IMG/VR virus record: IMGVR_UViG_3300033148_005717
Coordinates: 1 to 45,293 of that record
Source: a virus
Direction: 5' to 3' (one strand)
DNA length: 45,293 nt
Under the pieces are notes generated by a model. It was not told where the DNA came from. It ran no database searches and was given only the letters and a program-made list of their open reading frames with translations. Position numbers and translations under genes: made by a program. Position 1 is the stretch's first letter; each line of letters opens with the position of its first letter. This document shows positions 1 to 45,293 of the stretch, in pieces.

Positions 1-73
1 AAAAGGATTTTTGTTCCCGGCAAGTTATTGAATATAGTGGCAAAATAGATAAACAGGGAAGAGCAGATTAAGA

Positions 74-102
74 TTGACACAAACATTAAGTTTACATAAT
101 AT
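74..102 (+). promoter_or_regulatory. Consensus sigma70 promoter spanning the left junction
   Basis: TTGACA (74-79), a 17-bp spacer and TAATAT (97-102). The -35 box lies in the left flank and the -10 box inside the 19-bp repeat, so this is probably a host promoter that is cut off from its downstream gene by the insertion. It now points into the phage, antisense to the gene at 118-504. At the right junction the nearest TTGACA (45165-45170) is only 10 bp from TAATAT, so that end does not rebuild it. Confidence 0.6.
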
Positions 103-114
103 ATCTTATAGGAC
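96..114. repeat. Left 19-bp direct repeat, putative attL core
   Basis: ATAATATATCTTATAGGAC is identical to 45180-45198, in the same orientation, and sits exactly 95 bases from the window start as its partner sits 95 bases from the end. Bases outside the repeats do not match each other. The core contains ATAA-N6-TTAT, an inverted repeat round a 6-bp centre as in tyrosine-recombinase and Xer sites. Sequence 1-95 would then be host DNA. Integration sites of this form are inferred, not proven. Confidence 0.75.
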
Positions 115-117
115 GTA

Positions 118-504
118 TTATGTAAAAATCTTTTGCACTCCTGCCGTATCCTTCCGTAATTCCAGTTTAAGATTCGCCTTGATATCGTGAATTTCACGCT
201 TAACATGGCCGATCCCAACCATAATCTGAGCAAACTTCCGATTGAAATCTTCAAGTTGCTCAATCTGTTTTTTAAATTGGTATGCAGCCAGCCATTTGTC
301 AAAACTTGACTTGCTGATCCGTATAAACGACCGATCATGTCCCGGATCGTTGTTGTAAAGAAGTCCCCTGTGGAACTCGAACTGATCCGTCCGCATACCC
401 TCGATGATGTCCTCTTTCGACAATCCGAATGGTCTGGCTCGTTCCAGGGCCGCGGAGCCGTTAATAGGATCAATGACATCTGCAAATAACGCTTGACGTT
501 CCAT
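118..504 (-). CDS. Excisionase-like HTH protein with coiled-coil tail
   Basis: 128 residues, the gene closest to attL. Residues 25-72 follow the winged-helix HTH_17/excisionase layout: a recognition helix region (FGLSKEDIIEGM), then a basic strand and IRISKSSFDKWL, which resembles the usual R-x-S-x-L-x-x-W-L ending. The C-terminal half is charged and predicted coiled coil. The fold assignment rests on that motif only. Position beside the repeat and absence of an integrase make a recombination directionality factor, or an activator of host recombinases, a reasonable inference. Its likely promoter (711-738) lies upstream of a 200-base leader filled with palindromes. It could also be an ordinary DNA-binding repressor. 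Confidence 0.55.
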   Translation of the reverse strand: MERQALFADVIDPINGSAALERARPFGLSKEDIIEGMRTDQFEFHRGLLYNNDPGHDRSFIRISKSSFDKWLAAYQFKKQIEQLEDFNRKFAQIMVGIGHVKREIHDIKANLKLELRKDTAGVQKIFT

Positions 505-553
505 GAGATCATTCCCATACTATGTGATGTAGATAATATATGGGTCGCCGGTG

Positions 554-675
554 TCGAACACATCACACGAAAAAGACACACAACGACCCTGCTGACGTGC
601 GTCAGCTCTGACGATGAACCATACCGTAGGGTGTTAAATTTATCGCGTGCTAATTGTTGTGTGTGTGATGTGTTC
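554..675. promoter_or_regulatory. Operator-like palindrome cluster
   Basis: A 13-bp inverted repeat, GAACACATCACAC (556-568) and its complement (663-675), brackets three alternating half-sites: CTGACG (592-597), CGTCAG (600-605) and CTGACG (608-613). GTCAGCTCTGACGA (601-614) recurs in inverted orientation at the other phage end (45089-45102). No gene of convincing length occupies 505-765. The arrangement suits a phage repressor or recombination accessory binding array in the leader of the excisionase-like gene. Confidence 0.5.
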
Positions 676-710
676 ATTTTTTCCTACCCCCAACCCAACT
701 TTCATGTTCA

Positions 711-738
711 ATTTAATCAGCCAGCAAATCTTTGTCAA
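711..738 (-). promoter_or_regulatory. Putative promoter for the excisionase-like gene
   Basis: On the minus strand TTGACA (738-733), 16-bp spacer, TTAAAT (716-711), with a TGA just before the -10. It would start a transcript of about 200 bases of leader before the start codon at 504. Confidence 0.45.
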
Positions 739-765
739 GGTTTTTTTTTAATTATTTTCATTTTT

Positions 766-1230
766 TTATTGCCAGAAAAATTCAATTTCCACGTTTCTGA
801 TAGTGTTAGTCCCACCCCCGATTGTCCATCCGGCCTCGTAATTATCGTTAATATTAAGATTCGTGTTCGGTGTCAAGTTCGATGGTAAGAAATTGTGTAT
901 TGAGTTTCCGTGCCCCCCCAAAACCCATCCCCCCCCCGGATAGAAATAATATCTATCCCAAGACAATCTATAAATAATATCGGTAGCCATATACTGAGAT
1001 GTATTTTGTAAGATTCCCTCAATATGGACAACGCCAGAATCTACAGCAAGTATCGTAGCCTCTATCCAGATTAGAGTGGCAACACCTGGCGGTTCGACAA
1101 AAACAGTATCCACTTCAAATATCGTTAGCGTATCGGTTTCAACGATTATTTTCTCTTTTGTGCAACCCTGCAAGTTGATCGATGCCCAGCCAATCAAGAT
1201 TGCCAACATAAAGCACACCGCTGTTTTCAT
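766..1230 (-). CDS. Secreted lipoprotein, possible lysogenic-conversion factor
   Basis: 154 residues. A lysine-bearing start, a hydrophobic helix (residues 5-20) and the lipobox LQGC (Cys at about residue 23) predict a signal-peptidase II lipoprotein on the cell envelope. A Thr/Asp/Glu-rich linker follows, then a beta-rich domain resembling FxLYD-type lipoprotein folds (weak). The start overlaps the upstream stop as ATGA and follows GGGGAG. It is the distal gene of a two-gene operon under a near-consensus promoter next to an attachment site, the usual place for superinfection-exclusion or conversion lipoproteins; that role is inferred. It could also be an outer-membrane o-spanin, but it is far from the lysis genes. 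Confidence 0.7.
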   Translation of the reverse strand: MKTAVCFMLAILIGWASINLQGCTKEKIIVETDTLTIFEVDTVFVEPPGVATLIWIEATILAVDSGVVHIEGILQNTSQYMATDIIYRLSWDRYYFYPGGGWVLGGHGNSIHNFLPSNLTPNTNLNINDNYEAGWTIGGGTNTIRNVEIEFFWQ

Positions 1231-1448
1231 ACGTCTCTCCCCTTTTCGGGCGAACCCTTTTCGATCAATCCCCTGTTTATCAGGGCTTCCTCGACTAACT
1301 TGATGCCCGCCGATGACCAGGTCAGCCGTTCTTCGACGACCATTTTGTCGATAACCTCTACGATAGCCCTATCCCTGGGATCGTTCATTCTGAATCTCAG
1401 GTATTTAGAGCAGATTTTGTATTTAACCTTGTCGCTTTCAAATGGCAT
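1227..1448 (-). CDS. Small protein upstream of lipoprotein
   Basis: 73 residues, charged, no recognised family. Residues 20-60 (NDPRDRAIVEVIDKM and following) look helical. It is the first gene after the strong leftward promoter at 1491-1519 and is translationally coupled to the lipoprotein gene (GTATGA overlap). RBS AAAGGATAAAAT precedes the start. Confidence 0.55.
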   Translation of the reverse strand: MPFESDKVKYKICSKYLRFRMNDPRDRAIVEVIDKMVVEERLTWSSAGIKLVEEALINRGLIEKGSPEKGRDV

Positions 1449-1490
1449 ATTTTATCCTTTTAAAAGATCAATTCCTTTGTTTCTATCGAC

Positions 1491-1519
1491 ATTATAATGA
1501 TTCAATTTACCCGTGTCAA
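1491..1519 (-). promoter_or_regulatory. Perfect-consensus sigma70 promoter, leftward
   Basis: Minus strand TTGACA (1519-1514), 17-bp spacer, TATAAT (1496-1491). It drives the 73-residue gene and the lipoprotein. The -35 box lies in the 36-bp element shared with the other leftward promoter at 5975-6003. Confidence 0.85.
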
Positions 1520-1548
1520 GAATAATCGGTGTCCACGATTAAAATAAT
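1513..1548. promoter_or_regulatory. Shared upstream promoter element, copy 1
   Basis: GTGTCAAGAATAA, 5 variable bases, GTCCAC, 4 partly conserved bases, AAAATAAT. The same blocks with identical spacing occur at 5997-6032. Both copies contain the -35 of a leftward promoter. Likely an operator or activator site. A related GTCGACAATTAAA lies at about 1601-1613. Confidence 0.6.
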
Positions 1549-1550
1549 CC

Positions 1551-1580
1551 TTGACATATTTTAGTGCATTGTGTTATTAT
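1551..1580 (+). promoter_or_regulatory. Rightward promoter for HTH operon
   Basis: TTGACA (1551-1556), 18-bp spacer, TATTAT (1575-1580). It is divergent from the promoter at 1491-1519, with the shared element between them, the layout of a phage control switch. Confidence 0.6.
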
Positions 1581-1626
1581 TGTTCACAGATGTTATAAAA
1601 GTCGACAATTAAACTCTGGAGGGGGT

Positions 1627-1863
1627 TTGCGACACGATGAAAAGCTGGAATTTTGGGATCTGATTCGCAAAATCAGTTCCGATATTGACGAACGGGATTG
1701 CGGAATTTTATTCGGAATCTGGAAACGTCGGAAATATACACAAATCGCTAAATCGCTTGGGGTTAGTCCCCGAACTATTCTCCGCCGCAGACAGCGAATC
1801 CGCTATTATATTGAGCTTTTAGAAAAAAGAGTGTCCGGTTTTCGAACTTCGCGTGGTTTATAA
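1627..1863 (+). CDS. HTH (sigma70 region 4-like) regulator
   Basis: The start is taken as TTG at 1627 because GGAGG (1618-1622) lies just before it; an ATG at 1564 lies over the promoter and has no RBS. The 78-residue product has a C-terminal helix-turn-helix, RKYTQIAKSLGVSPRTILRR, typical of sigma70 region 4/LuxR-like domains, preceded by an acidic helix. It probably regulates phage transcription, perhaps acting at the divergent promoter just upstream. No sigma region 2 is present, so it is not a full sigma factor. It is coupled to the next gene by TAATG. Confidence 0.65.
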   Translation: MRHDEKLEFWDLIRKISSDIDERDCGILFGIWKRRKYTQIAKSLGVSPRTILRRRQRIRYYIELLEKRVSGFRTSRGL

Positions 1864-2261
1864 TGAGTAGAATAAGTATCCTGAAGCAAGATTTCAAGTA
1901 TTTGCCAGAAACCATATCGGAGGAAAATTTGTCTTTAACGCCGGAAACGGCTGTCGCAAGCTATGAACCGACTATCGCCGAAATTTGCCGAAAAGCACAA
2001 TCGTTCTGGAAAGAAGACGCACTTCAGGAATTAAGACTTTGTGTGATCCAGGCGTTTCGCCGAAACCCGTTTCTTAATTCAGACATCATGATTGACGACC
2101 TCAATACCCGTTTCAAGCGGCTTGACAAGCTGGAACGCAATCGGGGTATGGTTGACGCACCAGAGATACTCGATCCCCTTGAACTACGGGAACACATTAA
2201 GACCGGTTACTACCATCAGCCGGATCGTGGCCGCAAGGTCAAGATCCACAACCATCTTTAG
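1863..2261 (+). CDS. Hypothetical protein coupled to HTH regulator
   Basis: 132 residues, start overlapping the previous stop (TAATG). Acidic N-terminus, central helical part (FWKEDALQELRLCVIQAF), basic C-terminus ending near GRKVKIHNHL. No family recognised. Its position suggests a co-regulator or a DNA-binding partner of the HTH protein. Confidence 0.55.
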   Translation: MSRISILKQDFKYLPETISEENLSLTPETAVASYEPTIAEICRKAQSFWKEDALQELRLCVIQAFRRNPFLNSDIMIDDLNTRFKRLDKLERNRGMVDAPEILDPLELREHIKTGYYHQPDRGRKVKIHNHL

Positions 2262-2278
2262 TTGTCAAAGAGCGCGTA

Positions 2279-2314
2279 CTCAAAATGAGATCGATTGAAC
2301 TCAATTTGAGTTCA
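2279..2314. promoter_or_regulatory. Paired palindromes between convergent genes
   Basis: CTCAAAATGAG (2279-2289) and CTCAATTTGAG (2300-2310) are 21 bp apart, two helical turns; the second extends to a perfect 19-bp palindrome, 2296-2314. There is no T-run, so a simple terminator is unlikely. AAAGAGCG occurs just before and just after the pair. It looks like a binding site for a dimeric repressor. Confidence 0.45.
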
Positions 2315-2339
2315 GCCGTTAAAGAGCGTGGGCAGTTAG

Positions 2340-2552
2340 TTATTTATTTTCTGTGCAACTAAGAGCAATGGCTTCGCCATGAATGTCTATTTCATTTGGC
2401 ATGGGAGCCAAATTAACATAAACAGATTTACCACAAATATTACATTGAGAAACGTAAGCAAAGTGATCTATTTGTCTAAATCTATTCATTTTATGGCCCC
2501 TGAAAACTGCGGATTCTTTTGCTTCTCGTTTTAATTTTTCAAGGCGTTTCAT
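2340..2552 (-). CDS. Small CxxC zinc-binding protein
   Basis: 70 residues; basic N-terminal helix, then CNICGKSVYVN and a late Cys (LSCTEN), consistent with a zinc knuckle. Last gene of the left early operon. Start overlaps the preceding stop as ATGA with a strong AAGGAGG in the end of the upstream gene. Confidence 0.55.
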   Translation of the reverse strand: MKRLEKLKREAKESAVFRGHKMNRFRQIDHFAYVSQCNICGKSVYVNLAPMPNEIDIHGEAIALSCTENK

Positions 2553-2749
2553 TTTAAAACCTCCTTCCCCGCTTTTAAATATCGTTCAAACTCCTCATTC
2601 GATCCCTTGAGAATTGTATTACAGCAACAACAAACTATACACAGCCAGTCTTTTTTATCGGTTATACAATTATAAGCATGCCAGGCTAAAAGGTGTTCTG
2701 GCTTATGTGAACAAATAGAGGGATCGAGCTTTTTATCAATCCTTATCAA
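2549..2749 (-). CDS. Small Cys-rich protein
   Basis: 66 residues starting at TTG (SD AGGAGG). Contains CSHKPEH, a histidine, and the cluster CIVCCCC, so metal binding is likely; resembles HNH-like or zinc-ribbon fragments but lacks a full motif. Overlaps the next gene by ATGA. Confidence 0.5.
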   Translation of the reverse strand: MIRIDKKLDPSICSHKPEHLLAWHAYNCITDKKDWLCIVCCCCNTILKGSNEEFERYLKAGKEVLK

Positions 2750-3040
2750 CTAAACCTCCTCCCCCGCCTCGCGTATATTTTCCCATTCGCCCGCATTACT
2801 TAATGCAAGAACTATTGATTTTAAGGTGTTTTCGTATTGTGCTTGAGTAATTGCCAAACAAAAATATTTGTTTTTATCGACTTTGGCTAAGCATTTTAAC
2901 CTTTTATAGGCCAGTCCCAACGCCCGCACAAGCGCGTCATGGGCGTTGCAACGATCAATAATTTCATCTTTCCCGATCTTATCGATAAGTTGCATTAGCT
3001 CAATGGCTGGAGCTGTTCTCGGCGTTCTCTCAGCTTTCAT
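2750..3040 (-). CDS. Hypothetical early protein
   Basis: The start at 3040 is preferred over 3079 because GAGGAACGTG precedes it and the same RBS/start sequence is used at 3377. 96 residues, mostly helical, no family recognised. The start lies inside the end of the upstream gene. Confidence 0.5.
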   Translation of the reverse strand: MKAERTPRTAPAIELMQLIDKIGKDEIIDRCNAHDALVRALGLAYKRLKCLAKVDKNKYFCLAITQAQYENTLKSIVLALSNAGEWENIREAGEEV

Positions 3041-3350
3041 CACGTTCCTCGCTTTCGGATATCCCGCGAAATCGATCATTGTATTGAGGATCGATTATAT
3101 TGATTTCCGTTAAAAACCGTTCTTCCTCGGTTTCTTTCTTGTCAAGCCACTCAAAGTATGCCTCGGCGTGCTTTTTGCACATTTCACCATCGTCAGATTT
3201 GGAACAATTTGGACACAAGATGCTCGAAGTAAGGAGTTCTTTACCTTCTGCTATGATTTGATCTGCGTTTTTTAGGTTATTCTGAATGACCTCAATTGCT
3301 TTTTCACATTGCCGGATAGCCTCTTGACATAATTTCTTATAGTCCGCCAT
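3030..3350 (-). CDS. Coiled-coil protein with cysteine cluster
   Basis: 106 residues from ATG 3350 (MADYKKLC...). Long N-terminal helix, then CPNCSKSD...CKKH, a likely zinc site, then an acidic helix. The stretch before ATG 3350 is the repeated RBS module GAGGAGTTTGAGAAAATG; an alternative start at 3377 also has an RBS and would add nine residues. No family recognised. Confidence 0.5.
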   Translation of the reverse strand: MADYKKLCQEAIRQCEKAIEVIQNNLKNADQIIAEGKELLTSSILCPNCSKSDDGEMCKKHAEAYFEWLDKKETEEERFLTEINIIDPQYNDRFRGISESEERDES

Positions 3351-3363
3351 TTTCTCAAACTCC

Positions 3364-3555
3364 TCATGTTCTGTCATTACGTTCCTCGCTTTCTAATTTA
3401 TATTTCTCGCATAAAGTAATAGCATCCTCAATTTGATCGACAAGCGATTTTTTCCCAATATCTATTACGACAGCACAATCAAGATGGTATTTATTGCCAT
3501 CACCATCAATATATGTTGTGTCTTTTACTATTCTGACATCGGCTTTTGATTTCAT
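3364..3555 (-). CDS. Hypothetical early protein
   Basis: 63 residues from ATG 3555, chosen because the repeated module ending TTTGAGAAAATG sits there; the longer reading to 3624 translates that RBS. Predicted beta-rich centre (TTYIDGDGNKYHLDC) and C-terminal helix ending ESEERNDRT. Function unknown. Confidence 0.45.
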   Translation of the reverse strand: MKSKADVRIVKDTTYIDGDGNKYHLDCAVVIDIGKKSLVDQIEDAITLCEKYKLESEERNDRT

Positions 3556-3578
3556 TTTCTCAAATCCCTCGCTTTCTT

Positions 3579-3767
3579 CTAATGTAATTCTTCTTTGTCG
3601 TCTGGATATTCGGGAAACAACCAATAAAGATACTCTTCAAGTTTTCTCGCTATTACTACCGCGCGCTTGTCTTTCCCCGAAAGTCCCCGATCCCAAAATT
3701 TATTGATTAATTTCTGTAATTCATTAAAACTTATTCCCATAACTATCCCATTTTCCCTTCTCCGCAT
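3579..3767 (-). CDS. Hypothetical early protein
   Basis: Up to 62 residues; ATG 3740 is an alternative start (53 residues). Helical, ISFNELQKLINKFWDRGLSG then a second helix. No family recognised. Confidence 0.4.
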   Translation of the reverse strand: MRRRENGIVMGISFNELQKLINKFWDRGLSGKDKRAVVIARKLEEYLYWLFPEYPDDKEELH

Positions 3768-3771
3768 GGGG

Positions 3772-3942
3772 CTAATGCAATTCGGTTACATCAATCCATT
3801 CCGGCACACCACCGAATGGCTGTAATTTATCACTTTCGGCAATCAAACGGTCATCCTTTTTAACAAGATCATAAAATTCTCGCACAGGCTGTTCCACCCG
3901 TATTTGGCCATTATGATTGTATTCTTTTAAGCCGATTATCAT
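3772..3942 (-). CDS. Hypothetical 56-residue protein
   Basis: Start ATG 3942 with AGGAGGTTTGAGAAA before it, overlapping the previous stop (ATGA). Charged sequence beginning MIIGLKEYNHNGQIRVEQ. It fills an otherwise empty gap in the operon. Function unknown. Confidence 0.55.
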   Translation of the reverse strand: MIIGLKEYNHNGQIRVEQPVREFYDLVKKDDRLIAESDKLQPFGGVPEWIDVTELH

Positions 3943-4289
3943 TTTCTCAAACCTCCTTTTTCCTTCTTGGTTTTTAAATGCCTCTTTTTATCTCGGATTC
4001 TGGTTCGGATTCTATTGTATTGCGCTTCAGCTTGCTCGTGTTCAGGGACCCAAGCAACTTTTTCCTTCTCAAATATCAAACCAAGTGATTCTTCAATTCT
4101 TTTTAAGCTCTTAAGAATATTACTTGCCGTAATATACGTGTAATTTGTTCGCTTCTCAACCGTTTTGTGTAAAGATACATTCGTCTTGATGTCGAACTCG
4201 CAAGACTGGGATACAAGACCCATTAAATATGAGGTATCTCTAAGGCTTTCCAGGGCCAATAACAGTTCCACCCGTTTTTCGGTTTTCAT
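3939..4289 (-). CDS. Hypothetical helical protein
   Basis: 116 residues, strongly helical with a very basic C-terminus (RDKKRHLKTKKEKGG) whose last codons double as the RBS of the next gene. Coupled both sides by ATGA. No family recognised; nucleic-acid binding is possible. Confidence 0.5.
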   Translation of the reverse strand: MKTEKRVELLLALESLRDTSYLMGLVSQSCEFDIKTNVSLHKTVEKRTNYTYITASNILKSLKRIEESLGLIFEKEKVAWVPEHEQAEAQYNRIRTRIRDKKRHLKTKKEKGGLRK

Positions 4290-4948
4290 CTTTTTAAACT
4301 CCCTTCCCCGGTTAGGTCTCCGAATCGTTGCGTATAAATTTTAAACCATTTTGGATCTTTCTTAATATATTCCTCGGCCTCGATAAAACGGCCTTCAAGA
4401 ATGTTGCGGGCATACTGATATGCCCATTCAGGATCTCGCTTTATGTATTCCTCCGCTTCAAGGAACCGGCCTTCGAGGATGTCAAGGGCGTATAAAGTTG
4501 CCCATTCAGGATCGGTCTTAATGTATTCCTCTGCCTCGATAAACCGGCCGCCGAGGATGTCGCGGGCATATTTGTAACCCCATTCGGGATTTCTTTTGAT
4601 ATACTGCTCTGCCTCGATAAATCTGCCTTCGAGGACGTTGAGAGCATACCAGCAAGCCCGCCGTGGATTTTTCATGATATATTCCTCGGCTTCGATGAAC
4701 CGGCCATCGAGGATATTATAGGCATACGAAGTCGCCCAGTCGGGATTTTTCTTAATGTATTCTTCTGCTTCGATAAACCGACCTCCGATGACGTCGAACG
4801 CGTACCAATATAGCCACTCTGGAGCGCACCTGTGATTCAGAATTTCTTCGAGCGATAGTTGCCTGACAGCGTCTATTTCCTTTTCACAAATGCCAGCTTT
4901 TTCAGCGGCATCGAGGACCATGTCTATCTGCTTTTTGGTCAACTGCAT
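4286..4948 (-). CDS. Tandem 24-residue repeat protein (GRFIEAEEYI repeats)
   Basis: 220 residues. After a 40-residue helical start there are six near-perfect repeats of about 24 residues, consensus GRFIEAEEYIKKNPEWAYxY then A-x-N-I-L-E. The DNA repeat unit is 72 bp. Repeats of this GR(F/W)xEAE type are known in phage and bacterial proteins of unknown function and are predicted to form an alpha solenoid, suggesting protein binding. Short spacer (20 bp) after the upstream gene, with the GAGGAGTTTGAGAAAATG module at the start. Confidence 0.75.
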   Translation of the reverse strand: MQLTKKQIDMVLDAAEKAGICEKEIDAVRQLSLEEILNHRCAPEWLYWYAFDVIGGRFIEAEEYIKKNPDWATSYAYNILDGRFIEAEEYIMKNPRRACWYALNVLEGRFIEAEQYIKRNPEWGYKYARDILGGRFIEAEEYIKTDPEWATLYALDILEGRFLEAEEYIKRDPEWAYQYARNILEGRFIEAEEYIKKDPKWFKIYTQRFGDLTGEGSLKR

Positions 4949-4968
4949 TTTCTCAAACTCCTCCCCCG

Positions 4969-5160
4969 CTACGCGGTTGTTTTAGTCCAATATAAACAAA
5001 ACGAGGTTCTTAAAGGTCTTTTCTCTGTAAATTGTCCGGTCTTTAGTTCATCGATAATCGGCGCAATATCCCGATAAAACGGTTTAATGTCCGCCTCTAA
5101 TCGTTCCAAATCGATTTCGGTTGGCCTCTTTTCGTCCTTGTATTGCTTGTAGATTATCAT
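4969..5160 (-). CDS. Hypothetical early protein
   Basis: 63 residues, charged; SD GGAAGAAAG before ATG 5160. No family recognised. Confidence 0.45.
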   Translation of the reverse strand: MIIYKQYKDEKRPTEIDLERLEADIKPFYRDIAPIIDELKTGQFTEKRPLRTSFCLYWTKTTA

Positions 5161-5175
5161 TGCACTTTCTTCCTG

Positions 5176-5373
5176 TTAGAGTTTGTTCAAATTACGATTC
5201 GTTAATCGTTTTACCTGTGGTATCTGACGGGTATTGCTTAGAGTTATTACGAATAACTTGTCGTCAATCCAAATGTAACTAAAGTAAGGTGAGCCACCTT
5301 CAAGTTGAACCGTTATTGATTTACGGTTTTCAGGATGGCTTGAGTGTGCCGTAGCGATTTCGATTGTTTTCAT
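5176..5373 (-). CDS. Hypothetical early protein
   Basis: 65 residues, predicted mainly beta (KSITVQLEGGSPYFSYIWID). RBS AAGGGG in the repeated CAAGGGGtaACAATGAA start sequence also seen at 5712 and 5933. No family recognised. Confidence 0.5.
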   Translation of the reverse strand: MKTIEIATAHSSHPENRKSITVQLEGGSPYFSYIWIDDKLFVITLSNTRQIPQVKRLTNRNLNKL

Positions 5374-5403
5374 TGTTACCCCTTGTTTAAAGGTTGTTCC
5401 CCG

Positions 5404-5712
5404 TTAAACGTCTAATACTATTAGCTTGTGGAAATCTAAATCGGAATATTCTCGGACCATTTTAGCCGTTTCGAGTTTCCTGTATATCCCCTCGACAAAT
5501 CGAGTTTGAAAATCATAAACGGCAAATCCCGTCCTGGTTTTTTTACCATTCCACGATTCAACCTTAGCAATACCCGGTTTTAGAGTAGCCGTAATAGTTA
5601 CCCTCCCCATTTTTTTCATCTTATCCCGACTAACTATTTTATCGTAATCGGGATAACGCGTAAAGAATCTTTCGCGCTCTCTAATGATTTGATTCAGTCG
5701 AGCCCTTTTCAT
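5404..5712 (-). CDS. Hypothetical early protein
   Basis: 102 residues. Basic N-terminal helix, then a beta-rich part (GRVTITATLKPGIAKVESW). RBS AAGAGGATACAATG is the repeated start sequence. Function unknown. Confidence 0.5.
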   Translation of the reverse strand: MKRARLNQIIRERERFFTRYPDYDKIVSRDKMKKMGRVTITATLKPGIAKVESWNGKKTRTGFAVYDFQTRFVEGIYRKLETAKMVREYSDLDFHKLIVLDV

Positions 5713-5750
5713 TGTATCCTCTTGTTAAATGTTCTATTCTTTTGTTGATA

Positions 5751-5933
5751 CTATCCGAGTTCGACCTCGGTCAAGATTGATAAAGCTAATTCAACATCTT
5801 TTACCGCGTCCCTCGAATCTCTAAAAAGTCCTTTCCTTATAATGTCTTTTGTGAATTCATGGACCGTCGGATCGTCTAAAATAGCCCGAACCTTTTTAGC
5901 TAATGTCGCGTTGCAGTAATCCAAATTTTTCAT
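5751..5933 (-). CDS. Hypothetical first gene of left early operon
   Basis: 60 residues, helical, about 40 bases downstream of the leftward promoter at 5975-6003; RBS AAGGGGATACAATG. No family recognised. Confidence 0.55.
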   Translation of the reverse strand: MKNLDYCNATLAKKVRAILDDPTVHEFTKDIIRKGLFRDSRDAVKDVELALSILTEVELG

Positions 5934-5974
5934 TGTATCCCCTTGTTTAAAGGTTTCTTGTTCATCCTATCGTC

Positions 5975-6003
5975 AAATTAATGCAACACTTTAGCGGTGT
6001 CAA
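5975..6003 (-). promoter_or_regulatory. Leftward early promoter
   Basis: Minus strand TTGACA (6003-5998), 17-bp spacer, TAATTT (5980-5975). Drives the operon 5933 to 2340. Its -35 lies in the second copy of the 36-bp shared element. Confidence 0.75.
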
Positions 6004-6032
6004 GAATAAAATAAGTCCACATTTAAAATAAT
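5997..6032. promoter_or_regulatory. Shared upstream promoter element, copy 2
   Basis: GTGTCAAGAATAA / GTCCAC / AAAATAAT with the same spacing as 1513-1548. It also lies just upstream of the rightward late operon, for which no clear -35/-10 pair is visible, so the element could act in both directions. Confidence 0.55.
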
Positions 6033-6068
6033 TACTTCAAAAACTATGCCAAACCATGAAAAAAACTG

Positions 6069-6392
6069 ATGAAGAAAATTATTATGAAACACAACACTAA
6101 ATTAGCGATAAAGGGCAAGAAGAAAAAACTGCTTGAGGTTTTACTTGAAGCAGACAATGAATCAGTTGACGAAGTGTGTAAACGTGCAGGGATCAGTAGA
6201 CAGACATATTATAAATACTCGAAAGATCCCGAATTTTCAAAACTGATAAATCAAACCACATTAAACGCTTGCACCATGCGTCAGAATTTTGTAGTGTCAG
6301 CACTCTTAAAAAGAGCAGAATCGGGCAATATTCCTGCAATACGCACGGTGTTAGAGACGCGAGGATTGATAGGCCCGACCTTGACAACATGA
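6069..6392 (+). CDS. Terminase small subunit-like protein (phBC6A51 HTH type)
   Basis: 107 residues. An N-terminal helix-turn-helix (VDEVCKRAGISRQTYYKY) is followed by SALLKRAESGNIPAIRTVLE, the helical ending common in small terminase subunits that recognise the packaging site. It opens the late operon, but the large subunit lies 5.5 kb further on. No Shine-Dalgarno is visible before ATG 6069. It overlaps the next gene by ATGA. Function by family resemblance. Confidence 0.65.
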   Translation: MKKIIMKHNTKLAIKGKKKKLLEVLLEADNESVDEVCKRAGISRQTYYKYSKDPEFSKLINQTTLNACTMRQNFVVSALLKRAESGNIPAIRTVLETRGLIGPTLTT

Positions 6393-6550
6393 GTGATGAA
6401 GAGATAATCGCCATGCTTGACAGCGAACAAGCGCACATCGACGCTATACGTAAGAGCATAGAGGCCAGACGTGCCAACGCAAGCACGTCCAGGCTCAAAG
6501 GGGATGGCATACACCCCGGATCGGACACGACCACCGACGGGGAGGCTTGA
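6389..6550 (+). CDS. Small hypothetical protein
   Basis: 53 residues from ATG 6389, coupled to the terminase gene by ATGA. Acidic helix (MSDEEIIAMLDSEQAHIDAI) and a Ser/Thr/Gly-rich tail. Function unknown. Confidence 0.5.
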   Translation: MSDEEIIAMLDSEQAHIDAIRKSIEARRANASTSRLKGDGIHPGSDTTTDGEA

Positions 6551-6565
6551 TATAGGTTTTACGTC

Positions 6566-6661
6566 TACATACAACCTCTTTTTGAGGTGGTGGTATATTA
6601 TGGTAGACATATGTACATACAACCTCTTTTTGAGGTGGTGGTATATTATGGTAGACATATG
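6566..6661 (+). repeat. Two tandem 48-bp repeats carrying RBS and start
   Basis: Identical 48-bp copies at 6566-6613 and 6614-6661. Each holds a small hairpin ACCTC-TTTTT-GAGGT, an RBS (GAGGTGG) and an ATG. Forty-eight is a multiple of three, so reading frames continue through both copies. Confidence 0.9.
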
Positions 6662-6671
6662 GGCGGACTGA
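6600..6671 (+). CDS. 23-residue leader peptide
   Basis: ATG 6600 follows GAGGTGGTGG; the short ORF runs through the second 48-bp copy and stops at TGA 6669-6671, which overlaps the ATG of the next gene (TGATG). Likely a coupling leader rather than a functional protein. Confidence 0.35.
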   Translation: MVDICTYNLFLRWWYIMVDIWAD

Positions 6672-6940
6672 TGGGAATAAGCAGTGAAATAGCGTCATAT
6701 TGGTCGCAGAAGCTTAAGGAAGAAGTGGATGCTTTTACGGCGGGTAAGTATTTCGATACCATTTATTACGAACCTGTTAAGCCCAGGTGGATTCCGTGGC
6801 GTATATGGTTTTGGATGTTGAAGCGCTATTTTACTCATAGGGTAATATGGATGGAGGAGATTAAGAGCGACAAAGGGAGGACGACTGCCTTTACTTGTTA
6901 TATGCCATTGGAGCGGACTGATGACACGGCGCAAGCGTGA
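6671..6940 (+). CDS. Hypothetical protein
   Basis: 89 residues from ATG 6671 (GGGCGGACTGATG context). Contains an aromatic-rich middle (PRWIPWRIWFWMLKRYF) that may be membrane-interfacial. Longer in-frame readings to 6587 would translate the 48-bp repeats. No family recognised. Confidence 0.5.
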   Translation: MGISSEIASYWSQKLKEEVDAFTAGKYFDTIYYEPVKPRWIPWRIWFWMLKRYFTHRVIWMEEIKSDKGRTTAFTCYMPLERTDDTAQA

Positions 6941-7130
6941 GAGGCTAAAGGAGCGATATCGGAGGCTATATTTGCGAGAACTGAATCGCAGTAAGCACTA
7001 TAAGGGCGAGGAGATAGGTTGTGCCTATGCGATTGGCGACACATTAGTTATAGAGTATCCGATGAGGGTAAGATTTTTAGATCCCGAAGCGGAAATTACA
7101 ATATTGAGTGGGCGGACTGATGCCGGTTAA
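6921..7130 (+). CDS. Small basic protein
   Basis: 69 residues, starts MTRRKRERLKERYRRLYLRE, so strongly basic and helical; C-terminal half predicted beta. Overlaps its neighbours by 20 and 11 bp; start in the repeated GCGGACTGATG context. Nucleic-acid binding is possible. Confidence 0.5.
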   Translation: MTRRKRERLKERYRRLYLRELNRSKHYKGEEIGCAYAIGDTLVIEYPMRVRFLDPEAEITILSGRTDAG

Positions 7131-7407
7131 GGTAGCGCGAGGTTGGGATTTAGAGCCGATTAAAAAGTGGTCAGCCCAGACAGGCGCTGGTGATAGTATT
7201 ATCGGATCTGCCGAAATGTTGCGGAGATTTTTGAAGGTTCCCGATGACAGGGCGGTATTAGTGCAGGATAAGGTATTGGGTCAGCATGATGTGAGTTGGT
7301 CGATTTCTGAAGAGGACAAGCAACTCCGTAAAGAACACAAGGCAAATTCGGAGAGAGCTGAAAAAGAGAGGCTCAGGAAACGGCGTTTTCGGGCGAGGAA
7401 ACGGTAA
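7120..7407 (+). CDS. Hypothetical protein with basic tail
   Basis: 95 residues from ATG 7120, third use of GCGGACTGATG. Ends in a long basic coiled-coil-like tail. No family recognised. After it, 7408-7536 holds only a 13-bp palindrome (GGCAAAATTTGCC) and no gene. Confidence 0.5.
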   Translation: MPVKVARGWDLEPIKKWSAQTGAGDSIIGSAEMLRRFLKVPDDRAVLVQDKVLGQHDVSWSISEEDKQLRKEHKANSERAEKERLRKRRFRARKR

Positions 7408-7536
7408 CTCTGTGATCCCCCATTTTTGGCAAAATTTGCCCTTGTGGTTCAATAAGTTACGGCGGACGTTTTTGGCTGCTGGTATGATTGTATGGCTTTT
7501 TTGATGGTTTTCGTAAGTTGTTGATAGATAAGGAAG

Positions 7537-7665
7537 ATGATTTTACTTAAAAAGATAGATTTTAAGCAGGGGCGATTCCAGCGGCCGGGGTCGGCTATAC
7601 GTAGGCCGGTGGGTGAGGCGGGGAATCCCGCACGTAGCTCAGGTTGTCCCTGCCCCTACCTTTAA
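7537..7665 (+). CDS. Possible 42-residue protein in structured region
   Basis: ATG 7537 after AAGGAAG, stop TAA 7663-7665 inside the RBS of the next gene. Basic, Gly/Pro/Cys-containing. The DNA is GC-rich and folds well (GCGGG-GAAT-CCCGC; AGGGGC with GCCCCT), so the region may instead be a leader RNA. Confidence 0.35.
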   Translation: MILLKKIDFKQGRFQRPGSAIRRPVGEAGNPARSSGCPCPYL

Positions 7666-7674
7666 GGAGGTATT

Positions 7675-7806
7675 TTGCCGAAAAAATTGGAGACTCAATT
7701 GAAACGTGAGGGTCGCAAGAAGGGTTATCGTGGCAAGCGCCTTGATGCTTATGTTTTCGGCGGATTGCGTCGAACCGGCTGGCGTCCGAGCCGGGAGAAG
7801 AAGTGA
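7675..7806 (+). CDS. 43-residue basic protein
   Basis: TTG start at 7675 after an ideal AAGGAGG; sequence PKKLETQLKREGRKKGYRGK continues to a conserved-looking GLRRTGWRPSREKK ending. Stop overlaps the next start (GTGA). Similar tiny basic proteins are common in viral genomes; role unknown. Confidence 0.6.
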   Translation: MPKKLETQLKREGRKKGYRGKRLDAYVFGGLRRTGWRPSREKK

Positions 7807-8195
7807 GTTTTGATCCAACTAAGAAATATGCGGCGTGGGCGAGGTCTTTTTCTTTTTACCATAGAATATTGCAGATAGCAAGGGTAATACCAAAAGGTTA
7901 CAGAAACAGGGTCAAATTAATTGAAAACGGTGATGTATATGGTTGGGAATATAAGCCGATAAAAAGGGTAACGCTTTTCCCCGGTGAACAACTATTTAAA
8001 CTCTACGATACTCATGGTTTACCGATAATGATGTCTCTTATCTTAATTAAAGAAAAAGGGATGCTTGTTGATTGGTCGGGTTATTTTGCCGCAACTAAAA
8101 GGGCGGGATGGTCGGACAAAAAAGCCTTAGCACTTGCAAAAGAAGCAAGTATAGATTCGGGTTCTCTCTTACAATATGATGCGTTTACCCGATAA
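7803..8195 (+). CDS. Small protein with alanyl-tRNA synthetase-like motif
   Basis: 130 residues from GTG 7803. Residues 58-100 (GEQLFKLYDTHGLPI, later KEKGMLVDWSGYFAA) closely follow the AlaRS signature GExxFxLYDTYGFP...VDxxGFxAAM found after the catalytic core. The catalytic and editing domains are absent, so it is not an aminoacylating enzyme. The motif match is seen by eye; function unknown. First gene of the coupled cassette leading to the radical SAM enzyme. Confidence 0.55.
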   Translation: MSFDPTKKYAAWARSFSFYHRILQIARVIPKGYRNRVKLIENGDVYGWEYKPIKRVTLFPGEQLFKLYDTHGLPIMMSLILIKEKGMLVDWSGYFAATKRAGWSDKKALALAKEASIDSGSLLQYDAFTR

Positions 8196-9105
8196 TTACT
8201 ATCATCCCCGGTGTTACTGGGCGCACATGGTGACGTTCCGGTGCAACGGCGGATGCAAGTTCTGCATACTGAACGGGCGCGGGAAAGCGCCTATCCCCTC
8301 GGAGTTGACCGGAAAAGAGATACTGAACTGGTGGAATAATTTAGAGCATCCCCGCGGTCAGCGCTTGAGCCTGATTGGCGGTGAGCCGTTCAAACATCCC
8401 GATATTATGGAAATCGTTTCCGGGTTGGTCAATTATCAGTTAACCATAACCACCAATTGTGCCAGCGAGATACACGATACTCCGGGATTTTACAAGAACC
8501 TGAAACCGCATTACACCTCTACCCTGCGCGTCAACACCTCTTTCCATCCGCATTTGATCGATCCGGCTGATTACGTGGCTGTGGTTGAGAATTACCAGCG
8601 GGCCGGGCATCACCTCGATCAGATAGCTTACGTGAATTATCCCGGCATGGAGGACAAATATGCTAAAGAGATTGCCTACGTGCGTGAGAAACTTGGTCGA
8701 TTGCGGCGAGTTCCGTATTTGGGGTTTTGGAATGAAAACGATGGGCCTAATGCTCCCCCAGATACACGCACTATTGAACCCAACGAAGGATATATCGACA
8801 AAAAGGCAGCCGCCGATATTTGTGGAATCACGGACATGGATGCATACCGGGACATCTGTGGACAAAGTGTGGCTCGACGAGCCGTTTGTGCCCATCCGTT
8901 TTTGTCGCTGATTATAGGACCGCAGGGCAATCATTATCACTGTCATTATAAACTGTATTACGACATAGACCCGGTTTGCAATATCAAGGATTTCAGGCCG
9001 GTTGGCAAGGAAGCGGCGCTTTGCGATTATTATGGTTTTTGCAACTGGTGTGATGTGCCGAGGGTTGGGTGTAAAAAGAATCAAACAGCGAGAGAGATAC
9101 CGTAA
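8176..9105 (+). CDS. Radical SAM enzyme with C-terminal Cys-rich domain
   Basis: 309 residues. CNGGCKFC (residues 23-30) is the CxxxCxxC motif binding the catalytic 4Fe-4S cluster with S-adenosylmethionine; SLIGGEPFKHPD is the GGEP motif. The C-terminal third has at least eight cysteines (AVCAHPF, HYHCHYKLYY, LCDYYGFCNWCDVPRVGC), resembling the SPASM/auxiliary-cluster domain. Substrate unknown: SPASM enzymes act on peptides, sugars or nucleotides. It overlaps the previous gene by 20 bp and heads a run of glycosyltransferases, so sugar or glycan modification is a reasonable guess. Confidence 0.85.
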   Translation: MMRLPDNYYHPRCYWAHMVTFRCNGGCKFCILNGRGKAPIPSELTGKEILNWWNNLEHPRGQRLSLIGGEPFKHPDIMEIVSGLVNYQLTITTNCASEIHDTPGFYKNLKPHYTSTLRVNTSFHPHLIDPADYVAVVENYQRAGHHLDQIAYVNYPGMEDKYAKEIAYVREKLGRLRRVPYLGFWNENDGPNAPPDTRTIEPNEGYIDKKAAADICGITDMDAYRDICGQSVARRAVCAHPFLSLIIGPQGNHYHCHYKLYYDIDPVCNIKDFRPVGKEAALCDYYGFCNWCDVPRVGCKKNQTAREIP

Positions 9106-9114
9106 AAGATAAAC

Positions 9115-9867
9115 ATGAAGGTTCTGATAGTTTACCCGCATGGGTTAGGCGACTGCATACTGGCGACGCCGGCTATTCGGGAGTATAAGAAACAGACGGG
9201 CAATTTCATCGGCTTTGCGACGCTGGAGCGTTTCCGGTCGGCGGAGTTGTTCAAGAACAATCCGTATGTGGATGAGATTATTTATACCAAAGATGCGTGG
9301 AATGATTGGGAATGTTATGAAGAGGGACGTGAAGAAGTTTTAAAACATTGTCATCTTTATGCCAAAGACAACAAATATGATAAAGTAGTTTACATTCAAC
9401 ACTCCCCCACTGGCAGTAAGATACTGGATTGCTTTGCGGCTTTAGGTATCCAACCAGCAATAGATAAAGCCAGTCTTTTCCACACCGAGGTTTACCTGAC
9501 CGGCAAAGACTATGAATCGGCAGATTTAATAATAAGAAACAGGAATAAACATGGTTTTATTCATTCTGAAACTGGAGTTCCCAATAAGGATTTACCCAGA
9601 GGATATGGCGTCAAATGGATAGCAAAACACTTTGGTAGAATCCCGTGGTATGAACCCGTTATGGTTACGCCCATAACTAAAGCTTTTGCCCTACTTAAGC
9701 AGTCTACCACTGTTGTTGTTACCGACTCCGTTTACTATCACGCCGCAGGCGCTATGGACAAGGATGTTGACCTCGCTTACTTTGCCCGCGGTCCCGCAGT
9801 ATATAATCGTGTGAAACCGTTGCATCCGGTGAAACAGAATATCGTGTATGAGTTGGAGAAACTTTAA
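9115..9867 (+). CDS. GT9-like glycosyltransferase
   Basis: 250 residues. MKVLIVYPHGLGDCILATPAI is the N-terminal nucleotide-sugar fold of ADP-heptose:LPS heptosyltransferases (GT9), and TDSVYYHAAGAM near residue 205 matches the GT9 active-site region TxDSGxxHxA. It is shorter than cellular GT9 (about 320-350). Presumed cytoplasmic transfer of a sugar to a glycan or virion target. Coupled to the next gene by TAATG. Confidence 0.75.
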   Translation: MKVLIVYPHGLGDCILATPAIREYKKQTGNFIGFATLERFRSAELFKNNPYVDEIIYTKDAWNDWECYEEGREEVLKHCHLYAKDNKYDKVVYIQHSPTGSKILDCFAALGIQPAIDKASLFHTEVYLTGKDYESADLIIRNRNKHGFIHSETGVPNKDLPRGYGVKWIAKHFGRIPWYEPVMVTPITKAFALLKQSTTVVVTDSVYYHAAGAMDKDVDLAYFARGPAVYNRVKPLHPVKQNIVYELEKL

Positions 9868-10355
9868 TGGATGAGCTTTATTCGGAAGTATTCAGGTTAA
9901 AATTCTTAGCCTTCAATCCAGATATTTTCATTAAAAAGTCTGTAGAGTCTATTTCCGATCCATCCTTTACTGGAAAAACTGGCGTATATAAATTTAGAAC
10001 CGCTTGGATACCAGAATATCCTGACGGTTCAGTTATTGAGATAACCCCAAACACTTGGGGACAATGGATGAAAGTCGATAACGGCGTTCCCGACAAAGAC
10101 ATAATAGGACTTCTCAGTGTTAATCTCCGCGAGACATTAAAGGCTATTCCCAAGAAACTAAAAAATTGGTTTTGCGAGGGTGCTCCCCACAAGGTAGAAG
10201 TCAAATTAGAGAAATTCCGACATAAGAGACGAGTTTATTATCGTATAAGGGGTGAATTTAGCGCCCTACAGAAGAAAAGCGCCGAGAAAATATTTGACCG
10301 CAGGATGCGTGAATGTGAATACGATGACGAAACAGGAAAGTATGAGTTGATATGA
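9867..10355 (+). CDS. Hypothetical protein in glycosylation cassette
   Basis: 162 residues, mixed alpha/beta, start TAATG and end ATGA coupled to flanking glycosyltransferases. No motif recognised. Coupling suggests a partner or accessory of the cassette. Confidence 0.5.
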   Translation: MDELYSEVFRLKFLAFNPDIFIKKSVESISDPSFTGKTGVYKFRTAWIPEYPDGSVIEITPNTWGQWMKVDNGVPDKDIIGLLSVNLRETLKAIPKKLKNWFCEGAPHKVEVKLEKFRHKRRVYYRIRGEFSALQKKSAEKIFDRRMRECEYDDETGKYELI

Positions 10356-11218
10356 GAATCCTCGTAGTCGGCGTATTCAACGAGAACTCAACCAATAACG
10401 GCATTTTGAATGGGTTTGCTGAGATTGCCACTGAGGTTGACGCAATGGATTATCGGGAGCGTGCCAGAGATGTTGGTAGCGCCCAAAGAGATCAAGAGAT
10501 TATTAACTGTTCAGATCCTAATTATTGGGAAGGGAAATATGATCTGATATTCTTTTGTAAGTGTAATGGTGTAGATGTTCGGGTAATACATGAATGTAAA
10601 AAATATGCTAAAACCTTCCTCTGGTATATGGACCCGCTTAACAGCAACTACAACGATGAGCTTATTGAGAAAATCAAAGTTGCCGACTACGTGGGTGTCG
10701 CCAAGTGGGAAGTCTACGAGCAGGCCAAGAAGCTAAATCCCAATACGCATTTTTTGATCGAGGGTTTCGATCCCAAGTGGGATTACCCGATTGAGAGTGA
10801 GAAGATTTACGATGTATCGTTTATCGGTAATCCGTATGGTGATCGCAAAGAATGGTTAGATGCTTTGGATAACGTGACGGTATTGTCGAACAAATATAAT
10901 ACTGAACACGCTAAAGCGGTCGGGCAATCCAAGATCAATCTGAACTTTACGGGTGGCGGCCCCTCTGATCGGGTGTATAAGATATTGGCGGCGGGCGGGT
11001 TTTTGTTGAGTCAAAGATGGCCTGACATCAAAAAATATGGTTTAAGGCCAACGATTGATTATGTGCAATTTGATACGCCAGATGAAATGATTAGACTATG
11101 TAAATATTATCTTAAAAATGAAACCGAAAGAGAACAAATCGCTCGACAGGGGAATAAAACCGTGCAGAAGTTCAGCCGTGACAATCTCGCCAAGCAAATC
11201 GTGGAGATAGTCTCTTGA
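10352..11218 (+). CDS. GT-B glycosyltransferase, CgeB-like
   Basis: 288 residues. Rossmann-type start (MRILVVGVFNENS), middle YVGVAKWEVYEQA, then DVSFIGNPYGDRKEWL and KINLNFTGGGPSDRVYKILA with a following GGFLLS: the CgeB/GT4 C-terminal donor-binding pattern. Predicted glycosyl transfer from a nucleotide sugar. Overlaps the next gene by TTGA. Confidence 0.75.
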   Translation: MRILVVGVFNENSTNNGILNGFAEIATEVDAMDYRERARDVGSAQRDQEIINCSDPNYWEGKYDLIFFCKCNGVDVRVIHECKKYAKTFLWYMDPLNSNYNDELIEKIKVADYVGVAKWEVYEQAKKLNPNTHFLIEGFDPKWDYPIESEKIYDVSFIGNPYGDRKEWLDALDNVTVLSNKYNTEHAKAVGQSKINLNFTGGGPSDRVYKILAAGGFLLSQRWPDIKKYGLRPTIDYVQFDTPDEMIRLCKYYLKNETEREQIARQGNKTVQKFSRDNLAKQIVEIVS

Positions 11219-11853
11219 ACCTGTTTCCCGGTGGCGGCCAATATGCTGGTCTGTATAATATAGATTTCGGTATCAAAGACGGCGACAGAGTATTAGATGT
11301 CGGTAGCGGGAACAAGCCCTTCCCGCAGGCTACGCATTTGATAGACATGCCCAACACATCGCACCAGCGACATAATGCGTCGTTGGTTGTCGGGAATCGA
11401 AAGTTAATCGAAGGTGATGTTTGTGATGTTCTAAAAGACTTTCCCGATAAGTATTTTGATTTCTGTTATAGTTCTCACACCTTTGAACATATTGAAAACC
11501 TGCCGCTTGCGCTCGATTTGATAAGTGCTAAATGCAGACGTGGGTTCTATGCTTTGCCCGGTTCGGACTTTGAGTTCTTTACTACAGAAGATCATTTCAA
11601 CCACGTGAATTTATGTCGGCAAATAGGTCACACCTTACATACTACTAAACGACCACCGAACACTGTTATAGACAAATTTGGCAAGATATACGGAGAGATA
11701 GCCAAGATCAATTTCGGTGGGTTCCACGACATGTGGGAAAACGAGTATCGATTCATTTGGGAGATACGACATTATTGGGAAGGACAAATTAGTTATATAG
11801 TTTGGAACAATCCCGCAGAATTATTTCCGCAAGTAAAATATTTCCACAAGTAA
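11215..11853 (+). CDS. Class I SAM-dependent methyltransferase
   Basis: 212 residues, TTG start. Motif I DRVLDVGSGNKP (about residue 22), a post-II acidic region (EGDVCDVL) and YSSHTFEHIENLP mark a Methyltransf_11-like enzyme. Last gene of the cassette before terminase; glycan methylation is the simplest role. Confidence 0.75.
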   Translation: MNLFPGGGQYAGLYNIDFGIKDGDRVLDVGSGNKPFPQATHLIDMPNTSHQRHNASLVVGNRKLIEGDVCDVLKDFPDKYFDFCYSSHTFEHIENLPLALDLISAKCRRGFYALPGSDFEFFTTEDHFNHVNLCRQIGHTLHTTKRPPNTVIDKFGKIYGEIAKINFGGFHDMWENEYRFIWEIRHYWEGQISYIVWNNPAELFPQVKYFHK

Positions 11854-11883
11854 CATCCTCATAATTGCTTCATAGGGGGGGCA

Positions 11884-13299
11884 ATTACAAAACAAAACTC
11901 TATAGTATTAAGTGCATCGGGCTTAACCGAACAACAGCGCTTGAATGGTATAGCATGGTATGTTCCACATGAAGGACAATATCCTTTTCATAAGTGTGAA
12001 TCTCGTGAACGCTGGATTTTTGGCGGTAACAGGTCAGGGAAAACCGAGGCTGGCGCCGCTGAAGTTGTCATGTGGATATTGGGAAAACAAAATTATCGCA
12101 ACCGTAAACATGTTCGTGCCGGAACCGCATGGGTGGTATCTGTCTCTACCGAGAAGCAAAGAGAGGTAACACAACCTAAATTACTCAAGTTTTTACCTGT
12201 AAATCAGATTGCCCGTAAACAGAACATCCAACGTGGGATTCTTGATTTTATAGAACTCAAGAACGGTTGGCGTATTCTTTTTAAGAATTACAGTCAGGAC
12301 GTAGATACCTTCGGTGGTCAGGATGTTGATATAATTTGGTTTGATGAAGAGCCGCGATTGGACATTTACAAAGAGTGCCTTTTGAGAACCATAGACAGAA
12401 GTGGTGTTATTATTGGCACGATGACACCGGTTAAGGGCATGACCTGGGTCTATTCTGATATATGGGAAAAAGCCGGTCAACGTGGAATAAAATGTTTTAT
12501 GATGGACATGGATCAAAATCCTCATCTCTCGCAAGACGTAAAAGATGATATTCTTGCCGGACTTACCGAGCAGGAAAAAATAATCCGCAAAGAGGGCAAG
12601 TTTGTAGCCCTACAGGGTTTGATATATCCCAAGTTCAACGAGGAAATACATTGTATTGACGATTTCGTTATACCGCTATCGTGGCGCCGGATAGTCGGTA
12701 TTGACCCACATTTAAAGAAAGCTACGTCTGTTGTATGGGCGGCCATCGCTACTGAGAATTACAACAAGGTAAAACGTGGCGACTATGTGATATATCGTGA
12801 GGCACGCCGCATGGGTGAAACTCCCGATATTGCCTCAATGATTCAAATTGCCAACGGCCCCCATGAAAAAATCTATTGTTACGTCGTAGATCCCTCCAAA
12901 CCCAACGTCAACGAAGAGTGGCCAGGGCAGACAATATTAGACGTATATGCCGCTTACGGTATTCCGGCACAGAAGGCAAATAAGGCGGTTGAACAGGGAA
13001 TTTCGGCTGTTCGCGCGAGGCTGGATGCCACCCCCCCAACACTTTGGATTTTTAAAAGTTGTATCGGTTGTATATGGGAGTTCAAGCATTATATGTATAG
13101 CGATCCTGTAGATCAGGCCGGCAAACCATACTCTGATAAGATATTTAAGAAAGACGATGATTATTTGGATGATATAAGATATATCGTTAATACGGGTATT
13201 CCTCCGGCAAACCTAAGCGATTATGACCGTCCGCAAATGCAGTATTCTGCTGCTACCGGCAGACCTATGGGATACCAGAGGGGGATAAATCATGCCTGA
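11884..13299 (+). CDS. terL: Terminase large subunit (ATPase/nuclease), ATT start
   Basis: The DNA-packaging motor. Walker A GGNRSGKT, Walker B DIIWFDEEP followed by a coupling motif IGTMTPVKG, and a nuclease half with IVGIDPHLKKATS and VVDPSKP. The first ATG/GTG/TTG (TTG 11941) has no RBS, while the frame is open and protein-like upstream (TKQNSIVLSASGLTEQQR); AGGGGGG at 11874-11880 precedes ATT 11884, which I take as the start, giving 471 residues. It overlaps the portal gene by 8 bp. Confidence 0.9.
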   Translation: MTKQNSIVLSASGLTEQQRLNGIAWYVPHEGQYPFHKCESRERWIFGGNRSGKTEAGAAEVVMWILGKQNYRNRKHVRAGTAWVVSVSTEKQREVTQPKLLKFLPVNQIARKQNIQRGILDFIELKNGWRILFKNYSQDVDTFGGQDVDIIWFDEEPRLDIYKECLLRTIDRSGVIIGTMTPVKGMTWVYSDIWEKAGQRGIKCFMMDMDQNPHLSQDVKDDILAGLTEQEKIIRKEGKFVALQGLIYPKFNEEIHCIDDFVIPLSWRRIVGIDPHLKKATSVVWAAIATENYNKVKRGDYVIYREARRMGETPDIASMIQIANGPHEKIYCYVVDPSKPNVNEEWPGQTILDVYAAYGIPAQKANKAVEQGISAVRARLDATPPTLWIFKSCIGCIWEFKHYMYSDPVDQAGKPYSDKIFKKDDDYLDDIRYIVNTGIPPANLSDYDRPQMQYSAATGRPMGYQRGINHA

Positions 13300-15109
13300 A
13301 GATACGCGAGTTAGCGAAATAATGGGCAAAATCGATCTGGCAAAGCAAGACGTTTCTACTGTGTGGGATCGATGGATGGAATATTACAAACTATATCGCA
13401 ACTGGCGTGATGATGCGGATATTACCGGTCGCTCCAACGTGGGGATTCCTCTTGCCTTTGAATGGGTAGAGGTTGTTAAGAGCCGGCTGTTTGATATATT
13501 TTTCGGGAAACGTCCATACGTCAGGACAAAAGGACAGGAACCATCTGACGATCTTGATGCGAGAATAATTCAGCAGTATCAAAACTATCAGTATGATATA
13601 GCGGGGTATCGGAAACTTGGGTATGACGTATTAACCCAAACGCTGATTTACGGAACTGGTATAGCGAAGATATTCTGGAAATACGAGGAACAAGAAAAGT
13701 ATGTTGATGTCCCGATTTATCCGGAAAATCCTGAATATGGTTCCGTGTCAGTTAAAAAAAGGGTTCCCGTTTACGATAATGTCGGTTTCGATCTTGTAGA
13801 TGTGTTTGATTTCTTTATTGATCCCGAAGCCACCTGCATAGAGGATGCCGAATGGGTTGCTCACCGCACAAGGAGAACCCTTGATTATTTGAGGGAAATG
13901 CGGGATCGGGGCATATACAAGAATATCGGCGAGATCGAGCTTTTCCTCAATGACGGGGAAGATACCCATAGCGGTGTCGAAAGTGAACCCCACAAGCAAG
14001 TGCGGTCAACGATAGAGGGACACCTATCCGACAAAAATAATCTCCTGAAGCCCATAGAACTCATAGAATTTTGGAACAAAGCCGACAACAGCATAACTAC
14101 GATTGCTATGGGTAAATACATTATCCGTGAAGGCACAAATCCATACAAACATGGCAAGTTCCCGTTTGTGGTTGCCAAAATCATATCTACTCCCCATGAG
14201 TTTAACGGCATCGGTCTTATTGAGTCGGGGGCGCCCTCAGCGAGAATTATGGAAGATTTACTGAATAGCGGATTAGACAGCATGCACTTTTCTATTAATC
14301 CCATAGTTGGTGTTGACCGTCAGAGAGTGGAAGATACCGAATTAGTATCAAGACCGGGTGGGTTTTACCACACAACGGGTTCACCCCGCGATGCTCTATT
14401 CCCGATGGTTATCCCCGATACAAGCCAATCGACATTAACGTGGTTTCAACTTGTGAACGAACTATCAAAACGAGGCACGGGTATAGTCGATTACATCGTA
14501 GGCCAAACGGCCGGCGGCAAGACGGCTACAGAAGCATCACTGATGACCAACGAGGCCGCCAAGCGTATAGGGTTACATATTAAAATGTTCGGATTAACCT
14601 TTGTCGGCCCATTAGCCGAGATGGTTCACGAATTGAACGATCAGTTTACAACCCAAGCACAGACCGTCCGCGTAACCGGCATGGAAGATTTCCCTTACGA
14701 CACTGCAGAGGTTACTCCCGATACATTCGGAGCTAACGTAGATTTCATTTGGGAATCAGAAGATCGGGAAATGAATAACATGGTTGCCGTGCAACAGTTA
14801 ATGAGTATGCTTGCCACAGCCCAGACGCATCCGGTTTTAACTGAGTTTATTCCCATTATCTTCGAGATGATTCTTAATAAATATGACATGCACGAAAACT
14901 CCGAATTAAAACAAGCTGCCAAATTTGCCAAGCAAATGTCGCCTCTATATCAGCAGTTAGTAATGCAACAGATGCAGGCACAGATTACATCTGCAAACGC
15001 TAAGGGTGGGGTTGGTAATGCCCCGCGTCCTACGGGCGGCAGTCAGAGCAATATTAGTCAGAGTGTAAATGCAGAGGCACGACCCTCTTTGGGAGATTCA
15101 CAAATATAG
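13292..15109 (+). CDS. Portal protein, podovirus type
   Basis: 605 residues. Forms the dodecameric DNA gateway of the capsid. Typical features: N-terminal helix, GIPLAFEWVEVVKSRLFDIFF, a central crown/stem region, GQTAGGKTATEASLMTNEAA (the conserved GTATE-like portal segment) and a Gln/Ser-rich C-terminus. Immediately follows terL. Confidence 0.85.
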   Translation: MPEDTRVSEIMGKIDLAKQDVSTVWDRWMEYYKLYRNWRDDADITGRSNVGIPLAFEWVEVVKSRLFDIFFGKRPYVRTKGQEPSDDLDARIIQQYQNYQYDIAGYRKLGYDVLTQTLIYGTGIAKIFWKYEEQEKYVDVPIYPENPEYGSVSVKKRVPVYDNVGFDLVDVFDFFIDPEATCIEDAEWVAHRTRRTLDYLREMRDRGIYKNIGEIELFLNDGEDTHSGVESEPHKQVRSTIEGHLSDKNNLLKPIELIEFWNKADNSITTIAMGKYIIREGTNPYKHGKFPFVVAKIISTPHEFNGIGLIESGAPSARIMEDLLNSGLDSMHFSINPIVGVDRQRVEDTELVSRPGGFYHTTGSPRDALFPMVIPDTSQSTLTWFQLVNELSKRGTGIVDYIVGQTAGGKTATEASLMTNEAAKRIGLHIKMFGLTFVGPLAEMVHELNDQFTTQAQTVRVTGMEDFPYDTAEVTPDTFGANVDFIWESEDREMNNMVAVQQLMSMLATAQTHPVLTEFIPIIFEMILNKYDMHENSELKQAAKFAKQMSPLYQQLVMQQMQAQITSANAKGGVGNAPRPTGGSQSNISQSVNAEARPSLGDSQI

Positions 15110-15124
15110 ATAGGAGATTATAAA

Positions 15125-15424
15125 ATGGAGAAAACCACATCCGGCTATATGCATGTTGATTGGTCTGTATTTAAACCCCAGAATTATTATTATCCCGGTT
15201 GGACATATCCGTATGGGGATGGGTTCTATGATTATGATTATATGAGACCCTACTGTCCAATTTGTAATCCCCGTTGCCCGTGTTGTGGACGTAGATTATA
15301 TCCCGGATTTCACTACGGCGATCCACCTTGCAAAAACAAAACTACATTTGCAAGCACATCAACAGACGAGACAACCTGTAAGTGTGACCCAGAAAAAGAT
15401 TTAGAAAATCAACAAGAAGATTAA
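15125..15424 (+). CDS. Tyr/Pro-rich zinc-binding protein
   Basis: 99 residues. Aromatic N-terminus (NYYYPGWTYPYGDGFYDYDY) then CPICNPRCPCCGRR, a rubredoxin-like double CxxC zinc site. RBS GGAG before ATG 15125. Between portal and a glycosyltransferase; function unknown. Confidence 0.6.
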   Translation: MEKTTSGYMHVDWSVFKPQNYYYPGWTYPYGDGFYDYDYMRPYCPICNPRCPCCGRRLYPGFHYGDPPCKNKTTFASTSTDETTCKCDPEKDLENQQED

Positions 15425-15425
15425 A

Positions 15426-16172
15426 GTGTTCGCCGGTCCGTGGGTCGGCGAATTCGGTTGGGAGCTGTTCGTCTGGCAGGGAATGTTAAGATTTCTTGCT
15501 CGACAGGAAAAGCATGAAAAGTTTATGGTATGCTGCCGCAGCGGTCACAATTATCTCTATGAAGATTTCGCTACCGAGATTCAGAACTTCGATCCAGAAT
15601 CCCGCGAGACAAACATGTGGATGTGTGACTACTGGGTTTTTAACTATCCTAAAGGGTATGACCTGATAATCAAACCCGACGATTTTCGCAAGATCAAGCA
15701 AGAATTTATACGATACGGCAAGCAGAATGGTGATGGATATAACATTCTAATCCATGCCAGAAGCACAAACAAATGTGATACCGGCTATCGTAATTGGGAT
15801 GGAAAAAAGTGGAGTGATTTTGTCGGGTGCTGCGGCAACATGGCGATTGCCTCAATAGGAACTCATAATGACGCCCTGCACATTGACAACACCGACGACA
15901 TGCGGGGTATTCCACTGGATAAACTGTCTGACCTGATGGCGAGTAGTGACGTTCTGGTTGGCCCGTCGAGCGGGCCGATACACCTGGGTTCCCTTTGCGG
16001 TATTCCTCATGTTACGTGGTCGCCGGTGCAGAGAGATGGCGTTATGTCTAATAAAGATAGATATGAGAGAATTTGGAATCCACATAATACTCCGGTAACG
16101 TTTCTGGATATAGGGTGGAATCCAAGTATTAAGGCTGTTGTGGAGGCAGTTAGGAAATATTGTGATACTTAA
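15426..16172 (+). CDS. GT9-like glycosyltransferase (phage type)
   Basis: 248 residues, GTG start 1 bp after the previous stop. GPWVGEFGWELFVWQGMLR at the start and SSDVLVGPSSGPIHLGSLCG near residue 178 match GT9/heptosyltransferase-like enzymes. Embedded between portal and scaffold genes, so it is co-expressed with the capsid. Confidence 0.7.
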   Translation: MFAGPWVGEFGWELFVWQGMLRFLARQEKHEKFMVCCRSGHNYLYEDFATEIQNFDPESRETNMWMCDYWVFNYPKGYDLIIKPDDFRKIKQEFIRYGKQNGDGYNILIHARSTNKCDTGYRNWDGKKWSDFVGCCGNMAIASIGTHNDALHIDNTDDMRGIPLDKLSDLMASSDVLVGPSSGPIHLGSLCGIPHVTWSPVQRDGVMSNKDRYERIWNPHNTPVTFLDIGWNPSIKAVVEAVRKYCDT

Positions 16173-16488
16173 AGAAAAAGATTTACGAAGCCAATCCATT
16201 ATCACAGAAAAACAAATACAGGATGCGGAGAAAGATGTTAGTATTTGGGAAGCCGTTAAGCCGCTTTTCAAAACTGATGGCTGGAAAGTATTTATTGAAC
16301 ACGTTAAGAAAGAACATGATAAGTTAAACAGTCTCTCAGATTGTGATCCTAATTTCAATAGGTTTTTATATCAAAAGGGGGAGGTTGCAGGAATAAAAAG
16401 ATTCCTCCAGATCCCCAAGACACTACAACAAAGAGCCTCTTCTGCTTCGGAGATATTAGAAGCGGGACAGGCAGAAGACGAGGAGTAA
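16162..16488 (+). CDS. Hypothetical morphogenesis-region protein
   Basis: 108 residues from GTG 16162 (AGGA seven bases before). Helical, acidic C-terminus. Located between portal and scaffold, where small capsid-assembly helpers are common. Start could also be TTG 16138. Confidence 0.55.
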   Translation: MILKEKDLRSQSIITEKQIQDAEKDVSIWEAVKPLFKTDGWKVFIEHVKKEHDKLNSLSDCDPNFNRFLYQKGEVAGIKRFLQIPKTLQQRASSASEILEAGQAEDEE

Positions 16489-16491
16489 CAA

Positions 16492-17232
16492 ATGCCAGAA
16501 GATCCAACCATCAATCCCGATCCGGTCGCCGACCCCGTCGCCGATCCTGTTGATCCCGATCCGGTCGTTGATCCAACAGCAGAACCGCAAACGCCAGATG
16601 ACCCGTTAAGATTATCACCCGAAATGCAAAGCAGGCATAAGTCTGCGGCTGATCTGGAAGCGTTTGCCAAGCAACAACAAAGCGAAGCCGATACCATAAA
16701 GCGTGAATTTGAGGAATACAAACGACAGCATCCCGACGCCACCCAGACTCAACCACCGCCCCCCACAACGGATGAGGTGCTTGAGAAGCTGGCAAGAGAT
16801 CCTGTAGGTTTTGTAAACGAAGAAGTAAACAAAGCTGTAATGCCCTTAGCGGCTCAAGTTGGATTAAACATATACGCTGACAACGGACACCCTGAAGTCA
16901 AAAACCCAGAGTTTAAGCAGGCGATGGAAGCTGTCATCAAAAAGAATCCAGCCCTAATAAACACAGAAGATGGTTTAGATTACGCTTATTTTAAAGTGAA
17001 AAACCAAATGGATGCCGCCAAGAAGGTGCAGGCCAATAGTATCATACAGGCACAAAATGCTGAGGTTCAAACCGTTAAGAAAGCCGAAGCGTTTGTCGAG
17101 GGCGCTACGGCAACCAAACCACAGGCTTCGCCCAAGATACTCCCAGGAATGTCCCGTGCGGAATCAGAGAAGATTCTGGATGCACAGAACATTGGCTGGG
17201 TTAAAGACGAAGACAGAGAAGAATACTACTAA
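16492..17232 (+). CDS. Scaffold-like protein
   Basis: 246 residues. Starts with DPVADPV-type proline/aspartate repeats, then a coiled coil (SAADLEAFAKQQQSEADTIK), a mid-domain and a charged C-terminal segment. Position directly before the major capsid gene and composition are those of phage scaffolding proteins. Confidence 0.7.
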   Translation: MPEDPTINPDPVADPVADPVDPDPVVDPTAEPQTPDDPLRLSPEMQSRHKSAADLEAFAKQQQSEADTIKREFEEYKRQHPDATQTQPPPPTTDEVLEKLARDPVGFVNEEVNKAVMPLAAQVGLNIYADNGHPEVKNPEFKQAMEAVIKKNPALINTEDGLDYAYFKVKNQMDAAKKVQANSIIQAQNAEVQTVKKAEAFVEGATATKPQASPKILPGMSRAESEKILDAQNIGWVKDEDREEYY

Positions 17233-17268
17233 TAGAATAAATATATTCTACTAATTGGGGGGATTTAA

Positions 17269-18468
17269 TTGACTAAACAGACAACCACTGCGCAAGTCGC
17301 GCAGATGATGACCTATTACGACAACATCTTTCTCGAAACCTTCAACGAACGACTGGTATTGGACAAGTGGACAGACAAGAAGAACATCCCGCTGGCGCGT
17401 GGTAAAAAGATCAACTTCTTTTCCTACTATCCTCTCGGTGGAAACGCAAACCCTATAACCGAGGGTGCTTCTACTGCTAACGAAGCGACGATTGCCGCAC
17501 AGACCCTCGAAGCGACAATCGCCAAGTATGCACAGTGGGTGCCTTATACCGAGCGATTTAAACTGACGGCCAGAGATAGAAATCTCGAAGGTCAGGTAGA
17601 GTTATTCGGTAATGCGGCTGCGGAAACACTTGAGGAAATTCTGGCGGAGGAACTGTTCAAAAACGGTTCGATTCCAATCAGGGTAGATCAGCTTAAAAAC
17701 AGCGCTTCATACACTCACGAGGGAACCGTAGATTCGAGTGCGGGAAACTCGACTACGTTCTGGTATGATGATGCTATCGTTCATACCACCGATCTCTACG
17801 AGGGTGCGCATTTTGCCTGCACCCATACTGCCAAAGTGAATTACCGTTACGGCGGTATTGTTTCGGTGCATGGAAGCACGGCTGAAGGTTTCACCATGAC
17901 AACGGCTGCTCCGAACTCATTCAGTTCGGGCACTACGTATCGAATGGTTGTTGGAACCGGTCTTACGGCTGCGAACATACTGACAGCATCGTCCATTGCC
18001 TATGCGGTTAGCAAGGCTCGTGCGAACAAATTTTACAGGTTTCCCGGCGGGTGGTTCCGAAGCACCTTAGCCGCTGAAACCGAGTTTGACTTGCAGAAAA
18101 GCGCCGTCTGGCGCAACATGAGCGTCTATCAGGATAAGTCAATGGTCGAAAAGGGCATATTGAAACATCTGTGGGGGGTGGAGTTCCACTTTGCCACAAT
18201 GCCTTATCGAGAGGACGTGGACGGCACTAAAAACATGTCCGCGGGTGTCGTGTTCTGCACTCCGATCATGGGCCGACACGCACTTGGCAACGTCAGTCTC
18301 GGAGGTATGAAGGGTCACAAGATTCTATTCAAGACTCCGGGTCCACAGACTACCAACGAACCTTACGATGAGAACGGAACGATAGGTTACAAATTCTATG
18401 CGGCACCAAAGGCGCTTAATGCAGCTTTCTGTATTAACGTAATGTCCGGCGCTACGGGAGTTGAGTAA
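17269..18468 (+). CDS. Major capsid protein, N4-gp56 family
   Basis: 399 residues, the usual family length; TTG start after GGGGGG. N-terminus contains FNERLVLDKWTDKKNIP and GKKINFFSYYPLGG...TEGAS, then KYAQWVPYTERFKLTARD, the signature of the N4 gp56 HK97-fold capsid family. Forms the procapsid shell. Confidence 0.9.
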   Translation: MTKQTTTAQVAQMMTYYDNIFLETFNERLVLDKWTDKKNIPLARGKKINFFSYYPLGGNANPITEGASTANEATIAAQTLEATIAKYAQWVPYTERFKLTARDRNLEGQVELFGNAAAETLEEILAEELFKNGSIPIRVDQLKNSASYTHEGTVDSSAGNSTTFWYDDAIVHTTDLYEGAHFACTHTAKVNYRYGGIVSVHGSTAEGFTMTTAAPNSFSSGTTYRMVVGTGLTAANILTASSIAYAVSKARANKFYRFPGGWFRSTLAAETEFDLQKSAVWRNMSVYQDKSMVEKGILKHLWGVEFHFATMPYREDVDGTKNMSAGVVFCTPIMGRHALGNVSLGGMKGHKILFKTPGPQTTNEPYDENGTIGYKFYAAPKALNAAFCINVMSGATGVE

Positions 18469-18485
18469 CCTTAAATAGGAAGGTT

Positions 18486-18508
18486 GGGGAGGGGTTTTTC
18501 TCCTCCCC
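18486..18508 (+). terminator. Hairpin after capsid gene
   Basis: GGGGAGG and CCTCCCC form a 7-bp stem with a T-rich loop between the capsid gene and the next gene. There is no T-run after the stem, so it is more likely a partial terminator or an mRNA-stabilising 3' end than a full stop. Confidence 0.5.
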
Positions 18509-18517
18509 TACTGATAC

Positions 18518-19564
18518 ATGGGAAAAAAGAAACAGCGCAAGAAAAAATTGCAGGAAAAAATACATGGGGGAAACCCCAAGAGAATGGCTATTATGGTTGG
18601 CATGCCCATTCATCATTATATGGAAAACTCCACTGTTATGTGTTTTGAAGCTACGATGCTGCAGCTGCAAAAGAGGGGAATCCCGTTTCACCGGATGAGC
18701 ACCGTAGGGCTTCCCGATGTAGCGAAAGCTCGAAACCAAATCGTTGAAGAATTTTTAAAAGACAAAAGATATACGCACCTTATGTGGATTGATGCTGACA
18801 TGGCGTGGGACCCCAATGCGGTTGAAGCCCTGATTGATCTGAATGTTCCCGTGGCATCTTGTCTTGTTACTAAAAAAGGACCGCCTTTCGATATAACGAT
18901 GTTTCAGTTAATGAAGCCTGCGAAAGACAGTAAATTCTTAGATACCTATACAGTTCCCTTTGGTCAGTATCCATTAGATAGACCGTTTATTTTTCCCAAC
19001 AGCGGTATCGGAACAGCTTTTATGCTTATTGCTCGTGAAGTAATAGAGAAAATGGAACAGCCGTATTTTTGCGGTTTTGTAAACCCTACCGATAAAACAC
19101 TAAAGGGCACGGATTATTATTTCTGTGTTCAAATGCTTAAACACGGTTACGAAATTGTATATGATCCCCGTCCCCCGGTGTATCATATTGGTAAGGGTTT
19201 ATTTGGCGTTGAAGATCATATTGCATATTTGAACCATATAGCGGCGGGAGGAACAAAGGAATGCCCATTTATGAATGGCGATGCGAGTGTGGTCGAGTTC
19301 AAGAAGAGCTTTGCCGGGCCTCAGCCATCCCTGATACAAGACCTTGTGTCTGCGGGGGAAAGGCAAAGAGACTCTTCCCTTGTCCCGGAGGCATTAAAAT
19401 CGGAGACATCGTTATGTCCGTCGTCAGAAAAGGGCGACCAGACGAAGATGCCGACGAAAACTGGTATAGATGTTTGCAGGTCACCGCAGCCAGAGGAGAA
19501 TACAAAACTCCCGACACCCCCGGAGAACGAGCCTACGAAAACTACGTCCGCCGTAGAGCCATAG
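18518..19564 (+). CDS. GT2/GT-A-like glycosyltransferase with overlapping tail
   Basis: Residues 25-245 form a GT-A domain: MAIMVGMPIHHYM, VAKARNQIVEEF, HLMWIDADMAW (metal-binding DxD) and ending DYYFCVQMLKHGYEIVYDPR. Presumed cytoplasmic sugar transfer. The reading frame continues for 100 low-complexity Ser/Pro/Thr/Lys residues that overlap the next gene out of frame for 304 bp, so the true functional end is probably near residue 248. Confidence 0.75.
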   Translation: MGKKKQRKKKLQEKIHGGNPKRMAIMVGMPIHHYMENSTVMCFEATMLQLQKRGIPFHRMSTVGLPDVAKARNQIVEEFLKDKRYTHLMWIDADMAWDPNAVEALIDLNVPVASCLVTKKGPPFDITMFQLMKPAKDSKFLDTYTVPFGQYPLDRPFIFPNSGIGTAFMLIAREVIEKMEQPYFCGFVNPTDKTLKGTDYYFCVQMLKHGYEIVYDPRPPVYHIGKGLFGVEDHIAYLNHIAAGGTKECPFMNGDASVVEFKKSFAGPQPSLIQDLVSAGERQRDSSLVPEALKSETSLCPSSEKGDQTKMPTKTGIDVCRSPQPEENTKLPTPPENEPTKTTSAVEP

Positions 19565-19578
19565 AGGAGAACTGGTAA
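19261..19578 (+). CDS. FmdB-family zinc-ribbon protein
   Basis: 105 residues. MPIYEWRCECGRVQEE then PCVCGGKAKRL is the FmdB zinc ribbon (MPIYEYxCxxCG start). GGAGG about ten bases before ATG 19261, and a TAATG overlap with the following adaptor gene, support it as the real gene in this overlap. The C-terminal 60 residues are specific and unknown. Similar zinc ribbons are common beside phage head-tail genes. Confidence 0.75.
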   Translation: MPIYEWRCECGRVQEELCRASAIPDTRPCVCGGKAKRLFPCPGGIKIGDIVMSVVRKGRPDEDADENWYRCLQVTAARGEYKTPDTPGERAYENYVRRRAIEENW

Positions 19579-20234
19579 TGGACGAAAATACAATGAAGGG
19601 AAAATTACGGGCGACCAGAGAATATAAACCGCAAGACGAAACGCTGCTTGATATTGCTGTAAGTGAAGCTATACAGTTTGTTTGGGACGCCCATGACTGG
19701 TCTTACAAAAAGGATGTGGATACTTTCTCGACATCCAGCGGCACATATAAGTTGCCTACAAAAGTAGATAGTATTCTTGAGCTGACCCACAGTCCCAACA
19801 ACCAAGTAGTAAGTCCTCTTCCCTCTTACAGGGTAGCGGAGAACTATGATAACGTATCCAGAATCGGGACAAACAATGTTTATTACTTTTCGTTATATAG
19901 TGCGGATGCCGATGCTATTACTTTAGAATTGACACCCACCCCCGGTAGTGGAGTTACTTTCACATACAGGTATAATAAAAAGATAGATTATGGCGATTTA
20001 AGTGCCATACCCGAAAAACATCATTCGCTGGTTTTCACGGGCGCGAGAATGTTTTTAGCAAGGGGTATTATAGAACACTGGCCTGCCCTTGAAGATGCTA
20101 TTCAGCGAGATAAACCCGTTCGGCATACCCGTTGGGCTATGGGACAGAATGCCGCACACGTAAACAGGGTCAATAGATATAATTCGGTTATGCAGGGTGG
20201 GTCGAATCAGGATACCACCAGGCCAATTGATTAG
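19578..20234 (+). CDS. Phage adaptor / head-tail connector-like protein
   Basis: 218 residues. N-terminal helices including LDIAVSEAIQFVWDAHDWS and a central beta part (GTYKLPTKVDSILEL) resemble the gp4/gp6-like tail adaptor family placed after the capsid gene in podoviruses. Start coupled by TAATG. Confidence 0.6.
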   Translation: MDENTMKGKLRATREYKPQDETLLDIAVSEAIQFVWDAHDWSYKKDVDTFSTSSGTYKLPTKVDSILELTHSPNNQVVSPLPSYRVAENYDNVSRIGTNNVYYFSLYSADADAITLELTPTPGSGVTFTYRYNKKIDYGDLSAIPEKHHSLVFTGARMFLARGIIEHWPALEDAIQRDKPVRHTRWAMGQNAAHVNRVNRYNSVMQGGSNQDTTRPID

Positions 20235-20243
20235 GGGCGGCTT

Positions 20244-20882
20244 ATGGCTTTATACACGGTAGATGACGCAATTGATGTCGTGAAAATTCTCATAGAGGAA
20301 GCTAACGATACTAATATTATAACCGAAGACGACTTGATAACATTAGTATCTGATGCTCAGAAATGGGTGGCAGCCCAGGCGGGTTGTTATCAGGCGTGGA
20401 GCGACATTACTTTAACCCCCGCCACGGTAGATTATGACCCACCCGCCGGCACATCCGGTTTACTTGGCGCAAGGTATGATTACGGAACCAATATCGGGTA
20501 TCGTAATTTAAAAAATGTAGATCCATTAGATACACCGCCAGTCCCGGATTTTAAATATCCGTATTATTGGTTTTATCGGGGAAATAAAATAACAATATAC
20601 CCCTCTTTTGTAAACTCAACAGCCCTGCCAACAAATACTACCGTAAATATATTGGCTGCACTTGTTCCGGATGCTTTAACGGCATTGTCCGATAGTTTGG
20701 TTATCCCCGATGAATTTCAGTTAATCGTTCCTTATTTCGTAGCAAAGAACGTAGCCATAAAAGACAACCAACTGGAAAAAATGCAGTTATTAACAATGGA
20801 AGTTGAGCGATTGACCAAAGTGGGTATGGCCCAGTATGCACATCAGACTCCGGGCGTCGGACCTCAAGGTATAAGCAGTTAG
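20244..20882 (+). CDS. Adaptor-like structural protein, paralogue A
   Basis: 212 residues. Pattern LITLVSDAQKWVAAQAGCYQ, YYWFYRGNKITIYPS and IPDEFQLIVPYFVAKNVAIK is shared with the next gene, so the two are tandem duplicates. Probable head-tail joining component. Confidence 0.6.
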   Translation: MALYTVDDAIDVVKILIEEANDTNIITEDDLITLVSDAQKWVAAQAGCYQAWSDITLTPATVDYDPPAGTSGLLGARYDYGTNIGYRNLKNVDPLDTPPVPDFKYPYYWFYRGNKITIYPSFVNSTALPTNTTVNILAALVPDALTALSDSLVIPDEFQLIVPYFVAKNVAIKDNQLEKMQLLTMEVERLTKVGMAQYAHQTPGVGPQGISS

Positions 20883-20890
20883 GAGATTAT

Positions 20891-21541
20891 ATGGCATTCT
20901 ATACGGTGCAGACGGCTATGGATAAAGTCAAACTTTTGATTCGAGAGGCAGATGATAATTTTATCATTAGTCAGGCAGAATTAATTGGTTTGCTCTCAGA
21001 TGCCCAACAGTGGGTGGCAACTGAAACAGGTTGTTATACAACATGGGGCACCATAACACTTGCCGCTGATACGGTTCGCTATACTGCGCCTACGGGGACA
21101 TCGGTGCCATTGGCACTTGAGTATAATTACGAAACAGATAAACCGGGTAACGGAACAAGAATGTTAACAATGGTTGACCCCGACAGTGTGCCCCACGCAC
21201 CCGACAATCTGGTGCCATATTTCTGGTATTATCGGGGAAATAAAATTTCGGTTTATCCCTCGCTTCCGGTAGCTCCCTTAAACACAACCATTAATGTATT
21301 ATTTTCAAAGTTACCCGTGGCGCTAACGGCGGTGGGCGATTCGCTGACAATTCCCGATGAGTTTCAGGTGGTTGTTCCCTATCGCGTAGCAGAGGAAGTG
21401 GCAATTAGAAGTAATCAATTTGAAAAGCAGCAGATTTTATCTGCGAAGGTTAAAGAACTAACAAAAGAAGGCTTGGCGCAATATAGCGGTCGTGCTTACA
21501 CGATGGCTCCGACAGGCCCGCCGACAGGCGGCGCACGTTAA
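20891..21541 (+). CDS. Adaptor-like structural protein, paralogue B
   Basis: 216 residues; LIGLLSDAQQWVATETGCYT, FWYYRGNKISVYPS and IPDEFQVVVPYRVAEEVAI align with paralogue A along the whole length. RBS GGAG before ATG 20891, 8 bp after the previous stop. Confidence 0.6.
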   Translation: MAFYTVQTAMDKVKLLIREADDNFIISQAELIGLLSDAQQWVATETGCYTTWGTITLAADTVRYTAPTGTSVPLALEYNYETDKPGNGTRMLTMVDPDSVPHAPDNLVPYFWYYRGNKISVYPSLPVAPLNTTINVLFSKLPVALTAVGDSLTIPDEFQVVVPYRVAEEVAIRSNQFEKQQILSAKVKELTKEGLAQYSGRAYTMAPTGPPTGGAR

Positions 21542-21553
21542 AAGGGGGAAATA

Positions 21554-21934
21554 ATGGCTCTGAACTTTAAAACCGGTAGTGATCTACAATCATCTATCAC
21601 AGCATCACAAAACAGTGATGCGTTGGATTTGGCTGGATATTCTAAACTTGATATTCACGTAGTTTTTGGAACCTGTGTGGGTGTGGCTGGCAGCAGCGGA
21701 CAATATGTATTACAAACATCCAACAATAACAAAGATAATGATTGGGTTACTATGACGGGCGATATACAGGCCGATAAAACCGCGAACAGCATGAGTGGGA
21801 CTACGGTTCATAAGTATTTTCCGGACAATGCAGCCGCAGGCGAAACCGGTTTTGGGCGATATGTGCGATTCAGAATGATTGTGACGGGATCACCAAGTTT
21901 AACATACACAACTTATTGGATCGCTAAAGAATAA
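21554..21934 (+). CDS. Small structural (decoration-like) protein
   Basis: 126 residues, beta-rich, Ser/Thr/Gly-rich, no charge clusters. Ends FRMIVTGSPSLTYTTYWIAK. Sits between adaptors and the tail nozzle; decoration or head-fibre role is a guess. Confidence 0.5.
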   Translation: MALNFKTGSDLQSSITASQNSDALDLAGYSKLDIHVVFGTCVGVAGSSGQYVLQTSNNNKDNDWVTMTGDIQADKTANSMSGTTVHKYFPDNAAAGETGFGRYVRFRMIVTGSPSLTYTTYWIAKE

Positions 21935-24054
21935 TGCCCCGCACAGACTTTCTATTCCCATCGTTCACTAAGGGTTTAGTGAACGGTATGGCTAATGATA
22001 CAGCGCCTATCGAGGGTTTAAAGAAGTGCCGGAACGTGGATTTCGGCAAGGCGCCTATGGGGGGTATTACACTCAGGCCGCCAACCGTAATGCGTCCGAA
22101 TTGCACGTTAGCCAATGAGTTAAATTCAGCCTTTAAAATACTACACCCCCGTTGGCTGTTTCGGTTCAGGGGTTACGAGAACGATAACTGGCCCTACGTT
22201 CTGGTAGGACGACAGGGTGCCGTCTTGATGAACCCGGCCCTGACGGACATAAGTGATATTATCAATTTCGATGACGATATGTATACCGATTCTCGCTGGG
22301 CGGTATTTGACGAAAACAGGGTATATTTTCTCGGCTACAATAACTTCCCTACCGTTATGGAAAAAGACGGTGGAAATCTAACGATTCGCCCGATGGGAGT
22401 TAAGGCTACGTGGGACATGGCTCTTGCGGCGGGCGGCAATCTTGATAGTAGTGCCGTATATCATTATCAGGTAATTACCGTAGATGAATATGGCAATCGC
22501 AGTTCTCCGTATAGTGCCGCTGATCCCTACATTAGTATTACAACAGATTCCACTAATAAGCAGGTAGTGCTTTCCGGTATATCATCTGGCGGGAGTGGAG
22601 ACAAGAAATATATCTATCGCACTTTAGGCGATGCATCCACTTATACACCCGACACCAACCCGATGGTTTTCTATCTCGTAACGACAATCCATGATAACCA
22701 AGACACCTACTCAGACACTATGTCCGATGACGATCTTAGTGGGAAAAGCATTCTTCAGGATGTAGAAAGTTATCCACCGCAGGATCTTGTCTATGCAGCC
22801 GTTCATAACGGTGTGATGTGGGGATTTCGCGAGAACGAATCTATTTTGCGCTATACCAATCGGTTCGGTTACGAGCAGTGGCCGGTAACAAATGCTATTC
22901 CTATTGGCGATCCCGATTATTTAACGGCAATAATTTCCGTTGGCGATCATCTTTTGATTTTCAAGAAAAACAAAGTTTATGCTTTCTGGGGCAGTAATAT
23001 TCACAACTTCGATTATCGTGAAGTAAGCAACATATTCGGCACAAGTTATATTGATACTATTAAATCTGTCGGTGGCAATCAGGCTATATTTCTTGATACG
23101 CAACGACGGGTTATAATGTATAATGGTGGTAATTTCACCGAAATATCCAAACCGATTAAGATTCCCTATCCGGCATGGTATACGGCTACATTATATCAGG
23201 ATTATTATATTCTCTGGATGTATCTGCCTTCCAATGTCGATCCCGAATTTGACGATACTATACCCCTGCCAATCGTTCAATATTTCCCCAAACATGAATG
23301 GTTTCGACAGGGCGAAGATCCCGATGGCGGTGGCGGCACATGGCCCCCGGATCACCCCGGTGGCGGTGGTGGTGGTGGCGATCCCCCTGATGAACCCGAT
23401 GATCCCGGTTGGGACCCGTATGATGACGTGGAATTTGAATGGGAACAACTTCCCGGTATTGGCCCGACTGAACCCCCAAAGGGGCCGAGAGAATCTATGC
23501 CTCCCCCCGGTTGGTATCCTCCCTATCGTTCCGCTACGGTAGCGGCATTGGCGTATCACATACCTACGGGTGCATGGAGCCTCTGGAATGATATACAAAT
23601 GCTTGTGCCTGAGAAACCGGATCGTTCCGCTGATAATTTCGTTTATTGGAATGGCATTTGTCCTGAAATACTGGGTAAAGCTGCGAGTGAGGACTATGCT
23701 CAGTATCCCGAATTTGTAGCGCATTCCATTGATACTGATTGCGGTATTGCCAGTCAGGAAAAGTCGTTTAAGGAAATCGAGATATATCTCGAATATATCA
23801 GTTCCCAAACATTCAACGGCGCTGTGGGACAATTGGAAATTTTCATTGATGAGGCAACTAAACCGAGCTGGCAACAGACTATAACCTACAATACGGACAA
23901 TCCACAAAAACGCTGGCGTTACCGCATACCATCGGGTAAAAACGGAACGCGAGCAAGTATTAAATTTATAGGCAATCAAAACATGAACAGGTTTAGCCTT
24001 ATGGGAGGGCGCCTCTGGTGGGAGCCGAGAGGAACGCCGAGACGTAATGCCTAA
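21934..24054 (+). CDS. Tail nozzle-like structural protein
   Basis: 706 residues, the large beta-rich protein typical of podovirus tail hubs (P22 gp10/T7 gp12 position). Starts FLFPSFTKGLVNGMANDTAP; several beta-propeller-like blades (YVLVGRQGAVLMN, VYFLGYNNFPTVM, VGGNQAIFLDTQRRVIMYNG). Residues about 465-500 hold a Gly/Pro/Asp-rich flexible insert. Function by position and composition. Confidence 0.65.
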   Translation: MPRTDFLFPSFTKGLVNGMANDTAPIEGLKKCRNVDFGKAPMGGITLRPPTVMRPNCTLANELNSAFKILHPRWLFRFRGYENDNWPYVLVGRQGAVLMNPALTDISDIINFDDDMYTDSRWAVFDENRVYFLGYNNFPTVMEKDGGNLTIRPMGVKATWDMALAAGGNLDSSAVYHYQVITVDEYGNRSSPYSAADPYISITTDSTNKQVVLSGISSGGSGDKKYIYRTLGDASTYTPDTNPMVFYLVTTIHDNQDTYSDTMSDDDLSGKSILQDVESYPPQDLVYAAVHNGVMWGFRENESILRYTNRFGYEQWPVTNAIPIGDPDYLTAIISVGDHLLIFKKNKVYAFWGSNIHNFDYREVSNIFGTSYIDTIKSVGGNQAIFLDTQRRVIMYNGGNFTEISKPIKIPYPAWYTATLYQDYYILWMYLPSNVDPEFDDTIPLPIVQYFPKHEWFRQGEDPDGGGGTWPPDHPGGGGGGGDPPDEPDDPGWDPYDDVEFEWEQLPGIGPTEPPKGPRESMPPPGWYPPYRSATVAALAYHIPTGAWSLWNDIQMLVPEKPDRSADNFVYWNGICPEILGKAASEDYAQYPEFVAHSIDTDCGIASQEKSFKEIEIYLEYISSQTFNGAVGQLEIFIDEATKPSWQQTITYNTDNPQKRWRYRIPSGKNGTRASIKFIGNQNMNRFSLMGGRLWWEPRGTPRRNA

Positions 24055-24340
24055 AACTTCATTACCACCCGAACAGGAACAACAGTTAAAGAAACTGTTT
24101 ATCGAATCAATAAACGGCAAAGACACGCTTATAGCTTTTGGTCATGTAAAACTCGCCAGTGGTAAGGCGGTCGTAACAAGACCGGACGGTATGGCCGATT
24201 ACGAGGTATTTACTTCACAGCGGGGTGTTGTGCCGACAACTTATACTTATTCGGTAGAATACTGGCCGAGTAGTTTTATTATACACTCCAGCGACTCTGG
24301 AGACACAGCAGAAATATCATATTTAATTATAGGTAACTAA
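24047..24340 (+). CDS. Small structural protein
   Basis: 97 residues, overlapping the previous gene by 8 bp. Helix then beta domain (YTYSVEYWPSSFIIHSS). Likely virion-associated by position; no family recognised. Confidence 0.5.
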   Translation: MPKTSLPPEQEQQLKKLFIESINGKDTLIAFGHVKLASGKAVVTRPDGMADYEVFTSQRGVVPTTYTYSVEYWPSSFIIHSSDSGDTAEISYLIIGN

Positions 24341-24352
24341 AGGGGGAATATT

Positions 24353-24946
24353 ATGGGATTATTCGCTAAGCTCGGTGGCATGGGCGGTCTTGGAACCTTA
24401 TTGGGTGGAGTAGGCATGCTTGGGGAAACTTTATTCGGTGGTGGTCGTGAATCGCCAGAGAAGCTGGTTAATTTTTCCGCATGGGCTGACCAGCTTAATC
24501 GTATGGTTACCGAACAAGAAAGATTAGGTGGCCGGACTACCAATTTATACGGTCAAAGTCTGGGTGCTGTCAATCAAGCGTTATCTGGGCAAATGGGGCT
24601 ATCGCCTGAAATGATGCGCATGATGAGCGACAGATATAATCGTTCACTCGATCCATCGTTTGCTATGGGTCGTGATGAACTACGGCGCTCTTTCAATCCA
24701 CGGCTTGCCGGTAGCGGTGCGGCCGGGGCTTCAATGGGACAACTCTTAGGCCAGCAGGCACAAGCGCGTTCATCGGGACAAGCTGACATACAGATACAGG
24801 ATTTATTTGCCCGACACCAGGGACGCATGGCAGGATTACAGGGCATACAGGGTATGTATGGAACGTCTCAGAGTGCCTTGATGAACCTATTGGCTCAGCT
24901 TGCCGAACATACCAGAACGCAAACCGCTGGATTTCATGGAAGGTGA
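24353..24946 (+). CDS. Internal virion (ejection-like) protein
   Basis: 197 residues, Gly/Ala/Met/Gln-rich. N-terminus GGMGGLGTLLGGVGMLGETL is a glycine-zipper-like membrane-active segment; the rest is helical. This composition and location fit podovirus DNA-ejection proteins. Confidence 0.6.
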   Translation: MGLFAKLGGMGGLGTLLGGVGMLGETLFGGGRESPEKLVNFSAWADQLNRMVTEQERLGGRTTNLYGQSLGAVNQALSGQMGLSPEMMRMMSDRYNRSLDPSFAMGRDELRRSFNPRLAGSGAAGASMGQLLGQQAQARSSGQADIQIQDLFARHQGRMAGLQGIQGMYGTSQSALMNLLAQLAEHTRTQTAGFHGR

Positions 24947-24952
24947 TAAGCG

Positions 24953-25819
24953 ATGCCGAGAAAACGAAGTGATTGGGAAAAGTTCTTTCGTGCGTTGCAG
25001 ATTGCCGGGCAGACTATGGGTGGGTTGGCGCAGTTGAAGCAGTATCGGGCACAGCAAGAAGCGGAGGAACAAGAAGCTAAGGCTGAAGCGGAAGAAATAG
25101 AAGCCAAAAAAGGGTTCTGGAAAAAACGATTAGAGAATCCTTTGAATGTGCAGGATGTTGCAGGTATTCCCATGATTCCCTCTTCTGGGAAACCGTTGGC
25201 TGCTCATGTGCTGTCAGGCATGTATGATAAACACCAACGTGAATCTGATGTTCGCTTAATTGATACATATCGTATGCTTGGACAAACACCTCCTGCATGG
25301 TTAAAAGAAAGAGCAAAACCATTTGAATCAACTATGATTCCAGAAAGGGCTATACCCAAGAAAGAAAAACCTGAAGAACTTAGCGAGGCACAGAAAAACA
25401 TTAATGCTCATGTAAAAAAGATGTTAGGGAAAGAACTTACACCAGAAGAACTGATTCGCACAATGATGAGTCCATTACCAAGTAAAAAGGATGTTCGGGA
25501 CACCGTAAAAAAGGAACAGGGTAACTGGGATAAAGAAGTTCGTAGTTATGTGATTAGTGCCAACACGGTATTCCCGAAGATGTCTGAACTCTTAGATAAA
25601 CGACAGGGCGTTATGTTTGTGCGGGAAAAACCCGAAGGTTGGAGCGGAGAAGAATGGAAAGATTACAATAGGGAAACAGCAAGAATACATAACATTTTCG
25701 GTGCAAGACCCGAAATGCCTGTAGATCCAGAAATAACCAAAGCTCGCAATAAGTTAAAGTCTGGCGAATGGAATCAAGCAACATATAACGATTTCATAAA
25801 ATGGTATCAAACTGAATAA
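24953..25819 (+). CDS. Coiled-coil internal virion protein
   Basis: 288 residues with a Glu/Ala/Lys coiled coil at residues 28-55 and a helical C-terminal half. Coupled to the next gene by TAATG. Probably an ejection or internal head protein by position. Confidence 0.55.
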   Translation: MPRKRSDWEKFFRALQIAGQTMGGLAQLKQYRAQQEAEEQEAKAEAEEIEAKKGFWKKRLENPLNVQDVAGIPMIPSSGKPLAAHVLSGMYDKHQRESDVRLIDTYRMLGQTPPAWLKERAKPFESTMIPERAIPKKEKPEELSEAQKNINAHVKKMLGKELTPEELIRTMMSPLPSKKDVRDTVKKEQGNWDKEVRSYVISANTVFPKMSELLDKRQGVMFVREKPEGWSGEEWKDYNRETARIHNIFGARPEMPVDPEITKARNKLKSGEWNQATYNDFIKWYQTE

Positions 25820-28449
25820 TGCCTAAATCCGTTGAAGAATTTGAACAGTTGAGAAGCCAACCTAAAACGGTAGAGACGTTTGAGGCAATGCGAAAGAAAA
25901 CCAAACCTGTTGATTTTCTTAAAACATCTCCCCAGCCCCTTCAGCCCACTACGTATCTTGAACGAATTACATCTGTTCTACCATCTGCTACAGTTGCCAA
26001 GCCCATTGAATCTAAATTCGATTTGGGCGATGAACCCGAAGAACCGTCAAGTGCGGCTGCTGTATTTCGTAATGCGTTACGAAATATTAAAGGTCTTGTT
26101 AATCTTTCCGCCCAAGCAGAAGGTGTTACCCAAATGATTGAACGCATTAATAGTGCTGGTGAATTTTCGGTTGCGGGTGGCTTTAAGCAAATAGCCAAAG
26201 AGCTCGGTCATATAGTAGCACCATTGGGAGATATAGCAAAACTTCATATTTACCGTCAACTCCCCCAAGAATTACAGGATATGCCGGAGATACAGGAGCG
26301 TCAATCAGAGTCATACCGCAACCTTGGACTTGATCCTCTTAGTGTTCCAATGTCTGTAGCTATGTTACTCGGTGGGGGTATGATCGCCAAAGGACAGATT
26401 GTTCCGAAAGCACAATATCTCAAGAGTAGATTAACGACAAAGATACCGAAAGTTACAAAAAGGGTCATTCCGGGAGTTGCTAAAAAATTAGTTCCCGAAG
26501 CCGGTAAGGTTTACGTTCCCATTAACGAAGTGCGTGGTGCCGTTGATAAAGCCGTTAAAGCACTTGATATAAAAACCGCCCCCGAAACTCAGGCAGTTAA
26601 GGAATTGGGATTCGTGAGACGTGGTGATATTGCCGAGGCCGATGTCCGCACAGGATTTGCCGTTAAGGAAATCAGGCGAGTTATGCCCGATAAAGCTAAA
26701 CGTGAAGCGATTACCCATGCTATTGAGAATCCTAAATTGCGATCTGGTTTATCTGAAATTGAAAAGGGTGTTCTCAATGAGGTTAATCGCTTTTATAAAG
26801 AGGGGTTCAAAATTGCTCAAGAAAACGATGTTATCAATTCGGCATTGGAAAACTACGTCACTCACGTATGGAAACGGGATGCTAAATTCAGATTGTTTAG
26901 TGGTCGGTTTATATCTCCCCGAACTCCATTTGCTAAACAGCGTAAAATTCCCACCATTGCGGAAGGCAAGAATAAAGGATTAACGCCCCTTACGGAAGAC
27001 GTAACAGAACTCATGGAAATATGGTCACGTTCTGTGCATCGGGCTATTGCCAATAAGCGTTATCTTGACAATCTCAAAGTAATGACCGCTGAGGATGGCA
27101 ATCTGCTTATTCAGCCTGCCACATCTGCTCCATCTAATTTTATATCTTTCGACCATCCTTCTCTTACTCGCTATATTTGGCGAGGAAAGGGCAAAAAGGG
27201 TGCTCTTGTTCAAATGGGTGTCAAGGTGCATCCTGATATAGCAGGGCCGATAGAAGTTGCATTTGGGCGGGGTTGGAATCCACAAGGTAAGTGGTCACAA
27301 AGAGTATTCAATGCTTATACTGCATTAGATAGAGCTGCCAAGAAATCTATTTTAACAATATCATTATTCCATTATCACGCATTATCGGAGTCGGCTATAG
27401 CCACCGGACAAACACCCTTGGCGTTTGTGCGTGGGGTTGCTAAACTTGCCAACAATGAAGAACTGGTTGTGCGAGCAAAACGATCAGGATTACAGATTGG
27501 CGGAACGCCCGACGTAGCGAGACAGTCATTGCGATTTGAGAGGGTTCCTGCCTTAAAACAAACTATTGGTAAAATTATTGAGAAAAACGATAAGGTTCTA
27601 TGGGACAACATTCACGCCGGGGGAAAGATTGAAATCTTTGATCGGCTTACTCGTGATGCCCTTACTAATAAAAAATATTCTCATTTAAAACCCTCACAGA
27701 TAGACCGTGTTGTATCTGAATTTATAAATGATGCTTATGGTGGATTAGATTGGGAAGCAATGGGAGTATCAGCTAAAAAGCAATGGCTTTTACAACGCTC
27801 TATGCTTGCCCCCGACTGGACGACTTCTCAGGTGCGAGTATTCAAAGGAATGTTTCGTATAGGTGAAAAGGGAACACCCCGGAGATTAAGTGGTCAATTA
27901 TATAGGGCTTATTGGCGTAGGGCTATAATGTATAACTATGGTGGCGCCAATGCCCTCAATTATACTTTTACTGCGTGGAAAGCGGGTGATCCATCAAAGG
28001 GTCATTTTATGATGCAAAATGCACCGGGACATAGATTTCAATTAGAACTACCTTATAATGGGCCTGATGACAAACCCCGATGGATACAGGTTGGCAAGCA
28101 GTTTATGGAACCATTCAGATACGCAGAAGATCTCATTGAGGGTAAACCCCTTAGAACCATTTCAGCCAAAATGAGTCCTACGGCTCGCATTGTATTGGGG
28201 AACATATTTAACCGGCGGTATCCGGGTGGCCCACGTTTATATCAGAAAGACGATAAGGCATACATGAAATATTTAAAATCTCTTGGATATACCGCTGAAT
28301 CCGTAGCTCCCATTCCCGCACAGCAATATCTTGATATGTTCAAGGGACGCAAGACACTTGAAGATGCGATTATATCCAGTTTGGGATTTCCGGTTAAAAA
28401 AGATTACAAGAAACCATCTCGTAGTAGCGGTAGATCGGGGGGTCGCTGA
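25819..28449 (+). CDS. Large internal virion protein
   Basis: 876 residues, the largest protein here. N-terminal VEEFEQLRSQPKTVETFEAM repeats, then long helical regions, a basic C-terminus ending RSSGRSGGR. Resembles the large polyvalent/ejection proteins of metagenomic podoviruses. No lytic transglycosylase catalytic motif is visible. Confidence 0.55.
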   Translation: MPKSVEEFEQLRSQPKTVETFEAMRKKTKPVDFLKTSPQPLQPTTYLERITSVLPSATVAKPIESKFDLGDEPEEPSSAAAVFRNALRNIKGLVNLSAQAEGVTQMIERINSAGEFSVAGGFKQIAKELGHIVAPLGDIAKLHIYRQLPQELQDMPEIQERQSESYRNLGLDPLSVPMSVAMLLGGGMIAKGQIVPKAQYLKSRLTTKIPKVTKRVIPGVAKKLVPEAGKVYVPINEVRGAVDKAVKALDIKTAPETQAVKELGFVRRGDIAEADVRTGFAVKEIRRVMPDKAKREAITHAIENPKLRSGLSEIEKGVLNEVNRFYKEGFKIAQENDVINSALENYVTHVWKRDAKFRLFSGRFISPRTPFAKQRKIPTIAEGKNKGLTPLTEDVTELMEIWSRSVHRAIANKRYLDNLKVMTAEDGNLLIQPATSAPSNFISFDHPSLTRYIWRGKGKKGALVQMGVKVHPDIAGPIEVAFGRGWNPQGKWSQRVFNAYTALDRAAKKSILTISLFHYHALSESAIATGQTPLAFVRGVAKLANNEELVVRAKRSGLQIGGTPDVARQSLRFERVPALKQTIGKIIEKNDKVLWDNIHAGGKIEIFDRLTRDALTNKKYSHLKPSQIDRVVSEFINDAYGGLDWEAMGVSAKKQWLLQRSMLAPDWTTSQVRVFKGMFRIGEKGTPRRLSGQLYRAYWRRAIMYNYGGANALNYTFTAWKAGDPSKGHFMMQNAPGHRFQLELPYNGPDDKPRWIQVGKQFMEPFRYAEDLIEGKPLRTISAKMSPTARIVLGNIFNRRYPGGPRLYQKDDKAYMKYLKSLGYTAESVAPIPAQQYLDMFKGRKTLEDAIISSLGFPVKKDYKKPSRSSGRSGGR

Positions 28450-28652
28450 TGACGAACGGGAGATACAACGGTGTGATTAAGATTATTGGCGTTGTCGTAA
28501 TGCTTGTGGTTTTGATAGTAGGTGTGGGCGTAGCCTACGGCGAACTCAAAACCAAAGTTAATAATAATGAGAAAGATATAGCGGAAATGCAAGACGAACT
28601 CAGGACGATAGGAGAAGGCGTTGCAGAGCTTCTCAGGCGAACAGATGAATAA
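28449..28652 (+). CDS. Single-TM coiled-coil membrane protein, i-spanin-like
   Basis: 67 residues; membrane helix (residues 9-30, IIGVVVMLVVLIVGVGVAY), then a coiled coil (KVNNNEKDIAEMQDELRTI). N-in topology matches inner-membrane spanins; an XhlA-like or holin-accessory role is also possible. TGATG coupling to the large virion gene. Confidence 0.55.
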   Translation: MTNGRYNGVIKIIGVVVMLVVLIVGVGVAYGELKTKVNNNEKDIAEMQDELRTIGEGVAELLRRTDE

Positions 28653-28767
28653 CATCGATTACGACAGGCGTAATTTCAGGCAGGCGTTGCCGGTGTTAAT
28701 AATAATTGCCCTGTTATGCCTGTGGGCTTTGGGGAATCAGGCTTTCGGGTCGACGGTCGCCGTTTAA
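28645..28767 (+). CDS. 40-residue membrane peptide
   Basis: ATG 28645 inside the end of the previous gene. Basic start, then a hydrophobic helix (LPVLIIIALLCLWALG). Could be a holin-type or spanin-partner peptide; no lipobox. Start lacks a strong RBS but is coupled by overlap. Confidence 0.5.
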   Translation: MNNIDYDRRNFRQALPVLIIIALLCLWALGNQAFGSTVAV

Positions 28768-28770
28768 AAA

Positions 28771-29976
28771 ATGAAAAAGCTGATTGTAATATTGTTGTTG
28801 TTTTACGGTTCGGCATTTGCCGATGTTGACACGCTAAAAGTTGATAATGATGACGATGTAATAGATGCTTACATTAAAAAAAGTTCGGCAGATGTTAATT
28901 ATGGCAATACTGGCACCAGTTTTTTATATGATGATAACAGTTCATATATTTATCAATATGTAATAGCGGCCTTAAATGTCAACGACAGCATTGGAGCGGG
29001 GAAAATAATTACCTTTGCAGCTTGTAGTATTTATGTTACACAAACAAGCGGTAACGATCCGACCGTATTCGCACACGGGACATTCAAGCCTTGGACAGAA
29101 CTTGGAGTTACGTGGAACGACTGGATAAATCCTGATAATGAATGGACTGATCCGGGTATTGAGTGCGCTGATGACGCTGGAGTATTTAACGAATGCCCCA
29201 ATGATGTTAGTTGTATAGCCGATTCGGCGGATAGAACGGCTACGGCAGATGATTCTTATCAGGTAACATCAACTGGTTATTTTGGAGTTGAGATCACAGA
29301 TATAGCCAATGATGCTTATAACAATGATAAACAGATTGGCGTTAAACTGTCGGAAGATTTTGATGAGAACGGTTTATATATAACCACCAGAGAAACTGGT
29401 TCAAACGAACCCTTTTTTACGATCATTTATGAAGATGCGATGGACTACGAAAGCGGATACGGCGGCGCCGCTTATCCCGATGAGCAAGAGGGCTGGACTG
29501 AACCGGTCGCTATGTGTGACGCTCCCGACGCCTCTTGCGCCGAATATTACGGAACCGGAAAAGAATGGGTCTGCATTTATACATACGATTTTTCTATTCC
29601 CGATGGAGCGGTCATCGAAAGCATAAACGCAGCCGTAACCTGCTACGCTCCTGAAAAAACCGAACAGGACAGGACGTGGGATATCGCATTGAGTAAAGAC
29701 AGCACCAATACGGCCGGGAATATATATTCGTATGCCAGTGAGGAACTCCAGGACTGCCAAAGTTTGGCCGAGGTTGTTGTCGAGGGCAACGGCAAGTGGG
29801 GCACGGAGTGGTCGGCGAGTGAAATAAATTCACGAGGCTTCGGCGCCATGATAAGGGATAACGACGATACGGCCGCGGAACTTGGCTTCGATGCGGTGGA
29901 GATAACGGTTTATTATACTCCGGCTGGCGGGGCACCGGAAACCAACAGGCGATTAACATTATTAAAGGACAAATAA
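28771..29976 (+). CDS. Secreted DNRLRE-domain protein
   Basis: 401 residues. Clear Sec signal peptide (KKLIVILLLFYGSAFA, cleavage before DVD). Residues 30-215 match the DNRLRE pattern: DVIDAYI, NYGNTG, PWTELGVTWNDW and a final YFGVEITDIA; a second beta domain follows. DNRLRE proteins are usually surface or secreted bacterial proteins. An exported product in the fibre position is unusual. Confidence 0.65.
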   Translation: MKKLIVILLLFYGSAFADVDTLKVDNDDDVIDAYIKKSSADVNYGNTGTSFLYDDNSSYIYQYVIAALNVNDSIGAGKIITFAACSIYVTQTSGNDPTVFAHGTFKPWTELGVTWNDWINPDNEWTDPGIECADDAGVFNECPNDVSCIADSADRTATADDSYQVTSTGYFGVEITDIANDAYNNDKQIGVKLSEDFDENGLYITTRETGSNEPFFTIIYEDAMDYESGYGGAAYPDEQEGWTEPVAMCDAPDASCAEYYGTGKEWVCIYTYDFSIPDGAVIESINAAVTCYAPEKTEQDRTWDIALSKDSTNTAGNIYSYASEELQDCQSLAEVVVEGNGKWGTEWSASEINSRGFGAMIRDNDDTAAELGFDAVEITVYYTPAGGAPETNRRLTLLKDK

Positions 29977-29977
29977 G

Positions 29978-32200
29978 ATGAAAAGGTTACTAACAATATT
30001 ATTGGTTGTCTGTTTTTGTGCGCCGGTTTACGGCGGCGGGACGATGTATCTCAAGGGCACGGATACGTTCATGATTTCTCATGGCGTGCCTGATTCGGCG
30101 GGGTTAGCCTATACTGCCGCTGATTCGGTTCAGATAACGGTTATGTTTCAGGACGGCACCGAATCAATGGCGGCGACGTGGTTTAATAACGCCGATGCAC
30201 AGGCGGTTTTATCAAATGGTAAATTATATTTCTATGATGTTTGGACAGACATGAACGGTTCGGATAGTCTGGGCGCATATACGGTTACGGCTCGATGGTA
30301 TGATGGAAGCGATGCGGCACTCGATTATCAAGAAACCTACACGGTTATACAGGTAACTAAGAATCTGGAAACCATATCAACTATCATCAATAATGTAAGT
30401 TCAATAGAAGAAGAAGTTACAAACATCGATGGTTGGAATCCCATTACCGATAATGATTCACTTATAATAGATCAAAGCACAAGGATTCCTGTCGGCGATA
30501 CCATTCAACGTAACGCTTCGACGTTTGATCCCACGTCCGATTCGGTAAACGTAGACGGTTCGGCTTTGGCGGCTACTGCGGGGGCGATAAGCAATACAAC
30601 ATTGGACGATGATGTTGATGTGAATGTTGCTACTATTACGGATGATGGTATCAAGGCCGCCGATTTTGCTCCCGATGCCTTAGTTGCGGCTGCTTTCGCT
30701 GATGATTTCTGGGCGGCTTTGGCGGATTCAGCTTGGTTAAGATCGTTGAGTAGCGGTAAGCGGATTATTGATGGGGTTGGAACCGCTGGAATTGAACTGC
30801 GGGATGTAGATATGCGAATTGCGGGCTATTCTGCCATCGGAACCATCGAGGACAGTTCAGGCAATACCGCTACCATGTTCCAGACCGATTTAGCTGACAC
30901 CGACAACGATATTTATAATCGAAGTATGATTGTATTCTTAACGGGCACAGGCGCAGAAGGACAAGTAACATCCATTACCGATTACGTTGGAGCTTCAGGT
31001 GTTGTTTATATCAACCCCGGCTTATCAACGGGTGCGCCCAACACTGGAGACAGTTTTGCGGTATTGATGATGCAAAGTAGTTTAATTCCGAATGATCCCG
31101 ATTCTAACCTGGTTAGCATGGGTGGCACTTATCCTATTATTAGTGATCTTAACCGCAACGGTGATACACTTGCGGTTATGCCACAACATTGGACAGCGGC
31201 AGAGTCTACAGCCTATCAAGGTGATGCGGCCGGATTAACGGCTAAAGAAATTATCGATTCATTGTCTGAAGCCTATTTTGATACTGTTTACGCAGTCGCC
31301 GATTTCGATTCAGCGTTTTGGAAATTGATTGCTGATTCGAGTGGCGGCGGCGGCGGTGGTGCGGGCATAGGCGATTCAACCATTGCCAGAGTGGATTCAA
31401 TACTTACGTCACTGGGTTTCGACGAAGGCGGCCCGACGGATCTGAAATCGGTTCAGGATAAACTTGGCCTCGAATGGACAGCTTCCGATGCGACTGTATA
31501 TGAACAGCTTGTTGACATTGAAGATGACAGCACTGGCATACCCGATAGTCTCATTGCAAGAGTGGATTCTATGTGGACGTTTTTCGGTGGACGTGGTGAA
31601 AACACCTGTAAAATCTACGTGAAATCGGGTGCTAATTATCCCGCTAATCTTACCGTGAAAATGGTAGCATCCGGCGGCACAAGCTATTACCAGCAAACGG
31701 ATGCCAACGGTCTGGCGTTATTCCAGTTAGACGACGGCACATATTCCGGTTATCTTATATCGTCTCCCGCCTACTCTCAGGATACGTTACCACAAACATT
31801 TACGTTTACCGCCGATTATAATGATACACTTACGGCTTCGGCAACAACTGTCGGTTCGCCCGGTGGCGGCGCTAACTTCTGCTCAACCTACATTTACACC
31901 TACGGTATTCTGGGCGATACTATTGAGGGCGCTACGTTCTCAATGGTGCCTAAAGGACGCGGGCCGTGGATCGACAGTAACGGTGTCGCTATAATTCCAT
32001 TGGTGAAAACGGCTGCAACCAACAGTAACGGCTATGTCGGACTTGCCGTTTACCGTTCGAGCGTAGTCAGACAATTACAGCCTGACGGCACCCAGGGTGG
32101 CGATAGTCTCAAGTATGATATTTCTTTAACGTATAAGAATCGAATATGGAGAGCCGACGATAGGGTTGTTCCCGATAGCGGCTCATGGTGGGTAAAGTGA
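29978..32200 (+). CDS. Fibre-like protein with signal peptide
   Basis: 740 residues. Signal peptide KRLLTILLVVCFCAPVYG. BppU-like N-terminal beta domain (VQITVMFQDGTES), coiled-coil segment (LETISTIINNVSSIEEEV), a repeated I-x-D-S-x-I-A-R-V-D-S motif twice, and C-terminal beta domains with Gly runs. Tail-fibre architecture, but exported. Located between internal virion and lysis genes. Confidence 0.6.
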   Translation: MKRLLTILLVVCFCAPVYGGGTMYLKGTDTFMISHGVPDSAGLAYTAADSVQITVMFQDGTESMAATWFNNADAQAVLSNGKLYFYDVWTDMNGSDSLGAYTVTARWYDGSDAALDYQETYTVIQVTKNLETISTIINNVSSIEEEVTNIDGWNPITDNDSLIIDQSTRIPVGDTIQRNASTFDPTSDSVNVDGSALAATAGAISNTTLDDDVDVNVATITDDGIKAADFAPDALVAAAFADDFWAALADSAWLRSLSSGKRIIDGVGTAGIELRDVDMRIAGYSAIGTIEDSSGNTATMFQTDLADTDNDIYNRSMIVFLTGTGAEGQVTSITDYVGASGVVYINPGLSTGAPNTGDSFAVLMMQSSLIPNDPDSNLVSMGGTYPIISDLNRNGDTLAVMPQHWTAAESTAYQGDAAGLTAKEIIDSLSEAYFDTVYAVADFDSAFWKLIADSSGGGGGGAGIGDSTIARVDSILTSLGFDEGGPTDLKSVQDKLGLEWTASDATVYEQLVDIEDDSTGIPDSLIARVDSMWTFFGGRGENTCKIYVKSGANYPANLTVKMVASGGTSYYQQTDANGLALFQLDDGTYSGYLISSPAYSQDTLPQTFTFTADYNDTLTASATTVGSPGGGANFCSTYIYTYGILGDTIEGATFSMVPKGRGPWIDSNGVAIIPLVKTAATNSNGYVGLAVYRSSVVRQLQPDGTQGGDSLKYDISLTYKNRIWRADDRVVPDSGSWWVK

Positions 32201-32679
32201 TGATTAAGATCGTTCAACCAAATGAAGTGTTCAAAGTTATTGAACATACCGGGATAAGGGTATGGGAATTTATAACCGTGCATCACACGGCTAACGGGGT
32301 TATTGGTAAAGATCGGCATTGGGGACATCTTATCGATGACATACATCGGAATGAGCGGGATTGGAAAAACGGTATGGGCTACCACTTCCTGATAAATCCC
32401 GATGGCGTTATTCAAATTGGAGACAGATGGATAAAACAGTTGGATGGGGCGCATAATCTCGGTTGGAACGATACCTCTCTGGGTATTGGTCTGGTGGGAA
32501 ATTTCTCTGATCCGGGGTCGTTGCCGACGGCAGAGCAACTACAGAGATTCAGGGATCTTCGATACGTGTTCTCCAATTTGCCGTTGCGACCTCATTGCGC
32601 CTTTCACGATACCGAATGTCCGGGAAAGAATATAAACCTCAAAACATGGTTCAAATTGTTTGAACTAAAGGGAGAATAA
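32200..32679 (+). CDS. N-acetylmuramoyl-L-alanine amidase endolysin
   Basis: 159 residues from ATG 32200 (TGATG overlap; ATG 32185 is an alternative). Amidase_2/PGRP motifs: FITVHHTANG (zinc His), GMGYHFLINPDGVIQIGDRW, and CAFHDTECPG (second His and Cys). Cleaves the amide bond between muramic acid and the stem peptide at lysis. No signal peptide, so it needs the holin. Confidence 0.88.
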   Translation: MIKIVQPNEVFKVIEHTGIRVWEFITVHHTANGVIGKDRHWGHLIDDIHRNERDWKNGMGYHFLINPDGVIQIGDRWIKQLDGAHNLGWNDTSLGIGLVGNFSDPGSLPTAEQLQRFRDLRYVFSNLPLRPHCAFHDTECPGKNINLKTWFKLFELKGE

Positions 32680-32680
32680 G

Positions 32681-32896
32681 ATGAACAAGATATGGAACTG
32701 GTTTAGCGGTAAGAAGGTGGTAATTGCCTCTATCTGTCTTATTGCCGCAAAAATATTAGATGAGGTTATTATCGGTATCTGGTCGGCGCAGGGAGAATGG
32801 CTGTTCAATTTAATAAATACTCTTGAATGGTTTGGCGCTACACTCGGAGCTGCCGGATTAATTCACAAAATAGTAAAGGTGAAGAAAAGTGGCTGA
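32681..32896 (+). CDS. Holin-like membrane protein
   Basis: 71 residues; two predicted membrane helices (KKVVIASICLIAAKILDEVI and LEWFGATLGAAGLI) and basic C-terminus KVKKSG. Directly follows the endolysin. Confidence 0.6.
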   Translation: MNKIWNWFSGKKVVIASICLIAAKILDEVIIGIWSAQGEWLFNLINTLEWFGATLGAAGLIHKIVKVKKSG

Positions 32897-33530
32897 TTTC
32901 AGAGTGGGTGATTGTCTGGTGACGCTGGCCTACGGCAGCAGCATACTCACAAAAGGCATACAGTATTTTCAGCGATATATGCTTGGACATAATAAACCGG
33001 ATGATTTACCCTGGCGATCCACTCACGTCGAAACGGTTCTGGCTGTTACCGAAACAAGGATAATTACCGGAAGCCAGACATTCCCAAAAGCCAAGCACAA
33101 TACCTATAAGAAAAGTTTAATTCGGGTTGGGATGATCGGGGATCGCCCCCGCTATGCCCTGTTCCGGTTCCACAATTACTCCAATATTGTTACCGAACCA
33201 TTCGTCAGGGCAATGGTGCTATGGTGGGAAAAGAAAATCGGTAAAAAGGTGGGATTTCTACAATCGTTCTGGGGCGGTTTCTATGATGTGGGACAGCTTC
33301 TCATGTATCCGATTAACTGGATAGCCGACAAACTGGGGCATAAAAAACATATAGCATGGCTGGAAAAGACTAAGGCTAATGTTTGTTCGGATGCAAGTGT
33401 CTCTTCCTATCGGGCGGGATTGACGGCTGATGGCAAACAAGAGGATTACATATTCGAGGGAATACCCTCATCTGAAGTGGCACCTTCGCATTTCTGGATG
33501 CCCGAAAGTAAGATGATGAGGATATTATAA
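32889..33530 (+). CDS. Permuted papain-fold (NlpC/P60, YiiX-like) peptidase
   Basis: 213 residues, GTG start. VGDCLV at the start, the histidine in STHVETVLAV and the cysteine in KANVCSDASVSSYRAG give the His-then-Cys order of permuted NlpC/P60 enzymes. Probably acts on peptidoglycan or lipid-linked substrates; adjacent to amidase and holin. Confidence 0.65.
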   Translation: MADFRVGDCLVTLAYGSSILTKGIQYFQRYMLGHNKPDDLPWRSTHVETVLAVTETRIITGSQTFPKAKHNTYKKSLIRVGMIGDRPRYALFRFHNYSNIVTEPFVRAMVLWWEKKIGKKVGFLQSFWGGFYDVGQLLMYPINWIADKLGHKKHIAWLEKTKANVCSDASVSSYRAGLTADGKQEDYIFEGIPSSEVAPSHFWMPESKMMRIL

Positions 33531-33555
33531 AGGTTAACATATAACTTACGGGGGG

Positions 33556-33589
33556 AGCCGATTCTATCTACGATGGGGTCGGCTTTTTT
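33556..33589 (+). terminator. Intrinsic terminator of late operon
   Basis: AGCCGA (33556-33561) pairs with TCGGCT (33579-33584), 17-base loop, run of six T ending at 33589. Confidence 0.75.
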
Positions 33590-33594
33590 GACTT

Positions 33595-33903
33595 ATGGCT
33601 GCAAAGCAAAAGAAAGAATTTATCGGACGGGTGTTATGGTATGATACAACCACTCACCATGACTACCAATATGAGCAAACGAAAAATGCCGTAGATCGCA
33701 TGGGTAAATTTATAGAAATTGGATTAATTGATGTGACCGATCCCGATGCTATAATAGTCAAATTTGGAATAGAGGTGTTAGATTTAAAAACATTACTTGT
33801 TAAGGGGATTAGAGATCATACGGATGTTCCTCGTGGTAAGAAGATTATATATAAAGTGCAGGAACATCTCGGTGGGGATAAATGGCGGGATATAAAGGTT
33901 TAA
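33595..33903 (+). CDS. Hypothetical protein after the terminator
   Basis: 102 residues. Codon structure looks real (MAAKQKKEFIGRVLWYDTTT), predicted alpha/beta. It starts 5 bp after the terminator T-run with no RBS, so it depends on readthrough or an unseen promoter. Convergent with the early operon. Confidence 0.5.
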   Translation: MAAKQKKEFIGRVLWYDTTTHHDYQYEQTKNAVDRMGKFIEIGLIDVTDPDAIIVKFGIEVLDLKTLLVKGIRDHTDVPRGKKIIYKVQEHLGGDKWRDIKV

Positions 33904-33923
33904 TGGGAGTGGCTGATACTGGC

Positions 33924-34724
33924 TTAGCCCTTATATAACACACCATTCCAAATAAACTGATAGTTGGTTACGGGAATGGGGTGAACGGTGAAGGCACCCG
34001 TTTTTTCAGACCACTCTACAACAGCAAATCCATGAATCCAATTAGATGCTTTCCCATGACGCCAATCCATTTGCGATTCATCACAACAATGCCCTATACA
34101 ATAAGCCACATGGCGATCCCTCGAATCGTGTCGTCTACCAGAGGCCATTTGAAAATCGTGAACGTGCCCGTAAAGAACGGAATGAGAGTTTTCAGCAATG
34201 TTATACTGTGCATGATACTGGTTGAATCGCAATCCATGATATACCCGTAATTTCCCCAGCCGGAGGGGGGCTAAGGTTCCACGACGATACTTACCCATGC
34301 TTTCCCTGGGTTTTTTCCATAACCAAAAACGGAAACCTCTGTCCTTGAGATGGAGGTTTTTTTCTATGTCCAACATTCCCTTTAGTCTGGGATATTTCTG
34401 AATGTGTTTATATATTCTATAATCGTGATTCCCCTCAAGAAGTTCTTTCTGTGCATCAGGGTTAATTGCCGTAAGTTTACTCAAGTGTTCATTGGCAATC
34501 TTATAGTTCGTATCTACGCAATCTATGAAGTTTTCCACCTGATTCTTTCTCTCAAAACCGCCAAAGCTCTTAGCATCAAGTAGATCGCCCACATGAACCA
34601 GTGTATCGGGTTTCAATACGTTTCGGGCGAACCCAAATATCAGATTCAATAGCCGCTTATCGTGAAACGGTATTTGAGTATCACCAAAAACAAATGCCCG
34701 TCTTATAGGATTACGTTCTGCCAA
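33924..34724 (-). CDS. Metallophosphoesterase
   Basis: 266 residues. Calcineurin-like motifs: VFGDTQIPFHD, VHVGDLLDA, LLEGNHDYR, and GHVHDF, the dinuclear-metal ligands. Could act on nucleic acids, nucleotides or phosphoproteins. Last gene of the early leftward operon. Confidence 0.8.
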   Translation of the reverse strand: MAERNPIRRAFVFGDTQIPFHDKRLLNLIFGFARNVLKPDTLVHVGDLLDAKSFGGFERKNQVENFIDCVDTNYKIANEHLSKLTAINPDAQKELLEGNHDYRIYKHIQKYPRLKGMLDIEKNLHLKDRGFRFWLWKKPRESMGKYRRGTLAPLRLGKLRVYHGLRFNQYHAQYNIAENSHSVLYGHVHDFQMASGRRHDSRDRHVAYCIGHCCDESQMDWRHGKASNWIHGFAVVEWSEKTGAFTVHPIPVTNYQFIWNGVLYKG

Positions 34725-34744
34725 CTTCCCCTCCTTCGTGCGGG

Positions 34745-35242
34745 TTATTTGTTACTCGCGTGCTTATCAATGGCGAGACAGATGGCTTCGGGGAGAGAGA
34801 ATTTGAAAGCATCACTTGAACTTGCCGGTCTTTCAATGCTAACAACCCATTTGTTTCCCTCTAAACGACTCTTGCGTTTAATCGTAATACCGGCATCATA
34901 GACTGGATTCTTTTTATTCTGGCGATCTCGATACTCCTCCAACGCATCCATCGCCAGCCTTACGTCGAGGTCGTAACGGGGGATATTTTGCCATTCACCC
35001 ATTCCCACAGCACCGGTTTTAAACAGCCATTCATTACCATATTTTTGTTTGGCAATAATCATCCCCAAATGCTTCGCCACGCGAGCGTAGAGGGGCGGGG
35101 ACGTGCATTCCGGCGCAGAAGCGGGGGGTGTCCAACCAAGATCAATTAGCTGTTGGCGTAATTTTTCCTCTATATTCTTGGTTGCTTTTTCCCATTCTAT
35201 TTTCGCCCGTTCAACTATAATTTCATGGATACTCTTACTCAT
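34745..35242 (-). CDS. Phage hypothetical protein
   Basis: 165 residues. N-terminal helix, LYARVAKHLGMIIAKQKYG and a C-terminal beta part. RBS AAGGAGGAAAGATGA module. Function unknown. Confidence 0.5.
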   Translation of the reverse strand: MSKSIHEIIVERAKIEWEKATKNIEEKLRQQLIDLGWTPPASAPECTSPPLYARVAKHLGMIIAKQKYGNEWLFKTGAVGMGEWQNIPRYDLDVRLAMDALEEYRDRQNKKNPVYDAGITIKRKSRLEGNKWVVSIERPASSSDAFKFSLPEAICLAIDKHASNK

Positions 35243-35603
35243 CTTTCCTCCTTTTTGGCGTCGGTCGCCGTATCATTTCGCCGTTGCCATCTTGTTCATA
35301 CCAGCATCGTTCTTCTCTGACCCAGCAAGCGAGTCGAGCGATATGGTAAGGCGGTAACGATGGGGTTTCCCATTCTCGTCTACAGCGCTTAATATATGCT
35401 TGTGTTCCTGCCTTGACTTGAATCCAGAGTGAATGGCTTGGTAAATCCCCATTAAATCGCTTGAGAGCAATGAGATCATAATCTCCAAGGCTCCCTCCTG
35501 CTCTTTCAACCTTGTAGCCCCCTTTCCGAAGCATATTAGCATACTCTCTCTCCTTTCTTGTCCCGTAAACTTTCGGGTTACGCTTGCGGGGCATTAGACC
35601 CAA
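35235..35603 (-). CDS. Hjc/PDDEXK-like nuclease
   Basis: 122 residues. GTRKEREYANMLRKGGYKVE, then GGSLGDYDLIAL and WIQVKAG reproduce the E...GxxD...QxK order of archaeal-type Holliday-junction resolvases and related endonucleases. Likely processes phage recombination or replication intermediates. Confidence 0.7.
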   Translation of the reverse strand: MGLMPRKRNPKVYGTRKEREYANMLRKGGYKVERAGGSLGDYDLIALKRFNGDLPSHSLWIQVKAGTQAYIKRCRREWETPSLPPYHIARLACWVREERCWYEQDGNGEMIRRPTPKRRKDE

Positions 35604-35716
35604 TACTTTTTATTTCTCTCCCGCTTGTAGCGGGAATAATAGCCATGCAGCCAACTGGGAACGGCGACAGCCAGTATCACCACACCGATGATCGGGATTA
35701 TCAGCCAGTCAGACAT
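35594..35716 (-). CDS. 40-residue membrane protein
   Basis: Start ATG 35716 overlaps the previous stop (TAATG); longer readings have no RBS. One membrane helix (LIIPIIGVVILAVAV) and a basic tail. Confidence 0.5.
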   Translation of the reverse strand: MSDWLIIPIIGVVILAVAVPSWLHGYYSRYKRERNKKYWV

Positions 35717-35910
35717 TATTTCGCTAAAAGACATACAGCTAAAGCAATTATTAAAATTATTACGACCAAAGCGAAACCAAGCCAAATTGGTGCTAATACC
35801 CACCACCACGACCAAGTAATAACTCCAGTTAACTTTAGGGCGATAAAAAGAATTGTTAAAAGCCCTGTAAAACCTATACCGGATGATGAACTTGAACTTA
35901 TTTCACTCAT
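35716..35910 (-). CDS. 64-residue two-TM membrane protein
   Basis: Ser-rich start then two hydrophobic helices. RBS AAGGAGGAAAG. Coupled to the next small membrane protein. Function unknown. Confidence 0.5.
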   Translation of the reverse strand: MSEISSSSSSGIGFTGLLTILFIALKLTGVITWSWWWVLAPIWLGFALVVIILIIALAVCLLAK

Positions 35911-35946
35911 CTTTCCTCCTTCGTTAATTTATCAGCCAGTCGGGCA

Positions 35947-36855
35947 TTAGGTTCCCATAAAAACGGTTTTTGCAAGTTCTTCTTTATACCATTCGGGTAA
36001 ACCCCTCACGACACCCCGCATAATATTATTTTTAAAGTGTCCATATAGTTTACCCATGATAAATTCTTTTTCTTCTTTTTCTATGTCTGCCTGAACTTCC
36101 TTGATGAGACTACCAATATCTCTTGGGCTTTTCTCTAATTTCCCCTCATCTCTCAAGTGAGCGATGGCTTTTTGCCACCGAGCTTCTGTTCGTAATGTTT
36201 CAATAATCATTGTTAGTATTTCGGTTTTATTGCCATCCGATTTCCAATTTTTACTGTGGGACTCTTTGAATCTTTCCGATACAAACTTACCCTTCATATA
36301 CTTTTTGTCCTTCGTAAACCGAGAATAATTCTTTATTACGAATCCTTCAATTTTCTGTCCACCCAATATCGATTCCGTTTCAAGGTAAGACATGAATTGA
36401 TCGAAGTTTTTAACCTTACCCTTAAATATTAGGGGAACACATTCTAAACCTATACGTTCAGCCTCATTACGTTTGGCCTCGCAATCAAGAAATATTTGGT
36501 TTGCATCACTTATGTCAAAGATGATAATGTGTTTTTCGGGAACCCTACTATATGCATAGACATTATGTTTGGGTTTTTGTAAAAACTCTCCGTAATAATA
36601 ATAGTCTGGGTTTAAATCTAAAGCAAGTTCTTTTACGGTTTCCGCAGCCCTATTGAACATCTGCTGAGAACAACCATCTTCAGTAATGAATATTTCTGAT
36701 CCCTTTGAGCGCATAAATATTTCATCTTGCCAACTATGATGGAAAGCAAAAAGTGAACCATCAATTTTTTCTTCGAGAATTACAGGATCGGAAAATATAT
36801 CAGTAATAGCACTATGCCCCATCTGATAAACCGACCCATAACTCGGTATCTTCAT
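35947..36855 (-). CDS. RNA ligase (T4 Rnl2-like)
   Basis: 302 residues. Motif I EEKIDGSL with the adenylated lysine, motif IIIa-like YYYGEFL, HIIIFDI, motif IV KIEGFVIKNY and motif V MKGKFV. Seals RNA breaks with ATP. In phages such ligases repair tRNAs cleaved by host anticodon nucleases, which is a possible role here; no kinase/phosphatase partner of the T4 type is seen. Confidence 0.85.
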   Translation of the reverse strand: MKIPSYGSVYQMGHSAITDIFSDPVILEEKIDGSLFAFHHSWQDEIFMRSKGSEIFITEDGCSQQMFNRAAETVKELALDLNPDYYYYGEFLQKPKHNVYAYSRVPEKHIIIFDISDANQIFLDCEAKRNEAERIGLECVPLIFKGKVKNFDQFMSYLETESILGGQKIEGFVIKNYSRFTKDKKYMKGKFVSERFKESHSKNWKSDGNKTEILTMIIETLRTEARWQKAIAHLRDEGKLEKSPRDIGSLIKEVQADIEKEEKEFIMGKLYGHFKNNIMRGVVRGLPEWYKEELAKTVFMGT

Positions 36856-36868
36856 CTTTCCTCCTTTG

Positions 36869-37156
36869 TTAACGTCCTTCCTTCATGTCTATTACCATCT
36901 GGATCATACACCACACTATCACCGATGCCAGATGACTCTTATCCCCATCGTCTTCATCAAGAATTTCCCCTTTATTGAATCGGGCTTTTAAATGTTTTAA
37001 AATGTGCTGCAATCGCTCTTGTTCTGTTTCTTTGCCAAGATGCACATCCATACCAAACCCATGCTTTTTACCGATTACAAATGTGTGCTTAATGGCTGGT
37101 AAACACATATCAACAACGTCATAATAGGGTATCTGCTTACGCGGTTTCTCACTCAT
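36869..37156 (-). CDS. DUF5664-like phage protein
   Basis: 95 residues. Pattern HILKHLKARFNKGE ... DDGDKSHLASVIVW resembles the DUF5664 family (HxxKH-like helix plus D-xSHLA). Weak match; possible nucleotide-related protein. Confidence 0.45.
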   Translation of the reverse strand: MSEKPRKQIPYYDVVDMCLPAIKHTFVIGKKHGFGMDVHLGKETEQERLQHILKHLKARFNKGEILDEDDGDKSHLASVIVWCMIQMVIDMKEGR

Positions 37157-37171
37157 TCATTCCCTCCCTTC

Positions 37172-37360
37172 TTATCTACTAATTGACTTTATAAATTCAA
37201 TAACTTTATCATGGCAATCCCGACAAATACCCCTGTTTGGTAAATCGTAATCCAAAAGGCTTATACAACCTTCATCGTTAAACCGTATACATTCTGGCTT
37301 GTCGTTTCTGTTATCCTTGATTTCCCGTTTACAAATATCACAGTATTCTTTAAGCATCAC
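37172..37360 (-). CDS. Small zinc-binding protein
   Basis: 62 residues; CDICKREI and CRDCHDKV give a four-cysteine zinc site. RBS GGGAGG. Confidence 0.55.
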   Translation of the reverse strand: MMLKEYCDICKREIKDNRNDKPECIRFNDEGCISLLDYDLPNRGICRDCHDKVIEFIKSISR

Positions 37361-37390
37361 TTACCTCCCTCCCGCGCCTCGCGGGCGATG

Positions 37391-37810
37391 TTATCTTTCA
37401 TTGTTAACTTCTGCCGATTTAATAATAATATTAGTCACAATCTGTTTGATTTCTCTATGGGCATGTTGAGCATAGTCATCTGGGGCTAATTTCATAAGTT
37501 CGTTTTCAGATTTACGATTTATCTTCTCCAACGCCACCTCCAGTAACTCAATCCGCCGTTCCTGCGTGTCACCGGCTGCACGAGCACCTGCAAGGTCTGC
37601 CTTGAGTGCGTCTATTCGCTTGCGGTCGGCGTCGATGGTGGCGAGAAAACGCCCCGTGCTTTTCTCAAAAACAGCATTGGGTAATCTACGAAGTGCTTCT
37701 AACTCATTGTCAGAATATGGATTTTTGATCCTTGATTGTATCCACTTTAATGTCCCTGGACACTGACAAAGACTTTCACCGTATCCACAACCACTACAAG
37801 TTGATTCTAT
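37391..37810 (-). CDS. Cys-motif coiled-coil protein with AUA start
   Basis: The frame is open from a TAA at about 37831 and has no ATG, GTG or TTG before the domain. AAGGAGG (37823-37817) lies 6 bases before ATA 37810. Product 139 residues: ESTCSGCGYGESLCQCPGTL zinc-type cluster, then a coiled coil (RKRIDALKADLAGARAAGD) and a helical end. The opposite strand reading is a shadow. Overlaps the upstream gene by 17 bp, as other genes here do. Confidence 0.6.
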   Translation of the reverse strand: MESTCSGCGYGESLCQCPGTLKWIQSRIKNPYSDNELEALRRLPNAVFEKSTGRFLATIDADRKRIDALKADLAGARAAGDTQERRIELLEVALEKINRKSENELMKLAPDDYAQHAHREIKQIVTNIIIKSAEVNNER

Positions 37811-38072
37811 CGTCGGCCTCCTTGATAATTAATTCAATGTCGTTAATAAGATCAGCATAATCACCAAACCCCTTACGATACTTCTTGATTTTTCGAGTTA
37901 TAGCCTTTCGCAACCGCTTATTATTCTTATACATCTTCACCATCTTGGCGGCGATGGCCTTGATATCTTCTGACGTTACCGATACTGTTTTCGGAACCCC
38001 TAATGCCTTTTCCAAATAACAGCTTATCTCCGGGCAATGCTCCCGCAGTAGCTCAAGGTCGGACTTGTTCAT
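37794..38072 (-). CDS. Hypothetical basic helical protein
   Basis: 92 residues from ATG 38072 (MNKSDLELLREH). Helical, middle very basic (KNNKRLRKAITRKIKKYRK). Its start sequence is repeated at the next gene upstream. Function unknown. Confidence 0.5.
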   Translation of the reverse strand: MNKSDLELLREHCPEISCYLEKALGVPKTVSVTSEDIKAIAAKMVKMYKNNKRLRKAITRKIKKYRKGFGDYADLINDIELIIKEADDRINL

Positions 38073-38178
38073 TAGTAACCTCTAATATCCATTCCCCGAT
38101 TTTATTACAAGTCTTGACAGCCTTATTCTCATCAATTATGCCCCCACCTACGATAATGGCCGCGTCGGACTTGTTCAT
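38053..38178 (-). CDS. 41-residue hypothetical protein
   Basis: ATG 38178 (MNKSDAAIIVGGGIIDE...) to TGA 38053, overlapping both neighbours. Shares the 15-bp start ATGAACAAGTCCGAC with the downstream gene. Confidence 0.45.
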   Translation of the reverse strand: MNKSDAAIIVGGGIIDENKAVKTCNKIGEWILEVTNEQVRP

Positions 38179-38371
38179 CTTTTACCATCCCTTTCAATGG
38201 TTCTAAGTCAAGCAGATCTACACCCGCCCTTTTCATTTCAGCAATGTTATATCCAGAAGATTTCATGATTTCGTAAGCCATCGACGGCTCATCATGATCT
38301 CTAACGAGGATAGCCAATACCCAAGCAATACCTTGGATAAAACCATAATCTTTATTTTTAATCCCGCTCAT
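38132..38371 (-). CDS. Phage hypothetical protein
   Basis: 79 residues from ATG 38371 (ATGA overlap, GAGGTG RBS). DYGFIQGIAWVLAILVRDHD is typical of a small phage early-protein family of unknown function. Confidence 0.55.
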   Translation of the reverse strand: MSGIKNKDYGFIQGIAWVLAILVRDHDEPSMAYEIMKSSGYNIAEMKRAGVDLLDLEPLKGMVKDEQVRRGHYRRWGHN

Positions 38372-38520
38372 TTCTTCACCTCGATCTCCCGCCCGCAGTA
38401 AGGGCAGTATTTCCATTGATTATTCTTTTCATAATAGGTTGTATCGTATTTTCTACATTCAATACTATACCACTCACCCGCAGAATCACAGTGAATCGTC
38501 CACACGCATTTCTCATTCAT
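38368..38520 (-). CDS. Small zinc-ribbon protein
   Basis: 50 residues from ATG 38520 (AGGAGG RBS; TGATG). Ends KYCPYCGREIEVKK, with earlier Cys residues; a common phage zinc-ribbon of unknown role. Confidence 0.6.
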   Translation of the reverse strand: MNEKCVWTIHCDSAGEWYSIECRKYDTTYYEKNNQWKYCPYCGREIEVKK

Positions 38521-38828
38521 CAGGAACCTCCTTCCTCCCTCGGATAGCCCGCTATGCACTTCGCTACAGCGCAGTCGAGAAAATGAGGTAATTCTTCACC
38601 CGTATCATTATCGAAATGAGATGCTCCGCATTCCCCACATATTTCGTCATCTCCCCACTGATGTTTTTTCATCAGCCGCCTGCACTCGGCCAGGGATTCA
38701 AGGGCTTGTAAGCACGGCCTCCAAAAACTGTGAGGCGATAAGCTACCCTTCTCCTTTAATTCTAAAAGATAATCATATATTTTTTTCTCATCCGCCGACA
38801 GCCAGCGTTCAATCTCTTGCGCGGTCAT
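38520..38828 (-). CDS. Hypothetical protein with CxxC motif
   Basis: 102 residues; helical N-terminus, then EICGECGASHFD and DCAVAKC. Likely zinc binding. Coupled by overlap on both sides. Confidence 0.5.
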   Translation of the reverse strand: MTAQEIERWLSADEKKIYDYLLELKEKGSLSPHSFWRPCLQALESLAECRRLMKKHQWGDDEICGECGASHFDNDTGEELPHFLDCAVAKCIAGYPREEGGS

Positions 38829-38863
38829 TTGACCTCCTTTGCTTCACTAATTTTCAAACTCAT
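38825..38863 (-). CDS. 12-residue micro-ORF
   Basis: ATG 38863 with AAGGAG before it; stop overlaps the next start (ATGA). Probably a translational-coupling leader; not proven to be made. Confidence 0.3.
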   Translation of the reverse strand: MSLKISEAKEVK

Positions 38864-38894
38864 CACTCACTCCTTTTTCTTACGTTACGGGAGA

Positions 38895-39347
38895 TTATCT
38901 CCTACACCAACATAAAGTTTTTTGTAAATTCCCCGGCTGACCTTTTAATAAAATCGGCCCCATGATTAAATACGCGTAACCCTTATTCCAACAAATCTTA
39001 CAGTAGCTCTTTGAAATCAATTCGTTTGCTGTCGATACCGGCAAATCATTTTTATGATCTAACAATACAGATCGAGGCGTGGAAAACCATTTACTATTAG
39101 GTGAACCGTTTGTAATATTTATGTATTCTTTCATCCATCTCTCAAAATTGACATCGTTCATACTACAGAAATCCCATATTTCCATTTGAGCCTTACTCTC
39201 AAATATCGCTATTCCCTGAGCCTGTTTCGGCTCCGCTTTCTTGACTATTGATTTTTCCCTGTAATTTACCCTGGCTCCCCTGATAGCCTTCAAGACGCTT
39301 TCTTTCAAGCCAAGACAGTTTTCCAGTAGTTGTGGATCTGTCGTCAT
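38895..39347 (-). CDS. Primosome-region protein with DnaJ-like zinc half-finger
   Basis: 150 residues from ATG 39347 with GGAGGG. C-terminus SYCKICWNKGYAYLI...LCWCRR follows the CxxCxxxGY...CxC pattern seen at the end of helicase-loader and primosome-associated phage proteins. It overlaps the 3' end of the replication gene out of frame by 149 bp. Confidence 0.55.
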   Translation of the reverse strand: MTTDPQLLENCLGLKESVLKAIRGARVNYREKSIVKKAEPKQAQGIAIFESKAQMEIWDFCSMNDVNFERWMKEYINITNGSPNSKWFSTPRSVLLDHKNDLPVSTANELISKSYCKICWNKGYAYLIMGPILLKGQPGNLQKTLCWCRR

Positions 39348-40047
39348 ATTCTCCCTCCAATATTTTAGCGATTTTATTTTCGTTGATTACAAACTCAATG
39401 TTTATCTGGAATTGTTTATAGCCTTCCCGCGGCGGTATTTCACCTCGCAAAAATTTAGACTTAACCACACGTTTGAACAGATGAATCCAGAATTGTTTAT
39501 CGGGGTATTCTTTGAGCCGGGCGTTAATATGCTGTTTACGTTTTTTAGTCAATTTGAGGACTTTCCTTCCAAATGGTAATGATTCGTGATATAGATTAAC
39601 AAATTGAATTGGTGACATATTACTTGTCTTTTGTATATTGTCTTTTGTAATGTCTTTTGAGTGTCTCTTTTTAGAGACTGGTTTATTATCTATTTTGAGA
39701 CACCCCGTTATCTTTTTAGAGACACCCCGTATCTTTTTAGATAACGGTTTCCATTCATCAAAGTTCTTATTAAACATATAGTTAGTTGTTGCGCCAGTCT
39801 CTTTTTTGATAATGCGCATAGTCTCTAATTTGATAATGGAGCGAACTATGTTTGGTCGTCTAATCCCCGTTGCTTCAACAAATTGTGATAATGGAATGGC
39901 ATCCCTTTTTTTGTTAAATCCGTATGTTTTACGGATAATGAAATCAAGTATTTGCCTGGCTTCGCCAGGGATTCTTATTCGGATTAGAGCATCCATAATC
40001 TCATTGGCAATTTTTAGGTAACCGTTTTTACATTGTGGATTTGCCAA
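39199..40047 (-). CDS. Replication protein O-like (HTH initiator)
   Basis: 282 residues, TTG start with GGAGGAAGA. N-terminal 110 residues follow phage_rep_O_N: GYLKIANEIMDALIRIRIPG, RQILDFIIRKTYGFNKK, ATGIRRPNIVRSI. It should bind the origin and recruit the host helicase. Middle is Lys/Ser-rich; the Gly/Ser/Gln-rich tail lies in the overlap with the next gene. Origin repeats were not identified within it. Confidence 0.8.
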   Translation of the reverse strand: MANPQCKNGYLKIANEIMDALIRIRIPGEARQILDFIIRKTYGFNKKRDAIPLSQFVEATGIRRPNIVRSIIKLETMRIIKKETGATTNYMFNKNFDEWKPLSKKIRGVSKKITGCLKIDNKPVSKKRHSKDITKDNIQKTSNMSPIQFVNLYHESLPFGRKVLKLTKKRKQHINARLKEYPDKQFWIHLFKRVVKSKFLRGEIPPREGYKQFQINIEFVINENKIAKILEGEYDDRSTTTGKLSWLERKRLEGYQGSQGKLQGKINSQESGAETGSGNSDI

Positions 40048-40097
40048 TCTTCCTCCAATTCCAAATTTGTCAATCTTTTTTTATGACAATCAGCCAT
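40014..40097 (-). CDS. Possible 27-residue peptide upstream of O-like gene
   Basis: ATG 40097 after GAGG; it spans the TTG start of the replication gene in another frame. Could be a leader regulating it. Confidence 0.25.
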   Translation of the reverse strand: MADCHKKRLTNLELEEDWQIHNVKTVT

Positions 40098-40106
40098 TAC
40101 ATTTCC

Positions 40107-40409
40107 TCAATCTGCGGGTTCGCCAACTGTCCCCTCCGCTCTGGCTAACATATCGGCGATAGCCCGTTGATTGGCTTTACTTACCGTTAGAATGGTTGGC
40201 TCCACAGGTTTTCGTGGTGGGATATTGTGACGTATCGCATACCGCCTATTATTGAAATAACACTTGTGTCTTTCACTACAGAATTTTTGCTTTATGTATA
40301 TTGTATTAAATATTTGCCCACAAAAAGGGCACGTCTTTTTGAAATATTCCGACCCACAACATCTGCATTTAATCGGTTCGTTCCCCTTCCGGCTCATAGC
40401 GTCATTCAC
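40107..40409 (-). CDS. Zinc-finger protein
   Basis: 100 residues. CRCCGSEYFKKTCPFCG and KFCSERHKCYFNNRR form two metal sites resembling endonuclease-type or MYM-like zinc fingers. DNA or RNA binding is likely. Start ATG 40409 or 40397. Confidence 0.6.
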   Translation of the reverse strand: MNDAMSRKGNEPIKCRCCGSEYFKKTCPFCGQIFNTIYIKQKFCSERHKCYFNNRRYAIRHNIPPRKPVEPTILTVSKANQRAIADMLARAEGTVGEPAD

Positions 40410-40734
40410 TCGTGCGCCTCGCTTCGGGGTGTTGGCGGAGTTCCCTCAGAAATAAATCTGCATTCACTTCATCGCTATGCAAAATCACTTCATGGTTGGG
40501 ATCTAATATGCCAAACAACCATCCGTTATAGAATATCATCATGGTATATGGTTTTATATTGACTTCGCCCCCTTGCTCTGGTTTAACTTTGATGGTTTTA
40601 CTGCGCCCATTAACAATCATTTGCCATTTGCCGAATGATTTATTGACTGTCTTATCGGGAATATTGCAGGGTTGCCAACTGCCACCTTTTTTATTGAGTA
40701 TGTCAACTGCTTTTGATAAAATCGCTTGGCTCAT
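40402..40734 (-). CDS. Hypothetical protein
   Basis: 110 residues, strong RBS GGAGGGG. Contains KWQMIVNGRSKTIKVKPEQ and a beta-rich middle. The frame stays open upstream to an ATA at 40827 behind AAGGAGGT (extra 31 residues, ITEFPITDLEVSTIFCRVG...), so a longer form or a leader is possible. Confidence 0.5.
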   Translation of the reverse strand: MSQAILSKAVDILNKKGGSWQPCNIPDKTVNKSFGKWQMIVNGRSKTIKVKPEQGGEVNIKPYTMMIFYNGWLFGILDPNHEVILHSDEVNADLFLRELRQHPEARRTSE

Positions 40735-40856
40735 ATCCCCTCCTATCTTCCGGGCCGGGGCGGTGATGACCCCGACCCTGCAAAAAATGGTGCTAACTTC
40801 TAAATCAGTTATTGGAAACTCGGTTATCTTTCCCTTTACCTCCTTTCTGTTTACGG

Positions 40857-41450
40857 TTATTCTTCCATCCTGAAATTTGGCTCATCCCAAAAGGCAATTA
40901 CAAAACGAGTGTTGCTGTTTTTGATTCGGACAGACAAAAACGGATCGGGTTTTATTGCCCTATAGTCCGAAACCTCAAAGACTAAATCGTCGGGCCGGTC
41001 AAATGTTCGTATAACTGTTTCAGCTTTCTTGAGAGCGTGACCAGGAATGGCATGGTCGTAAACCTTCCAGCGGCCACTCCTGTCTTTTTGGCGTAAGGGT
41101 TTCCAAACGAGTTGTTGTGCGGAATTTGTAAACCTCGATTTTAGATATTTCTCTACGTGTTCGGTATTGTAGACAAATATCTTCTGTTGTTTTAGACACC
41201 GCTTGAGCAGTTCGTCGGCTACAATGGGACTGTCAACGCCGACACTTTCACTTAAAGCCAGATATTCGTCGTCCACTACGACAGATACCTCTTGAGCTTT
41301 GGGTTTATCGACTTTTTCGGGGGGATACCAATTTTCTTGACCGGGTGTAGTATGGTAAAAACCTGCCCGTAACTGTTGTCCTCGCATCATTCTGTATAAC
41401 ATTTCCGGTTCCGTTGCGAAGCTTGGCTTCTTCGCAAACAATGCTGCCAT
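40857..41450 (-). CDS. Hypothetical early protein
   Basis: 197 residues; RBS GAGG. N-terminal MAALFAKKPSFATEPEML, acidic middle (VSVVVDDEYLALSES) and C-terminal beta region. No family recognised; sits between the replication and recombination modules. Confidence 0.5.
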   Translation of the reverse strand: MAALFAKKPSFATEPEMLYRMMRGQQLRAGFYHTTPGQENWYPPEKVDKPKAQEVSVVVDDEYLALSESVGVDSPIVADELLKRCLKQQKIFVYNTEHVEKYLKSRFTNSAQQLVWKPLRQKDRSGRWKVYDHAIPGHALKKAETVIRTFDRPDDLVFEVSDYRAIKPDPFLSVRIKNSNTRFVIAFWDEPNFRMEE

Positions 41451-41469
41451 TTTTACCTCCTCTTTCTTT

Positions 41470-41673
41470 TTACGGTTCAGCCTTGCCGATTGCGTCGGCC
41501 GTTGGCGGTATTATTATTGGCATATTTTCCAACGCTTCCGCAATGCGGGTAAGCTGGTAGGCGATGTCGAGTTTTGCGAATGTCTCCTGAACTGTTCTAT
41601 AGTTTTCTGCATCATTAAGATCGGCATCACTCTCTATTGTTGACATAATTGACTGCATTTCTTCTTTATCCAT
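41470..41673 (-). CDS. Hypothetical acidic protein
   Basis: 67 residues from ATG 41673 (GGAG seven bases before). Helical acidic N-terminus, then TRIAEALENMPIIIPPTADA. The TTG at 41685 overlaps the RBS and is rejected. Confidence 0.5.
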   Translation of the reverse strand: MDKEEMQSIMSTIESDADLNDAENYRTVQETFAKLDIAYQLTRIAEALENMPIIIPPTADAIGKAEP

Positions 41674-41689
41674 CTTGTTCTCCAATCCG

Positions 41690-42000
41690 GCTTGGGGGCG
41701 AGGTGCGCACTCATCATCCCGATTAGGAAATCTACTCGCCCCCGTTGCCGGTTATCCGACGTGGGGATGGGGCACCTTCAATGCGAAGATCAAAGGGTTG
41801 TATCCCCATCCCGTTGCCGGTAGTTTGCGGGTCAAGGCAGAAGCCCCGGACGGTTATTTTTATAACCGGAACGATACCCACGCTTGCTCGGTATAACTAC
41901 CTACCCGGTATCGGAAAACATATCCAATATGTTCTCGGCGAGTATTCTCGGCTTTTACAATCAGCCATATCCGGGCAACTTCTGCTGCGCTCTCGACCCT
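41690..42000 (-). ncRNA. Candidate structured noncoding RNA
   Basis: No usable ORF with a start and RBS on either strand, but many stems: 41694-41702 with 41735-41743 (9 bp), 41764-41772 with 41804-41812 (9 bp), 41851-41857 with 41862-41868 (7 bp, 4-base loop), 41872-41878 with 41907-41913 (7 bp), 41919-41923 with 41927-41931, 41939-41942 with 41947-41950. On the minus strand CCG-GCAA-CGG, a GNRA-capped mini hairpin, precedes each 9-bp stem, 69 bases apart. Strand is inferred from the surrounding operon and the GNRA loops. Pseudogene remnants are an alternative. Confidence 0.5.
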
Positions 42001-42016
42001 ATTCAGTTGTTAAAGA

Positions 42017-42252
42017 TCAATCTTCGCAAAAAACTGCAATTTGCGTTTTTCGAGAATTAAGCTCAACCCCAAGTTCTTGCAATTTTTTAGCATCATTCTC
42101 ATTTAAGTCTCTTAATAACAGTTTGTTGGCGGGGGGCCAAAGAATCCCACGGTAATCTCATTTAAAAGAATATCAACATGCCCCGAATTACTTTTCACGG
42201 AAACCTCAACAACGGGTCCAATTTCCCCTTCTGCTGATTTGAACAAAGCCAT
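42017..42252 (-). CDS. Small early protein interrupted by frameshift at C6 run
   Basis: ATG 42252 with AAAGGAG. Frame 0 reads MALFKSAEGEIGPVVEV to ITVGFFG and stops at 42112. At the C6 run (42131-42136 on the plus strand) the -1 frame continues as PPANKLLLRDLNEND...KKLQELGVELNSR to a TGA at 42017, which reads as the natural end of the same protein. Either a programmed -1 shift on the run, a sequencing indel or a broken gene. About 78 residues if joined. Confidence 0.5.
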
Positions 42253-42269
42253 CACATTCTCCTTTCTTT

Positions 42270-42295
42270 CACTGGCGGCGTAGTCACCGCCAGTG
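42270..42295 (-). promoter_or_regulatory. 9-bp hairpin upstream of RBS
   Basis: CACTGGCGG pairs perfectly with CCGCCAGTG, 8-base loop, ending about 8 bases before AAAGGAG of the next gene. Possible RNase processing or translational control site. Confidence 0.5.
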
Positions 42296-42395
42296 TATTC
42301 GGGGTTAAAGATCAAAAATATTTGCCGCCTCCGCCGCCGTCGCCGCTACCGGAACCGTAGCCCGACTTTCCCGCCGCCCCCTCGGTCGGCAGGGG

Positions 42396-42800
42396 TTAAA
42401 ATGGTAGATCGCTATCCTCTTCTGGGGCTGTGGGTGGGGTAGGATTGTTATTCTCAAGTGGTTTGAATTTTTTAGGGTCGGGATAGTTACTACCTTCATA
42501 TTGACGGTTCTTTACGAATACCCTTAGAAGGGTTCCCTTATATGGTGTGAGATCCCCCTCTTTGTCGGGCATTCCAAGAGCTTCTTTGAATTGTTTTGCC
42601 ATCCAGAGAAAATCTTTGTTGTGTGATAAATTAACCCATGCTGGTCGCTCCGAATCGGCAAAGTTTAATTCGATTTCCGTGTAATCGTTTCCGTTTTTAT
42701 CTTGCTTGGTTTTAAAGTCGATAAAAACCATTTCATACCAATCGGCAATAATGGGAGGAAAATCCCCACTCTTGACGTTACTCGTATCAGGCAGACTCAT
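42396..42800 (-). CDS. SSB-like single-stranded DNA-binding protein (DUF669-like)
   Basis: 134 residues. OB-like beta pattern (YTEIELNFADSERPAWVNL, TPYKGTLLRVFVKNRQY) and an acidic tail ending EEDSDLPF, the SSB C-terminal tip used to bind partners. Next to a Sak4-like gene, as in phage recombination modules. In frame after the TAA, 42312-42395 encodes a Gly-rich stretch. Confidence 0.7.
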   Translation of the reverse strand: MSLPDTSNVKSGDFPPIIADWYEMVFIDFKTKQDKNGNDYTEIELNFADSERPAWVNLSHNKDFLWMAKQFKEALGMPDKEGDLTPYKGTLLRVFVKNRQYEGSNYPDPKKFKPLENNNPTPPTAPEEDSDLPF

Positions 42801-43740
42801 TGTTACCTCCGTTCTTTGCTTTTATTCTTAAATGTTGCAAATATGCTTCAAGGTTAATGATAGATGCTTTGTCGATGTCGTGAAAGTTCAAGTGTTTTTT
42901 ACGGCTTGCCAATACACGCTTGTCTTCGTTGAACTTATCAATTTTATTATCCGAAAGATAAGCTTCACCTTTAAGGCAGGCTGTTATAAGGGCATCCTGG
43001 GTTTGTTGTTTGTTGCTGTTACCAGAGTAGAATGCTTTAATGAGGTTTTCGTAGGCTTCTTCGCCGGTTTTCCCCATCGGGATTCTTGATGGTAAGGCTA
43101 TGCGACTACCAGCTTCCAACGTTAAATCGCCCTCAGTGTAAATCCAACGTTGTCTTCCCTCTTTACGAAGCATAAGAATCATATCAACCGCTGAATGGAC
43201 GATGTTTTTGGCACTATCGTTTAACGTGTCCTTCCATGCTGTTTGGGGTTCTGAATTATCTTTGGTGATGGTTGTTTCTTTTAGATGCGATATTAAAATT
43301 AGTCCCATTGGCAACCTTGCCAGTTTAATAAGAACTTCTCTCATGCGACGCTCAAAAAGTTCTTTACCCGTTCCGTAGGCCAGTTTACCCTTATGCAAAG
43401 TAATGCCATCGTTTTCTTGAACGATGCCATCAATAATGATATTCTGAGCATTATCTATGGTGTCTACTACGAGCGTTTGAAAGCCCATAGTATCTTTTGA
43501 TAACTCCTGATAAATCCAGTCGAAATCGGTATGGTATCGCATAACATAGGGGTTATCGTTGGGGTAATTAGGGTGCGTCCAATGGTCGAGCTCTCTCCCC
43601 CCCTGTCCGGGTTCCGTTAAAATAAACAATGGTTTCGGGAACTTTGAAGCCAAGTCGGTTTTTCCAATTTTAGGCGGTCCCGAAAATTCGATTGTTTGTT
43701 CATGTAATTCTTTTTTGGGTTTAGTTTTTGCTATTGGCAT
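42787..43740 (-). CDS. Sak4-like recombinase / AAA_24 ATPase
   Basis: 317 residues. Walker A GPPKIGKTDLA, Walker B TLVVDTID, then LARLPMGLILISHLKE: the RecA-core pattern of Sak4/AAA_24 phage single-strand annealing ATPases. Pairs with the downstream SSB-like protein (14-bp overlap). Likely mediates phage DNA recombination. Confidence 0.8.
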   Translation of the reverse strand: MPIAKTKPKKELHEQTIEFSGPPKIGKTDLASKFPKPLFILTEPGQGGRELDHWTHPNYPNDNPYVMRYHTDFDWIYQELSKDTMGFQTLVVDTIDNAQNIIIDGIVQENDGITLHKGKLAYGTGKELFERRMREVLIKLARLPMGLILISHLKETTITKDNSEPQTAWKDTLNDSAKNIVHSAVDMILMLRKEGRQRWIYTEGDLTLEAGSRIALPSRIPMGKTGEEAYENLIKAFYSGNSNKQQTQDALITACLKGEAYLSDNKIDKFNEDKRVLASRKKHLNFHDIDKASIINLEAYLQHLRIKAKNGGNNESA

Positions 43741-43749
43741 TTTCTTTTC

Positions 43750-43857
43750 CTATCCTATGCTCCACCATCCGAGCCACGGCCCGAATATCAGGGCAGTTAT
43801 GCAGCCAGCAAATAAAAATGCGGCTACGATTAACAGAAACCACTCAAATTTACTCAT
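43750..43857 (-). CDS. 35-residue membrane protein
   Basis: ATGA overlap with the previous gene; MSKFEWFLLIVAAFLFAGCI then another hydrophobic stretch ending GPWLGWWSIG. Tiny membrane protein with a Cys; function unknown. Confidence 0.5.
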   Translation of the reverse strand: MSKFEWFLLIVAAFLFAGCITALIFGPWLGWWSIG

Positions 43858-44051
43858 TGTCCCTCCTTGATAATTTTGTTTATGGCGTCGGCGATTTTTT
43901 TAGCCTCATTCGCCAACATGATAACTTTATACTTAACTATCTGCCCGCTCCGAGATTGATCAAACTCCCGCAAAAACCCGACCACCTCGTTTTGTGCTTT
44001 TTCTGCATTCGTCAATAACTTTTTGGCCGGTTTGGATATAAGGTTAATCAT
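43854..44051 (-). CDS. Hypothetical helical protein
   Basis: 65 residues from ATG 44051 (ATGA overlap). Helical, basic; sequence around NEAKKIADAINKIIKEG. No family recognised. Confidence 0.5.
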   Translation of the reverse strand: MINLISKPAKKLLTNAEKAQNEVVGFLREFDQSRSGQIVKYKVIMLANEAKKIADAINKIIKEGQ

Positions 44052-44239
44052 GTCGCCTCTAATTCTTCTTGTTCGTAGTATGTGAACCGCCCGCATCGGT
44101 GGCATTCGCCGTTAAACGGATCGACGGTTCCCTCGTATTCACAATGCGGGCAATCGCCAAACGGTTCTTCGTCGGGGCCGTGTCCGGACAACCTTTCCAA
44201 ATACCGATCAAGCCCAGCCATCGGATCGTCGTTACTCAT
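44048..44239 (-). CDS. Small zinc-ribbon protein
   Basis: 63 residues. GDCPHCEYEGTVDP and GECHRCGRF give a four-cysteine ribbon. Coupled both sides by ATGA. Confidence 0.55.
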   Translation of the reverse strand: MSNDDPMAGLDRYLERLSGHGPDEEPFGDCPHCEYEGTVDPFNGECHRCGRFTYYEQEELEAT

Positions 44240-44349
44240 ATCTCTCCCCTTCTAAGCCAGTCCCGATAGATTTTGGCCGCATCAATTTCATTGTCAAATC
44301 TACCCAAGTGGCGATTTTTACCGTTAACGGGTTTAAATGTCTCTTTCAT
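44236..44349 (-). CDS. 37-residue AP2-like fragment
   Basis: ATG 44349 after AAAGGAGGG, coupled at both ends. GKNRHLGRFDNEIDAAKIYR resembles the end of an AP2 DNA-binding domain (HLGxFDxExxAAxAYD). Probably a remnant or minimal domain. Confidence 0.45.
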   Translation of the reverse strand: MKETFKPVNGKNRHLGRFDNEIDAAKIYRDWLRRGEI

Positions 44350-44657
44350 AGACTACCCTCCTTTAGCCACTTTTTCATGTCCTCAAGCCAAAGCCAGAGC
44401 GCGAGGACGTGGGGGATGTCTGGGGAATAATAAGAGAACAACACCTTTATAAACCAATTACGATAGCATCTCTTCTTTTTAGCTTTAAAGATCGGACAAC
44501 CAAAGCATAAGTGGTCTGAGCGTTTATCAACTCTTGCTTCTTGGCAAAAAGGACAACTATCAAAATCGCTATCCCATTCATACTCAAAAGTTAAATGTTC
44601 CAGTTTCTTCTGCGTATCTCGACACGCTTTCACCCAATCGGGTTTAGTGTTAGGCAT
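44346..44657 (-). CDS. Cys-rich early protein
   Basis: 103 residues from ATG 44657 (GGGGGAGG). DSCPFCQEARVDKRSDHLCFGCPIF is a likely zinc site; C-terminus aromatic. Function unknown. Confidence 0.5.
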   Translation of the reverse strand: MPNTKPDWVKACRDTQKKLEHLTFEYEWDSDFDSCPFCQEARVDKRSDHLCFGCPIFKAKKKRCYRNWFIKVLFSYYSPDIPHVLALWLWLEDMKKWLKEGSL

Positions 44658-45024
44658 CGGGCGCCTCCCCCGCAATACCGACATCAATTAAATCAGACTC
44701 AAATTCCTTACCGCATTCCTTGCAAATCAACGCACCGTTGCGATAGGCCATGATCGAGTGTTCCCTGCCAGTATTCAGGCATTGAAGCCTTATTTCTGGC
44801 TTGCCATCGATTTCAATCCAGATTACGAGGTGGCTTTTCTGGATGAATCCAGTAGCCAGCAACCGCCGATTGCCGCTTTCTTCTGCGGCAAGCGTTTCGG
44901 GCAAAATAGTTCTTGACTTTTCAGGAATAGCTGTCGATATTGGGGTTGAGGCTTTCGCCTCGTTGCTATTGGTGCCGCCTTCAGGTGTCTGGCCGGGGGC
45001 GGCTATTTTTTCATCGGGTTTCAT
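44650..45024 (-). CDS. First gene of right early operon, CxxC protein
   Basis: 124 residues, RBS AAAGGAG. Disordered Pro/Thr/Ser N-terminus, then a beta domain and LICKECGKEF. Lies just after an intrinsic terminator, so its expression may require antitermination. Confidence 0.5.
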   Translation of the reverse strand: MKPDEKIAAPGQTPEGGTNSNEAKASTPISTAIPEKSRTILPETLAAEESGNRRLLATGFIQKSHLVIWIEIDGKPEIRLQCLNTGREHSIMAYRNGALICKECGKEFESDLIDVGIAGEAPDA

Positions 45025-45038
45025 AGTATTCTCCTTTC

Positions 45039-45082
45039 AAAAAAAACGGGGATACCCCCTCCGTTACCGGCGGAGTATCCCC
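45039..45082 (-). terminator. Leader terminator / attenuator of right early operon
   Basis: On the minus strand GGGGATAC pairs with GTATCCCC round an inner CTCCG/CGGAG stem, followed by G and eight T (45046-45039), then immediately by the RBS of the first early gene. Either shields the phage from host transcription or is a regulated attenuator. Confidence 0.7.
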
Positions 45083-45090
45083 TATCGCTC

Positions 45091-45134
45091 GTCAGAGCTG
45101 ACAAAATGTTAGATGTGTTTTGTGATATTATCAC
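45091..45134. promoter_or_regulatory. Right-end operator region
   Basis: GTCAGAGCTGAC (45091-45102) is the inverted counterpart of 601-612; GTGATATTATCAC (45122-45134) is a perfect 13-bp palindrome. An early leftward promoter is expected here; TTGCAC with a weak -10 is the best I see. Confidence 0.4.
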
Positions 45135-45179
45135 CTCCCCTCTCAAAAAGTGTGCAACAGTTAGTTGACAGAACGCTAA

Positions 45180-45198
45180 ATAATATATCTTATAGGAC
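45180..45198. repeat. Right 19-bp direct repeat, putative attR core
   Basis: Exact copy of 96-114. Joining the left flank to the right flank through one copy gives a predicted empty site: ACATAA-TATATC-TTATAGGAC followed by TAAG. Sequence 45199-45293 would be host DNA; no gene is recognisable in those 95 bases. Confidence 0.75.
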
Positions 45199-45293
45199 TA
45201 AGAAAAAATCAGACAATCCAGGGGATCTCAGCTGAACCCTCTTTTGGAATAGGAATTACAAGAGAATCGGCCGGCGGCCAGCTTTCCAAAAAT

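Follow-up and report, generated by a model that had tools for sequence, protein, structure and literature searches.

A strongly folded, almost certainly non-coding region in a phage early operon: a candidate cis-acting intergenic RNA element

Introduction

The early operons of phages are usually packed with genes. Which function, if any, may be served by a stretch of more than 300 nucleotides within such an operon that appears to carry no gene and folds strongly? The question is raised by a single virus record of 45,293 bases, analysed here at its full length and referred to as the window. Its minus strand bears an early operon of small genes, a Sak4-like annealing protein, a single-strand DNA-binding protein (SSB), two small genes, a 197-aa protein and an O-like replication initiator; an RNA ligase and a phosphoesterase are encoded further along.

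A preliminary description of the locus had proposed a candidate structured RNA with repeated GNRA-capped units at 41690-42000, without naming a strand. The location stands, with better bounds at 41686-42018 on the minus strand, which is the sense strand of the operon (333 nt, between the small gene that starts at 42252 and the 67-aa gene that starts at 41673; Table 1). We give about even odds to the region acting in cis, as an intergenic element of unusual size that would serve processing or stability of the early mRNA. Most likely it is a large version of the hairpins that are placed before several of the phage's genes.

Table 1. Positions of the features discussed in the text, in window coordinates.
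Feature	Position	Strand	Basis or remark
Sak4-like ssDNA annealing protein gene	42787..43740	-	PHROG 124, AAA_24
SSB gene	42396..42800	-	PHROG 378
Hairpin with "hairpin then Shine-Dalgarno" layout, before the preceding gene	42270..42295	-	junction folding
Upstream gene	42017..42252	-	frame 0 stop at 42112; coding-like -1 frame on to UGA 42019-42017
5' branched domain, 171 nt	41829..41999	-	z -5.5; fold unchanged 15 to 60 C
ACCGGCAACGGG copy 1, 5' arm of H2	41810..41821	-	exact repeat, spacing 69
Hairpin H2, 65 nt	41756..41820	-	pairing probability; -29.8 kcal/mol
ACCGGCAACGGG copy 2, 5' arm of H3	41741..41752	-	exact repeat, spacing 69
Hairpin H3, 65 nt	41687..41751	-	pairing probability; -29.5 kcal/mol
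Shine-Dalgarno GGAG of the 67-aa gene	41680..41683	-	sequence; accessibility 0.62
Downstream gene, 67 aa, function not assigned	41470..41673	-	47% identity homologue in L002, same place

Coding capacity of the region and its flanks

A model of codon use, trained on 21 genes of this phage, separates real genes (0.27 +/- 0.11 for 49-codon pieces) from the wrong frame (-0.10 +/- 0.11). Within the region, scores range from 0.03 to -0.21 over the six frames, which bears out the earlier statement that it holds no credible ORF. The frame that contains both 12-nt repeats, a 49-aa ORF on the minus strand, reaches 0.02 and falls below the 5th percentile of real genes, and no ORF of the region has a family match or a phage relative. 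A hidden protein, be it this ORF or the 73-aa and 136-aa ORFs of the plus strand, was rejected on its poor codon scores and lack of relatives; the region is almost certainly non-protein-coding.

Two observations concern the genes just upstream. In the gene at 42252, a slippery-like run of six C's (GGC CCC CCG, 42136-42131) is followed by about 38 coding-like codons in the -1 frame (42017-42136), and this tail has a codon score of 0.21; it reflects either programmed frameshifting to -1 or an assembly that is off by one base. A Gly-rich, coding-like tail, PLPTEGAAGKSGYGSGSGDGGGGGKYF, continues in frame past the SSB stop codon (42315-42395, minus strand), and the motif TGATCTTTAAC ends both this tail and the -1 frame of the gene at 42252.

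Downstream, the 67-aa protein has no family match, and neither it nor the 197-aa protein matches a PADLOC family. The structure of the latter, predicted without relatives, reached a pLDDT of 45 and was not used.

Folding strength against chance

Structure beyond chance is found at every scale that was compared with shuffled sequences. On the minus strand, a 339-nt stretch folds with a z of -4.95 (matched by none of 100 shuffles), while the plus strand of the same stretch is weaker at -3.19. The 171-nt 5' domain alone was equalled by none of 200 shuffles (Table 1), and the hairpins H2 and H3 together reach -4.1. When the window was tiled on both strands into non-overlapping 330-nt pieces, this region had both the lowest folding energy and the largest deviation from shuffles, -28 kcal/mol as compared with -17 kcal/mol for the best tile elsewhere. 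Its GC content is 0.53 against a mean of 0.44. The main helices are predicted with pairing probabilities above 0.9, and they remain in the fold at temperatures from 15 to 60 C. That the best-folding 330 bases of the genome lie here implies selection on the RNA.

DNA folding is significant as well (z -4.3 and -3.6 on the two strands), and the region sits among replication genes (Sak4, SSB, phage O-like initiator), which would suit hairpins that form on single-stranded DNA as a priming or primosome-assembly site. We regard such a DNA-level element as very unlikely: as RNA, the sense strand folds clearly better, with 12 G-U pairs, the layout of a hairpin followed by a Shine-Dalgarno sequence recurs at other genes, and neither iterons nor an AT-rich unwinding region were seen in the region.

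Architecture of the predicted RNA

The RNA falls into a branched 5' domain and two tandem hairpins. The domain is closed by three helices, GGGUCGAG/CUUGACCC, GCAGAAGU/GCUUCUGC and CCCGGA/UCCGGG, which stack to 22 bp, are bulged only on the 5' side, and have mean pairing probabilities of 0.98-1.00. This closing stack opens to a junction of five hairpins, forming a six-way junction. H2 consists of a 5-bp lower stem (mean pairing probability 0.97), a 3x3 internal loop, the 9-bp stem GGGAUGGGG/CCCCAUCCC (1.00) and then an 8-bp upper stem. H3 repeats this plan after an interval of 69 nt, with a 5-bp lower stem (0.97), a 3x2 internal loop, the 9-bp stem GGGGGCGAG/CUCGCCCCC (0.99) and a 32-nt loop; its 3' end lies 3 nt ahead of the Shine-Dalgarno sequence of the 67-aa gene.

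Two observations of the preliminary description are recovered here, namely the two perfect 9-bp stems and the recurrence of ACCGGCAACGGG at a 69-base interval. An exact repeat of at least 12 nt arose in 5 of 2000 shuffles, and two perfect 9-bp stems in 15 of 1000. The 69-nt units are identical at 33 of 69 positions, with the 12-nt arm identical and the remainder divergent. In a hand count made in one register, all 14 pairs are kept between H2 and H3: four of the nine upper-stem pairs differ on both sides with pairing retained (A-U/G-C, U-A/G-C, G-C/C-G, G-C/A-U), and one lower-stem pair differs on one side (G-U/G-C). If H2 and H3 are duplicates of one another, these differences would be compensatory changes, the only such signal observed and one internal to the RNA. 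We take this as no more than a hint, since it was their pairing that drew attention to the hairpins.

The proposed GNRA-capped repeated units fared differently. The mini-hairpins CCG-GCAA-CGG have a pairing probability of 0.0, and folds constrained to contain them are 9.3 and 11.5 kcal/mol less favourable. Below each 9-bp stem, their bases instead belong to an AAC internal loop and to the 5-bp lower stem, in which CCGGC pairs with GUCGG or GCCGG. Since the same bases are engaged in these lower stems and internal loops, neither the capped units nor the suggested switch between 9-bp stem and mini-hairpin is favoured, and at a cost of 9-11 kcal/mol there is no indication of an equilibrium switch. 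The mini-hairpins could form briefly while the RNA is being transcribed.

The position of H3, which abuts the Shine-Dalgarno sequence, also invites the idea of a regulatory leader for the 67-aa gene, in which a ligand or a phage protein (e.g. SSB) would bind the branched domain and change access to the ribosome-binding site. The Shine-Dalgarno sequence is, in one context, indeed paired with 11 nt that lie 5' of the domain. With the downstream sequence included, however, it is 0.62 unpaired, which is ordinary for the operon, and a shuffled 5' flank blocks it equally in 27% of cases; the energetic price of the GNRA switch speaks against such control too, and we consider this leader improbable. 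One specific form, a ribosome-binding site sequestered by the helix of UUG-A-UCUUUAA (42020-42010) with the Shine-Dalgarno sequence, in combination with translational coupling, was rejected: the helix looked strong in one context but no longer does so with the downstream sequence, and the same 27% of shuffled flanks do as well.

Searches for relatives

The preliminary description had proposed an Rfam/Infernal search, and this returned no family. With the Rfam 15 covariance models (4227 families, including riboswitches, ribozymes, introns and abiF RNA), the whole window gave no match at the gathering threshold, and at E-values up to 10 no credible family appeared in the region, where five sub-threshold snoRNA-type matches (E at least 3) were the only ones. 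IMG/VR, GenBank phages, plasmids and the fetched loci yielded no homologue of the region, and DNA searches of phages and plasmids gave nothing of weight. Scanning for the pattern of the 5' domain's closing helix gave no matches, and when covariance models built on H3 and on that domain were run on the fetched loci, only the window itself was recovered at a meaningful E-value. A scan of IMG/VR for a doubled CCGGCAACGGG yielded 15 matches, which we read as coding repeats because their spacing is nearly always a multiple of three, several contigs hold extra tandem copies, and there is little likeness to the rest of the RNA.

The neighbourhood itself, sought through the Sak4, SSB, 67-aa and 197-aa proteins and the terminase, is carried by one relative only, the locus L002 (contig L017/L018), and by none of the host genomes. 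Its Sak4 protein is 72% identical, and it has homologues of the SSB and of the 67-aa gene. The gap between these two measures about 190 nt, folds with a z of -2.0 and differs in sequence from that of the window. It contains an 11-bp hairpin and a second, two-part hairpin ahead of the Shine-Dalgarno sequence; the latter resembles H3, with a CGGC/GCCG base, GGGCGUG/CACGCCC above it and GGGGCG-GUAG in common. Similarity to this gap is not significant, whether the whole region (p 0.69) or H3 (p 0.29) is compared, and the covariance model built on H3 misses it; we therefore claim a like arrangement at the same place and not homology.

The arrangement extends to other junctions. The 75 nt before the Shine-Dalgarno sequence fold with a mean z of -2.7 at gapped and -0.7 at tight junctions (Mann-Whitney p 0.001, 13 vs 16 junctions in two phages), in a comparison in which most controls are gene overlaps, where coding constrains the sequence. 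In the window, further gap hairpins precede the genes at 42252, 40734 and 45024, and the region 41686-42018 is the largest gap element of this layout. Strong hairpins directly before ribosome-binding sites at operon gaps present a testable general layout in two distant phages. The hairpin just ahead of the first operon gene, GGGGATACTCC...GGGGGTATCCCC followed by eight T's (45024-45120, minus strand), looks like a terminator or attenuator. On contig L017/L018, the hairpin GCCCCGCCTGATCGCGGGGC occurs twice before ribosome-binding sites, at about 20385 and 24132.

Comparison with known phage RNAs

Large ornate RNAs of the GOLLD and ROOL type share with the region that they are phage-borne, multi-branched and non-coding. 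They often lie near tRNA islands. The window has no tRNA gene, and the non-coding stretch of 333 nt sits inside an operon, has no Rfam match and has no homologue that we found, whereas many GOLLD members exceed 800 nt (PMC12286853). An RNA of this general kind, a structured ncRNA that is cut from the operon transcript, acts in trans by binding a protein or a host RNA and belongs to a phage class smaller than GOLLD and ROOL, would explain the elaborate multi-branch domain with its 22-bp closing helix bulged on one side, the two similar hairpins that follow it and the absence of an Rfam family. We nevertheless consider it unlikely: no promoter or terminator of its own was recognised on the sense strand, no relative turned up in the searched collections, and the RNA is absent from the nearest relative, where a conserved class would usually appear. 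Should the RNA act in trans, the poorly understood structured RNAs of phages would gain a compact new member. Taken more broadly, as a six-way-junction domain with two tandem 65-nt hairpins that might be processed from the operon, act in trans or place replication genes under protein- or ligand-responsive control, a new class seems slightly less doubtful, and one sequence neither makes nor refutes it.

Two structured repeats ahead of a small gene, here 69-nt units that share one identical 12-nt arm and diverge elsewhere, recall abiF RNA and type III antitoxin RNAs (PMC12373285), and this possible likeness, together with the apparent frameshift and stop in the two upstream ORFs, which resemble decay or an assembly error, could point to a remnant, that is, a decayed gene or mobile element (an intron, a guide-RNA locus or a type III toxin-antitoxin RNA) with an incidental or vestigial fold. 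Unlike those systems, the region has no Rfam match, be it to a group I or II intron, to abiF or to another family, and no terminator between RNA and gene, and the genes that follow matched no toxin or defence family; ToxN, CptN, TenpN and AbiF toxin families gave no PADLOC match in the 67-aa and 197-aa downstream proteins. Moreover, no frame has codon scores like those of the phage's genes, and decay would not leave behind the genome's best-folding part. A remnant is the least probable of the readings that we weighed.

A possible role in early mRNA processing

The cis-acting intergenic element, by comparison, would be an untranslated folded spacer in the polycistronic early mRNA, co-transcribed with the Sak4 and SSB genes before it and with the small gene and the replication genes after it. 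Neither an intrinsic terminator nor a sense-strand promoter was recognised in 41400-42400, which is consistent with an operon-internal element. The hairpins may act in cis as double-strand processing sites, as their irregular helices of about 22-24 bp match phage T7 RNase III sites in size. They may also, as end-blocks, shield the mRNA once it is cut, and the two effects together would allow upstream and downstream genes to be expressed at different levels. We can only guess at a further role of the 5' domain, perhaps as a 3' stabiliser or a protein-binding site. Folds and placement are computed; what we infer is that the RNA is cleaved, that its ends are protected and that the 5' domain may have a partner.

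The closest likeness is to the early RNase III sites of T7 of the R1.1 type, which are irregular hairpins too, about 60-65 nt long, interrupted by a small internal loop and placed in early-gene gaps directly before a ribosome-binding site. R1.1 itself is a 60-nt hairpin with an asymmetric 4/5 internal loop between genes 1.0 and 1.1 (PMC6121014), and H2 and H3 are likewise intergenic hairpins of this size with internal loops. Unlike the T7 sites, the region has two tandem copies and the 171-nt branched domain; cleavage here is a prediction, and no sequence relation is claimed. Against the cis-acting element stands that this domain far exceeds the needs of a processing site, and if the region does serve processing or stability, it would be an unusually large element of that kind. 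The roughly even odds given to it are drawn from a single sequence.

Further observations on the window

The RNA ligase of the same operon (PF09414, PHROG 548) is encoded at 35947-36855 on the minus strand. On the plus strand, a radical SAM gene (PF04055, 8176-9105) lies beside glycosyltransferase-looking genes upstream of the terminase. Five 78-nt tandem repeats at 4346-4891 correspond to 26-aa repeats in a minus-strand protein, and an exact 48-nt tandem duplication at 6566-6661 is either recent or an assembly artefact. Finally, TCCTATAAGATATATTAT occurs in the same orientation near both contig ends, at 92-115 and 45170-45197.
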